Shown: piece by piece, positions 1 through 41,352 of the stretch | Layout: every line of letters begins with the position of its first letter | Position numbering within the stretch: position 1 is the first letter of the stretch | IMG/VR virus record: IMGVR_UViG_3300036846_000718 | Location: 1 to 41,352 of that record | Length of the DNA: 41,352 bases | DNA from: a virus | Strand: one strand, 5' to 3' | Program-made: the position numbers and the translations under genes | The notes under the pieces: generated by a model | The model's input: the letters and a program-made list of their open reading frames with translations, nothing else | What the model was told of the DNA's origin: nothing | Database searches by the model: none

Positions 1-127
1 ATAGAATTTGCGGCTGATTAATCAGCCAGTAAGGAATGAATGGATGAAACGGATTTGCCTAGTGGGCTTGCTCGCCTGGGCCGCCCTGCCCGCCATCGGC
101 CAGGAAAAGCTCAGGATTATTGACCTG
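1..127. repeat. Left copy of 127-bp terminal direct repeat (assembly overlap)
   Basis: Identical base for base to 41226-41352. An exact 127-base end overlap is the usual signature of a circular contig from a k=127 assembler, so the molecule is circular with unit length 41,225 bp. Gene order supports this: tail genes X (here) and D (right end) are neighbours in P2-type tails and become neighbours when the circle is closed. Confidence 0.95.
12..27. promoter_or_regulatory. Perfect 16-bp palindrome in moron leader
   Basis: GGCTGATTAATCAGCC is a perfect palindrome between the candidate promoter -10 and the ribosome binding site (AAGGA, 31-35) of the gene starting at 44. It is placed like an operator or a 5' mRNA hairpin. 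I do not recognise the binding protein. Confidence 0.5.
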
Positions 128-502
128 GGCGAGCCTGACCCAACGACCAGCCAAGCCCCCAGCGAACCGAGCCCAACGGCCCCGACGCCAACAGCGGGCC
201 AGGCCCTGGCCTTTATCGAACGCTTGAGCGCGACTGTAGAGAAGGGCATGGAACAACTCAGTAACCCGCAGGCAGACCCGAACCAACGGCGCCGGCAGGC
301 TCAGGCGCTGGCCGCGCTTGAGGACGAGGCGCAACGCTTCGGCGTGCTGTTTACGCCCTTCCACAAGTGCAACGAGGCGGCCATAGATGCGGCTTCAGCC
401 TGGCAGGGGCTGATAGCCAACGATGCCAAACGCTTCGATAGCGCGTTCGATAGCTACGCCAAGGCCGAGACGGAATGCCGGGAAGCGGCAGACCAAGGCT
501 AG
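44..502 (+). CDS. Secreted Pro-rich protein, probable lysogenic-conversion moron
   Basis: 152 residues from the ATG at 44, chosen because AAGGA lies 8 bases upstream and because the protein then begins with a clean signal peptide (K-R, a hydrophobic core, Ala-rich end, likely cut near residue 20). A Pro/Thr/Ser-rich linker (about residues 30-52) leads to a charged, largely helical domain with two Cys. It is the only gene in this strand orientation inside the late region, lies between tail genes X and D, has its own promoter, and shares the bases CTAG with the stop codon of X. Such single-gene insertions in phages often act in the lysogen envelope, for example in superinfection exclusion. That role is inference; I do not recognise the family. 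Confidence 0.75.
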   Translation: MKRICLVGLLAWAALPAIGQEKLRIIDLGEPDPTTSQAPSEPSPTAPTPTAGQALAFIERLSATVEKGMEQLSNPQADPNQRRRQAQALAALEDEAQRFGVLFTPFHKCNEAAIDAASAWQGLIANDAKRFDSAFDSYAKAETECREAADQG

Positions 503-705
503 TCCCACAACATCACGACTTCTTCCCGCGCGGCCGGCAGCTCAGGCAGCACAATGACCACGCCGGCGCGGTAAGGCTGCACCTCATCGGCAAGGCCCTG
601 ATTGGCATCTAGCACGGCCTCCATGGTGCCGTTGAGGTGGCCATAGAAGTTATGACAGATGGTGTCCAACAGATCCCCGTCAGCCGTTCTGCATGTCGTC
701 GCCAT
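499..705 (-). CDS. X: Tail protein X (P2 gpX family, LysM-like)
   Basis: 68 residues, close to P2 gpX (67). The sequence shows the family pattern: an early T-x-x-G-D-x-L-D segment, then Y-G, then a run of V-L-D-A-N and a late V-x-x-L-P-x-L-P. The start at 705 gives family length and overlaps the end of U at 680; a longer frame to 816 would only add sequence inside U. gpX is a small P2-tail protein with a LysM-like fold needed for tail completion. It sits in P2 order U-X-D, with D reached after the moron and the circle junction. Confidence 0.85.
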   Translation of the reverse strand: MATTCRTADGDLLDTICHNFYGHLNGTMEAVLDANQGLADEVQPYRAGVVIVLPELPAAREEVVMLWD

Positions 706-1567
706 AGCGCACAAACTCCAAAGTAAAAGCCTGCTTGCGCGGAATGGCGCCAGGCAACAGCGCGCTTTGCTCTTCCTCAATACTCTTGAGGCACCAATTG
801 CCCAGGACGTGGCCATAGCCGGTGGTCAACCCCAGCGGGAGAAGACGCGAACCAATACGGCGCAGCGTGTCCAACTGCTTTAACCCACCCTTGAATCCCG
901 GAAAAATGGCGCCCTTAAGCGTCATTTTTTCCTCGCCCATGCCCACGGCCTGCTGTGCCGGCCGCCGGCTTAAACGCTCCTGCGAAGCCCATCGAAACTC
1001 TGTAGAGCGCCGCAGTTCATCAAAGGCCGCCGTATCCAAGTTGAAGAAATACGGTTCCTCCTTGGGGTCTAGCGGCTGGATGATCAGCAGGTGCGGAAAC
1101 GGCTTAACCGCCTCCGGCGCCGGCGTCGCGTTCGTGGCAAACGCCCCCGTGGGAAAGATATTGGCCAGCGACGGACTGACCTTGCCGGCGATTTTGTTAA
1201 TCGCCGCACCAGCCTTGCCGGCTTGTTCCTTCAGCACCCCCATGCGTTCGTCAATTTGTGACGCGGCGCGGGTAGCCTTGTTATAGGTCTCCAGCACCGT
1301 ACCAACCTTTGCCTGGGCAGCGTTCACGCCACGCATAACACGCTGAAGCTTTTCCCCCATGGCCGGGCCAATCACCGGCAAACCCTCCAGCTCCGACGCC
1401 GCACCGGTGATTTCACCAATGGCCCCGTTAAGGGGCCCCATCATCCCATCAAGGCTACGCCGGCCAGCCTCGCCAGTCGTGGCCAGGTACTTCAGCCCGG
1501 CCTGGAGCTGATCTAAGTACCCCGGGTCTTTCGTGTCTTTGTCCACGTCCCCCCCCTTACCCCACAT
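680..1567 (-). CDS. U: Tail protein U with long N-terminal extension
   Basis: About 295 residues. The last ~135 residues match the gpU pattern (phenylalanine-rich start, D-E-L-R-R-x-T-E-F-R-W, a G-x-K-G-G-L-x-x-L-D block and a C-terminal T-L-E-F-V-R-Y). P2 gpU is only about 159 residues, so the first ~150 residues are extra; they are helical and Ala/Gly-rich, like a piece of tape-measure protein. The start at 1567 is chosen to limit overlap with T (ends 1557); 1576 is also possible. Probable role: tail completion at the end of the P2-type tail operon. Confidence 0.8.
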   Translation of the reverse strand: MWGKGGDVDKDTKDPGYLDQLQAGLKYLATTGEAGRRSLDGMMGPLNGAIGEITGAASELEGLPVIGPAMGEKLQRVMRGVNAAQAKVGTVLETYNKATRAASQIDERMGVLKEQAGKAGAAINKIAGKVSPSLANIFPTGAFATNATPAPEAVKPFPHLLIIQPLDPKEEPYFFNLDTAAFDELRRSTEFRWASQERLSRRPAQQAVGMGEEKMTLKGAIFPGFKGGLKQLDTLRRIGSRLLPLGLTTGYGHVLGNWCLKSIEEEQSALLPGAIPRKQAFTLEFVRYGDDMQNG

Positions 1568-4500
1568 GAGGCTCATCAAAAAGGCTTGCACTTGAAAGCT
1601 GACGGCTGATTTCTTGCCGATGGTTTTGCAAGTACGGCTCAATTTCCCGGGCCAGCTGCTGGGGGTCTTTCACATCCCCTTTTACGGTCAAACTGAACGG
1701 CGCCGTCACATGCACCACCTGCTCAAACTTCGCTCGTTCTGGCTTCACCGGTGGCACCGGCTTAGGCAGTGCCGCACCAGGCTTAACGGTCTGCGCCTGG
1801 GCCAGTGCTCTAACCAGATCGCCAACCTCAGAGCCAGACCCGTTACGCGTAACGCCCTGCCCATCAAGAACACGATCAGGCATCAACGCCGGCGCAGGCG
1901 CGTCCCCCTTGCGCCCGCTAGCAGGCACAACCAGGGGAACCGGCAATAGCAGTGGCGGCCTGTTAGGACGCCCCGAAGGCCCGGCAGGCGCCGCTGGTGC
2001 AGTTACACGCACAACCGGGGCAAGCGGTAGGACGGGCGAAGGGTCACGCCCCAGGGCGCCGCGTAGCGGTCCCAGTGGCGCATTTACCGGCAGCATCGGT
2101 TGACCAGGCGCTGCATCACGCCCAGGAACAGCTGGCACCGTTGCCGGCGGCGCCATCATCTGGACAATCGGCGCCACAGGCCGAACAGGCGCTGCATCAC
2201 GCCCAGGAACAACTTGCACCGTCGCCGGCGGCGCCATCGCATGAACAACCGGCGCCAAAGGCCGAACAGGCGCAGCATCACGCCCAGGTGCAACCTGCAC
2301 CGTCGCCGGCGCCAATGTCACAGGCGCCGCGTTACGGCCAGGCGGCGTAACGGTGCCCGTCCTCGATGTCGGCCCGGGGGCCGGCACCGGTGGCCACTGA
2401 AGCATCAACGGCACCGGCGGAGCCACTTTCGGCGGCGCTTTGAACGACGCGGCAATATCCCCAAGTACCGGCGGAATATTCTTGCCGGCATCGGCCATCA
2501 TCAGAGGCCCGGCCGCAGGCATTACCTTCGTTGCCGGATCACTGCCAAACATGGCCTTGCCGGCATAACCGCCAAGGGCCTGGCCACCGGTACTGCCCAA
2601 GTAAGCCCCGATCAGGCCCCCCACTACGGTGCCAATCACCGGCACCATCGAACCGATGGCCGCGCCGGCCGCAGCACCGGCCAAGGTGCCGGCTAAATTG
2701 CCCGCCGCTTCACCGTAACCCTCAGCCATCTCATCGCGCGTTTCGGCATTGTCGTAGGTGTCCTTGGCCATCAACAGCGAGTCGACCGCCGCAAAAACCG
2801 CCGTACCCTTGACCATGCCGCCGGTATTCATGCCCACACCCTGGCGGACTGGTGCAGGGCGAGCCGAACCCGGTGCAGCAGTAGGCGGAGTTGCTGCCGC
2901 CCGGGCCGCTGGCGAGGACGGCTTGCCCTTCTTGGGTTTTTTGCGGCGCTTACTGTCGCCGGCATCCATGCCAGGACCATCAAGCCCGCCGGCCGGCATA
3001 TTGGTGACGATTACGCGCTGGGGAATGTTGGGATCACCGCCGCGCAGTCCGCCACGGGCGATATTCAGCAGCCCCCGGCCGATTTTCACGCTGTTTACAA
3101 CACCTCGAAAACCGATAAGCCCGGCGGTGATCGCGGCGACACTGGAAACCACCTTGGGCGATTCATCGCCCAGCGAGCTAAGCCCACGCCCAACCCAGGC
3201 CAGGCCATCCGCCACACCGTCCGTCATCGGGCGGATGGCGTCGCCAATCATGCGCATAGAGTCATCCATGCTCTGCGCCATCTCGGCCCACTTCTGCGCG
3301 GACGCCTCCCGGCGCTCGGCCAGGTTTTTATCCAGAATGCCCGTGGCTGACTTGGAGTCGTTCTTGAGCTGTTCGTATAGCGCTTTGTTCTGCGTGTAAG
3401 CCGTGAGGGCGGCTTTTACTTGCATGTCGGCAAAAATATCGCCGGTTCGCAATGCCTGCTCCAAAGAGTCAATCATTGCCTTGGCTTTTACCGGGTCAGT
3501 CTCCTTGTTGATCTTTGCGGTAGCCTCGGCCATTGCCTTGGCTTTCGCCGGGTCCGTCGCCGCAACGTAGCGCTGGGCCAGCGCCAAGCTCGCCTCCAGC
3601 GTCGACATGCCCTTTTGCAGCCCTGTCTGCATGGAACCCTGATAGTCGATCCCGGCCTTTTTGTAGGCCGTGACGGTATCGCGGGCGCCGATTTTCTCCA
3701 TCCAGTTTTTCAGATTGTTGGCCGCCTCATCGGCACCACCTGCAGTTTTCATTTGCACTTGCAGCATGGCGCCCAGCTGCGTCACGGCATCCATGCCGGT
3801 AATGCCCAGCTTACCCATGCCCGCCAGCATTTCCGGTGCCCATCGGGCCATGTCGCTGGCCTCGAAGCTACCGGCCTGGCCCTGATAGGCGATGGCCTCA
3901 AGGGCCTGTTGCATGACCTTGGGGTCAGTGATTTTGGCGTTCTGCCCCAGGGCGTTGATCATCTTGGCGGTGTCTTCAGCTCCCGCCCCCTGGCCCACGA
4001 CGAACTTGGCCGCCGTAGGCGCATACGACAGCGCCTCAGACAGATCCATGCCCGCCCCAACCAGGGAGTTCACCACCTGCGCCACTTCATTGCGGCCCAT
4101 TCCCGCGTCACGGGAAGTCTGCAAAATGGTTTGGGACATTTGCTTTTCTTGCGGGGCATTGGCAATGCCCGCCTTGATCGCAATATCCCGAATGATTGCG
4201 CCATAGTCAGCGCTAACCTTCGTAGGCACCGCCACAGCGGCGGACAACCCCACCGCCTGGCCGACAGTGCTTTTCATGCCCTCGCGGCCGGCCTGGATTT
4301 GCTGGTGGCCCAACGCTTTCAGCTCAGCCTTGCGCGCCGTACGGCCCAACGTCTGATAGGCCTTTTCCAACCGGCCGACCTCGATGCCCTGTTTCTTGAG
4401 GCTGGCCAGGTTGGCATCGAGCTTGGTCAGTAGCGTGCTTGCGCCCTTCTCCCCCGCCAGGTGCGCCTTGCGCCATTCCTCACGAAGCCGGATCGTGTCG

Positions 4501-4643
4501 CCAATGGTGTTTTGAAGAACCCGGGCTTTTGCCCCGGTCGCCTCCAGGCGCTTTATGCGGCTTTCAACGTCCTTGAACGCCGAACCCACGGTGGAGCTGA
4601 CAGCCCCACCAATGACGATACCAAGCGCTAATTTGCTTGCCAT
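1557..4643 (-). CDS. T: Tail tape measure protein (gpT)
   Basis: 1028 residues, the longest tail gene, in the expected place after E/E'. The N-terminal half is helical and resembles the phage tail tape measure core, with a Gly/Ala-rich hydrophobic segment at about residues 655-700. From about residue 760 to 930 the chain becomes Pro/Ala/Val-rich and contains three DNA repeats of 81 bp (27 codons). The C-terminus returns to a folded-looking segment. The protein sets tail length and is carried in the tube before DNA ejection. The start at 4643 is 37 bp after the end of E'. Confidence 0.93.
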   Translation of the reverse strand: MASKLALGIVIGGAVSSTVGSAFKDVESRIKRLEATGAKARVLQNTIGDTIRLREEWRKAHLAGEKGASTLLTKLDANLASLKKQGIEVGRLEKAYQTLGRTARKAELKALGHQQIQAGREGMKSTVGQAVGLSAAVAVPTKVSADYGAIIRDIAIKAGIANAPQEKQMSQTILQTSRDAGMGRNEVAQVVNSLVGAGMDLSEALSYAPTAAKFVVGQGAGAEDTAKMINALGQNAKITDPKVMQQALEAIAYQGQAGSFEASDMARWAPEMLAGMGKLGITGMDAVTQLGAMLQVQMKTAGGADEAANNLKNWMEKIGARDTVTAYKKAGIDYQGSMQTGLQKGMSTLEASLALAQRYVAATDPAKAKAMAEATAKINKETDPVKAKAMIDSLEQALRTGDIFADMQVKAALTAYTQNKALYEQLKNDSKSATGILDKNLAERREASAQKWAEMAQSMDDSMRMIGDAIRPMTDGVADGLAWVGRGLSSLGDESPKVVSSVAAITAGLIGFRGVVNSVKIGRGLLNIARGGLRGGDPNIPQRVIVTNMPAGGLDGPGMDAGDSKRRKKPKKGKPSSPAARAAATPPTAAPGSARPAPVRQGVGMNTGGMVKGTAVFAAVDSLLMAKDTYDNAETRDEMAEGYGEAAGNLAGTLAGAAAGAAIGSMVPVIGTVVGGLIGAYLGSTGGQALGGYAGKAMFGSDPATKVMPAAGPLMMADAGKNIPPVLGDIAASFKAPPKVAPPVPLMLQWPPVPAPGPTSRTGTVTPPGRNAAPVTLAPATVQVAPGRDAAPVRPLAPVVHAMAPPATVQVVPGRDAAPVRPVAPIVQMMAPPATVPAVPGRDAAPGQPMLPVNAPLGPLRGALGRDPSPVLPLAPVVRVTAPAAPAGPSGRPNRPPLLLPVPLVVPASGRKGDAPAPALMPDRVLDGQGVTRNGSGSEVGDLVRALAQAQTVKPGAALPKPVPPVKPERAKFEQVVHVTAPFSLTVKGDVKDPQQLAREIEPYLQNHRQEISRQLSSASLFDEPHVG
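1841..1854. repeat. Palindrome CGTTACGCGTAACG
   Basis: One of four exact copies of this 14-base palindrome (also 19004, 25385, 32899; 34650 differs at one base). Lies in the tape measure gene. See findings for the whole family. Confidence 0.9.
2108..2350 (-). repeat. 81-bp tandem repeat inside tape measure gene
   Basis: The same segment recurs at 2111, 2192 and 2273, a period of exactly 81 bp, so it is in frame. Each unit encodes a 27-residue block with a P-G-R-D-A-A-P core followed by A-P-P-A-T-V. A more divergent fourth unit may lie just outside. A disordered Pro-rich repeat in this position would be free to change copy number. Confidence 0.85.
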
Positions 4644-4679
4644 GTGCTTGCCCTATGCGTCGGGTGGCTCAATAGCGGC

Positions 4680-4934
4680 TCAATCCGTGAGCCACCACAC
4701 CATGTCTGAAGCCGGCATGTCCAACAGCTCAGCAGCCGAAAAATGCAACTCAGCCGCCAAGCGTTTGGCCATCATTTTCAATTGCCCGACGTCAAACTTC
4801 GACTTCGTTATCCAGACGAAAATAGCCTTCCTGCATGCGCTTGTAGTCCACCGTTTTGATAGCCCCCAAGTCCTTCTCCCCGATTTGGGTAAGACTGCAA
4901 AACAGGTTGACTTCGTATTGTTCTTGATTGCCAC
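4680..4934 (-). CDS. E': E' frame: extension of tail assembly chaperone made by frameshift
   Basis: Open frame overlapping the end of E and ending 36 bases before T. In contractile and long-tailed phages the gene before the tape measure gives two products, E and E-E', by programmed frameshift; both chaperone the tape measure. The useful part is downstream of the slip site; the upstream part of the frame and its ATG are probably not used. Relative to E this frame is +1 (equal to -2), not the -1 of P2. Two possible slip points are the G5 run (minus strand of 4863-4867, codons TTG GGG GCT) and a TTT-C a little further on. Confidence 0.7.
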   Translation of the reverse strand: MAIKNNTKSTCFAVLPKSGRRTWGLSKRWTTSACRKAIFVWITKSKFDVGQLKMMAKRLAAELHFSAAELLDMPASDMVWWLTD

Positions 4935-5100
4935 TGGCCGAAGCGGTGGCGGCGCGAATATCGCGCAAGCACGGCGCGCGCATCGGGATCTTGTCGCGCT
5001 TCACGCCGTCGACCTCAATCGGATACTTGAGCGTCACAACGGCGCCGTCTGCCGACAGTTCCAGCCACTCGGGCAATGCGTTTGGGTTAGTTGCTTTCAT
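4792..5100 (-). CDS. E: Tail assembly chaperone E
   Basis: 102 residues (P2 gpE is 91), between tube FII and tape measure T. An early beta-rich part carries L-K-Y-P-I-E-V-D-G-x-x-R-D, typical of phage tail assembly E/41 proteins, and a helical C-terminus. It overlaps E' by more than 140 bases. The short form ends at 4792; a fraction of ribosomes should switch to E' to give a product of about 140 residues. Confidence 0.85.
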   Translation of the reverse strand: MKATNPNALPEWLELSADGAVVTLKYPIEVDGVKRDKIPMRAPCLRDIRAATASASGNQEQYEVNLFCSLTQIGEKDLGAIKTVDYKRMQEGYFRLDNEVEV

Positions 5101-5112
5101 GTTCTTTTATCC

Positions 5113-5616
5113 TTAAATGCCTAGGGCGGTGCGCATTGCTGTGTATTGGTCAACACCGTTGATAACCCGCACACAGGCCACGGGGTCGATTTCGTACATC
5201 ACACGGCCGTCGATTTCTAACTTGTAGTAAGTGACGGCAATCGAGTGTTTAAGCTCGGCCTTTTCACCGGCTTTCCAGTCACCCAAATCCAGCTCTTTGA
5301 GCATGCCGCGGATTGTTGCAACGACTGGGGTAATGCGGCCCTTCTCGCCTTTGAAGGCCCCACGAAATACCGCATTACATGCGGTCTGATCAGCGAGCCC
5401 CACGAACTTCATGGACTCGCGGCGAACGCCGGTCGTGACGAAGCCGGCCTCCATCTTCTCCAGGCCCATGTCCATTTCGATGGAACCGCCCATACCGCCG
5501 CCGCGATATTCGTCAGTCTTCACCACGATCTTGGGAAGGGTCATGCTTGGCACGTCACCGGAAAAGCTCATGCCGTCCACGAACAGGTTGGTATTCACCA
5601 ATACTTCAGGAATCAT
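5113..5616 (-). CDS. FII: Major tail tube protein FII
   Basis: 167 residues (P2 FII is 172), 12 bases after the sheath gene. The N-terminus runs I-P-E-V-L-V-N-T-N-L-F-V-D-G, typical of the P2 tube family, followed by beta-rich sequence and K-L-E-I-D-G near the end. It polymerises as hexameric rings to form the inner tube through which DNA passes. Confidence 0.93.
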   Translation of the reverse strand: MIPEVLVNTNLFVDGMSFSGDVPSMTLPKIVVKTDEYRGGGMGGSIEMDMGLEKMEAGFVTTGVRRESMKFVGLADQTACNAVFRGAFKGEKGRITPVVATIRGMLKELDLGDWKAGEKAELKHSIAVTYYKLEIDGRVMYEIDPVACVRVINGVDQYTAMRTALGI

Positions 5617-5628
5617 TTAGCGGCCTCC

Positions 5629-6801
5629 TTAGGCGGCAGTGTCGAGGACTTCGGTCAACCATTGGTTGGTGACTTCAACGCGGAAGTTAGGGTTTTCAGC
5701 CGGCGGTACATCGGTAAACCGGATGTTCCAAAACACCTTTCCTTGCTCCAGCTGGCTGGCCGTGTTCAGTTCGGTATCCGCGTAAACTTCGAAGTTGATC
5801 ACCGCACCTTGATTTTTCAGGTCACGCATGAACGCCTGAAGCCCTTCGGTTACGTCGCTGACGTAAGTCTTGGTAATGCTGCGATCCACCGCCCATTTGT
5901 GGCCGGCCAGAATCGCGTCCATGACGATATCGACGGTGCGAACGCGGGTAACGAATGCCCATTTCGCATCACTGGAAAGCGTGCGGTTGCCCCACAAGCG
6001 GTAGCCGTCATCGCGAATGATGGTGGCAATATTGGCGTTATTGAGCAGGTTGGCCCGGCACGTTTCGTCACCGTCCAAGAACTCGATAGGACGGGTGGTA
6101 CCGGTGATGCCGACGAACTCTTTGTTGGACGGCGACGCCCAAAATCCGTACTCCGCATCGGTATAGGCGAACATCCCCGCCGCCCAGGCAGACGCCGGGG
6201 AATCAATGGTCTTGCTCTCCACGGTGTCGAACTGCTGAACGCCCGGATCTACCATGTAGATGCGCTTACTACCGAAGTTCTTGGCGTACTCCATGGCCGC
6301 CTCGTCGGTGGTGTTCGGACCGTCCACGATTGCGATAGCGCGCAGCTTCGCAGCCAAGCCATCCATGGCGGTGGCCACCGCCTGCGTGGCGGAATGACCA
6401 GGGGCCACCAGCAAACGCGGCTGGGCGTTGAATCGGCTCTTACCATCCAGCAGGGCCGCCAAGCCCGTACGCTTACCATCGGCCTTTACGCCACCGATGA
6501 TGGCCGAGGTTTGCAGCGCCTTGTCTTCAAGCTTGGCAACGCCACAAGCGACGATCACGGCCTTGGAGCGGGTAAAAATCGCTTTAGCTGCGCGGGTGAT
6601 TGCGGAATCTGGCCCGAAAGCGGCCACCGCTTCGCTTTCGCGCGTCAGTAGCACCAGGTCGCCAGGCTGCGCGGAGAACGCCGGCGCCACGGTGAAAGTG
6701 TCCACCAGGCCGATAATGGACGACGATGGCAGCGCAATAGTGCGCGCGCCGGTGTCGACCAGCGTTACGGTAACGCCGTGAAAACGACTTGTAGAAGGCA
6801 T
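5629..6801 (-). CDS. FI: Contractile tail sheath protein FI
   Basis: 390 residues (P2 FI is 396). It opens with H-G-V-T-V-x-x-x-D-x-G and has the C-terminal W-x-x-x-V-P-A/P-x-x-N-type sheath end. It forms the outer sheath that contracts on adsorption and, with FII next to it, identifies the particle as a myovirus. Two hairpin terminators lie just upstream, separating it from the tail fibre pair. Confidence 0.94.
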   Translation of the reverse strand: MPSTSRFHGVTVTLVDTGARTIALPSSSIIGLVDTFTVAPAFSAQPGDLVLLTRESEAVAAFGPDSAITRAAKAIFTRSKAVIVACGVAKLEDKALQTSAIIGGVKADGKRTGLAALLDGKSRFNAQPRLLVAPGHSATQAVATAMDGLAAKLRAIAIVDGPNTTDEAAMEYAKNFGSKRIYMVDPGVQQFDTVESKTIDSPASAWAAGMFAYTDAEYGFWASPSNKEFVGITGTTRPIEFLDGDETCRANLLNNANIATIIRDDGYRLWGNRTLSSDAKWAFVTRVRTVDIVMDAILAGHKWAVDRSITKTYVSDVTEGLQAFMRDLKNQGAVINFEVYADTELNTASQLEQGKVFWNIRFTDVPPAENPNFRVEVTNQWLTEVLDTAA

Positions 6802-6820
6802 AGGCCCAATCTCCAGACAT

Positions 6821-6846
6821 GAAAAAGCCCCGCACTGGCGAGGCTT
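6821..6846 (-). terminator. Hairpin terminator upstream of FI
   Basis: On the minus strand, arms based on AAGCC and GGCTT enclose CGC/GCG pairs and are followed by TTTTTC. It lies between the fibre assembly gene and the sheath gene, so late transcription must read through it. Confidence 0.7.
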
Positions 6847-6865
6847 AAGGGTTTAGCGAGGGAAT

Positions 6866-6893
6866 GAAAAACGCCCCGACAGTGCGGGGCGTT
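6866..6893 (-). terminator. Hairpin terminator at end of tail fibre assembly gene
   Basis: Nine-base arms AACGCCCCG and CGGGGCGTT with a 6-base loop, followed by TTTTC on the minus strand. The upstream arm contains the stop codon of the fibre assembly gene. Confidence 0.8.
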
Positions 6894-7281
6894 ATGGGGT
6901 TTGCTGATCTATCCAGGCGGGCCTGATAGGGCGGTGTTTCGTGTCGGGGAAGTCCGACGCCTGGGGCCAGTCGCGCAACGACTGCATGTAGCCTAACAGT
7001 TCGCCGTACTGCTCCACCGTCAGCGACGTGGCGCCGCCCAGCTCCACCTCGTCACGGTGACGCTCGCGCAGCCACTTAACGCTTTCCAATTCACCGTCGC
7101 GCCACCGGCGTTCCGTACTGGCGTCTTCTTCGGCGGTCGATATCGGCGCAGTTTTGCCGCCTTTCTCAACCCAGGCCAAGTAGGCCACCCAATCGTTATT
7201 GCCCATGTCCTGGGGAATAAACACGCCGTCCGGCAAGCGCTGAACGCCCGCCGGGCTAAATTTGTACTTGGTAGTATCCAT
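6892..7281 (-). CDS. G: Tail fibre assembly chaperone (gpG-like)
   Basis: 129 residues, directly after the tail fibre gene. Shows the family features: a Pro/Phe-rich start, W-V-A-Y-L-A-W, a long charged helix ending in V-E-Q-Y, then L-R-D-W-P-Q-A-x-D-F-P near the C-terminus, matching the phage tail assembly chaperone end. It is needed to fold or attach the fibre. Confidence 0.85.
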   Translation of the reverse strand: MDTTKYKFSPAGVQRLPDGVFIPQDMGNNDWVAYLAWVEKGGKTAPISTAEEDASTERRWRDGELESVKWLRERHRDEVELGGATSLTVEQYGELLGYMQSLRDWPQASDFPDTKHRPIRPAWIDQQTP

Positions 7282-7292
7282 GAGCCTCCCCT

Positions 7293-9179
7293 TTAAATTT
7301 CAGCATCAGCGGTCCACTCGATTTGCATGGTATGGCCAGGCGCCGAGCCGCTTGGCGGGATGCAGGACAAAGCAAAACCTGTAGCCCACAAGCTTTGAAT
7401 GTTGGTCGCCGTGCATGGCCTCTGCGTAGACTGCGCCCAAATCTGTGAGCTTTCCTCGCCAGGCGAGAACAGCGTTAGTGTGGGCACCACACGTTTAACC
7501 TCCCGAAAATCCATGCGCAACGCTGACTGCGACGTCTGAGCCGCCGCCGACTGTGTGAAGGTTGCAATACAGGTCGAAGGCCCATTGTTCGACTTGCTGG
7601 GGTGATCCATAAGAAACGACTTTTCAAAGTATCGAAGACAGGCGCGGAATTCCTCTTGAACCGTGCGCAGATCATAAGGTGTAGCGACGCTGCCAGGCTC
7701 GACTTGGATATTGGTGATATCCGTAACATGCGAACCCGTCCCCCAGCTCGCGATAATCAGCTCTAGGTAGTCGTTAGAAACACCCATGCTTTTATTCACT
7801 ACCGACGCCAGATCAAGCGTGACAACATACTTTTTATAAACCGGAGTTAAATCAACCGATGTTCCAACATCAATATCCGGCTGATTCGAACCAACTCCAA
7901 AGCTCTGCCGAAGAATTACAGCGCAAGTATGCGCAACGCTACTTCTCATAAAAAACGAGATTGTAACTTTACCGCCCGCCAGCGTTTTCACATTTTCTAT
8001 GCGCTGGCTTAAATTCCAGCCTTGGCCCGCGCCCTCCCGAGAAAGGCGCAAACAGTATTTGGACTCGTTAATATTGGCTTCTTGTTCAACATTCAGCTGA
8101 CTCCAACTACAAACAGCATTGGTTGGGCTGTAGATCCTCCATCGATCAGGGCCGAATGCGCTTTCAGGGCCACCACTGGCCTTGCCTACAACGCCTGATT
8201 TACCGCGCTGCCATACTTGAAAAGCACCATTGATCAACCGATTTTTACGGTAGACATGAACAGGAAACTGTTGATTCGGGCTTTCAATTTGAGTCCTTAC
8301 CAACTCAGTGTTGGCCACCCGCTTAGAACGGTCATCGACAGGGGGCGTAGGCGCGTTCTGCCCACCAAGCCACTGGAACGCCAGGGCCGAGGTTCCAAGC
8401 ACCAGCGGGCCATCACTGACCAGTTGCCAAATGGTATCGGCGTTTGCCGTACCCCGCTCCACCGTCACCATCAGACCGGGCGTCACCTTGTCGCTACTGT
8501 CTGCGTCGACAGAGCGCGTCCAGCTATCAGGCCCGACCACGTACAAGCCGTTGTCTTTCGCTTGCGCCTGATCTTTTACCAGCACTCGCGAACCCGCTGG
8601 CACCGCAAAGCCGTCAATGGCTTGAATACCCGCCAGGACCACGGGGCCCGTGGTAGCGACCAACACCGACTGCTTAAAGTCCATCCTGTTAATGGCGCCG
8701 GCAATAGACTCGTCTACATACCGGCGCGTTGCTGTTACGACCGAAGGGTCGATATTCAGCACCACGTTAGTGGAACTCTTGACGATGAAATTCATGCGGA
8801 CGGTTTGCGTCCGGCCGGCGCCCTGGGACAGCTTCGGCTTGAAGCTTGGCGCGCAGTTGGCCACCGCCACCAGATCCCCGTCCGAGTCGAACAACCCCAG
8901 CTCACGAATCCAGAAACCGCCCTCATCGGACGGGATAATCTGCTCGGCTACAAGGATGCCCGGGTTCAATGGATCAGGGCCCAGCATGTTCAGCGGCGCA
9001 CGGCGGCGCTCGTTGATCAACACCTTCTGCAAACGGTCCGGCATTGGGTCAGTGTTATTGGCGTCCCCCACGGCCATGTGGGTTAACTTCCAAGTCATCA
9101 GGCCGGCATCGGCTTTAACTTGCTTGGCCTCCCCCACAGCCGTAAGGATGGCGAAGAACTGCGAATTGGCATCAATCAT
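7293..9179 (-). CDS. H: Tail fibre protein (gpH-like)
   Basis: 628 residues. Residues 1-160 match the conserved baseplate-binding head of P2-type fibres (F-x-x-I-L-T-x-x-G, then G-D-A-N-N, then I-P-S-D-E-G-G-F-W-I-R-E-L-G-L-F-D). The middle has an A-V-D-G-F-type segment and the last ~300 residues have no family I know. The gene for that part (about 7550-8130) is visibly richer in A and T than its neighbours, suggesting an exchanged receptor-binding tip. Its start overlaps the end of I by four bases. Confidence 0.9.
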   Translation of the reverse strand: MIDANSQFFAILTAVGEAKQVKADAGLMTWKLTHMAVGDANNTDPMPDRLQKVLINERRRAPLNMLGPDPLNPGILVAEQIIPSDEGGFWIRELGLFDSDGDLVAVANCAPSFKPKLSQGAGRTQTVRMNFIVKSSTNVVLNIDPSVVTATRRYVDESIAGAINRMDFKQSVLVATTGPVVLAGIQAIDGFAVPAGSRVLVKDQAQAKDNGLYVVGPDSWTRSVDADSSDKVTPGLMVTVERGTANADTIWQLVSDGPLVLGTSALAFQWLGGQNAPTPPVDDRSKRVANTELVRTQIESPNQQFPVHVYRKNRLINGAFQVWQRGKSGVVGKASGGPESAFGPDRWRIYSPTNAVCSWSQLNVEQEANINESKYCLRLSREGAGQGWNLSQRIENVKTLAGGKVTISFFMRSSVAHTCAVILRQSFGVGSNQPDIDVGTSVDLTPVYKKYVVTLDLASVVNKSMGVSNDYLELIIASWGTGSHVTDITNIQVEPGSVATPYDLRTVQEEFRACLRYFEKSFLMDHPSKSNNGPSTCIATFTQSAAAQTSQSALRMDFREVKRVVPTLTLFSPGEESSQIWAQSTQRPCTATNIQSLWATGFALSCIPPSGSAPGHTMQIEWTADAEI

Positions 9180-9865
9180 GGGTATACATCCAAAAGGTCT
9201 ATGGAATGTTCGCGGCCCGGCACGCCGACATAACAGTCAACCGAAATAAAGGCAGGCGTCAGGGGATAAACTTCAAGGTCATCTATGGTGTGTTCGCGAC
9301 CACCGCCACCGATTACCCCGGTCGCCTCGATGTCGCGAAGTACCGGCGGATAAACATCAATTTCGTCACCGTCATATGCACTTGCAAAGACGTTGATAGC
9401 GCCGGTACTTTCGAGGCTGATAGCCAACCCCGTCAGGTGCCGACTTACCGGCTTGGCGTCATCAATCAGCCTTTCCAACTCGGCATACATTTCTTCGGTA
9501 ATGCCGGTTTCTAATACGCCGACCTTGAGTGCAAACGTGCCCGGCACCCCCTTGGGCGTGGTTTCGTACCAGTGCTGAACATCGATCAGGTAGCCAAGCG
9601 GCTCAACGACTCGCCGCAAGGCACCTACAGTGCCCTTGTGGGCATGCACAAAGAACGATGAACGAATAACCGAGCGCTTGACCGCCTCCGACCAATTGTT
9701 GTCCCAGCGGTCGACCGACCAGGCCCAGGCCAGCAGCGGCAGATAGGCCACCGGGCATAAGTCCGGGTTGTAGAGCGTGCGCAACGGTATGTCGGTCTTA
9801 CCGCCCGTGGCGGCCTCTATGGCGCGCTCCAGAAGCGTGCTGTTGAGCGGGAGAAGACTTTGCAT
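9176..9865 (-). CDS. I: Baseplate protein I
   Basis: 229 residues (P2 gpI is 176). N-terminus S-L-L-P-x-N-S-T-x-L-E-R-A-I-E and L-P-x-L-A-W-A-W-S-V-D-x-W are typical of gpI. The C-terminal extension carries two copies of a G-R-E-H-x-I-D-x-L-x-V-Y-P motif, not found in P2 gpI as far as I know. It lies between J and H in P2 order and is translationally coupled to H. Confidence 0.9.
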   Translation of the reverse strand: MQSLLPLNSTLLERAIEAATGGKTDIPLRTLYNPDLCPVAYLPLLAWAWSVDRWDNNWSEAVKRSVIRSSFFVHAHKGTVGALRRVVEPLGYLIDVQHWYETTPKGVPGTFALKVGVLETGITEEMYAELERLIDDAKPVSRHLTGLAISLESTGAINVFASAYDGDEIDVYPPVLRDIEATGVIGGGGREHTIDDLEVYPLTPAFISVDCYVGVPGREHSIDLLDVYP

Positions 9866-9866
9866 G

Positions 9867-10748
9867 TCAGTCCCCCAGCTTTACGGTTACGCCCGTGCAG
9901 TAAGCCGCCTGGGCCTTGGTGGGCCGTATATCCGACCAGCCCGGCAACTCCACGCGTCTGACCCCATTGATATGCAACTGGGCGTCGATCCCCGAGCGCG
10001 CAACTTCAACACCCAGCCGGCGCCGAGGATTGATCCAAGCGTTCAGGCGTCGCTGCGCCTCAATCAGAATGCTCTCGTTCTCGGAGCCGGTGCCCTCCAT
10101 GTGCAGGGTCGCATCAATGCGGTAATTGATTACCTCGGCTCCTTGCACAAAGATTCTGTCCGCCACCGGCAGGATGTTGTCTTGGCTAAGGTAGGCCTCC
10201 ACTTGCTTGAGTAGCGCCTGATCAGCCGTACCGTCCCCATTCAGGTGCTGCACAGTGACCACCACCACCGCCGGCGAGGGGCTTTCGGCCGTAGCGTCTC
10301 CCACCAGAGCCGAGGCGCTACGCGCATGCTGGATGTAACTGTTACGCGGGCCGGCCGTGGTAAGCCCTTCGAAGGCCGCCTGCGCGCGCTCGCGCAATGC
10401 GTCATGGGACTCCATGACTTTTGGTGTCGGGGGAAACGTCGCCAGATCCTCGGCCTGAATTACCAGGCGATTAACGTTAACGTTCGCCGCCAGTTGGTCA
10501 AGGTCGCCGCCCTGGGCGTACGCCAGCAATAGGGCCTTGGCTGCGTCGTTGACTCGGGCACGCTCTTGCACACGACGATAGGCGCCCAGCTCCAGTAATT
10601 TCACTACCGGATCGCTCTCAATCGTAGCGTCCCAGTTTTCGCCCATGAACGAGCGAAACGCCTCTAACTGCTCGGCGTATATTTCCTCAAAGTCCAGGGG
10701 TTCCAGCACTTCGGGTACCGGCAGCGTCGACAAATCCACGGTACTCAT
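9867..10748 (-). CDS. J: Baseplate wedge protein J
   Basis: 293 residues (P2 gpJ is 302). N-terminal L-P-x-P-x-V-L-E-x-L-D-F-E-x-I segment, central E-S-D-P-x-x-K-L-L-E-x-x-A-Y, and the C-terminal R-R-L-G-x-x-V-x-R-S-x-I-x-A-x-L region identify the baseplate J family. It starts four bases before the end of W. Confidence 0.92.
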   Translation of the reverse strand: MSTVDLSTLPVPEVLEPLDFEEIYAEQLEAFRSFMGENWDATIESDPVVKLLELGAYRRVQERARVNDAAKALLLAYAQGGDLDQLAANVNVNRLVIQAEDLATFPPTPKVMESHDALRERAQAAFEGLTTAGPRNSYIQHARSASALVGDATAESPSPAVVVVTVQHLNGDGTADQALLKQVEAYLSQDNILPVADRIFVQGAEVINYRIDATLHMEGTGSENESILIEAQRRLNAWINPRRRLGVEVARSGIDAQLHINGVRRVELPGWSDIRPTKAQAAYCTGVTVKLGD

Positions 10749-11071
10749 ACCGACACCTCAAGTAAGTGGCTTGCGCCCAGGTATTCGCCCTTCAGCTCCA
10801 GCGTTATCTGGCCGCCTACAACCGCCGTCACCCGCACGCCTTCAAGCTTCAGTTGCGGCAACCAGCGCCCCAGGGCGCGCGCCGCCTCAGCCTGTACGGC
10901 GCTTTTCCAGCCACCAGACACAGGCAAGTCGACGTAGCGCCGGAGCTTGCTGCCGTACTCGGGACGTTGGCGACGACTGCCCAGCGGAGTGGTCAGGCAG
11001 TCCTCAATGCACTGGCGCAAATACTCGATGCCGGAAATGATCTTGCCGGTACGGCGATCCATTCCCATCAT
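10745..11071 (-). CDS. W: Baseplate protein W (gp25-like)
   Basis: 108 residues (P2 gpW is 115). Early G-M-D-R-R-T-G-K and I-x-x-C-L-x-T-P-x-G-S-R-x-x-x-P-x-Y-G-S are hallmark residues of the T4 gp25/P2 W lysozyme-like family. Part of the baseplate wedge with J and I. Confidence 0.92.
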   Translation of the reverse strand: MMGMDRRTGKIISGIEYLRQCIEDCLTTPLGSRRQRPEYGSKLRRYVDLPVSGGWKSAVQAEAARALGRWLPQLKLEGVRVTAVVGGQITLELKGEYLGASHLLEVSV

Positions 11072-11077
11072 CGGGCG

Positions 11078-11296
11078 TTACTCCTCGATCAGCTCAAGCT
11101 CGGGATGCCCCGCCAGGCACTGGCGAGCCGGTTCATCGTCTGCCGTTACGGTAACGATGCCGGCTTCCACCGGCACCGCGCGACCGTCCTGCAGGATGAT
11201 CATGCGAGTTCGATACACCTTGTCGCGGTACCGCACCTGGGCGCTGTTTGGCGGGGTGTTCTGTTCTGCGGTGTCGCCTTTGAGTGGCTTGGCCAT
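11078..11296 (-). CDS. Unknown small protein between V and W
   Basis: 72 residues from the ATG at 11296, preceded by GGAGG with good spacing. Charged, no membrane segment, one Cys. P2 itself has no gene here; several P2-like tails carry a small extra gene between spike and wedge. Located after the terminator at 11311-11334. Possibly a minor tail or assembly factor; function unknown. Confidence 0.7.
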   Translation of the reverse strand: MAKPLKGDTAEQNTPPNSAQVRYRDKVYRTRMIILQDGRAVPVEAGIVTVTADDEPARQCLAGHPELELIEE

Positions 11297-11310
11297 GTTT
11301 CCTCCGGACA

Positions 11311-11334
11311 TAAAAAACCCGCACTGGGCGGGGC
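11311..11334 (-). terminator. Terminator after V
   Basis: CCCGC and GCGGG arms with a 5-base loop followed by six T residues on the minus strand. It sits between the baseplate spike gene and the small gene at 11078-11296, another point where late transcription has to read through. Confidence 0.8.
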
Positions 11335-11350
11335 GTTGTGGATGGGCTTG

Positions 11351-11938
11351 TTAGTGCTTGTGGTGGTTGTCGCTATTGCCGGCGGCCAGAATGTCAGCAT
11401 CACCGGTGATGGTCTGCGTTACGTGTAACGGCCCGTCGATAGTGACCGGGCCAACCAGGCTGATCGCATCGCCGGTCAGACTAATTTTTCCGGACGTAAC
11501 CGATACGGCGTTATCCGTAACAATGGCCGCCGTCGAACCGACTTTGATTGTTACCGTCCCGCTGGGCAAAGTGATGGTGTATGACTTGGCCTGCCAGTCG
11601 TAGACCAGCGAACCACCATCATCAAACCGCCACACCTCCACATGATCGCGGTTATCCGGTGGCGCGCCGGCGTTTCCGTAAAGCCCAGGAATGAAAGTGC
11701 CCTGGGCGGCCTCACCGCTGGGACTGAACAACACGCCCTGCTCTCCCAAGCTGGGCGAGCGCCAGTGACGGGCCTTGCCGGCCGCCAGGCTGTGCCAGCG
11801 CACCCAAGCGCTTGTCCAATCCCCATCCGAAACCCGACACGCCGGCGGCGATGCCGCCAGGTCGACCGCGACCACATAGCAAGGCTTGAGCATGGCCGCG
11901 ATCATGCGGTCATGCTGGGCCGCGACGTAGCCACTCAC
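11351..11938 (-). CDS. V: Baseplate spike protein V
   Basis: 195 residues (P2 gpV is 211). OB-fold-like N-terminal part with R-V-x-x-G-x-W-x-x-A-W-V-x-W and L-S-P-S-G-E-A-x-Q-G, a repetitive beta-helix stem (V-T-I-D-G-P-L-H-V), and a C-terminus ending G-N-S-D-N-H-H-K-H. The final His cluster fits the metal-bound tip of P2-type spikes. Confidence 0.92.
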   Translation of the reverse strand: MSGYVAAQHDRMIAAMLKPCYVVAVDLAASPPACRVSDGDWTSAWVRWHSLAAGKARHWRSPSLGEQGVLFSPSGEAAQGTFIPGLYGNAGAPPDNRDHVEVWRFDDGGSLVYDWQAKSYTITLPSGTVTIKVGSTAAIVTDNAVSVTSGKISLTGDAISLVGPVTIDGPLHVTQTITGDADILAAGNSDNHHKH

Positions 11939-12459
11939 GGAATATTCTCCGGCGCGACGTACTGCTGTTCACTGCCTGGCCCAATATCAGGACTGAAACC
12001 GAACACCAGGGAGCCAGGCGGTTCATCTGGCCAAGGCCAATCCGACTCACCGAGTTCAAAGGGTTGAATCCACTGAACCGACCACATGACAAACTGCTCA
12101 AGGTCCAGCGTTGGGGCTTCTGGCTGCGCGTGTACCTGCTCCGGGGGGCCGGTCACAAAATCCACATCCCACAACTGATCCTTTAGCACGGTCATCATCT
12201 GGCCAGCCAAGATAGCGGCCTGGAGCGATGCCTTGGGGCGGTCTGCCTCCACCAGAATGCAGGACTGAAAACGACCAATGACCGCCGTTTTCCCCTCTCC
12301 CCGGTCCACGCCCGGGGCCATATCAGTGATCCCGTACAACAGCGCCGGCGTCTTCACCTCGGCGCCCAACTCCGGAAACTGCTCAACATGCACCACCTTG
12401 GGCATGCGCTCGCTGATCATGCGAGTAATCGCATCATGTAATGTCGTCAGTTCGCTCAT
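11935..12459 (-). CDS. Probable tail completion/terminator protein
   Basis: About 174 residues from the ATG at 12459 (a GTG three codons earlier is possible). Helical N-terminus with T-L-H-D-A-I-x-R-M-I, then alternating beta and charged segments. It lies between head-tail joining and tail genes, where a tail terminator is expected, and overlaps V by four bases. Family not recognised with certainty; it could be the equivalent of lambda Z/U or Mu gp37. Confidence 0.6.
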   Translation of the reverse strand: MSELTTLHDAITRMISERMPKVVHVEQFPELGAEVKTPALLYGITDMAPGVDRGEGKTAVIGRFQSCILVEADRPKASLQAAILAGQMMTVLKDQLWDVDFVTGPPEQVHAQPEAPTLDLEQFVMWSVQWIQPFELGESDWPWPDEPPGSLVFGFSPDIGPGSEQQYVAPENIP

Positions 12460-12817
12460 TGGACACACTCAATACCAAGTCGATCATCCCGGAACCATCG
12501 GGCTTCAGACGGACAACCTTGTAGCGGCCACCGCCATCCAGGGCCGGCAGCTCAATGGTTAAATGATCGCCCTTTTTGACGCCCTGGACGTCGACCACAC
12601 GCGCGGTAAGCGTGGGTTCCAACACCTCGTCGGCGTTGATTGCGCCGCCCAATCGCGCCGCACCCGTCTTACCGCCGCCAATCTCCGCGCCAACAAAGGG
12701 CGAGGCGAAAGCGCCGGAAATGGGTCGACCATCCGCAAGGGTCACAGGATCGCCAAGACGCTCCACCAGTAGCGCGTCCATGCGCTCAGCCGTGGCCCGA
12801 AAACGGGGGCCAGGCAT
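12434..12817 (-). CDS. Probable head-tail joining protein
   Basis: 127 residues; beta-rich after a short helical start. Size and place (after the capsid and decoration genes, before tail completion) fit a lambda FII-type head-tail connector. It contains V-x-D-V-Q-G-V-K-K-G-D and a late R-Y-K-V-V-R-L-x-P-D-G-S-G pattern also seen in connector proteins. Its start touches the stop of the decoration gene. Confidence 0.6.
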   Translation of the reverse strand: MPGPRFRATAERMDALLVERLGDPVTLADGRPISGAFASPFVGAEIGGGKTGAARLGGAINADEVLEPTLTARVVDVQGVKKGDHLTIELPALDGGGRYKVVRLKPDGSGMIDLVLSVSNERTDDIT

Positions 12818-13131
12818 TACTGGACGATCAACACGTCGGCATAGCCTGCGACCGAATCGCTCAACAGCTTGCCGTAAGGGGCCGAACCAGCAGCACCAGC
12901 AGCAACCAGGCCCCCGTCTTTGACGCTGGCACTCATGCCAGCTTTCAAAGCTGCATCTGCCGGCACATTCCAGCAGCCGCCCGTGTGATACACGATAGGC
13001 GTGCCCTTGGGGCCGCTTTGAAGCGGCATAACCGCCAGATCGTTGATTACTTGCGGGATACCGGCGACAGAGCCGCCAGTAGGCGCTGGCAGCGTCACAG
13101 TGGCGCCGCTGCTCACATGATTAGTAGACAT
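12817..13131 (-). CDS. Capsid decoration protein (DUF2190-like)
   Basis: 104 residues from the ATG at 13131, supported by AAGGAAG upstream. Short, Ala/Gly-rich and beta-rich with G-x-P-I-V-Y-H-T-G-G and a late A-Y-A-D-V-L-I-V-Q, a good match to the small DUF2190 capsid-associated family. It lies directly after the capsid gene and its terminator, as in related phages. Confidence 0.75.
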   Translation of the reverse strand: MSTNHVSSGATVTLPAPTGGSVAGIPQVINDLAVMPLQSGPKGTPIVYHTGGCWNVPADAALKAGMSASVKDGGLVAAGAAGSAPYGKLLSDSVAGYADVLIVQ

Positions 13132-13154
13132 GGCAATTCTTCCTTTCCAGAAAC

Positions 13155-13178
13155 GACAAACCCCGCACACGGCGGGGT
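13155..13178 (-). terminator. Terminator after capsid fusion gene
   Basis: ACCCCGC and GCGGGGT arms, 5-base loop, then TTTG on the minus strand. The T-run is short, so termination may be partial and serve to keep capsid transcript levels higher than downstream genes. Confidence 0.65.
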
Positions 13179-13196
13179 CTTCGGATAGTCAGCGAG

Positions 13197-15236
13197 TTAC
13201 GCGCCGACAGACTTATTCAAGCCGCGCGAATCGAGCGCAGAAACGCCGGCGTCAATGCGGACCTTGGTAGCGATACCGTCGCTGGTAAAGCCTTCCATTT
13301 GGTCGATGTACGGCACGTCGACGCCATCGAGATAGGCCACCTCGATAGTGTCGCTGTTCTGCTTGCCAGCCAGGTACCAGGACGACGACGACGCGTCATC
13401 AAGGCGCGGATCAGAAATTACCTGCGCAAAGTCCTTCATGGGGTTAACCACGCCGGCGTTAACCTGGGCGTTCGGCACCGACGCCGAGCGGATCAGTTGA
13501 TTTGCCTTGTCTTCCAGTGCCACGGGGCACAGCAGGAAGGCAGGACGAATATTCAACGTCCGGGTTTTGTCGCCATCCTTGGCCGCCTTGGTCTTTTGCA
13601 GCGCCATGGCCGTTTTAGCCGTGCTCATCGCTTCGATGGACAGCGCCGAAGCGTTACCGGTAAACAGGTTTTTGCGCGATGCATCGAACAGCGGCTTGCC
13701 GTCTTTCATCTTGCCGTTGTTGGTCAGGGTGTCGTACACCAGATCACCAATGGTCGCGCGGGCAGCTTCACCCATCAGCCGCGGAATCGCGCTCAAGGCG
13801 TCGAGGTCATCGTTGATGATGGCCTGGCGGTTGATGCTGAAGATTTCCCCGTAGGTGGCCAGGCGGATCGTTTCGCCGCTGTCACCGAGGGTGATGTACT
13901 TGTACTCCGCACCTGGGCGCACTTCGCGCAAGGTGGCGAACGAACCCAGGCCCACGCGGTTGGCGACCTTAAAGTCACTCAGTCGGCCCTTCTTGGTCCA
14001 CAACTGGTAGGTTTCCTCGGCCTGCTCCCAGCCTTGCAACAACGACCGGTGGGACGCATCCAGCAGGATGTTACCGAAGTCGCTGGAGTCGTGAGTAAAC
14101 GCCAGGCCAACCATGTCCATTGGGCGTAGGCTCGCCACGCCGATACCGCGATCAGACAACGATGCACGGGCCAGCTCGCGCAATGTCATGTGGTTGTAAG
14201 CGTTATCCGCCTCGTTTTCTTCCATGCCGAGGCGGCCATACAGCGAGGCCCGCACACCGTCGCCCACGATATTGCCGTTGCTGACGTGGCCAGGGTGTCG
14301 CTGGCTCGCGGTCGGGGTGGTTTTCTCACCGATGGCGGCCAACAGCTTGGCGTTCGCCACTTCCACAGTACAGGCGGTGTCGCCCAGGCAGGTATCGCGC
14401 AACGTTTCGTGACCAGCAAACGATGCAAAGGCAGCGCTGATTGCATTACGGCGCGAAGCTTCGACCGCAATGCCCTGGGCCAGAATTTGGTCAGTGTTCA
14501 GCGAAGCGTTGGCCACCGGCTCGACAACAGGCACCAGCGGCGGTGTCGGTACAGAGTTACGCGGGTTCATCAGGTTTTTCATATGCGGGGGCATGCTGGT
14601 GTACTCCTCCAGGCGTTTCGAATTAAGTTGAGCGGCCGCCTTGATTGGCTCTAACACTTGGTCTGCGAAGCCGGCCGCCACCGCCTCGTTTCCGTCCATC
14701 CACGTAGTCACCTTGAGCAACGCCGCGATTTCATCGACCGACTTGCCCGACTTGCGCGCATACGCCTGAACTAACGTGCCCTCGACCTTATCGAGTAAAT
14801 CGGCGTACTCGCGCATGTCATCCGCGTCACCAACCTGCCCACCCCAAGGCTTGTGAATCATCATCATGGAATTGGCCGGCATGTAGATCACATCGCCCGC
14901 CATCGCCACGACGCTGGCCATGGATGCGGCCATGCCGTCGATGTACACCTCTACACGGGCCGAGTGCCCCCGCAGAATGTTGTACATGGCTGTGCCGTCC
15001 ATCACGTCACCGCCACCGGAATGAATCCGAAGGTTGATTTGTGACACGTCACCGAGCGCGGCCAGATCGCGCGCAAACTGACGGGCCGAAATACCCCACG
15101 CGCCAATGTCGTCATAGAGCATCACTTCGGCAACACCACGGGACGCGGCACGAATTGAATACCAGCTTTCTTCGGGCTTATTGGTCGGGCTTATCGACGC
15201 CCGTGGCCGCATCAGCGGCCCGTTGTTTCTCGTCAT
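13197..15236 (-). CDS. Prohead protease / major capsid fusion protein
   Basis: About 679 residues from the ATG at 15236 (15239 also possible); the longer frame to 15428 would run deep into the portal gene. Residues ~40-230 are a ClpP-type serine protease: G-M-A-A-S-M-A-S with the nucleophile near Ser105, and M-I-H-K-P with His near 128. A linker (about 250-330) rich in Pro and Ala follows, then a ~350-residue major capsid domain ending in a charged, beta-rich segment. Such single-chain protease-capsid fusions are known in some tailed phages. The protease should free the capsid and trim the prohead; the protease part may also provide the scaffold. Confidence 0.92.
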   Translation of the reverse strand: MTRNNGPLMRPRASISPTNKPEESWYSIRAASRGVAEVMLYDDIGAWGISARQFARDLAALGDVSQINLRIHSGGGDVMDGTAMYNILRGHSARVEVYIDGMAASMASVVAMAGDVIYMPANSMMMIHKPWGGQVGDADDMREYADLLDKVEGTLVQAYARKSGKSVDEIAALLKVTTWMDGNEAVAAGFADQVLEPIKAAAQLNSKRLEEYTSMPPHMKNLMNPRNSVPTPPLVPVVEPVANASLNTDQILAQGIAVEASRRNAISAAFASFAGHETLRDTCLGDTACTVEVANAKLLAAIGEKTTPTASQRHPGHVSNGNIVGDGVRASLYGRLGMEENEADNAYNHMTLRELARASLSDRGIGVASLRPMDMVGLAFTHDSSDFGNILLDASHRSLLQGWEQAEETYQLWTKKGRLSDFKVANRVGLGSFATLREVRPGAEYKYITLGDSGETIRLATYGEIFSINRQAIINDDLDALSAIPRLMGEAARATIGDLVYDTLTNNGKMKDGKPLFDASRKNLFTGNASALSIEAMSTAKTAMALQKTKAAKDGDKTRTLNIRPAFLLCPVALEDKANQLIRSASVPNAQVNAGVVNPMKDFAQVISDPRLDDASSSSWYLAGKQNSDTIEVAYLDGVDVPYIDQMEGFTSDGIATKVRIDAGVSALDSRGLNKSVGA

Positions 15237-16713
15237 CATTGGGCTGATTCTTCCCGTAGATTTGGTGGTAGTAATCGGAGCTGTACACCAGCCCGTCCTT
15301 ACGGTTCGCGGCGACTTCAGCCGCGCGCGACGCCTTAAGCTCTGAAGGGTTGCGCTGCCGCGAACGGACCACCTCGGCCTCATCAGCAAAGCCGGCCTCA
15401 ACCAGTAGTTTCCAGGCCGTTGCCTCATGCACCGGGTTAATCCAGGGCATCACCGGCCCCTGATAGAACGCGCCGTAAACCGTTCGAGGATCTACGCCGG
15501 CAGGCACGACCAGTTGTCCGCTCATGATCGCCATGCGCAGCCAGTCGCGATAAACCGGGCGACACCAGTAGTCGATGAACTCGTGTTGCAGCAGGTCGTA
15601 ACCTAACTGCCCCTCCACCAGCTCCTGACGTTGCGCCGAGTAGGTGCCGTCATAGCTACGCGCAACACTGGAGTAGGTGCTACGGGAACCGGCCGCCACG
15701 GCCTTCAACTGGCCGTTACGGAAGCCCTCCAGAAACGGGTTAGGCCGGTTGCTCTCAATCATCCCGACATCTTCACCAGGCAACAGCGTGTCGATCACGA
15801 TGCCCGGCGCGATTGGAAACGTGCGCTCGGCGCGAACTTCACCGCTCGCCGGCGGCACAAAGTCCTCCGGCATGCCCTTCTTGATGTACATGGCCAACGC
15901 GGCGCTGATACGCGCGGCTACACGCTCGCTTTCCTCGTAGTCCTTGATATCCGCCAGGCGGATCAGCACTGCATGCAGCAGTGGCTGGCCACGGTTTTGG
16001 CCAATGCGCTTGCGGTGCGCGATATGAATCATCTGCTCCACCGGCACCCGCTTGGTGTTCTGCGAGAAGTTGCCAGTCAGGTCCCCCGGGTGACTTTTCA
16101 GCAGGTGATACGCGCGCACCCGGCGCCATGCATTGCGCTCGATGCCCTGGACAATGCCTGTCGAATAGTCTGTGTATTCGACAGGCAAATAGTCCGGCTC
16201 CAGCAGCTCCAGGGCGAAGGGCACCCCGTGCAAATGCTCATAACCAGGCACTTTGCCCATCAGCTTTTGCGCCAACGCCTCGCCGTCACGTAGCCAGGTG
16301 CGGCACACCAGGCGCTCCATCTGCGGCCGTGTCAGCTCACCGGACGCTTCAGGCTTCAGCGACCATTCGCCCCACAGAGACTTGATCGCGGCCGCAAACT
16401 CCACATGCACGCTGCCGTCATAACCGAGCGGGATAGGCTCAACAGCGATGCCAGGCCCACCAACGACGCGTTCTTCCAGGCGGTCGAACAGGCCGGTCAC
16501 AATGTCGTGGTCTTCGTCCAGCTTCCGGCACTGCTCGCGCAATGACTTCAGCGTGCGTTGCAACGAAGCGTCAGCACTGCGCGGCTGTTTTTTCGCTTTG
16601 TGCGTGCGGGTAACAGTGGCGGCCTCAAAGGCCATAATCACGTTCCGAGCCCGCAACCGCTCGGCCACCATCCCCGGAAATAGCGGCGCTAAAGCTTTAT
16701 CCAGCAGGTTCAA
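15178..16713 (-). CDS. Portal protein (lambda gpB family)
   Basis: 511 residues. N-terminal F-P-G-M-V-A-E-R-L-R-A-R, central W-L-R-D-G-E-A-L and H-L-x-x-x-x-P-G-D-L-T-G, and later R-S-T-Y-S-S-V-A-R-S-Y-D-G-T-Y match the lambda-type portal. It forms the twelve-subunit DNA channel. It overlaps gpW by four bases and the protease/capsid gene by about 60 bases. Confidence 0.93.
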   Translation of the reverse strand: MNLLDKALAPLFPGMVAERLRARNVIMAFEAATVTRTHKAKKQPRSADASLQRTLKSLREQCRKLDEDHDIVTGLFDRLEERVVGGPGIAVEPIPLGYDGSVHVEFAAAIKSLWGEWSLKPEASGELTRPQMERLVCRTWLRDGEALAQKLMGKVPGYEHLHGVPFALELLEPDYLPVEYTDYSTGIVQGIERNAWRRVRAYHLLKSHPGDLTGNFSQNTKRVPVEQMIHIAHRKRIGQNRGQPLLHAVLIRLADIKDYEESERVAARISAALAMYIKKGMPEDFVPPASGEVRAERTFPIAPGIVIDTLLPGEDVGMIESNRPNPFLEGFRNGQLKAVAAGSRSTYSSVARSYDGTYSAQRQELVEGQLGYDLLQHEFIDYWCRPVYRDWLRMAIMSGQLVVPAGVDPRTVYGAFYQGPVMPWINPVHEATAWKLLVEAGFADEAEVVRSRQRNPSELKASRAAEVAANRKDGLVYSSDYYHQIYGKNQPNDDEKQRAADAATGVDKPDQ

Positions 16714-16916
16714 TCAAACGCCGCCAGGGAATAACCCGGGCGCCCTCCGCGCTGCACCTGGGCCAACCGGCGCTCCCATTCCTGGCGGCCCTTGATGATC
16801 GCCGGCAGGTCCGACATGACCACGCGCCGGCCGTTGAAAGTAACGTCCTTGCCGGCCAGCACGTCCGCTTCGGCTTGCAGGTATTTATCCAGCATGTCCT
16901 GGGGATTCAAAGCCAT
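16710..16916 (-). CDS. Head-tail joining protein gpW
   Basis: 68 residues, same size as lambda gpW. Long first helix with Y-L-Q-A-E-A-D-V-L-A-G-K and G-R-R-V-x-x-S-D-L-P-x-I-x-x-G-R, typical of the family. It lies between terminase large subunit and portal exactly as in lambda, overlapping both. Confidence 0.9.
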   Translation of the reverse strand: MALNPQDMLDKYLQAEADVLAGKDVTFNGRRVVMSDLPAIIKGRQEWERRLAQVQRGGRPGYSLAAFD

Positions 16917-18964
16917 GCGTTCGCTCCTGTTTCAATCCAGCCGCCTGCGGCTGGCTGGTGGTCTGGTTGAGGTTGGATCGCCGCCGGGGCCTGCTCAGGC
17001 TCCGGTTCGGCGTGCGGGGCTTCTAGCGCCAAGGTTTCGTCCACTTCGTCCGGCTCGTCGTGTTCTTCCAGCACCTCCCAAACACCGGTCGCCGGGTTGA
17101 GGGTGGCCAGATACTCAAGGTCGAGGCCGAATTTCTCTTGGCTGATACGTAGCGCTGCCAGGGCGTACACAAAGCAGTCGAGCGCCTCGTTTCGCTTCTT
17201 GCTGGCATCCCAGCGAAGCACGCGGCGCCCTCGGGCCATGATCCATTTTTTGGTTTCGCTGGTGAGCTGCTTCAGCTCGTCGCCGTCGCAAATCAGGTCG
17301 TCCGCCGGGAAGTGAATCAGCCCGGGTACGGGACGCTCGCCGTCCGGCTGGATTTTGAGGCGGTTGTAAATCACCTCTTTGGCGTTGTCGGTACCGACTT
17401 CGGTTAGGTAGGTCTTTGACTTCTTTTCCTTACGCCGTGGGAAGCTGGCAATCGGCTTGCCGTAGGTACTGGCTCCGAAAATCGGAATCACCCAATGCAC
17501 GCCATGCTTACGACTTTCAGCCCGCACAGCGTCGGAGTGGTGGCCGCCGGAGTCCCAGCACCAACGCTCGACCCGCATCATTGCGCCGCCTAACCGCTTG
17601 TACGTGCGGTGCAACTCGCGCCCTACTTTGCGCTTAAGTACCGCGCTGTCCGGGTCGCCGTACAGAATCTTGCGATCAATCAACCACGCTTCTTCGCCAG
17701 CCCCCCAACCCCACACCCGCAGTTCGTAACGGTCGTCTTGGGTGTCGATTGAGCCAGTCAGCACCACCACGCGCGGCGGCACCTGCGCGGCGTAAACCTC
17801 GCGCCGAGCGTGCAGCAACTCCCAATCGACCTTCTCGGTCTGGTCTTCTTCCCACGTCTCACCCAACGTGGTGTTGGTAAACGTCTTGAGCTTGCCACGG
17901 TCCTTACCGGCCTTGACTCGCTCGTCAGCGATCTTTACCCAGGTAGTAAACGTCGAGTAGACCGTCCAGATATGAAACGTGAGACGGCGCGGCGTGCGCA
18001 TCGGCGCATCGTCCGCTTCAAACCACTCAATGCTGTCGCGCGTCCAAATGCCGGTTTTCTCGCAGATGTAGCGGCCAGAACGTGACGCCTCGATCATTTC
18101 ATGGTGTTCAAACGTGCAACCGTGACCCGACTCGCACAGATACCAGGCCTTGACGACTTCGCCGCGCTCATCCTTCAGCCACTTGATGCCAAACGATTCA
18201 TCCGGCCCGCCCCACTTCAGCGTCTGCTCAGTGCGGCAATGCGGGCAACGAATGTGAAAGCGCATCAGGTAGGCTGATTCTTCGGCCGCCCGGGTAATCT
18301 GGCAGGTGCCGGCAAGCTTCGGCGTAGAGCCGCGAATAGACTTCGGGTAGGTCGCCCCTTCCAGGCGCTTGTCACCCAAGAACGTCGGCGAGCCTTCGCC
18401 GTCGATATCCTCGTCAAAGTTTGACAGCTCGTCATAGCCGACTTCGTCCGGGCTTTTCTCCCGGTAGTTACCGCCGGCCGTACCACCCAGCCACCAAAGC
18501 ACCTTGCGGTTTTCGAACACTTTGGATTCTTGGGTGTTGTCGCCGTGTTTCTTTCCGCACCAGGGCGCCAACGCCTTGATCACCGGCACGTCACGAATCA
18601 TCGGATCGACGTGCTTTTTCATGATGTCTTTAGCGTCGTCGTCGGTCGGACTCCACATACAAACGCTGCGTTTCTTGTGTTCGATCTTGTAGGCGATGTT
18701 CGCCACAAGCATTTTGGTATAGCCAACCCGCGCCGACTTCAGCAGGTTCAGTTCTTCAATCAGGTCGTTGCCCATTGCGTTGAGCAAGGGCACTTGAAAG
18801 GCCTCGGTTGTCCACTTGCCTTCGCCGTAGGACGATTCCGAAGACATATAGAAATACTTGTCGGCCCACTCAACGGCCGTCAGGGGAGCATCTTTCTTAA
18901 GGCTTTTCAGCCCGCGCCGGACAGCGTCAACCAGTGGCCTCATCCACGGTGGCGATGTACTCAT
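16907..18964 (-). CDS. Terminase large subunit (lambda gpA family)
   Basis: 685 residues. Shows an early W-A-D-K-Y-F-Y-M-S-S-E-S-S family opening, an ATPase segment with K-S-A-R-V-G-Y-T-K, D-E-L-S-N-F-D-E-D, a Cys-containing R-C-P-H-C-R-T-E-Q block, and the nuclease region with G-S-I-D-T-Q-D-D-R and W-G-W-G. It cuts and packages DNA. Lambda-type terminases act at cos sites, so this phage probably has cohesive ends. Confidence 0.95.
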   Translation of the reverse strand: MSTSPPWMRPLVDAVRRGLKSLKKDAPLTAVEWADKYFYMSSESSYGEGKWTTEAFQVPLLNAMGNDLIEELNLLKSARVGYTKMLVANIAYKIEHKKRSVCMWSPTDDDAKDIMKKHVDPMIRDVPVIKALAPWCGKKHGDNTQESKVFENRKVLWWLGGTAGGNYREKSPDEVGYDELSNFDEDIDGEGSPTFLGDKRLEGATYPKSIRGSTPKLAGTCQITRAAEESAYLMRFHIRCPHCRTEQTLKWGGPDESFGIKWLKDERGEVVKAWYLCESGHGCTFEHHEMIEASRSGRYICEKTGIWTRDSIEWFEADDAPMRTPRRLTFHIWTVYSTFTTWVKIADERVKAGKDRGKLKTFTNTTLGETWEEDQTEKVDWELLHARREVYAAQVPPRVVVLTGSIDTQDDRYELRVWGWGAGEEAWLIDRKILYGDPDSAVLKRKVGRELHRTYKRLGGAMMRVERWCWDSGGHHSDAVRAESRKHGVHWVIPIFGASTYGKPIASFPRRKEKKSKTYLTEVGTDNAKEVIYNRLKIQPDGERPVPGLIHFPADDLICDGDELKQLTSETKKWIMARGRRVLRWDASKKRNEALDCFVYALAALRISQEKFGLDLEYLATLNPATGVWEVLEEHDEPDEVDETLALEAPHAEPEPEQAPAAIQPQPDHQPAAGGWIETGANAWL

Positions 18965-19478
18965 CTAAAAGCTCCGGTATGCGGTCAGCCAACCCAACAG
19001 CAGCGTTACGCGTAACGGCAATTTCGGTTTCGACGGCGTCGAGGTGACGCACGGCAATATCGGGGTGCTTGCGCTTCACGCTTTTAGGAATGGTGTTCAG
19101 GGTTGAGGCCAACTGCGCCGACAGGCTGGACAGCGCAAAGATCATGAAACCGACCGGGACAAGCTCCTTATCGCCGATCTTGTTTTTGCGCGCCTGGGCG
19201 TCGGCTTGCTCTCGGGTCAAGCGCAGGCGCTCGCAATCAATTTTGTAGCCAATCAGCGGATCGACTTCACTGGCCCCGGGTTGCTGCTTTCCGGTCTGGT
19301 GTTGCAGTCGGTTATCCAGCACCGAACGGACGTCATAAAACGACTCTCGGCCGATCTTCGCGACCGCCGGGACGTCCCATTTATCAAAGGCCTGCACTGA
19401 AATTCCGAGACTGTCGGCCATGTTCTTCTTGTTCAGCCATCCCGGCTGACGCGTGATGGTGGTGATCTTCGAAGACAT
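18927..19478 (-). CDS. Terminase small subunit (Nu1-like)
   Basis: About 183 residues from the ATG at 19478; an in-frame ATG at 19508 has no ribosome binding site. N-terminal winged-helix with N-K-K-N-M-A-D-S-L-G-I-S-V-Q-A-F-D-K-W, the Nu1/DUF1441 pattern, then a charged coiled-coil and helical dimer or A-binding part. It recognises cos DNA and loads the large subunit, whose start it overlaps by 38 bases. Confidence 0.88.
   Translation of the reverse strand: MSSKITTITRQPGWLNKKNMADSLGISVQAFDKWDVPAVAKIGRESFYDVRSVLDNRLQHQTGKQQPGASEVDPLIGYKIDCERLRLTREQADAQARKNKIGDKELVPVGFMIFALSSLSAQLASTLNTIPKSVKRKHPDIAVRHLDAVETEIAVTRNAAVGLADRIPELLDEYIATVDEATG
19004..19017. repeat. Palindrome CGTTACGCGTAACG
   Basis: Exact copy, in the small terminase gene near its end. 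Confidence 0.9.
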
Positions 19479-19508
19479 AACAACAACCAACCTTTGGAAA
19501 AGGGTCAT

Positions 19509-19659
19509 ACATAGCGATGAGGCGGGGCCCGAATTACCCCCTTAGGGGGTGGGGTCCGGGAGTACCTTTTGCTTTTTGCCCGGGGGCCGCCTGTCAACCC
19601 CAAAAACCAACGAAAACGACGAAAAACGGCACTTTTTCACCCTTTTTCCTCCTTTTCGC
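19509..19659. other. Candidate cos region
   Basis: Gene-free 151 bp directly upstream of the small terminase gene, where cos lies in lambda-type phages. It contains the inverted repeat ACCCCC-TTA-GGGGGT at 19536-19550 and a second G/C block near 19579, followed by AT-rich direct-repeat-like sequence. The exact nick positions cannot be read from sequence alone. Confidence 0.45.
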
Positions 19660-20400
19660 TCAAGGTTTGGCCGATGCGATGGCAGCAGCCCAGGCCGCCG
19701 AGAACTCGCCGGCGTAGTTGGCTTGCACGATGTTCCCCGCGATCTTGAAGAACGGGAAAATGGTGCGATATCGCGGCGCCGAGTCGCTGAAGACAAAGAC
19801 AGGCCGAACCGCGTCACCCATGCCCATTGTCTTGCGCTCCCACACGCCCTGGGTTCCGCCAACGTCGCCGGAAAAGAACCGGTGCGCGTTGCCTTTGCGC
19901 TTGCTTCGGGCGCTTTCGGTCGCGTTGGCCTGATAGCCTCCAGCCGACTCAGCAGCACCCAGCCCCGACAGGATCTTCAACATCGTGCCGCGCGACACGT
20001 TGCCGTACTGGTTCATGAAAGGGGCAGTTGGCACTGCGTACTGGCCGCTGCGCATGATCCCGCGTGCAATCAGCGCCTTCTCAAACCGCTTATGCGGCCG
20101 AAGCCCGCCGCTAACGGCTTGCTGTAGGTAGGTGTCGGCCGGAATGCCGGACGCCCATGAATCCTTGAAATAGACCTTGGCGTCTTTGGTCTTGGTGGCC
20201 ATCGTCACGAACAGGCTGTTAAGCGTGGTCGGAGTCGGCCTATCAAGGCGTTGTTTCATCACCGTGATAGTGCCCTTCTTGACCCGTTGGGCCAGGCGGG
20301 TCTTGGTCAGGGCAAGAACAAAGGGGAGGTGCTTATGCTCCAACTCTTGCAGGGCCTTGGTGACAGGGGCCGCATCAAGCGATAGATCCACCTTAAACAT
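19660..20400 (-). CDS. Phage structural/morphogenesis protein of unknown role
   Basis: 246 residues from the ATG at 20400, chosen for the GGAGG just upstream. Basic, helical N-terminus with L-A-L-T-K-T-R-L-A-Q-R-V-K, then Gly-rich sequence and a C-terminal helical segment. In lambda-like phages a tail completion (gpZ-like) or connector gene may look like this, but its location before terminase is unusual. Part of the late operon. Confidence 0.6.
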   Translation of the reverse strand: MFKVDLSLDAAPVTKALQELEHKHLPFVLALTKTRLAQRVKKGTITVMKQRLDRPTPTTLNSLFVTMATKTKDAKVYFKDSWASGIPADTYLQQAVSGGLRPHKRFEKALIARGIMRSGQYAVPTAPFMNQYGNVSRGTMLKILSGLGAAESAGGYQANATESARSKRKGNAHRFFSGDVGGTQGVWERKTMGMGDAVRPVFVFSDSAPRYRTIFPFFKIAGNIVQANYAGEFSAAWAAAIASAKP

Positions 20401-20513
20401 GCGACCTCCCATCGAGTAATTGAGCCGGTTACGCCTCCGGCGCCCTGGCTAAAGGGCCGCACTAGATAGGCACATAGGGCCGCTTTCGGGGTCAGCAGCT
20501 ACTGACGCACTCC

Positions 20514-20538
20514 GGGCCCGATATTCTCTCGTCGGGCC
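20514..20538. other. Inverted repeat in 20401-20619 gap
   Basis: GGCCCGA (20515-20521) and TCGGGCC (20532-20538) form a perfect 7-bp hairpin with 10-base loop. A smaller GC hairpin followed by seven T (20551-20571) reads on the plus strand. The 219-bp gap holds no convincing gene. Confidence 0.4.
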
Positions 20539-20619
20539 AAGCGATCCCCAGCGCCGTGGCGCCGTTTTTTTCGAAGGGATTATTCGTCTCTTTACGGCCG
20601 AGAAAGCCAAGGGGCTACT

Positions 20620-20802
20620 TCATGACTGACCGTCCTTCAGGGCCAGCTCTGCACCCGCCAAACAGAAGCCAATCATTGCGAATTCAGAGCGTTCAGCGGC
20701 CGCAATAACCTCAGACCTGGCGCGCTCGACCTCAGCTTGAGCTTCTGGCGGAAGTTCACTAACCATGCCTTTCAGCTGGTAATACTCAGCACGCGTACCC
20801 AT
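20620..20802 (-). CDS. Small acidic protein of unknown function
   Basis: 60 residues, mostly helical (S-E-L-P-P-E-A-Q-A-E-V-E-R-A-R-S-E-V), with one Cys. It starts right at the stop of the membrane-protein gene upstream, so the two are probably co-translated. Seen as a small co-transcribed gene in the late leader of the head operon; function unknown. Confidence 0.55.
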   Translation of the reverse strand: MGTRAEYYQLKGMVSELPPEAQAEVERARSEVIAAAERSEFAMIGFCLAGAELALKDGQS

Positions 20803-21144
20803 TTAACGGCCCAACCACTCGAAGAAGCCGAACAGATCCAAAGCCTGAAGCGCGACGAGAGACGCCAACGATAGGCCGATAACCCATAGAGGCGGCGGCG
20901 CCAGGCAATAATCTGCGCTTAGAACCGCGCTGCATGCATCAACAGGCAAAAGGGGCCGATGATCAATCGACTCAGGGGTATCCAGCGTTACCGCGATGGG
21001 ATCGACAAAGGTGGCCACCTCATTACGCGCTGCGCTGTAGAAAATCACCGTGCGCTCAACCTCGGAAACCACGCGGGCAGCCGTCACCCGGTGCAGGTTG
21101 CCGACTCGATCCACAATACGAAACACGACTTCAGACTCACTCAT
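20803..21144 (-). CDS. Protein with one C-terminal membrane segment
   Basis: 113 residues. First ~75 residues soluble and beta-rich with several D/E; residues ~83-105 are hydrophobic (W-V-I-G-L-S-L-A-S-L-V-A-L) and end in a short charged tail. C-tail anchoring next to the holin makes a role in lysis timing possible, but nothing shows it directly. Confidence 0.6.
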   Translation of the reverse strand: MSESEVVFRIVDRVGNLHRVTAARVVSEVERTVIFYSAARNEVATFVDPIAVTLDTPESIDHRPLLPVDACSAVLSADYCLAPPPLWVIGLSLASLVALQALDLFGFFEWLGR

Positions 21145-21265
21145 TTAAACCCCTCGTTATGCGTAACGGCCGACACCTGACAGGCTTCCGACTCTCGACA
21201 ATCCAAGTTCCCCGCGACGACATAAGCCAGCAGGACCATCCACAACATCAGTACCGGGCGCGGCC

Positions 21266-21595
21266 TCAACCCAAGTCCGCCTTTTTTTCTGCCCAGCGCT
21301 TGCCGAACTGGCGGACATACTCGATGCCGAGGGCACCGACAAAGCCAGACGTGGCCAGAGCCCAGCCATAACTGAAATTGAATTCACGCACCGTCAGGCC
21401 GACCGAAAGCACAATCAGCGAGCCAATCGAAGCCTCCAGAAACTTGCGCCAGTTGCTGGTTTCTTTTCCGTCGTACTGAATCCGCAGCCATGCCAGAACG
21501 AACGCCAGGCCCATGGCCAAGCCGTTTTCCTTGAGAGCCATCAGCAACAGCACCAAAAATGTCGGATCTTTATCGGGAGGGAGCATGTTAGGCAT
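21266..21595 (-). CDS. Holin
   Basis: 109 residues from the ATG at 21595. Three hydrophobic segments (about 12-36, 53-68 and 74-94) and a charged C-terminus rich in K and E match class I phage holins. It forms the inner-membrane lesion that frees the endolysin. First gene after the late promoter and its terminator; an in-frame Met at residue 4 (21586) offers a possible second start, as in dual-start holins. Confidence 0.8.
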   Translation of the reverse strand: MPNMLPPDKDPTFLVLLLMALKENGLAMGLAFVLAWLRIQYDGKETSNWRKFLEASIGSLIVLSVGLTVREFNFSYGWALATSGFVGALGIEYVRQFGKRWAEKKADLG

Positions 21596-21630
21596 CTCTG
21601 TTTTCTCCCGAAGTCCGGGGGGATAGGCAT

Positions 21631-21661
21631 AAAAAAACCCCCGACCTGTGAGGGCCGAGGG
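21631..21661 (-). terminator. tR'-like terminator between late promoter and holin
   Basis: On the minus strand an imperfect GC stem (CCC-CGGCC against GGTCG-GGG) with a loop of about 5 and then seven T. It lies 50-80 bases after the predicted late start, so the default product is a short leader RNA unless transcription is made resistant by the Q-like protein. Confidence 0.8.
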
Positions 21662-21717
21662 CTGAATGAACTGTGTCGCATGGGCATCGTGGCCGGAACA
21701 ACACCACAATGCCGTGA

Positions 21718-21746
21718 AAGATAGGGAAAGCTGCCAACCCTGTCAA
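21718..21746 (-). promoter_or_regulatory. Late promoter (pR'-like)
   Basis: TTGACA (perfect -35, 21741-21746) and TATCTT (-10, 21718-21723), 17 bases apart, reading towards the holin. The predicted start is near 21711. Operator-like half-sites end 8 bases upstream of the -35. Confidence 0.8.
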
Positions 21747-21753
21747 GTATTGC

Positions 21754-21778
21754 GTGTAAATTAACACTAATCGTGTAA
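21754..21778. promoter_or_regulatory. Composite repressor operator next to late promoter
   Basis: Two overlapping inverted pairs: GTGTAA-AT-TAACAC (21754-21767) and TAACAC-TAATC-GTGTAA (21762-21778). The second has the same 6-5-6 shape as the operators around the repressor gene. The same composite occurs upstream of rep (38508-38532). Centred about 50-60 bases upstream of the late start. Confidence 0.65.
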
Positions 21779-21817
21779 AACCCGCGCACTGTCAACCCTT
21801 GGATTTTTGGCTGCGCC

Positions 21818-22255
21818 TCACAGCTCCAGGGCGATCTCCGACCGCGCCAAAAGGCACCGCGACTCTCGCGCCCAAGTGCCCCCGCAGCCCCGTGGCAAAG
21901 GCTTCTGACAGTTCTTACACATCCGCCCGTCCAGCTTACCGCGCTGCTTTTCCAACAACCGGTTGTCGTTTCGCAGCAGCGTCAAAAGGTACTCGGTTGC
22001 GGTATATGGAATCCCTTTAGAGCCCCGCGCTGCCTGGCCTTCAGCCAACATAGCCCGCTCAGCTGGGCCAATTTTCAGTTCGAACACCTCAACACCGGCC
22101 GCTTTTTCGCGTTCGCGCTGCTCCCTTTTGCGTATCGCCTCGGGGCTCAGTTCGTTTTCATCATCGCTGTGACCCGTCACAGCCGGCGCCACGGATTGAC
22201 CAGGCCCGATGCCCGGCCCCTCACCGATTACCAAAAGTTGATCCGGCATGATCAT
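21818..22255 (-). CDS. Unknown protein with Cys-rich end
   Basis: 145 residues from an ATG preceded by AGAGG. Residues ~35-60 are a highly charged helix (K-R-E-Q-R-E-R-E-K); the middle resembles a short DNA- or protein-binding domain (P-Y-T-A-T-E-Y-L-L-T-L-L); the end has C-K-N-C ... C-G ... C, a likely metal site. Last gene of the early operon after the recombinase. Possibly regulatory; unproven. Confidence 0.65.
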   Translation of the reverse strand: MIMPDQLLVIGEGPGIGPGQSVAPAVTGHSDDENELSPEAIRKREQREREKAAGVEVFELKIGPAERAMLAEGQAARGSKGIPYTATEYLLTLLRNDNRLLEKQRGKLDGRMCKNCQKPLPRGCGGTWARESRCLLARSEIALEL

Positions 22256-22293
22256 TTAAAATCCTCTTATATAATTAATTTTGCTTTGGGGCT

Positions 22294-23562
22294 CTAAGCC
22301 AGCCAGCCCGCAGGGTCCAGCGCAGTGGGCTTAACGGCGCGTCTTGCTCCTGTCTTGTCCTGCAACGCGTCAAAACCCTGCGCGTTGAGCCATTCGTGCC
22401 AGCGCTCCAGGGCATCGCGCTTAATGTCCTCGCCTCGGTCTTGAAAGTAGGTCGCCTCCAGATCGCTCAAGGAATGGTTGAGCAACAGCTTGACCACCAG
22501 GCTATCCACGCGAAACTTGGCCCAGCAGGTCCGCGCCAGTTTGCGCAGGTCGTGACTGGTCCAATCGCCGGCACCGTAGCGAGTGAAGACGGCGAACGCC
22601 TGACTACGGGACATGGGCCGGCCGGCACGCGTACTGGATGGGAACAGGTAGGCCCCGTCATACCCCCGCGCCTTCTGGCTTTCTCGGTACCGATCAAGAA
22701 AGGCCACGGCCGCCGGTGTCAGCGGTAGTAGGTGGTCGCGTTTCGACTTGGTATCAGCCCCAGGAATAAACCACTCCCCTTCCTGCAGGTGGACGTTCTT
22801 CCATTTGGCCAGGCGGGTTTCAGTGATGCGCGTACCATGGGCCAGCATCAGCATCATTAAGGCTATGCCCGCTGGATCAGCCTGGAACGCCTCAGCCCAA
22901 TCAGCCAGCAGATCCACCACGACGACATGACGAAGGCGCGCACCCTTGGGCCGGATCTTGACCTTGGTGAAGTTGCCGAAGGTCACACCGGCCATGGGGT
23001 TGACGGTGATTTTCTTCAGGACCAAAGCCCGCGCAAACACCACCTTCAATACGTCCAGGGCTGACTTGGCATAACCCAGGCTGTATTCCTCTTGCATATG
23101 CCAAACCAAATGGCGGTCGAGCGTATCGCGGTTGAGTTTGCACAGCGCCAGTTCGTCCAGGGCGGGCAGCAACTGGCGATTGATTACCGACATCGAGGAC
23201 GCCCGGCGATCCTTGGATAACCCCCTATCAGCCTTTAGGCGGTCGACGTACCAGCGCAGCACCTGGCCAACAGACTCCCAGCCATCCACGGTGGCCACGG
23301 CCGCCGGATCAGCCATTAACCGCGTCATCACCACCGGCACGCTCTCAAGCATCAGCTTGGCCGGCACTTCGGGCCAGTTCGCCGCTTTCCTCCACTTGCC
23401 GCCCTTGTCATAGCGGATCAGGTACCAGCTGCCCTTACTACGGTCGTTACGGTAACGAAAGCGCAGCGGGTGCCGTGGGTCGTTCAGCTCGCCTATGGAA
23501 AGGTCGGCCGCATGCCTCTTAATAGCGGAATCGGAGAGCGGGGCAGTGAGGGTTTTAGCCAT
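22294..23562 (-). CDS. Tyrosine recombinase
   Basis: About 423 residues from the ATG at 23562; a longer frame to 23784 would run into the next gene. The catalytic set is complete: Arg245 (H-G-T-R), a Lys in the beta hairpin (near 272-274), H337-x-x-R340, His363 and nucleophile Tyr372 (T-Y-F). The N-terminal part looks like the SAM-like core-binding domain with an extra arm-binding head. In an ordinary temperate phage this would be the integrase. Here, next to plasmid replication and partition genes, it could also resolve dimers like P1 Cre. It lies inside the early operon in the same direction. Confidence 0.9.
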   Translation of the reverse strand: MAKTLTAPLSDSAIKRHAADLSIGELNDPRHPLRFRYRNDRSKGSWYLIRYDKGGKWRKAANWPEVPAKLMLESVPVVMTRLMADPAAVATVDGWESVGQVLRWYVDRLKADRGLSKDRRASSMSVINRQLLPALDELALCKLNRDTLDRHLVWHMQEEYSLGYAKSALDVLKVVFARALVLKKITVNPMAGVTFGNFTKVKIRPKGARLRHVVVVDLLADWAEAFQADPAGIALMMLMLAHGTRITETRLAKWKNVHLQEGEWFIPGADTKSKRDHLLPLTPAAVAFLDRYRESQKARGYDGAYLFPSSTRAGRPMSRSQAFAVFTRYGAGDWTSHDLRKLARTCWAKFRVDSLVVKLLLNHSLSDLEATYFQDRGEDIKRDALERWHEWLNAQGFDALQDKTGARRAVKPTALDPAGWLA

Positions 23563-23584
23563 GGTGCGGGCCTCAGTAGCGCGC

Positions 23585-23682
23585 GACGTGGTGCCAGCGC
23601 GCGCGTATCGTCTTTTTTCAGGCAAAGCACGGCCGTAGTAGGGCAATGCCTTGCAAAATTTGGGTGTGGTTGACGTGGTACC
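23585..23682. repeat. Direct repeats upstream of recombinase (candidate arm sites)
   Basis: GACGTGGTGCC at 23585-23595 and GACGTGGTACC at 23672-23682, the same orientation, 10 of 11 bases equal, in the gene-free stretch just before the recombinase. They resemble arm-type binding sites, but no core with crossover arms is evident to me. Confidence 0.35.
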
Positions 23683-23711
23683 GAACAGCGGACGCGTTGC
23701 GCGCCCTGGAG

Positions 23712-23990
23712 CTATTGCACGGGTAAGCTGGAGTACCACCAGCGCGTGGCGTGGACGGTTAAGGGCTTTGCGAACATCAGGCAATGCACCCCGGGCGCAC
23801 CCCAGCCCCCGGCGAACTGGAAACCGTCCAGATCCACCCGGGCGCCGATCCTTTCACGCTCGCCCACTTGCAGCTCAGCCGGCAGCGGACCGCGCACAAC
23901 CTCTACATGGATCGCAAAGCCCAGGGCGGCACCCACGGCATAAGGATCAACCCCGTGGAACCCTGCAAAAAGCGGATGAATGTCCATCAT
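23712..23990 (-). CDS. Small unknown protein after Q
   Basis: 92 residues, overlapping the end of the Q-like gene by four bases (ATGA), so it is probably translated with it. Gly-rich and hydrophobic with several His; no membrane segment long enough. I do not recognise the family. Confidence 0.55.
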   Translation of the reverse strand: MMDIHPLFAGFHGVDPYAVGAALGFAIHVEVVRGPLPAELQVGERERIGARVDLDGFQFAGGWGAPGVHCLMFAKPLTVHATRWWYSSLPVQ

Positions 23991-24397
23991 GTCCCCAGCG
24001 CTGTTTCAATGATTGTTTTGGCTTCGGCCAGCCGGCGGCGGTAGGTGCGTAAACTGATACCCAGGGCCAACGCCTTTTCAAATTGACCCATGCCGCGCGG
24101 GTCGTAATCGGCAATACGGCGCCGGCTCGCCACCTGCCACCAGGCCGCGCAACACTCAAGGCGCAACACGTCAGCGCGCATTGGGTCGGCCGCAAACATC
24201 CTCATCACCGCCGCCTCTACCACCACTTCCAGGCTGTCAGCGGGACCACCAGAGGCACCGCCACTGCCGCCAAAGATCAATTCGCCCTTATTGTCGATCA
24301 GCTTGGCCAGCATCGTTTTACCGGTCCCCCGCTGGGCGTCTGGTACAGACCAGCGCGCCCATAATTCCAGGGCGCCGGCTACGTCGCGCTTTGCCAT
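23987..24397 (-). CDS. Late antiterminator, Q-like
   Basis: 136 residues. The start has A-L-E-L-W-A-R-W, the W-x-x-W opening of the phage antitermination Q family, and the C-terminal half is a helix-turn-helix with S-R-R-R-I-A-D-Y, A-L-G-I-S-L-R-T-Y-R-R-R-L-A-E-A. Such proteins load on RNA polymerase at the late promoter and let it pass terminators. Supporting context: a promoter-terminator pair just before the holin (21631-21746). Mid-early operon. Confidence 0.7.
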   Translation of the reverse strand: MAKRDVAGALELWARWSVPDAQRGTGKTMLAKLIDNKGELIFGGSGGASGGPADSLEVVVEAAVMRMFAADPMRADVLRLECCAAWWQVASRRRIADYDPRGMGQFEKALALGISLRTYRRRLAEAKTIIETALGT

Positions 24398-24407
24398 GCC
24401 TCCCCCT

Positions 24408-24623
24408 TTAGCCCCCGAACTCAGGCGCTATTTTGTATCCGTTACGGTGACCCTGTTTGCAGGCCGGGAATTTGAGCCCACTGGTGCAAATCATCTGCCC
24501 CAGGATGCAATCGGAGCGCACACAGGCCCCACAGCCGAGCGAGCGCATTTGTTGCGCTTCGACAATCTTTGCGGGGTCGCCATACGCATAACCGGGCAGC
24601 GCCCGGCTTGCCGACCTAGTCAC
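24408..24623 (-). CDS. Small Cys-rich protein
   Basis: 71 residues. Central C-G-A-C-V-R-S-D-C with two more Cys and a His shortly after suggests a zinc-binding knuckle. It overlaps the upstream gene by eight bases and is 10 bases before Q. Role unknown; small zinc proteins near Q are common in Pseudomonas phages. Confidence 0.6.
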   Translation of the reverse strand: MTRSASRALPGYAYGDPAKIVEAQQMRSLGCGACVRSDCILGQMICTSGLKFPACKQGHRNGYKIAPEFGG

Positions 24624-25080
24624 GGGCCAGCTCCTTCAGGGCGGCACGCACCGTGGGGTTATTGGCCAGGCCCGACAGGCGCACCAGGATCAGCTCAGAC
24701 AGGGCTTCCAGCGGCTCACGCACATGACGGAAACCCGCCTGGCCGTCCGTGACCATCACGTCGCCCAGGCGAATGCTGACGGAACCGGAAGGGCGGCTAT
24801 AGAGGTGCCAGATCACGCCGCCACGGGCGCGGACCTCCTGCGCCTCCTGCTCAGTCAGGCAATGCGTGATAACCATGCCCTCGACCGGCGGCGGCACGTC
24901 CGAAGGCTCGTCAGCGCCGCCCAGGAAGTTGCGCAGCACCTCAAGACGGCGAAGGCCGTAGTCAGCGCTCGGCGTCGCCTGGGCATAGGCGGCAAATTGG
25001 CCTTTGCCCGAAGTGACAAGACGGTCAGCAATGTCGACACGCTCGCTTGGTGTGCCGCCAGATAATGCAATCAGTAACAA
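24616..25080 (-). CDS. Degenerate deoxynucleotide kinase-like protein
   Basis: 154 residues from a TTG start preceded by AAGGGG. The opening L-L-I-A-L-S-G-G looks like the first strand and P-loop of a phage dNMP kinase, but the G-K-[ST] of the loop is missing. The centre has L-T-E-Q-E-A-x-x-V-R-A-R-G-G-V-I-W-H-L, similar to the kinase segment that follows the Asp strand. It is therefore probably not an active kinase. It could have become a structural or regulatory partner of the replication gene next to it. Confidence 0.5.
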   Translation of the reverse strand: MLLIALSGGTPSERVDIADRLVTSGKGQFAAYAQATPSADYGLRRLEVLRNFLGGADEPSDVPPPVEGMVITHCLTEQEAQEVRARGGVIWHLYSRPSGSVSIRLGDVMVTDGQAGFRHVREPLEALSELILVRLSGLANNPTVRAALKELARD

Positions 25081-25102
25081 GGAATTCCCCTTTGACGCGC
25101 CT

Positions 25103-25669
25103 TCAGCGGCGGGCCAGTTCTAATTTTTCTTTTCGCACAGTCATCAAAAGGGAATGCAGGCAAGCCGGAGCGAACCCCCTACCCGCCTTAACTGCCAGCT
25201 CTATGGCGGCATTCATTTCTTCAATCGTCACGTTCGTGGCACACCAGCGCCGGAACAAAGCCTGATTATCGGGGTCTGTTCCGTGCTGGTCCGGCATGCT
25301 CAGCTCAGACGTAAACCAGGCGCACCACTGCTCAGCGGTTTTCGGCATGTCGAGCGCCGGCAAGAAGTCCGCAAAGTCCGTCAGCGTTACGCGTAACGGC
25401 GCGCCAGGTTCTTCGCCGCGCGCTTGGGAAAGCCAGCCGTCACTGCTCAAGTAATCCAGCAGCACCGAGGCGTTGAGCGGGCCGGCTTGCAACGCGTCGG
25501 CCCACTCGCTAACGGGTAGCTCGATCACACCCTTGTCGCGCAACGGACTGGCAGCGAACAGCTCCAACAGCTTGATCAGGCGGGCAAAGCCCGCCAGGCC
25601 AAAGCGCTGCTCAACCTTCAGCACGACAGGGCGAGCGGAGAAGCCCGCAGGCAAGTTAACTGCCGGCAT
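25103..25669 (-). CDS. Replication-type protein with winged helix
   Basis: 188 residues from an ATG at 25669 (25678 possible). Residues ~14-35 (K-V-E-Q-R-F-G-L-A-G-F-A-R-L-I-K-L-L-E) resemble the N-terminal winged-helix domain of phage replisome-organiser proteins. A second helical domain near the C-terminus (N-Q-A-L-F-R-R-W ... F-A-P-A-C-L-H-S-L-L) would contact DNA or helicase. Second gene of the early operon after the cro-like gene, where lambda has O-type functions. Confidence 0.5.
   Translation of the reverse strand: MPAVNLPAGFSARPVVLKVEQRFGLAGFARLIKLLELFAASPLRDKGVIELPVSEWADALQAGPLNASVLLDYLSSDGWLSQARGEEPGAPLRVTLTDFADFLPALDMPKTAEQWCAWFTSELSMPDQHGTDPDNQALFRRWCATNVTIEEMNAAIELAVKAGRGFAPACLHSLLMTVRKEKLELARR
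25385..25398. repeat. Palindrome CGTTACGCGTAACG
   Basis: Exact copy, in the replication-type gene. Confidence 0.9.
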
Positions 25670-25916
25670 TGGCCGCATCCGGGAACAGTTTTTTTGCAAA
25701 CGGGGTGTAGATGCCGTTCCAGTCCACCAGCCCCTTGGACTTGAGAACGATGTTTGTGCCGGCAGCAAATGACGGCACGCGCTCCTGGCGGTACCAGGAC
25801 GACACGGTGCGTGTCTTTTCGCCAAGCAGACTGGCGACGGCACACAGACCAGCCTGGCCTAACTTGCCTTCTGACCCGGCGGCGCCGACGATTTCAATCC
25901 ACTTGTTTAGTTCCAC
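25656..25916 (-). CDS. Cro-like early repressor
   Basis: 86 residues from a GTG at 25916. It is divergent from the repressor gene and is the first gene of the early operon, the position of cro. A helix-turn-helix is visible (Q-A-G-L-C-A-V-A-S-L-L-G-E-K-T-R-T-V-S-S-W), and the rest carries aromatic residues as in small phage repressors. It should bind the same TTACAC/GTGTAA operators to end repressor synthesis and damp early expression. Confidence 0.7.
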   Translation of the reverse strand: MELNKWIEIVGAAGSEGKLGQAGLCAVASLLGEKTRTVSSWYRQERVPSFAAGTNIVLKSKGLVDWNGIYTPFAKKLFPDAANAGS

Positions 25917-25930
25917 GAATAGACACCAAT

Positions 25931-25947
25931 TTACACGATTGGTGTAA
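25931..25947. promoter_or_regulatory. Repressor operator O1
   Basis: TTACAC-GATTG-GTGTAA, a perfect 6-5-6 palindrome. It overlaps the last base of the early -10 and the predicted start point, so binding would block pR. A third half-site (ACACC) lies on its left flank. Confidence 0.8.
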
Positions 25948-25976
25948 GTCTATTTCGACTCTATCCCATTTCTCAA
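25947..25976 (-). promoter_or_regulatory. Early promoter pR
   Basis: TTGAGA (25971-25976) and TAGACT (25947-25952), spacer 18, reading into the cro-like gene. Confidence 0.65.
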
Positions 25977-25983
25977 GCTTTTT

Positions 25984-26013
25984 TTGCCGTTATCTCCACG
26001 TAAAGTGTATATT
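25984..26013 (+). promoter_or_regulatory. Repressor maintenance promoter pRM
   Basis: TTGCCG (25984-25989) and TATATT (26008-26013), spacer 18, reading into the repressor gene about 70 bases downstream. An operator lies within the spacer. Confidence 0.5.
25994..26010. promoter_or_regulatory. Repressor operator O2
   Basis: CTCCAC-GTAAA-GTGTAT, a weaker 6-5-6 copy (one good GTGTA arm, one degenerate arm) inside the pRM spacer. Suits low-affinity autorepression. Confidence 0.6.
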
Positions 26014-26085
26014 TCCTCCGATAGAAGCTAGTATTAAACAATTGCCAAGGCGTGAAACCTCACGGCGCCCTTTGAGAGATTGCGC

Positions 26086-26751
26086 ATGTCTGATTTGATA
26101 ACAGTTGTGTCCCAGCGGCTTAAAGATTGTCGCCAGGCCACGGGCTGGACCCTTGAGGAAACAGCCAAGCGGCTGACTGACTTATCGGGCAAGCCCATGA
26201 CTTATTCCCGCTATTCAAACTGGGAACTCGGGCTGCGCATGCCGCCAACTGACCAAGTTGTGTTGCTTGCCAAGCTGTTCGGCAAGACGCCGGCATGGCT
26301 TCAGGGCTACACCGACAACGACAGTTTGAGTGCGGTAACATCCAACTACGTGACAGCCAACCCACCGAATATCTCGACAAAAAACGGCCTACTGATCCTC
26401 CCGCAAGTCACTGATAACACGGCCTTCAGCCTGGGCTACATTGAAAGCCGCGGACTGAATCGCAACAAGCTGCTTTGCATTAAGCAGATAGATAGCAGCA
26501 TGGCACCGCTTATTGCTGAAGGCGCTGAAGTGCTGCTAGACGGTGATCAAGTCACCGTAAGGGGGGCCGATTTGTTCGGCATCGTAGTGGCGGGTACAGT
26601 CTGGATTCGCTGGATATGCCCCGAACTTGATAACACCTTTACCCTCAAGGCTTCAGACACCCAACAATACCCTGATAGCAAAATGACACGTCAAGAGCTG
26701 GACCAGCTGGATATAGTGGGCCGCGTGGTGCGCATATCCCACGACCGGTAG
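26086..26751 (+). CDS. CI-like repressor, probably not self-cleaving
   Basis: 221 residues from the ATG at 26086. An XRE helix-turn-helix covers residues ~8-62 (L-E-E-T-A-K-R-L-T-D-L-S ... Y-S-R-Y-S-N-W-E). The C-terminal domain (about 95-221) has the S24 peptidase fold with S-S-M-x-P, nucleophile Ser138. At the spacing where LexA has its Lys (+37) the residue is Arg175 (W-I-R-W), and the linker has no Ala-Gly or Cys-Gly pair. It should therefore repress and dimerise but not cut itself on RecA contact. It keeps the early, late and perhaps rep promoters off; induction is likely through an antirepressor. Confidence 0.88.
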   Translation: MSDLITVVSQRLKDCRQATGWTLEETAKRLTDLSGKPMTYSRYSNWELGLRMPPTDQVVLLAKLFGKTPAWLQGYTDNDSLSAVTSNYVTANPPNISTKNGLLILPQVTDNTAFSLGYIESRGLNRNKLLCIKQIDSSMAPLIAEGAEVLLDGDQVTVRGADLFGIVVAGTVWIRWICPELDNTFTLKASDTQQYPDSKMTRQELDQLDIVGRVVRISHDR

Positions 26752-26757
26752 TAAAAC

Positions 26758-26783
26758 AGCCCTTGGTAAGAGGGCTTTTTTAT
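26758..26783 (+). terminator. Terminator of repressor gene
   Basis: AGCCCT and AGGGCT arms with a 7-base loop followed by a run of T (TTTTTATT). Confidence 0.88.
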
Positions 26784-26812
26784 TGCTGCAATTTACACTT
26801 TACGTGTAACAT
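26784..26812 (+). promoter_or_regulatory. Promoter of 26845 operon
   Basis: TTGCTG (26784-26789) and TAACAT (26807-26812), spacer 17, reading into the genes at 26845 and 27132. A perfect operator fills most of the spacer. Confidence 0.5.
26793..26809. promoter_or_regulatory. Repressor operator O3
   Basis: TTACAC-TTTAC-GTGTAA, a perfect 6-5-6 palindrome between the -35 and -10 above. It brings the two genes downstream under the repressor or the cro-like protein. Confidence 0.75.
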
Positions 26813-26844
26813 GCCACGCAATTCAGGAACGACAGGTTACTCCC

Positions 26845-27096
26845 ATGCAAGGCAGCGCAGTTTCCCCCCTACAAGATCAACCACCGGCGTATAAAAGTGG
26901 CGCGCTCGGCTCCCAGCAGCGGCGCGTTGTGGCCATGAAAGAAGTGTATTCCCTCACCGGAAGCATGCAGAAAATGGCTTTGTATTCGATTGATCAGAAT
27001 CACGTCACCATTGAAACCATGGAAGAAATGGCCGACCTACTCGGCCTTCTACGTCGCCAGCTGGCCGCCCTCCAGCTTGACCTGTCCAGTCACTGA
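26845..27096 (+). CDS. Small unknown protein under repressor control
   Basis: 83 residues; an AGG lies 14 bases upstream, so the start is not firm (26935 is the next Met). The second half is helical with a short leucine pattern (M-E-E-M-A-D-L-L-G-L-L-R-R-Q-L-A-A-L). First gene after a promoter holding a perfect operator. Function unknown. Confidence 0.5.
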   Translation: MQGSAVSPLQDQPPAYKSGALGSQQRRVVAMKEVYSLTGSMQKMALYSIDQNHVTIETMEEMADLLGLLRRQLAALQLDLSSH

Positions 27097-27131
27097 ACAC
27101 AGCCCTCCCCTTTCGCAAGGACGCGCCCCCC

Positions 27132-27548
27132 ATGAATGCCTGTGTTCAAATCCACGGCGACGAAGTGATCGGCTATCCTGGCCAGAACCTGACAGATAGA
27201 GAGCTGTTCGTTCTGGTCAAAACAGCCGAGGGCTTTCCTACTCCGACCATTGCTGAAGAATTGCAGCTTGACGACATTGGCATGCGAATGGTCGAGCGCA
27301 ACATTCTGAGTAAGCTTGGCGCCAAGAACAAAGCACACATGATCACGCGCGGCTTCACGCTGGGCGTACTGGTCCCCCAGGCGCTGTGCCTCATGCTGTG
27401 CGTGATTGCCGTCTTGGAAGTCGACACCGATATGAACCGCACCCGCTCCCAGCGCCGTAGCCGCACCCTTACCGAAAACTCGCGCAGCGTGCGCACTTCC
27501 CCGGCCTCGGCCGGCGGCCCTCCCTCACGCCAAACCCTTTACGTCTGA
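27132..27548 (+). CDS. LuxR-type helix-turn-helix protein
   Basis: 138 residues. Residues ~19-75 are a GerE/LuxR DNA-binding domain: L-T-D-R-E-L-F-V-L, I-A-E-E-L, V-E-R-N-I-L-S-K-L-G-A-K-N-K-A-H. No ligand domain precedes it. A hydrophobic stretch (about 78-95) follows, then a Ser/Arg-rich tail. It is under the CI-type operator through the gene before it. In Vibrio phage VP882, also a phage-plasmid, a LuxR-type receptor controls lysis, so a signalling or regulatory role is plausible but not shown. Confidence 0.75.
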   Translation: MNACVQIHGDEVIGYPGQNLTDRELFVLVKTAEGFPTPTIAEELQLDDIGMRMVERNILSKLGAKNKAHMITRGFTLGVLVPQALCLMLCVIAVLEVDTDMNRTRSQRRSRTLTENSRSVRTSPASAGGPPSRQTLYV

Positions 27549-27554
27549 ACGATT

Positions 27555-27586
27555 CGTTAATTCGTTATTTCGTTAAATCGTTATTT
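27555..27586 (+). repeat. Octamer array A (parA promoter, upstream side)
   Basis: Four abutting 8-bp units CGTTAATT, CGTTATTT, CGTTAAAT, CGTTATTT, directly upstream of the parA -35. With array B, which is inverted, it brackets the promoter. Candidate operator and partition site. Confidence 0.9.
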
Positions 27587-27588
27587 CC

Positions 27589-27617
27589 TTGATCCTTGCC
27601 GTAAGCCGACCTATACT
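27589..27617 (+). promoter_or_regulatory. parA promoter
   Basis: TTGATC (27589-27594) and TATACT (27612-27617), spacer 17. The predicted start falls at the front of array B, so a protein bound there would block transcription. Confidence 0.8.
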
Positions 27618-27624
27618 CGGCTCA

Positions 27625-27656
27625 CGTTAACGAATTAACGAAATGACGAATTAACG
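27625..27656 (-). repeat. Octamer array B (inverted, at parA start)
   Basis: Units CGTTAACG, AATTAACG, AAATGACG, AATTAACG, in phase every 8 bp, opposite in direction to array A. Confidence 0.88.
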
Positions 27657-27674
27657 CATATAAGGATTCTCCCC

Positions 27675-28322
27675 GTGGCACTACGCATTGGCTTTGCATC
27701 ACAGAAGGGTGGCCCTGGCAAATCCACCGACGCACGCGGCACCGCCGTGGGACTTGCGCAGAATGGATGGGCAGTAAAAATTGCTGACTTCGACCTAAAC
27801 CAGTCCACCAGCGCGCTCTGGAACGTACGCCGAATGAAGCGCGGCCACTCACCAGAAATTTCAGTCGAACAGTTCGGCGGCGTGGCTCAAGCTCTGGCGA
27901 AGTCCGGCGACTATGACGCCATCATTTTTGACGGCGCGCCGCGTGCAAGCAAGGACACGGCCGCGATGGCTGAAGCCTGCGATTTGCTGGTTATCCCTAC
28001 CGGCTTATCCCTGGACGATCTTGAGCCCGCTGTATCGCTGGCAGATGCCCTGCATTTTAAACATGCCATTCCGGTTGAACGTATTGCCTTCGCCCTTAAT
28101 CAAGTAGGTGACAGCCAGGCGGAACTGGATGAAGCCCGCGAATATTTGGCCGGCAAGCCTTACCACGTTTTGGATGGCCACCTACCTAAAAAGGTCAGCT
28201 ACAGCCGCGCTATGGATGTAGGCCTATCAGTTATCGAGGTGTCCCACAAAGGCCTTCGCATCCAGGCTGAACAGCTAATAAGCGCGATCATCGCGCGCGC
28301 AACTGCGCTACAATCCAAATAA
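27675..28322 (+). CDS. parA: ParA partition ATPase
   Basis: 215 residues from a GTG at 27675 preceded by AAGGA. The deviant Walker A Q-K-G-G-P-G-K-S-T is at residues 10-18 and I-I-F-D-G-A-P forms the Walker A' strand. It lacks an N-terminal DNA-binding domain, as in type Ib plasmid ParA proteins, so repression is expected to come from the small partner. Followed by a ribbon-helix-helix gene and a terminator, and preceded by repeat arrays: a complete partition locus. Confidence 0.93.
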   Translation: MALRIGFASQKGGPGKSTDARGTAVGLAQNGWAVKIADFDLNQSTSALWNVRRMKRGHSPEISVEQFGGVAQALAKSGDYDAIIFDGAPRASKDTAAMAEACDLLVIPTGLSLDDLEPAVSLADALHFKHAIPVERIAFALNQVGDSQAELDEAREYLAGKPYHVLDGHLPKKVSYSRAMDVGLSVIEVSHKGLRIQAEQLISAIIARATALQSK

Positions 28323-28348
28323 CGAATTGACGAATTAACGAATTAAAG
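28317..28348 (+). repeat. Octamer array C (between parA and its partner)
   Basis: AAATAACG, AATTGACG, AATTAACG and a partial AATTAAAG. The first unit contains the stop codon of parA. It precedes the start of the partner gene by 12 bases, so binding there could regulate its translation or act as a centromere. Confidence 0.8.
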
Positions 28349-28359
28349 GAAGGCCAAAC

Positions 28360-28617
28360 ATGACTGTTGCCGCGCCAAAACCACCCCGCAGAACATCCAC
28401 GAAGGGCACCGCTCCAGCAGCACCACAAGCCGCCGAAGCGGCCTTGAAAGCTGGACACACACACCAGGCAGGCCCGGAAGATTTGGTAACAGCCAACTTC
28501 AAGGTCGACGCGCAATTCAAGCACGAAGTGAAGATGTTCGCCGCCATGCACAAGATGAGCATGGTCGACGTATTCCGCCAGGGCTTCGCCTTACTCAAGG
28601 CATCCAAAGGCGGATAG
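28360..28617 (+). CDS. Ribbon-helix-helix partition partner (ParB/omega-like)
   Basis: 85 residues; AAGGAAGG lies just upstream. First ~45 residues are basic and disordered, typical of the ParA-contacting tail of small centromere-binding proteins. Residues ~46-80 (T-A-N-F-K-V-D-A-Q-F-K-H-E-V-K-M-F-A-A-M-H-K-M-S-M-V-D-V-F) form one beta strand and two helices, the ribbon-helix-helix fold. Such proteins bind arrays of 7-8 bp repeats as dimers side by side, which matches the six octamer arrays here. Proposed role: binds arrays, segregates DNA with ParA and represses linked genes. Confidence 0.82.
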   Translation: MTVAAPKPPRRTSTKGTAPAAPQAAEAALKAGHTHQAGPEDLVTANFKVDAQFKHEVKMFAAMHKMSMVDVFRQGFALLKASKGG

Positions 28618-28636
28618 CCCCGCCAGTACAAATACC

Positions 28637-28663
28637 AAGCCCCGCACCTGGCGGGGCTTTTTT
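28637..28663 (+). terminator. Terminator of par operon
   Basis: AAGCCCCGC and GCGGGGCTT arms with a 5-base loop, then TTTTTA. Confidence 0.92.
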
Positions 28664-28717
28664 ATGCCGGCAAGTCGGGTGACACTGATCACCCAATCAC
28701 CACCCCAGGGCCTGGCC

Positions 28718-28912
28718 ATGCAAGTGACGATAGACCTCACCCCGTTTGAACTGGAGACCCTGCGCGACTTCCGCCGCTTGCACGCGGAATACCAGCGCAC
28801 CACGTCCAGCACGCCCGAACTGGAGCTGGGCAAGCTCTACAGCGCGCTCAGCACCTCGGCGCAGATCCTGGCCGAATCCCTGGATAAAGCGGCGCACAAA
28901 CAGGGCGTGTGA
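28718..28912 (+). CDS. Unknown small protein after par operon
   Basis: 64 residues starting T-I-D-L-T-P-F-E-L-E-T-L-R-D-F-R-R-L, then two helices rich in Ser/Ala/Leu. The Met at 28718 is chosen since the upstream part reads through the terminator. Function unknown; possibly a small helical regulator of plasmid maintenance. Confidence 0.5.
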   Translation: MQVTIDLTPFELETLRDFRRLHAEYQRTTSSTPELELGKLYSALSTSAQILAESLDKAAHKQGV

Positions 28913-28916
28913 CCGG

Positions 28917-29156
28917 TCACGACTCCACCGCAAACAAACGAATCCCGAGGCTGTCAGTGAACCGAACCAGGGTATCCAGGCTGGCCCAGGTGCGCACGGG
29001 CTCCCGCTGGGAGCGTACCGGTATCCACTTGGACCCAGGGCCGCCCAGGCGCACCCACAGCGCCCAGCGCTCACCCTCGCGGCACACTTTGCACTCACGC
29101 ACCGACCCGCTGGCCACCAGGGGCCGCAAGGTCGTTTCGTGGAACCCTTCACGCAT
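28917..29156 (-). CDS. ParC-like partition-associated protein
   Basis: 79 residues. The arrangement L-R-P-L-V-A-S-G-S-V-R-E, W-A-L-W-V-R-L-G, R-S-Q-R-E-P-V-R-T-W-A-S-L-D-T and a final G-I-R-L-F-A-V resembles the short ParC family often found near plasmid and ICE partition genes. It converges with the 28718 gene and ends the minus-strand cluster next to parA. Confidence 0.5.
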   Translation of the reverse strand: MREGFHETTLRPLVASGSVRECKVCREGERWALWVRLGGPGSKWIPVRSQREPVRTWASLDTLVRFTDSLGIRLFAVES

Positions 29157-29169
29157 TCGCTCGCCTCAT

Positions 29170-29523
29170 TCATTCAAACCGCGCCAGTAGCCCGCTGTAG
29201 CCCGGCGCGATGATACAGCCAGGCTCCCGCATCGAGCCCAACAACGCGCGCAGGGTACCAAGTGGCCGGCCGTCGAGCGACTCCCATTCACGGTCAAGAT
29301 GGGTTGCGCTGGCCAGCCACACCTCACCCCGCCCACTTAATGCTCCGGCCCGGGCCAGGGCCAGCTCCAGGGCCTGCTCAGGCGAATAGGCCGCCACACA
29401 TACGCTATCACCGCACCAATACACTGCCAGGCCTTCACCACGGCAAGGCTGGAGCGGGGGAAGGTTTAAGGTAATGACCCGGATTGCAGCCCCCTCGACA
29501 GCGGCCGTCATCGCGTTACTCAT
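29170..29523 (-). CDS. Unknown protein, last of four coupled genes
   Basis: 117 residues, overlapping the FtsK-gamma-like gene by four bases. Beta-rich with two Cys near W-C-G-D-S-V-C and a Gly/Ala-rich middle. No membrane segment or catalytic motif recognised. Part of the unit 29170-30636. Confidence 0.55.
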   Translation of the reverse strand: MSNAMTAAVEGAAIRVITLNLPPLQPCRGEGLAVYWCGDSVCVAAYSPEQALELALARAGALSGRGEVWLASATHLDREWESLDGRPLGTLRALLGSMREPGCIIAPGYSGLLARFE

Positions 29524-30071
29524 AACGCACCCGCCGCGCTCGCATCGGCCAGCCCAAAGTAATCAGCGCTCCACATCCCTTTCCTTGACCGCCAGCCCGG
29601 TACAAGCCGTCGACGGGCCATCCGCTGCGCCTCGATCAATTGGCGGTGCAGTTCCTCCACCTGGGCGGGCCTCAGTCCCCACGCGGCCACCTTGGCCAGC
29701 AGGCCCTCGACAAACCAGGCGCGGACCTGGACCCGAAACAAGTCATCGAGCGCGGCGAACTTCTCCAGCTCGTTGACGATACCCGCCACCCAACGCGGCG
29801 GCCCGTCGTCCTGGGGCAGCGCAGCCCAGGCACCTTGGCTCACGCGGTAGATGCGGTGGGAATACACAGGCCCACCCCGGTTATGCCCGGCCGCCACCAG
29901 GCGCCCCCAGTGGCCACGTACCACGCCTTTTTCTTCCAGCTCCACCAGTAGCCAGCGCGCACGTTGCAGGCCCACGCCAAACCGGCGCATCAACGCCCCG
30001 GGGCCGGTAAACGGCCGCGCGGCAACAAACCGGGCGGCCGCGCTCAACAGCGAATCGGGAGCACTGGTCAT
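29520..30071 (-). CDS. FtsK-gamma-like DNA-binding protein
   Basis: 183 residues. Residues ~6-50 (S-A-A-A-R-F-V-A-A-R-P ... L-M-R-R-F-G-V-G-L-Q-R-A-R-W-L-L-V-E-L-E-E-K-G-V-V) match the winged-helix gamma domain of FtsK translocases, where F/I-G-Y/L-x-R-A-x-x-L-x-x-x-L-E-x-x-G-[IV] is the signature. There is no motor domain. The rest is helical with W and R residues. The gamma domain in FtsK reads KOPS orientation and activates XerD; a free-standing copy in a phage-plasmid could steer dimer resolution or act as a repressor. Confidence 0.65.
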   Translation of the reverse strand: MTSAPDSLLSAAARFVAARPFTGPGALMRRFGVGLQRARWLLVELEEKGVVRGHWGRLVAAGHNRGGPVYSHRIYRVSQGAWAALPQDDGPPRWVAGIVNELEKFAALDDLFRVQVRAWFVEGLLAKVAAWGLRPAQVEELHRQLIEAQRMARRRLVPGWRSRKGMWSADYFGLADASAAGAL

Positions 30072-30331
30072 TGTTCGTAGCCCGCCAGATAGCCAGGCTC
30101 GGCCGTGGTCAGCATCTGGCGCAACGTGGTAGGCCCGGTGTCGCTGGTCAAGGGTTCGTCCAGGGTCACGTCGAGGACGGGCATAACATCATCCAGGGTA
30201 TAGCCGTGCATTGGGGCCGCCATGGCGTTGGCAAAGGCCAGGGCCTGGGCTTCGTCCTGGGCGGCGTACACATCGTAATCGGACACCCAAAAAGCGCGCA
30301 GCGCACCGGTGCTTTCGTTGACCTGGCTCAT
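30068..30331 (-). CDS. Acidic unknown protein, second of four coupled genes
   Basis: 87 residues, strongly acidic. It has W-V-S-D-Y-D-V-Y-A-A-Q-D-E-A-Q-A-L-A, a pattern of small plasmid proteins of unknown role. Overlaps both neighbours by four bases (ATGA). Confidence 0.6.
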   Translation of the reverse strand: MSQVNESTGALRAFWVSDYDVYAAQDEAQALAFANAMAAPMHGYTLDDVMPVLDVTLDEPLTSDTGPTTLRQMLTTAEPGYLAGYEQ

Positions 30332-30636
30332 TCGTCGTCCTCGTCTTCGCGCAGCTCGATGGAATCGCCACCGGCCTCGATGATGGCCATCGCGGCCGCG
30401 TCGAACAGGTGATGCAACGGCGTGGCGCCCTGCTCGTCTTCGTCCAGCAGCTGGGCGGCAACTTCAGTCATCAGCAAGTCGTGATCAATCACGAACGCCA
30501 ACGGCTGGCCATCGCCGCTCACCGGCCAGTTATCGCCCATGGCCACGGAATGGGCCAGCGTGCTCTTGTGGATGCGGATTACCAGCTCGTCACCTTCGAC
30601 AGCGGCAGTGGGCAGGATCAGTGCAGGGGTAGTCAT
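30328..30636 (-). CDS. Acidic unknown protein, first of four coupled genes
   Basis: 102 residues ending in a cluster of E and D. Beta-rich start (D-E-L-V-I-R-I-H-K-S-T-L) and an Ala/Leu helix before the acidic tail. Overlap with the next gene suggests that all four products are made in fixed ratio. Confidence 0.6.
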   Translation of the reverse strand: MTTPALILPTAAVEGDELVIRIHKSTLAHSVAMGDNWPVSGDGQPLAFVIDHDLLMTEVAAQLLDEDEQGATPLHHLFDAAAMAIIEAGGDSIELREDEDDE

Positions 30637-30672
30637 CGGGTGAATCTCCTTTCTTACAGTGGTGGTGACGCG

Positions 30673-30945
30673 TCACACCGCGTCGGTTTCGGTGGCGGCG
30701 CGCGGCTCGACCATGCGCGCATTGACCACATCGGCCAGCCTATCCGCGCTGAACATGGCCAGCGTCTCAGCGCAGGTGTCGCAGCCGAGGTAAAACATGC
30801 ACTCCACGTCGTTGGTATTGAGCCGGCCTTGCTGGACGCTGGAGCGGTTGACGATAGAGGTTGCCCAGGTCAGGGCATGGCCACCGCAGTGCCGGCAATG
30901 GGTGATCGTGAAGGCCTTGGCGGTATTGGCGACGGCGCTGGTCAT
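30673..30945 (-). CDS. Small zinc-binding protein
   Basis: 90 residues from the ATG at 30945 with AAGGA before it. C-R-H-C-G-G ... C-M-F-Y-L-G-C-D-T-C, two CxxC pairs about 35 residues apart, indicates a zinc finger. It resembles Ogr/Delta-type zinc proteins in size, but the spacing differs. First gene after the terminator at 31044-31083 and a repeat-rich promoter region, so it may regulate the coupled genes below. Confidence 0.6.
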   Translation of the reverse strand: MTSAVANTAKAFTITHCRHCGGHALTWATSIVNRSSVQQGRLNTNDVECMFYLGCDTCAETLAMFSADRLADVVNARMVEPRAATETDAV

Positions 30946-30988
30946 GGCGTCCTTTTCCTTTGCAAGTAAGTGGCGGGCTTCGCCTAAA

Positions 30989-31021
30989 ATCACTTTACAT
31001 AAAAGTGATACGTCACTTTAC
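30989..31021. promoter_or_regulatory. Triple half-site operator upstream of zinc protein
   Basis: ATCACTTT (30989-30996), AAAGTGAT (31002-31009) and TCACTTT (31013-31019) form two nested inverted repeats with spacers of 5 and 4-5 bases. It lies in an AT-rich stretch between the terminator and the gene starting at 30945. Similar in core (GTAAAGTG) to operator O2 but a different palindrome. Confidence 0.6.
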
Positions 31022-31043
31022 CTATAAATGATTATCTTGGGCA

Positions 31044-31083
31044 CAAAAAAAGGCCCCCAGTCGGCTATCAAGCGACGGGGGGC
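31044..31083 (-). terminator. Terminator splitting accessory cluster
   Basis: GCCCCC and GGGGGC arms with inner GTCG/CGAC pairs, then seven T on the minus strand. It closes the unit above (31121 upwards) from the unit below. Confidence 0.85.
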
Positions 31084-31120
31084 ATTTAACATATAAGGCG
31101 TTATTGGTAACGCGGGGGGA

Positions 31121-31348
31121 TCACTCGCCCGCGATCAGTGGTTGCAACTCGCGCTCCAGCCCCTGGGCCATTTCTTCGGCCTCGCTCAGAAAGCACTTGA
31201 TACTGTAGTTCGCGGCCTGGGCGAACGTCATAGCGCCCTCTTGCAGAAGCTCCAACCCAAGCGGGTCGCTACCGGTCCGCTCTTGAAACGCTTTGAACCA
31301 GGCGCGCTGCTTGGCGGTGATGGTCGCAGTTGTGCTTGTGTTCGGCAT
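31121..31348 (-). CDS. Small unknown plasmid-type protein
   Basis: 75 residues with a helical W-F-K-A-F-Q-E-R-T-G-S-D-P-L-G-L-E-L-L and a long acidic helix near the end. Typical size and composition of a maintenance-region gene; no function recognised. Confidence 0.5.
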   Translation of the reverse strand: MPNTSTTATITAKQRAWFKAFQERTGSDPLGLELLQEGAMTFAQAANYSIKCFLSEAEEMAQGLERELQPLIAGE

Positions 31349-31387
31349 GGCGAGGGTTCCTTTCTATTCGTTATGGGTAACGCGGGG

Positions 31388-31606
31388 TCACTCGCCAGGC
31401 ACCGGCCAGCGGCTTTTGCAGCCCGGGCGCTGGCATCGCTGGATCATGGCCACACGCTCGGCTTCCAAGGGCTCACACAGCAGCATGGGCGCACCGCAGG
31501 CTGGGCGCTCGTCCTGGGCGACAACGTGATAACGCTTTGGCGTGCGCGTGTTCGGATTGGCGTACCAATTAGCGTCACGCAGGGCGGCCATCACGGGCTT
31601 GGGCAT
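31388..31606 (-). CDS. Small Cys-containing unknown protein
   Basis: 72 residues; four Cys, the last pair in C-Q-R-P-G-C. It starts with M-P-K-P-V-M-A-A-L-R-D-A-N-W and overlaps the next upstream gene by 16 bases. Function unknown. Confidence 0.5.
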   Translation of the reverse strand: MPKPVMAALRDANWYANPNTRTPKRYHVVAQDERPACGAPMLLCEPLEAERVAMIQRCQRPGCKSRWPVPGE

Positions 31607-31896
31607 GGCTGGGAATCCTTTTCAGTGACAGTGACTGTTCGTGACTTCGGGCGAAGCTTCCAGGCGGCGACCTTGGCCGGAAAAAACCAACGGGCCGCCA
31701 TTCTCGGGGCCAGCACCTCATGCAACTTTCTATCGGCCATAAACCGGTCCGCCTCCGCGTTGAACTCCCGCCAAGGGTCGGCAGGATTGCCCAGCACCAG
31801 GGGCGAGCCGTCCGCATGAAACACCCGGCCGTAGCAGGCAGAGCAATAGCGGCCTAAGTCGGCAGGCGCAGCCGTACAGTAGAGACAGGCAGCCAT
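31591..31896 (-). CDS. Zinc-ribbon-like unknown protein
   Basis: 101 residues beginning A-A-C-L-Y-C-T-A ... Y-C-S-A-C-Y-G, two CxxC pairs 11 residues apart, a probable zinc ribbon. The remainder is basic with W and R. May bind DNA or RNA; role unknown. Confidence 0.6.
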   Translation of the reverse strand: MAACLYCTAAPADLGRYCSACYGRVFHADGSPLVLGNPADPWREFNAEADRFMADRKLHEVLAPRMAARWFFPAKVAAWKLRPKSRTVTVTEKDSQPCPSP

Positions 31897-31905
31897 AAAA
31901 CACCC

Positions 31906-32148
31906 TCAACGCGGACTAATGCCGGCCTCATCCAAAGCGCGCTGTAACTTGGCCAGCGCCTCCATCATCAAATGGGCCTCCGCCATGTCCGTCGCATTTG
32001 TGCGGCAGTCACTAAAGCCAAGGCGCTTAACCAACTGGGCCAGGGCCCAGGCTTCGTCCTCATCCAAGTTACGGCCCGCATGCTCTGTGTCGCTGGCACC
32101 CGGCGCTATACGCGTCGCCGTCAGGTTCAAATAGGGTTTGCCGCTCAT
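31906..32148 (-). CDS. Small unknown protein
   Basis: 80 residues, acidic, with E-D-E-A-W-A-L-A-Q-L-V-K-R-L and a central C-R-T-N-A-T-D sequence; helical. Conserved-looking but not known to me. Confidence 0.5.
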   Translation of the reverse strand: MSGKPYLNLTATRIAPGASDTEHAGRNLDEDEAWALAQLVKRLGFSDCRTNATDMAEAHLMMEALAKLQRALDEAGISPR

Positions 32149-32192
32149 GTTTGATGCTCCTTTTTTATCAGGGTTTTCATCCTGCAGGATGA

Positions 32193-32420
32193 TCAGTCAT
32201 CCGCCGGCCGCTGCAATGCCGCCTGGACATCGGCGTCGGCCAGCAGCTGGTGCAGCTGATCGGCACGCATGGCCATCTGTGCAGCGTCCAGGCGCATCTG
32301 TGCCACAGCGTCGTGCACGTCCACCGGCTGGCCTTTCAACAAGTCGCCATAGCCTTCTTGGTCCAGGGTGTCGCTGACCTGGGCATAGGTGGCGGCCTGG
32401 GCCGGGGTCAGAACGGGCAT
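32193..32420 (-). CDS. Small helical unknown protein
   Basis: 75 residues, entirely helical and acidic (T-P-A-Q-A-A-T-Y-A-Q-V-S-D-T-L). The palindrome CATCCTGCAGGATG lies just past its stop. Role unknown. Confidence 0.45.
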   Translation of the reverse strand: MPVLTPAQAATYAQVSDTLDQEGYGDLLKGQPVDVHDAVAQMRLDAAQMAMRADQLHQLLADADVQAALQRPADD

Positions 32421-32429
32421 AGGCCGAAC

Positions 32430-32633
32430 CTACCGCTGAACCGGCTTGGATAAACACGCCAGGCGCGTCTTTCCCGTGTCGTTTGGCTTCGCGCAGTATT
32501 CAGCTCGCGCGGCGTTCCGGGCCCCGTTATCCAGATAGACGAACAAGGCAAAGCCGAAGAAAGCCAGAACGCAAAGCCACACAAAGAAGTCACCACGACG
32601 GGTAGCGGGCAGTTTTTTTACAGCGGTATTCAT
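32430..32633 (-). CDS. Small single-span membrane protein
   Basis: 67 residues from the ATG at 32633. A hydrophobic stretch (F-V-W-L-C-V-L-A-F-F-G-F-A-L-F-V-Y) at about 17-35 is flanked by R-R before and a Cys-containing tail with C-A-K-P-N-D after. Likely an inner-membrane protein of the maintenance region; function unknown. It overlaps the gene upstream by four bases. Confidence 0.6.
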   Translation of the reverse strand: MNTAVKKLPATRRGDFFVWLCVLAFFGFALFVYLDNGARNAARAEYCAKPNDTGKTRLACLSKPVQR

Positions 32634-32878
32634 GGTTGCAGATCCTTGCGGTTCAATTCTTCCGTTATTTGCGCTTCGACACCCCACTGATAAGCGGCAT
32701 CAGCGCTTTCCAGCAGCTCAGCCAATTCCGCGTCATCGATCACGCCCTGGGCGCGCAACGCTTCGGCCAGTTCGATCAGGGCGTGTTGGTGCCCTTCTGG
32801 CGATTTGACCAGGGCGGCCCCATCGTCATAGAGCGCCTGCCACTGCGCCTTTGTTACTGCTTGCTCGCGATTGCCCAT
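32630..32878 (-). CDS. Small helical unknown protein
   Basis: 82 residues with Q-W-Q-A-L-Y-D-D-G-A-A-L-V and an acidic D-D-A-E-L-A-E-L-L-E-S-A-D. Overlaps the membrane protein gene by four bases, so the two may be partners. Confidence 0.5.
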   Translation of the reverse strand: MGNREQAVTKAQWQALYDDGAALVKSPEGHQHALIELAEALRAQGVIDDAELAELLESADAAYQWGVEAQITEELNRKDLQP

Positions 32879-32898
32879 AAGGACTACTCCTTGCAGAT

Positions 32899-32912
32899 CG
32901 TTACGCGTAACG
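32899..32912. repeat. Palindrome CGTTACGCGTAACG
   Basis: Exact copy, between genes (after hicB, before the gene ending at 32630), so it is not explained by coding. Confidence 0.9.
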
Positions 32913-32919
32913 CCGGACG

Positions 32920-33342
32920 CTAGGCCGCTTCCAGCACCAGCGATATACGCCGGCCCAACAGGCCCAGCGCGCGCTCCACCTGTTCGATTTTCGAGGCGTG
33001 CAGGAAGTCCACCAGCCTCTCCGCAACCTGCCGAGAGACACCCATGCGGCGGGCCAGCTCGGCGCGGTTGACGCCTTCATCCACCATGGCGTTCCACAAC
33101 ATGATTTTTGCCACGGTCAGCGCTGGCAAGCGCAGCACCAACGCCGGGTCAGCGGGAGCCGAGGCGCGCGGTATCGCGCGGCGCTGCTCGACGTACAGCG
33201 ACAGGGCCGACTCAAAACCGTCCAGGGCCTCGGCAAAGGCTTCGCCCAGGGTATCGCCGGACGCGTTCATTTCCGGAATATCAGGGCACGACAGCCACAC
33301 ACCGGTGGCTTCTTGGTGCAACTCCAACGGGTACTGATACAT
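32920..33342 (-). CDS. hicB: HicB-like antitoxin
   Basis: 140 residues from the Met at 33342. N-terminal part has the HicB fold (Y-P-L-E-L, C-P-D-I-P-E-M-N-A-S-G-D-T-L-G-E-A), with a degenerate RNase H-like form. The C-terminal part has a helix-turn-helix (N-R-A-E-L-A-R-R-M-G-V-S-R-Q-V-A-E-R-L) that binds the operon promoter. It follows hicA with a short gap. Confidence 0.9.
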   Translation of the reverse strand: MYQYPLELHQEATGVWLSCPDIPEMNASGDTLGEAFAEALDGFESALSLYVEQRRAIPRASAPADPALVLRLPALTVAKIMLWNAMVDEGVNRAELARRMGVSRQVAERLVDFLHASKIEQVERALGLLGRRISLVLEAA

Positions 33343-33373
33343 ACGGCTCACCTTCAAAGGGTACAGCTAAGCC

Positions 33374-33556
33374 TCAATCCTTGAGGCCCAGCTGTTTGAT
33401 AATGGTTTTGCGCAACCCTTCATGCATTTCCTTGCTGCCGTGGTCCGCAAAGATGGTCGATTTGCCATTCAAGTAAACCTTGAAGTGACTGCCCTTGGCG
33501 CTCTTGAACTCCACGCCCTGGGCCAACAACCAACGCCGAAACTCGCTGCACTTCAT
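33374..33556 (-). CDS. hicA: HicA toxin
   Basis: 60 residues starting M-K-C-S-E-F-R-R-W-L-L-A-Q-G. It contains G-S-H-F-K-V with the catalytic His at 24. HicA is an mRNA interferase of the double-stranded-RNA-binding fold. Start at 33556 gives the family length; longer frame is unlikely. The pair stabilises the plasmid by killing cells that lose it or blocks other phages. Confidence 0.92.
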   Translation of the reverse strand: MKCSEFRRWLLAQGVEFKSAKGSHFKVYLNGKSTIFADHGSKEMHEGLRKTIIKQLGLKD

Positions 33557-33633
33557 TGCTTCAGTCCTTGCCCGTTTCGGTAGAGCCATTATGCAGCACT
33601 TCTGCTGCATATGCATCACTTATGTTGCCTTTT

Positions 33634-35277
33634 TTATTCACCTGGCTGCTTGCGGTAGTCGGTCGACAGACCAGCCGCGCGCAAGCGGTCCTCCCAGGTC
33701 TTGATAGCGCTGTGCGCCTTGTTGCGCTCGCTTTCCAATAGCTGGTTTTCTCGCTCCAGCGCTGCCACTTTCAACCGCAAAGCGTCGCCGTCCAGGGCGG
33801 TTTTATTCAACTCGCTTGGCGCAGAAACAGGTGCACCAACCTCCGCAGCAATCTCATTCAGCGCTGCTTTCAGGCGCGCGATTTCCGCGCGATCAGCGGC
33901 CCGATCCTTGAACAGCTGGACGTTTTGCTTTCGCTCATCCTCGTAGTGTTTCCAGCCGCGCTTAGCCTCTTTATCCCGGTGTTTGTTACCGTTAATAATT
34001 CCCTGATCCTGATCAAGCTTGGCCTTAAGGTCTTCGGTCCAGAAGGGGCAGCCTTGGAACATCTTTTCTAGGCTCTCCAAAACGTGCGGTGATTTCAGGT
34101 GATCGAGGTCAGCCCGGGCCGTGAAAAACACACTGAATGCCCATAGGATCAGCGAGTCCTCATCCCGGGTCAGCTGCACGGTGCGCGTCCAGCTATGCGG
34201 ATCATCAGCAGACACGATTACTTGGCCTGCAACTGGCTCCCCTGCGCGCAACGCTCGGTTTTCAATCTCAAGGCGGGTGACTCTCTCGCGCTGATACTTC
34301 AACTCATCGTGCAAGAACCCAGCAGGACGGCGGGTGCTGCGCTCAGGCTCGGCCAAATAACGGCCGTCATCGCCTTCTGGCCACAGCTTATTCAGCAGCG
34401 CATCAAAACCAGGCTTTTTGCTGATCGCCCAGTCCTTCGGCCGGTGAAACAGATCCTCATGGGCCAGCACACCCAGGCTCAATATCATCCGATCTTCTTG
34501 AGTCAGCGGAATGAGCTTAAGGCCTTCGGTCTGCGCGCGCTCCTTGAGGCGCTGTCGGTGCAGCTGCTGCCGCTTGGCGTTGCTCAGAGGCACCTTCGCG
34601 GCCGGCTCAGGCAATTGCGGCTCACCCGACAGCGGCATATTCAATTGGCCGTTACGCGTAACACCTTGCAACGCCGGCACAAGCCAGCCCGGTACCGAAA
34701 CCTTAGCGCGCTCACCCTCACGGATAACCTTGGGCTTGAACTCCCCCTGTAGCAAATGCTCCACAAGTTCGCGCACGGCCAGGCCCAAAGAGCGCCCGAC
34801 ATGCTTGTTAGGGTGCAGGAACTGGCTCAAGTATCCGGTTTCGCTGATGAATTTGGCCGAAGCATCAATAGCGTGGAAGCTCAAGTTGTGGATGCCGTTA
34901 ATGCCCCAGGGGCTGACCTCAACACGTAACCGCATGCCATCGACCTCAAGCAAATACTCACCAGCCTGGCCCCAGCCTGGCACCACACCCGCCGGCGCCG
35001 CCAACAGCTTGAGCAACTGGCCGCCTGCGCCGTCTTCTGTGCCACTGCCCATGAAGGTGTCGCCGTGCAGCCGATAGACCACGGCACGATACCGAAGAGC
35101 TGACGTTTCGATATCCCGGGCACTAGCGGCGGTCATTGCGTCATTGAACAAGGCCAACATGTCGCGGGCCAGCTGCTCCAACTCGCCACGCTCAGCCGGC
35201 AAAAACTCAAGGGTCTTGAGGAACAGCGGCTGCTGCTCCAGCGGCAAATCATCGGCGGGCAGTTTCTTCTTAGCCAT
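33634..35277 (-). CDS. Large unknown protein with C-terminal coiled coil
   Basis: 547 residues; GGAG lies nine bases before the ATG at 35277. First ~200 residues alternate strand and helix, with G-D-T-F-M-G-S-G-T-E-D-G-A-G-G-Q-L-L and an E-V-S-P-W-G-I-N-G segment. Residues ~330-547 are rich in E, K and R and form several heptad-like coiled coils, as in KfrA-type plasmid proteins. Its length and place in the plasmid region suggest a DNA-organising or replication-accessory role. Family not recognised. Confidence 0.6.
   Translation of the reverse strand: MAKKKLPADDLPLEQQPLFLKTLEFLPAERGELEQLARDMLALFNDAMTAASARDIETSALRYRAVVYRLHGDTFMGSGTEDGAGGQLLKLLAAPAGVVPGWGQAGEYLLEVDGMRLRVEVSPWGINGIHNLSFHAIDASAKFISETGYLSQFLHPNKHVGRSLGLAVRELVEHLLQGEFKPKVIREGERAKVSVPGWLVPALQGVTRNGQLNMPLSGEPQLPEPAAKVPLSNAKRQQLHRQRLKERAQTEGLKLIPLTQEDRMILSLGVLAHEDLFHRPKDWAISKKPGFDALLNKLWPEGDDGRYLAEPERSTRRPAGFLHDELKYQRERVTRLEIENRALRAGEPVAGQVIVSADDPHSWTRTVQLTRDEDSLILWAFSVFFTARADLDHLKSPHVLESLEKMFQGCPFWTEDLKAKLDQDQGIINGNKHRDKEAKRGWKHYEDERKQNVQLFKDRAADRAEIARLKAALNEIAAEVGAPVSAPSELNKTALDGDALRLKVAALERENQLLESERNKAHSAIKTWEDRLRAAGLSTDYRKQPGE
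34650..34663. repeat. Palindrome copy CGTTACGCGTAACA
   Basis: Copy differing at the last base, in the long coiled-coil gene. Confidence 0.8.
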
Positions 35278-35325
35278 CGCGGGCACTCCATCAAGCGCCC
35301 CAACCTTTCGGCCGGGGCTTCTTCC

Positions 35326-35652
35326 TTAGATATGGGTATCGAGCCCGGTCAAGTGGGTGAAGGCCCGTTGCAGATCCTCGGCGTAAATCATGCTTTCGCG
35401 GGCCTTTTCCTTGAAGTCCAGGCGCGCCCAACGACCGGCGATCACGTCATAGGTGTCCAGGGCGTTCAGCTCTACGCGGATCATGTTCACGCCGTCTTTG
35501 GCGAAGTTGGCAGGCAACTTGAATTGCAGGCCTTGGGCGGTGGCCACCAGCTCACGGGCGCCGGTCATCACCAAAAAGCGCCGAGCGCCGAGCTGATTAA
35601 GGATCGTATCAGCGACTTGCTGGGCGTTGGTCAGGGGTTTGGTTTGGATCAT
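35326..35652 (-). CDS. Conserved phage/plasmid protein of unknown function
   Basis: 108 residues. Contains I-L-N-Q-L-G-A-R-R-F-L-V-M-T-G-A, G-L-Q-F-K-L-P and a final L-T-G-L-D-T-H-I, a set of residues I have seen in a very widespread family of phage and plasmid proteins without known role. Driven by a promoter whose -35 lies inside an octamer array. Confidence 0.7.
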   Translation of the reverse strand: MIQTKPLTNAQQVADTILNQLGARRFLVMTGARELVATAQGLQFKLPANFAKDGVNMIRVELNALDTYDVIAGRWARLDFKEKARESMIYAEDLQRAFTHLTGLDTHI

Positions 35653-35703
35653 CGGGTCAGCTCCGGTAGGGCGGCCATGGGTGAATCCCCGGCCTTGGAG
35701 CTG

Positions 35704-35732
35704 ACTTTAAATTGGTTTCGTTAATTCGTCAA
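35704..35732 (-). promoter_or_regulatory. Promoter with -35 in octamer unit
   Basis: TTGACG (35727-35732) lies in the octamer AATTGACG; TAAAGT (35704-35709) is 17 bases further. It reads into the gene starting at 35652. Confidence 0.7.
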
Positions 35733-35758
35733 TTCGTTATTTCGTTATTTCGTTATCT
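35719..35758 (-). repeat. Octamer array D
   Basis: Five units (plus strand: CGTTAATT, CGTCAATT, CGTTATTT, CGTTATTT, CGTTATCT). It contains the last six codons and stop of the gene 35737-36156 and the -35 of the next promoter. Confidence 0.9.
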
Positions 35759-36156
35759 GCTCGCTTTGGCGCCTCGGCCAAACCCGCGTAAATGCTCAGC
35801 AATCGCCATACCGCGTAGGGCATATCGGCCTTTTCAGCACTTGCCCACTTACGAATCTTCCGGGAGTCGACCCCCACTAACATGCCGGCCTCACTCCCGG
35901 ACAAACCCGCAACCCTCAGCAGCTCGCGAAATTCTGCCGCCGTTGGTGCCGTCCAGTCAGGTGCGTACGGTTCGAATAGACCGGGGCGATCAAGCGCCAA
36001 TTCCTGGCGCACCTGATCAGCAGTCATCGAGCGCGGCGGATCGCCTGGCACTACCAGTTGCGCCGCATCGAGACGCAGAGCCGCGCGCATGGCCTCTAAA
36101 AAATCCGGCACATCTATTTCCGTGCGTGACCCGTCACGCAGTAGCAACGCAAACAT
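35737..36156 (-). CDS. Helix-turn-helix regulator
   Basis: 139 residues; GGAGG seven bases upstream of the ATG at 36156. A long N-terminal part has D-A-A-Q-L-V-V-P-G-D and a Pro-rich linker. The C-terminal half is a XRE-type helix-turn-helix (F-R-E-L-L-R-V-A-G-L-S-G-S-E-A-G-M-L-V-G-V-D-S-R-K-I-R-K-W). A hairpin of 11 bp (36175-36199) and an octamer array lie upstream. Likely a plasmid regulator; target unknown. Confidence 0.65.
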   Translation of the reverse strand: MFALLLRDGSRTEIDVPDFLEAMRAALRLDAAQLVVPGDPPRSMTADQVRQELALDRPGLFEPYAPDWTAPTAAEFRELLRVAGLSGSEAGMLVGVDSRKIRKWASAEKADMPYAVWRLLSIYAGLAEAPKRADNEITK

Positions 36157-36174
36157 CCATCAGCCTCCAATGCT

Positions 36175-36201
36175 AAACCGCCGGCAGTGCCGGCGGTTTT
36201 T
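36175..36201. terminator. Strong hairpin upstream of regulator
   Basis: AAACCGCCGGC and GCCGGCGGTTT form a perfect 11-bp stem with a 3-base loop and a T5 run on the plus strand and T3 on the minus. It lies between array E and the start of the minus-strand regulator. Works as a terminator for the gene upstream, or as an attenuator. Confidence 0.7.
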
Positions 36202-36233
36202 CGTTATTTCGTTAAATCGTCATTTCGTTACTT
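36202..36233 (-). repeat. Octamer array E
   Basis: Four units (plus strand: CGTTATTT, CGTTAAAT, CGTCATTT, CGTTACTT). It overlaps the end of the gene 36220-36534. No good promoter embeds in it. Confidence 0.85.
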
Positions 36234-36534
36234 TCTCAGGACACCGCCGCACCTTAACGGAAACGCCGGCATTCCAGCACGTCCAACCGGACGGCGAAGC
36301 GAGCAACCCCACGCGGCCATAATCCTCGCACAAAAAATAGCCCTGGGCTTCCAGCCAGATACCTATGTCTATCAGTTGCGACCTGTCTATAACAGACCTC
36401 TTGCGAAACTCTGGTACCGCCAGCAACAGGCAGTCGCGTTGCGTGCCGCCGGCGATGCGCGCGTTAAGTTGGATCGCGTAACGGTCAAAAAATGCCGCCT
36501 TCAAAGCCACAACATGCGGTTCTTGCTTGGTCAT
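36220..36534 (-). CDS. Unknown protein of octamer regulon
   Basis: 104 residues. Mixed alpha/beta with A-F-F-D-R-Y-A-I-Q-L-N-A-R and W-L-E-A-Q-G-Y-F-L-C-E-D-Y. Its promoter is a near copy of that of 35326-35652, and its untranslated leader also shares a G/C-rich segment with it. Function unknown. Confidence 0.6.
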   Translation of the reverse strand: MTKQEPHVVALKAAFFDRYAIQLNARIAGGTQRDCLLLAVPEFRKRSVIDRSQLIDIGIWLEAQGYFLCEDYGRVGLLASPSGWTCWNAGVSVKVRRCPEKVTK

Positions 36535-36584
36535 CGGTTTATTCCCGGATAGCGGCCTTGGCGTGATGCCCGGCCTTGGAGCGA

Positions 36585-36613
36585 ACCTTATTTCTATTTC
36601 GTTAATTCGTCAA
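36585..36613 (-). promoter_or_regulatory. Second promoter with -35 in octamer unit
   Basis: TTGACG (36608-36613) within AATTGACG and TAAGGT (36585-36590), spacer 17. Same design as the promoter at 35704-35732. Confidence 0.65.
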
Positions 36614-36631
36614 TTCGTTATTTCGTTACTA
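36600..36631 (-). repeat. Octamer array F
   Basis: Four units (plus strand: CGTTAATT, CGTCAATT, CGTTATTT, CGTTACTA). Confidence 0.88.
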
Positions 36632-37284
36632 GGGCAAATTCACCTGCCCGGGCGACTGCTCGCCCACCGAACCCGCCTGCCATCGGCTGGGAGGGCGCGC
36701 ACCGCCCGCGCGCCCAAGCCATTCGGCTTCGCCTGAAACGTCTGTAACAGGCGCTGACGCGCTGGCAGGCCTACAAAGCTCGGGAGGGAACCCCCCTCAC
36801 TGATCACTGGAGCGCTTGCGCGACCGACTGGGCGTAGCCGGCGCGTGAAGGAGCGAAGGGACGTTGCAGGGCGTAGGGGTGTGAACCCTGGGTAAAACGT
36901 CCCACAGCGACTGGAAGGCGCCTCGCTGACGGAACGGCGGCACTGCTGCCGCAGAGGGGTGTACTTGCCCCGCGCCTCCAGGCGCGAAGTGGGCAGGCAT
37001 TCTTATTCCGTCAGTCCGTCATGCACAGTTGGCACGGTTGTTGAGCTTTAAAGCGGATCTTTAAAAGCCCTTCGGTACCAGTAGGCACCTAATCTTGCAG
37101 ATATTTATAAGCCCTACAGAGGCCCGGCCGGGCTGACGACTTTTTCAGCCGGCCGCGATGCTTTGAAGGTGCGTAAATGGGGTGTGACGGGGGGGAGGGA
37201 GTAGCGTTGTAGGCGCCCGGAAGGGCTTTGGCGGGGTGCAGACGTGCGAAGGCACCGCCGGGTAGCGGTGCGCGTAAAGGGGGT
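36632..37284. other. Gene-free stretch downstream of rep, probable origin
   Basis: About 650 bp without a convincing gene. In IncFII-type replicons the origin lies just downstream of repA; here the rep gene ends at 37285 on the minus strand, so this is that side. It holds a perfect 8-bp hairpin (GGGCGCGC/GCGCGCCC, 36693-36715), further GC-rich stems near 36970, and an AT-rich patch at 37040-37110. No good DnaA box or iterons are seen. Small frames here look like shadows. Confidence 0.45.
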
Positions 37285-38178
37285 CTAGGGGAGACTGTCG
37301 GGGTGTATGGCGAAGTGCGGGTATTGTTTCGCAAATGCCTGGGCGCGCTCACGGGCGCCGAGTTGAGGATTAGCCTGCACAAACTCAACGTAGGCACCGG
37401 TCCAGGCGCGTTTGTACTCGACCTTATCGACCTGTTGCTTTTGCTGCTGCGCACGCCTGGCTGCACGCTGGGCCCCCTCATGGGAGTCCTTGCGGACCTT
37501 GGCGGCCGCTTGCTCTTTGGTGTAGGCGGCTTTCTGATTATTCTGGGCCACGCCCAGGACAGTACGACGCTCTACACGCTTGCGCGTCTGTGCTTCGGCC
37601 AGCTCATGCCCCAGGCCGAGGTCGATAAAGAAACGGCGGCGTACATGCAGCGTTACGCGCGTTATCCATTTCGTCCCTTTGTGGAAAATCCGCCGGAACT
37701 TGCGGCGCACGTAGCCCGCGCGCTCCAGATCGCTCAGCAGACGCGATAGCGTCCACTCACGAACGCCGGAATCCTCGCACAGCTTGCGCTGGCGGTTAAC
37801 GTGCATCTTGCCATTCTTGTCCAGCCAACCGACCACCAGTTGCGCCAGGTCGAGCCGCGCGCACAGTGGCCCAATCAGCTCGGCCAAGGCGTCCCATCGT
37901 TGCTGGTAGGTGCGGGAATCGTTGATATCGTCGAAGCGGCGCAGGAATTTTCCCTCGCGCTTGTCGGCTTCTTCGTGAACGCGGGCAATGGTCTTATTGA
38001 ACAGGCCGCCAAACATGCGCCCCTGGTCAGGCGTGACGCCTGTTTGCCGGCGCTGCTGACCTGTACGGTCGCGCAACGGCAGCTTTTTACGCTTGGGCAG
38101 AAGTTCGGGGATATCGGACAGGCCGGCATAAGCCGCGGCCTCTACAGAGCCTGGCAGAATTTGGCTAAATGACCTCAC
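37285..38178 (-). CDS. Replication initiator, RepA (IncFII/I-like)
   Basis: 297 residues from a GTG at 38178. The longer frame is avoided because this GTG overlaps the stop of a leader peptide (GTGA). Middle residues show a winged-helix (R-K-L-C-E-D-S-G-V-R-E-W-T-L-S-R-L-L-S-D-L-E-R-A-G-Y-V) followed by basic segments, in line with IncFII/IncL/M RepA proteins. C-terminus is Gln/Ala-rich and helical. Binds the origin and recruits host replication proteins. Family assignment rests on layout (leader peptide, antisense RNA) as much as on the sequence. Confidence 0.75.
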   Translation of the reverse strand: MRSFSQILPGSVEAAAYAGLSDIPELLPKRKKLPLRDRTGQQRRQTGVTPDQGRMFGGLFNKTIARVHEEADKREGKFLRRFDDINDSRTYQQRWDALAELIGPLCARLDLAQLVVGWLDKNGKMHVNRQRKLCEDSGVREWTLSRLLSDLERAGYVRRKFRRIFHKGTKWITRVTLHVRRRFFIDLGLGHELAEAQTRKRVERRTVLGVAQNNQKAAYTKEQAAAKVRKDSHEGAQRAARRAQQQKQQVDKVEYKRAWTGAYVEFVQANPQLGARERAQAFAKQYPHFAIHPDSLP

Positions 38179-38288
38179 AGGGCACCGCCAGCAGCCGGAT
38201 ACCGGCGCAGGGCGCAGGCCAGGGGCTGCAAATCTATGCGCCCCCGCACAATGCCGGGACGGCCTTCTAATGAGGCTTCGCCAATCAT
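38175..38288 (-). CDS. Leader peptide coupled to rep
   Basis: 37 codons from the ATG at 38288 (AGGGA eight bases upstream). Its TGA stop overlaps the rep GTG as GTGA, classic translational coupling. It corresponds in position to tap of IncFII and repY of IncI. The ribosome binding site lies in the downstream arm of a 6-bp hairpin (38297-38311). The peptide is basic and need not have a function of its own. Confidence 0.75.
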   Translation of the reverse strand: MIGEASLEGRPGIVRGRIDLQPLACALRRYPAAGGAL

Positions 38289-38296
38289 CCAAACTT

Positions 38297-38311
38297 CCCT
38301 AGTTGCTAGGG
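38297..38311 (-). promoter_or_regulatory. Hairpin covering leader peptide ribosome binding site
   Basis: CCCTAG and CTAGGG with a 3-base loop; the second arm holds the AGGG that precedes the leader peptide start. Closing it would lower leader and so rep translation. Confidence 0.55.
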
Positions 38312-38312
38312 C

Positions 38313-38341
38313 TTGCTTATGCGGTGATCAGCTAATAGACT
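38313..38341 (+). promoter_or_regulatory. Promoter of antisense RNA
   Basis: TTGCTT (38313-38318) and TAGACT (38336-38341), spacer 17, reading away from rep into the terminator-like stem at 38387-38421. Confidence 0.5.
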
Positions 38342-38347
38342 TCTACC

Positions 38348-38421
38348 TGCCCGGTAGTGAAGCCTTATTGTGCTGATTACCAGAAGCCCCCGTCCCGCCA
38401 AGGTCGGGGGTTTTCTTTTTT
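38348..38421 (+). ncRNA. Antisense RNA controlling rep (CopA/Inc-like)
   Basis: About 74 bases. It ends in CCCCCG-T-CC / GG-T-CGGGGG arms (38387-38395 and 38402-38410) with a loop of exactly CGCCAA (38396-38401), then TTTTCTTTTTT. The rep mRNA carries the complement: a stem with loop UUGGCG. That loop pair is the known kissing site of IncI, IncB, IncL/M and IncFII copy-number control. A smaller hairpin (CTACC/GGTAG) lies at the 5' end. Size fits Inc RNAs of about 70 bases. Confidence 0.78.
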
Positions 38422-38507
38422 AAGCCTGCCTAAAAATTTCTAATTCTTCGTAACTGCTGTGCCCCGCAGGGCTGACGGCGCTCAGAATAACGCGCCAATC
38501 TTTAGTC

Positions 38508-38532
38508 GTCCACAATTAGTGTAAATTTACAC
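38508..38532. promoter_or_regulatory. Composite repressor operator upstream of rep
   Basis: Read on the minus strand it is GTGTAA-AT-TTACAC followed by TAATT-GTGGAC, almost the same as the composite at 21754-21778. It overlaps the stop of the small gene 38527-38709 and lies before the rep leader. It suggests that the repressor influences rep transcription. Confidence 0.6.
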
Positions 38533-38709
38533 TTTCCTCAGCGAAACAATAGCCTGCCGCAACATCTCCAGTTGCAGCGCTTCCCCTGGGTGCGCTGTGT
38601 CGTCGTTGGCTTTCTGTATGCACAACAACTCTATGTAGCAATTAATCGCGTCGATAGTAGACGCTTGGTCACTTTTGATCAAAGGGTTTGCAGAGGGTGT
38701 GTTCGACAT
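38527..38709 (-). CDS. LexA-controlled 60-residue protein, candidate antirepressor
   Basis: 60 residues; AAGGAG lies five bases before the ATG. Ser/Asn/Pro-rich start, then two helices (T-I-D-A-I-N-C-Y-I-E-L-L-C-I-Q-K and L-Q-L-E-M-L-R-Q-A-I-V-S-L). Two Cys in the first helix. A near-perfect LexA box overlaps its promoter, so it is made after DNA damage. Gifsy-type phages with non-cleavable repressors use small LexA-controlled antirepressors of this size. The same transcript can run on into rep. Function is inferred from position and control. Confidence 0.65.
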   Translation of the reverse strand: MSNTPSANPLIKSDQASTIDAINCYIELLCIQKANDDTAHPGEALQLEMLRQAIVSLRKV

Positions 38710-38769
38710 AGGGGCTCCTTCCTACAGCAGTCATTCAAGTGCGAGTGCGACGATTCCGTACAGGATCGT

Positions 38770-38793
38770 ATAATACTGGTTATTTAAACAGTA
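38770..38793 (-). promoter_or_regulatory. LexA box with SOS promoter
   Basis: TACTGGTTATTTAAACAGTA (38774-38793) has CTG-N10-CAG with matching T and A flanks, the LexA consensus. TATTAT (-10) at 38770-38775 overlaps its edge. It reads into the 60-residue gene. Confidence 0.85.
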
Positions 38794-38878
38794 GTGGCGA
38801 TGCAATGGCCAGCGGCGCGGGCACTTTACCCGAGCCTGGCCGATGCCTGGCCAACCCTCCGTCGGATTAGCGACGAAC

Positions 38879-39442
38879 CTACCGCCCAGGCGGCACAGAT
38901 CCCGTGGCCAGGACTTCGCGGACCCAACCTTGGCAGGCGGCGAGCGCCGTCAATCCATCGTCGCCGTCTCCGGTGATGCGGATAATTCTTTGAGCATGCG
39001 CGGGGTCAAGTTCGGCTCGCGCGGCTCCATGATCCAGGCCGCCGGCGCCGGTGGCGGTCGACATTCTGGCGCTGCCGGTACGAACGGTTCCGGCGGTAAG
39101 GAGGACTGACAGCCGCAAATCAGTAGTGGCAAGGCGATCAAGCACAAGCTGGCGAGCTTTCTTCGCATCAGTGAGTTCCTTGTAGTGGGTTGTTTCGGCG
39201 GCCTTCAGACGGCCTTCTAAGGCCAAGCGCTGGTCCTGTTCGCGCTTGAGCTGCGCGGCCGTCGCTGCCGCAATGCCTTGGGCCTTCTCGGCGGCCTTGG
39301 TTTCTTGCTTGGCGAGCGCGTTACCGTAACGCCAATCCTGCACCGTCCAGGCGCCCCAGGCACCGGCACCGGCGATCAACAGAACGGCCAGCACAGACGC
39401 CCAGGGCCGCAGCGGTGAAGGGATTAGATCGAGGGCAGACAT
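38879..39442 (-). CDS. Rz-like inner spanin
   Basis: 187 residues from the ATG at 39442. An N-terminal signal anchor (W-A-S-V-L-A-V-L-L-I-A-G-A-G) is followed by a coiled-coil periplasmic domain rich in K, Q and A. Rz1 is nested in another frame. The pair joins inner and outer membranes and fuses them in the last step of lysis. Overlaps the endolysin gene by 19 bases. Confidence 0.88.
   Translation of the reverse strand: MSALDLIPSPLRPWASVLAVLLIAGAGAWGAWTVQDWRYGNALAKQETKAAEKAQGIAAATAAQLKREQDQRLALEGRLKAAETTHYKELTDAKKARQLVLDRLATTDLRLSVLLTAGTVRTGSARMSTATGAGGLDHGAARAELDPAHAQRIIRITGDGDDGLTALAACQGWVREVLATGSVPPGR
38950..39168 (-). CDS. Rz1-like outer-membrane lipoprotein spanin
   Basis: 72 residues. 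Signal peptide with lipobox L-I-C-G-C, lipidated Cys near residue 20, followed by a Pro-rich domain (P-P-E-P-F-V-P-A-A-P-E-C-R-P-P-P), both typical of Rz1. Completely embedded in the Rz gene in a different frame, the normal arrangement. Confidence 0.9.
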   Translation of the reverse strand: MRRKLASLCLIALPLLICGCQSSLPPEPFVPAAPECRPPPAPAAWIMEPREPNLTPRMLKELSASPETATMD

Positions 39443-40083
39443 AGCGCCACCTTGGCCTTGGCCCACAGATCCAAACGTTCCTCCCGGCCGGTCTGGCCAC
39501 CATTGATAATCCGCGTGATGCTGTCGAAAGCGCCGGCGTCTGCCAGCTCATTCAAGCCGTGATCCCACCAGAACCAGGCCGCCGACAGCGCGGCGTTCTC
39601 GGGCAGCTCCAGCAGCTCCGGCCGGTCGACCAGTGACAACCCCAGGGCCTGGCCACACCGGCGATACATATCCCGGCCGGTGATCCCAATGCAGCCTCGC
39701 GCCCGATAGCGGTAGCCGTCGCCGGATGCTTCAGGGCCGTTGCCCATACGATTGGCGTAGACCCGGTTGGCCAACTTTTCAGAGTTGCGCAGATAGCCCT
39801 GGGCGTCTGCCACTTCGGCGGCATCTACCTTGCCGTTTCGGTTCAGGTCAAAGCCGTACTTGAACAGGCCAGCCACGCGCGCAGCGTCTTTGTAGTAAAG
39901 GCTTTCCGACAGCTTGGTCAGGTGCTGGGACTCGTGCCCAACCTGCGCCACGAACGCCGCCTGGCGCACTGGGGAAACGATATCGAAACGGGCCATAGCC
40001 TGATTGAGAGCGGACACAAAAACGCCCGCAACTGGGCGGGCGTTCGGGAGGATTTGCAGCAACTGCTGCTGGGTGATCGACAT
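39424..40083 (-). CDS. Endolysin, glycoside hydrolase family 19 type
   Basis: 219 residues from the ATG at 40083. A-A-F-V-A-Q-V-G-H-E-S with Glu51, L-F-K-Y-G-F, R-Y-R-A-R-G-C-I-G-I-T-G-R-D-M-Y, and A-A-W-F-W-W match GH19 chitinase-like phage lysozymes. There is no signal peptide, so it needs the holin, which lies far off at the start of the late operon. Cleaves peptidoglycan. Confidence 0.92.
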   Translation of the reverse strand: MSITQQQLLQILPNARPVAGVFVSALNQAMARFDIVSPVRQAAFVAQVGHESQHLTKLSESLYYKDAARVAGLFKYGFDLNRNGKVDAAEVADAQGYLRNSEKLANRVYANRMGNGPEASGDGYRYRARGCIGITGRDMYRRCGQALGLSLVDRPELLELPENAALSAAWFWWDHGLNELADAGAFDSITRIINGGQTGREERLDLWAKAKVALCLPSI

Positions 40084-40095
40084 ACAGACTCCTAT

Positions 40096-40118
40096 CAAAA
40101 TAAGCCCGCTCAGCGGGC
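40096..40118 (-). terminator. Terminator after D
   Basis: GCCCGC and GCGGGC with a 3-base loop followed by TTATTTT on the minus strand, between D and the endolysin. Confidence 0.8.
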
Positions 40119-40136
40119 ATCAGTGGCAACCCTGGA

Positions 40137-41183
40137 TCAAAGGTTTACAACCTTGCCCGGGCCGTCTTCCTTCTTCTTTTTCTTGCCCTTGGCGGTGGCC
40201 TTACCCTTTTTCCCGCCGTTGCATTCAACGGTCGTGCTCCAGCCGGATTGGGTAAAAACCTGTTCCACCGAATCGACCAGGTACTCGCCGTCCAAACCCA
40301 CCTTGAAGCCCTGGGCGTTAATTTGCCGCTCGGCAAACAGATCAGTGCGGCCCACCATTTCCAGGCGCACGCCGGCGGTGGAACGGTTGAAGGCGGCAAG
40401 CCTGGCTTTGGCCGCTTGCTCAGCAGCACTTTTGTTGGGGTAGATATGCCGGTCCGTGTGGACTGGTGGCAGGCCCCCCGGGGCATCCTCGTTGTCCAGG
40501 GTGACAACCGAGAGCTTTCCAGTGGCCTTGTCTTGGTGTTTGGTGGCCACGGCCTTGTGGGTGCTACGGTCGCCCAGCCGGAATTGCCAGCGGCTTACAT
40601 CGCTGCGCGTTACGGTAACGACGCCCAGCGCTTTGCCGCTCGCGCTTTGCCCGCCCTGCCGGGGCATAACTACCAACTTCCCGTCACCCACCTTCGCCGT
40701 GCAGTCGTACTGCTTGGCCAAGCGCGTGATGAAATTAAAATCCGACTCGCTCAGCTGGTCAGTCCTGGGCACTTTGGTGGCGACCGAACACGCCGCCTGC
40801 CAGCCGTTCCTGGCCGCAATATCACGCACGATTTCCGACAGCGGCACGTTTTCCCAGCTGCCGTTGCGAATGGTCTTGCCGCTTCCGCGCATGTCGCTGG
40901 CCTTGCCCCTGATTACCAGAGTGTCCGGCGGGCCGGACAACTCCACCTCATCCACAACATAACGGCCCAGGCGGGCCAATGCGCTGCCGACATACCCCAA
41001 GTAAATCTCAATGCCGGCACCGCGCGCCGGTAGCGAGACCACGCCGTCGCGGTCATCGATGCGCAACTCAAACTCGTCCGAATCCATCCCGGGCTTGTCC
41101 GACGTGCGCAACAGCAAAAGCCGATCGTTAATCGTGGCGGTAATGTCCGCCCCGTCCGCGACGATCCGAAAAGTTGGTTTCAT
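40137..41183 (-). CDS. D: Tail protein D (late control D family)
   Basis: 348 residues (P2 gpD is 387). P-T-F-R-I-V-A-D-G-A-D-I-T, D-E-F-E-L-R-I-D-D-R-D, and the central S-E-S-D-F-N-F-I-T-R-L-A-K-Q-Y-D pattern define the family. A Lys-rich end (K-G-K-K-K-K-K-E-D) is unusual. It forms the baseplate hub together with V. It is reached from X after the moron and the circle junction. Confidence 0.93.
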   Translation of the reverse strand: MKPTFRIVADGADITATINDRLLLLRTSDKPGMDSDEFELRIDDRDGVVSLPARGAGIEIYLGYVGSALARLGRYVVDEVELSGPPDTLVIRGKASDMRGSGKTIRNGSWENVPLSEIVRDIAARNGWQAACSVATKVPRTDQLSESDFNFITRLAKQYDCTAKVGDGKLVVMPRQGGQSASGKALGVVTVTRSDVSRWQFRLGDRSTHKAVATKHQDKATGKLSVVTLDNEDAPGGLPPVHTDRHIYPNKSAAEQAAKARLAAFNRSTAGVRLEMVGRTDLFAERQINAQGFKVGLDGEYLVDSVEQVFTQSGWSTTVECNGGKKGKATAKGKKKKKEDGPGKVVNL

Positions 41184-41204
41184 TGGGTAATCCCGAATGA
41201 CGGA

Positions 41205-41232
41205 TAGACTCAGGGCCTGGCCGCTATAGAAT
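41205..41232 (+). promoter_or_regulatory. Candidate sigma70 promoter of the moron gene
   Basis: TAGACT at 41205-41210 and TAGAAT at 41227-41232 are separated by 16 bases and point towards the secreted-protein gene (44-502 after closing the circle). The gene lies against the direction of the surrounding late operon, so it needs a promoter of its own. Confidence 0.5.
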
Positions 41233-41352
41233 TTGCGGCTGATTAATCAGCCAGTAAGGAATGAATGGATGAAACGGATTTGCCTAGTGGGCTTGCTCGC
41301 CTGGGCCGCCCTGCCCGCCATCGGCCAGGAAAAGCTCAGGATTATTGACCTG
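41226..41352. repeat. Right copy of 127-bp terminal direct repeat
   Basis: Second copy of bases 1-127. It carries the promoter-proximal part and first codons of the secreted-protein gene whose full copy lies at 44-502. It is a duplicate of sequence, not a second gene. Confidence 0.95.

Follow-up and report, generated by a model that had tools for sequence, protein, structure and literature searches.

The 60-aa protein encoded directly upstream of rep in this phage-plasmid is probably an SOS-induced antirepressor that acts directly on the phage CI repressor. The gene, the LexA box ahead of it, the conservation of both, the loss of the catalytic Lys of CI and the co-inheritance of the small protein with CI are established at the sequence level, and from these we infer that LexA binds the box, that the small protein binds CI, that induction follows and that transcription reads through into rep. 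The box and the small gene recur across many related viruses with a repressor that apparently cannot cut itself, indicating that the gene probably encodes a protein that disarms this repressor.

The window, meaning the whole stretch of DNA that was analysed, is an IMG/VR virus record (1-41352; 41,352 bp). Comparison of its ends revealed a terminal direct repeat of 127 bp, identical at 1-127 and 41226-41352, indicating that the window closes into a circle of 41,225 bp. Among its genes are the late genes of a contractile tail and those for an integrase, a repressor of the CI type, ParA and a replication protein. Its relatives, about 36-56 kb in size, are complete circular plasmids bearing phage genes. 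Given the circle, the phage genes, ParA, the plasmid-like Rep and the circular-plasmid relatives, the element is best read as a circular, plasmid-maintained and presumably extrachromosomal temperate phage, that is, a phage-plasmid. The nearest named hosts were Pseudomonas maioricensis and P. fluorescens, in which the contigs are phage-plasmid-sized, and megablast of half of the window against named phages gave zero matches. The genes outside the immunity and rep regions that are needed here are as follows.

22294..23784, minus strand: tyrosine integrase/recombinase, with the ORF-scan coordinates (phrog_1, E 8e-45)
27675..28322, plus strand: ParA-type partition ATPase, a phage-plasmid feature (phrog_164, E 5e-32)
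28360-28617: small gene next after the ParA gene

The integrase probably starts inside the listed ORF, at about 23568. An ORF with a signal-peptide-like start runs from 41269 across the circle junction to 502 (plus strand), between the tail genes and gene D; being opposed to the direction of the late operon, it is likely a moron. Short repeats of the TTCGTTATTTCGTTA type lie ahead of several ORFs downstream of rep (about 35708-35760, 36198-36240 and 36590-36630) and are possible iterons, partition sites or regulatory repeats.

The proposed antirepressor gene and its LexA box lie upstream of rep.

38527..38709, minus strand: 60-aa small protein, proposed SOS-induced antirepressor, upstream of rep
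38774..38793: LexA (SOS) box TACTGGTTATTTAAACAGTA, reading TACTGTTTAAATAACCAGTA on the gene strand, upstream of the 60-aa gene

Homologues of the small protein (43-97% identity) were encoded by 18 IMG/VR contigs, indicating that the 60-aa ORF is a real gene, and all 18 carried a LexA box at a similar distance. Searches with tblastn located homologues on plasmids of Edwardsiella ictaluri, Aeromonas veronii, A. caviae, Vibrio parahaemolyticus and P. aeruginosa, as well as in Vibrio phage VPHZ6, and by way of CI homologues the small gene was also found in P. lundensis, Delftia, Halomonas, V. cyclitrophicus, V. campbellii, V. alginolyticus, Vibrio sp. HDW18, Pseudomonas phage PARCL1pr and Vibrio phage K303. 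These relatives go down to about 16-25% identity, with the locus between the late genes and rep, and a core N-x-L-(I/V)...DT...G motif is kept among the distant members. In the named relatives a gene of 64-78 aa, unannotated in P. lundensis, stands just upstream of the rep-position gene and has a perfect CTG-N10-CAG box 33-88 nt 5' of its start.

The AlphaFold2 model of the small protein is a helical hairpin (helices 9-34 and 43-58; mean pLDDT 81), and Foldseek of this model against PDB and BFVD returned generic helical hairpins only (best E 1.7 and 0.26, respectively). Searches of Pfam, NCBIfam and PHROG with E up to 1 gave no convincing family and no DinI match, and no paper on the family was found in the literature searched, which leaves out most subscription journals. 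In the window some 12 kb separate the small gene from cI, and the two genes stand apart in every relative as well. The SOS unit of the small gene contains no other gene ahead of rep, and no regulator gene adjoins the small gene in the window.

A sequence-only reading of this DNA had placed a LexA box upstream of a 60-residue gene on the same strand as rep, and this was borne out. We scanned the window for TACTGT-N8-ACAGTA, allowing one mismatch over the 12 fixed positions, and the box at 38774-38793 was the sole match, with none found in 100 dinucleotide shuffles. It differs from the consensus by one mismatch (CTGG for CTGT) and is the top LexA-like site of the window. The bare CTG-N10-CAG core was dropped as evidence for LexA, as its 19 matches in the window against 12.3 expected show it to be common by chance. 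A LexA box was present 33-93 nt upstream of the small gene in every intact locus examined, comprising 18 IMG/VR contigs, 3 GTDB contigs and 16 named phages or plasmids from Gamma- and Betaproteobacteria. When 17 whole or nearly whole genomes were scored, the box had the top LexA-like score, alone or in a tie, in each of the 16 that bear the gene. The sole exception was the dimeric plasmid pHN2, in which the box is missing and the small gene decayed, and its sequence reads as a natural loss of both. The small gene is very probably under LexA control.

The same reading had the box overlap a promoter. In five Vibrio relatives a TTGNNN-N17-TCTAAT promoter does lie directly 5' of the LexA box, but the point is unclear in the window, where a consensus promoter scan gave zero matches and any promoter at the box is unrecognisable by consensus. 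Second strong LexA boxes were seen in three members: at 2159 ahead of a hypothetical gene in P. aeruginosa, at 37242 ahead of a DNA adenine methylase in P. lundensis, and at 33686 ahead of umuD in V. campbellii. A P. luteola plasmid with a related rep and a different repressor has two adjoining LexA-like boxes at 3683-3734, just past the D gene.

Two palindromes flank the coding sequence.

38750..38769: second conserved palindrome, ACGATCCTGTACGGAATCGT (CGATTCTAGATAGAATCG in siblings), directly 3' of the LexA box
38519..38532: perfect palindrome GTGTAAATTTACAC, spanning the stop codon of the small gene

The palindrome at 38750-38769 occurs nowhere else in the window. It is perfect in one sibling (CGATTCTATATAGAATCG), it holds a -10-like TAGAAT in siblings, and P. 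aeruginosa has another perfect palindrome, TATAGGCGCCTATA, at the equivalent place. It is a putative operator to which a second regulator may bind; a role as CI operator was rejected because the palindrome is absent near cI. The palindrome over the stop codon was unchanged in 11 of 11 siblings, has GTGTAA/TTACAC in common with the cI-cro region, and its half-sites occur in the cI-cro intergenic region. These features are suggestive of a possible phage operator, and as a CI operator tying CI to rep it is no more than a hint, since the sharing of an 8-mer is expected by chance and distant relatives have no such palindrome.

We then come to the repressor, which is the presumed target of the small protein.

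26086..26751, plus strand: CI repressor with a helix-turn-helix and an S24-type domain (PHROG and Pfam matches)
25918..25954: cI-cro operator-like inverted repeats, AATAGAC...TTTACACGATTGGTGTAA...GTCTATT

The core of the cI-cro inverted repeats is kept in siblings, one of which has TTTCACAC. To read the catalytic dyad, CI was aligned with 12 homologues and, as an outgroup bearing the Lys, with the CI-like repressor encoded on a conjugative plasmid of V. cholerae, which keeps both Ser and Lys. The window CI has the catalytic Ser (DSSM), Arg in place of the catalytic Lys (VWIRW) and no linker Ala-Gly. Thus the loss of the Lys, proposed from the sequence at the outset, was upheld, and the linker Ala-Gly proved absent as well. 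The Lys was also missing from 11 siblings and from all distant homologues whose reading covered this position. In the partner CIs, Lys is replaced by Arg in all and Ser by Ala in several; the Ser is lost along with the Lys in Halomonas, V. campbellii, HDW18 and pHN2. Compared with S24 repressors of the self-cleaving lambda CI/LexA type, the window CI retains the Ser and has neither the Lys nor the linker Ala-Gly, and it is predicted to be unable to cleave itself. In phage VPHZ6 the S24 domain of CI carries an internal deletion (25649-26167) and in plasmid pVPGX2 CI is frameshifted (32160-32594); both have an intact small gene and LexA box.

We assessed the co-inheritance of the small protein with other proteins by Mantel correlations across 13 genomes. 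The small protein correlated with CI (r=0.74, p=0.0001), did not correlate with Rep once CI was accounted for (r=0.02) and did not correlate with TerL (r=-0.07). With all other tested genes held constant the link to CI was r=0.33 (p=0.008), and CI was the best single partner among the genes correlated. Between Delftia pHQS1 and PARCL1pr, the small protein is 96% and CI 95% identical, against 48% for Rep and 23% for ParA. By these measures the small gene is inherited with the distant CI and not with the adjacent Rep or with TerL. Two genes downstream of cI, a1 and a2, tracked the small protein nearly as well as CI (r=0.70 and 0.68), indicating that the small gene belongs to the immunity module rather than to a rep unit, and that another protein of this module could be the partner.

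The region between the small gene and rep has its own features.

37285..38178, minus strand: Rep, plasmid-type replication initiator, start corrected to GTG 38178
38175..38288, minus strand: 37-aa leader peptide of rep (MIGEASLEGRPGIV...), with its stop overlapping the start of rep
38300..38425, plus strand: predicted antisense RNA over the rep leader, with two stem-loops (z-score -4.22)

Homologues of Rep sit on Pseudomonas plasmids, and its position matches that of an A. caviae gene annotated 'plasmid replication protein repA'. The rep ORF does lie downstream of the small gene as first drawn, but its start at TTG 38292 is probably wrong; the overlap of the leader stop with the rep start makes GTG 38178 most likely. 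The leader peptide with an ATGA or GTGA overlap was found in 12 of 13 siblings tested, and P. aeruginosa also has a rep leader peptide, with a common GRP motif. Across 12 phages the 234 bp from the small gene to the drawn rep start had 92% mean column identity, and the small protein there goes down to 62% identity. Because this leader hardly varies, RNAalifold covariation in it was uninformative, and an Rfam search of the rep and small-gene region, including the predicted antisense RNA and the leader, gave no family. In several known plasmid replicons, the synthesis of Rep is limited by an antisense RNA and by coupling to a leader peptide. In sequence and folding, the layout of the window fits IncFII/IncI-like replicons, with an antisense RNA that faces the rep leader and a leader peptide coupled to rep, and Rep synthesis is most likely limited here by the predicted antisense RNA and translational coupling.

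The claim that no clear terminator separates the small gene from rep held for the rep strand, but the opposite strand has one: the terminator scan identified the second stem-loop of the predicted antisense RNA as a terminator (stem 38393-38409, with a T-run). In the P. aeruginosa and P. lundensis relatives, a hairpin flanked by T-runs on both sides lies between the small gene and rep. Even in relatives with a different rep, the box ahead of the small gene is retained. SOS read-through into rep that raises Rep, as the sequence-only reading had proposed for lytic replication, is possible but has no specific support, given the conserved leader, the coupled peptide and the predicted antisense RNA.

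These observations suggest the following mechanism. In a lysogen, host LexA would hold the small gene off, and CI, unable to cleave itself, would hold the lytic genes off. DNA damage would remove LexA, so that the 60-aa helical-hairpin protein is made; this protein would bind CI, probably at its C-terminal domain or dimer, and free the lytic promoters. Some transcription probably continues into rep, where translation of Rep would be separately limited by the coupled leader peptide and the antisense RNA. The earlier idea that an SOS-made small protein inactivates a non-cleavable repressor thus gained strong comparative support from the kept box, the lost dyad and the co-inheritance with CI, while binding and induction are predicted from these features. 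A more speculative extension, which we hold only tentatively, is that one SOS transcript does two jobs: its first gene, from a protein family not described before, would disarm the catalytically dead CI, and read-through over the rep leader would override the antisense RNA copy-number brake. If true, this would let a plasmid prophage of low copy number become a replicating phage in one step in many circular phage-plasmids.

The position of the small gene could also mean that its product is an SOS-induced replication accessory or a copy-number regulator of Rep and that the two genes form one operon, while phage induction is triggered elsewhere. In every relative the small gene does sit immediately ahead of rep, on the rep strand, and the conserved leader separates the two; however, the small protein did not follow Rep once CI was accounted for (r=0.02), unrelated Rep proteins are accompanied by the same gene and box (the window versus Aeromonas or P. 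lundensis), and Rep homologues occur on ordinary Pseudomonas plasmids that have no detectable small-protein homologue. We consider this role unlikely. About as improbable is that the small protein spares CI and modulates SOS or the host, either as a DinI- or PsiB-like RecA modulator or as an inhibitor of division or replication like Fil and Dhr of phage 186. Small LexA-controlled proteins of such kinds are common, and a dinI homologue is paired with the antirepressor in Gifsy operons (PMC3121763), but the small protein matched neither DinI nor any other family and no second gene shares its SOS unit ahead of rep. The small protein evolves along with the immunity module, and covariation with CI would not be expected of a protein with a host target; without the small protein, moreover, these phages would have no evident route from SOS to the non-cleavable CI, which also counts against a host target.

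The covariation with the immunity module leaves room for a target other than CI, such as the helix-turn-helix protein a2 encoded after cI (27132-27548), through which the small protein would affect CI or lytic expression indirectly. The small protein covaries with a2 (r=0.68, and r=0.41 after correction for CI), and Par-linked TF-smORF pairs exist in other phage-plasmids (PMC10432266); yet the correlation with CI was the strongest and was still significant after correction for a2 (r=0.55), and known SOS antirepressors work directly on the repressor, so that we rate an indirect action somewhat lower again. Least credible of all, to the point of being negligible, is a chance match to the LexA box, with the small gene constitutive or unrelated to SOS. 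The mismatch in the box and the abundance of the CTG-N10-CAG core in the window would allow for it, but the shuffles gave no such site and the box is kept in all intact relatives despite widely differing protein sequences. A LexA-controlled protein acting directly on CI is the reading we prefer.

Known LexA-controlled antirepressors offer points of comparison. Tum of phage 186 stops CI from binding DNA. In the 186 genome stretch, the top LexA site is at tum, and 186 CI is without the catalytic Lys (AISIREL). The window protein resembles Tum in its LexA box and its partner CI without Lys, but Tum has 146 aa, includes a DinI-like half and follows replication gene A instead of preceding rep, and hhalign of the two proteins gave a probability of 0.2%, that is, no homology.

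GfoA, GftA and GfhA of Gifsy-1/2/3 are very small, LexA-controlled and encoded far from the immunity region (Lemire 2011, PMC3121763); they are needed because the Gifsy repressors are not cleaved, and expression of gftA alone induces the prophage (PMC3121763). By description, the window shares with Gifsy a tiny, very probably LexA-controlled protein encoded far from the immunity region and a repressor predicted not to be cleaved. The Gifsy phages, in contrast, are integrated in Salmonella and have an operon with a dinI homologue, whereas the window is a phage-plasmid in which no partner gene accompanies the small gene ahead of rep.

The N15 antirepressor is LexA-controlled (Mardanov and Ravin 2007, as cited in PMC10432266, PMC3121763 and PMC11652158). 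The top-scoring LexA site in the N15 stretch searched stands before a small ORF without annotation, about 73 aa long (15563 onward), which is likely the published antirepressor gene, and the CB repressor is without Lys (ITIQRL). N15 is thus a phage-plasmid with a LexA site before a small ORF and a repressor without Lys, as in the window; it differs in being a linear protelomerase plasmid, in the locus and in having no detectable sequence similarity.

Phage VP882 has a CI with a complete dyad (GDSM, FKQL) and the Ala-Gly, and no comparable LexA site was found in this phage. All three reference phages, 186, N15 and VP882, thus fit the expected pattern. In the TF-smORF modules and VqmA-Qtip of linear plasmid-like phages, a small protein encoded near replication or partition genes inactivates CI (Silpe 2023, PMC10432266). 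These small genes are switched by an adjoining transcription factor, independently of SOS, in phages with a self-cleaving CI, and the survey left out non-proteolytic repressors, the class studied here (PMC10432266). The window resembles these modules in having a small, proposedly CI-targeting protein near plasmid replication and partition genes. It is unlike them (repA-telN or par locus) in having no adjoining regulator, a LexA box, a CI without Lys and an integrase, not a protelomerase.

With Tum, Gifsy and N15, the window shares a LexA box, an apparently non-cleavable partner and a locus outside the immunity region. The small-protein family is apparently unrelated to these antirepressors, the Gifsy proteins being compared by description. 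The best reading is that the logic of the mechanism is that of Tum, Gifsy (PMC3121763) and N15 (PMC11652158), with another protein family doing the work across a broad set of phage-plasmids.

The group includes the phage-plasmid NZ_OR552796.1, which has the carbapenemase gene blaVCC-1 between its tail genes, and its P. aeruginosa members carry mercury resistance transposons. The non-cleavable repressors of this broad, mostly circular group of phage-plasmids gain a predicted SOS trigger. With members in P. aeruginosa, Aeromonas, Edwardsiella and Vibrio, one of them bearing blaVCC-1, the finding bears on the timing of any mobilisation of resistance phage-plasmids under DNA-damaging drugs. The presence of the LexA box and small gene, as against an intact CI dyad, may predict from sequence which phage-plasmids answer SOS and how.
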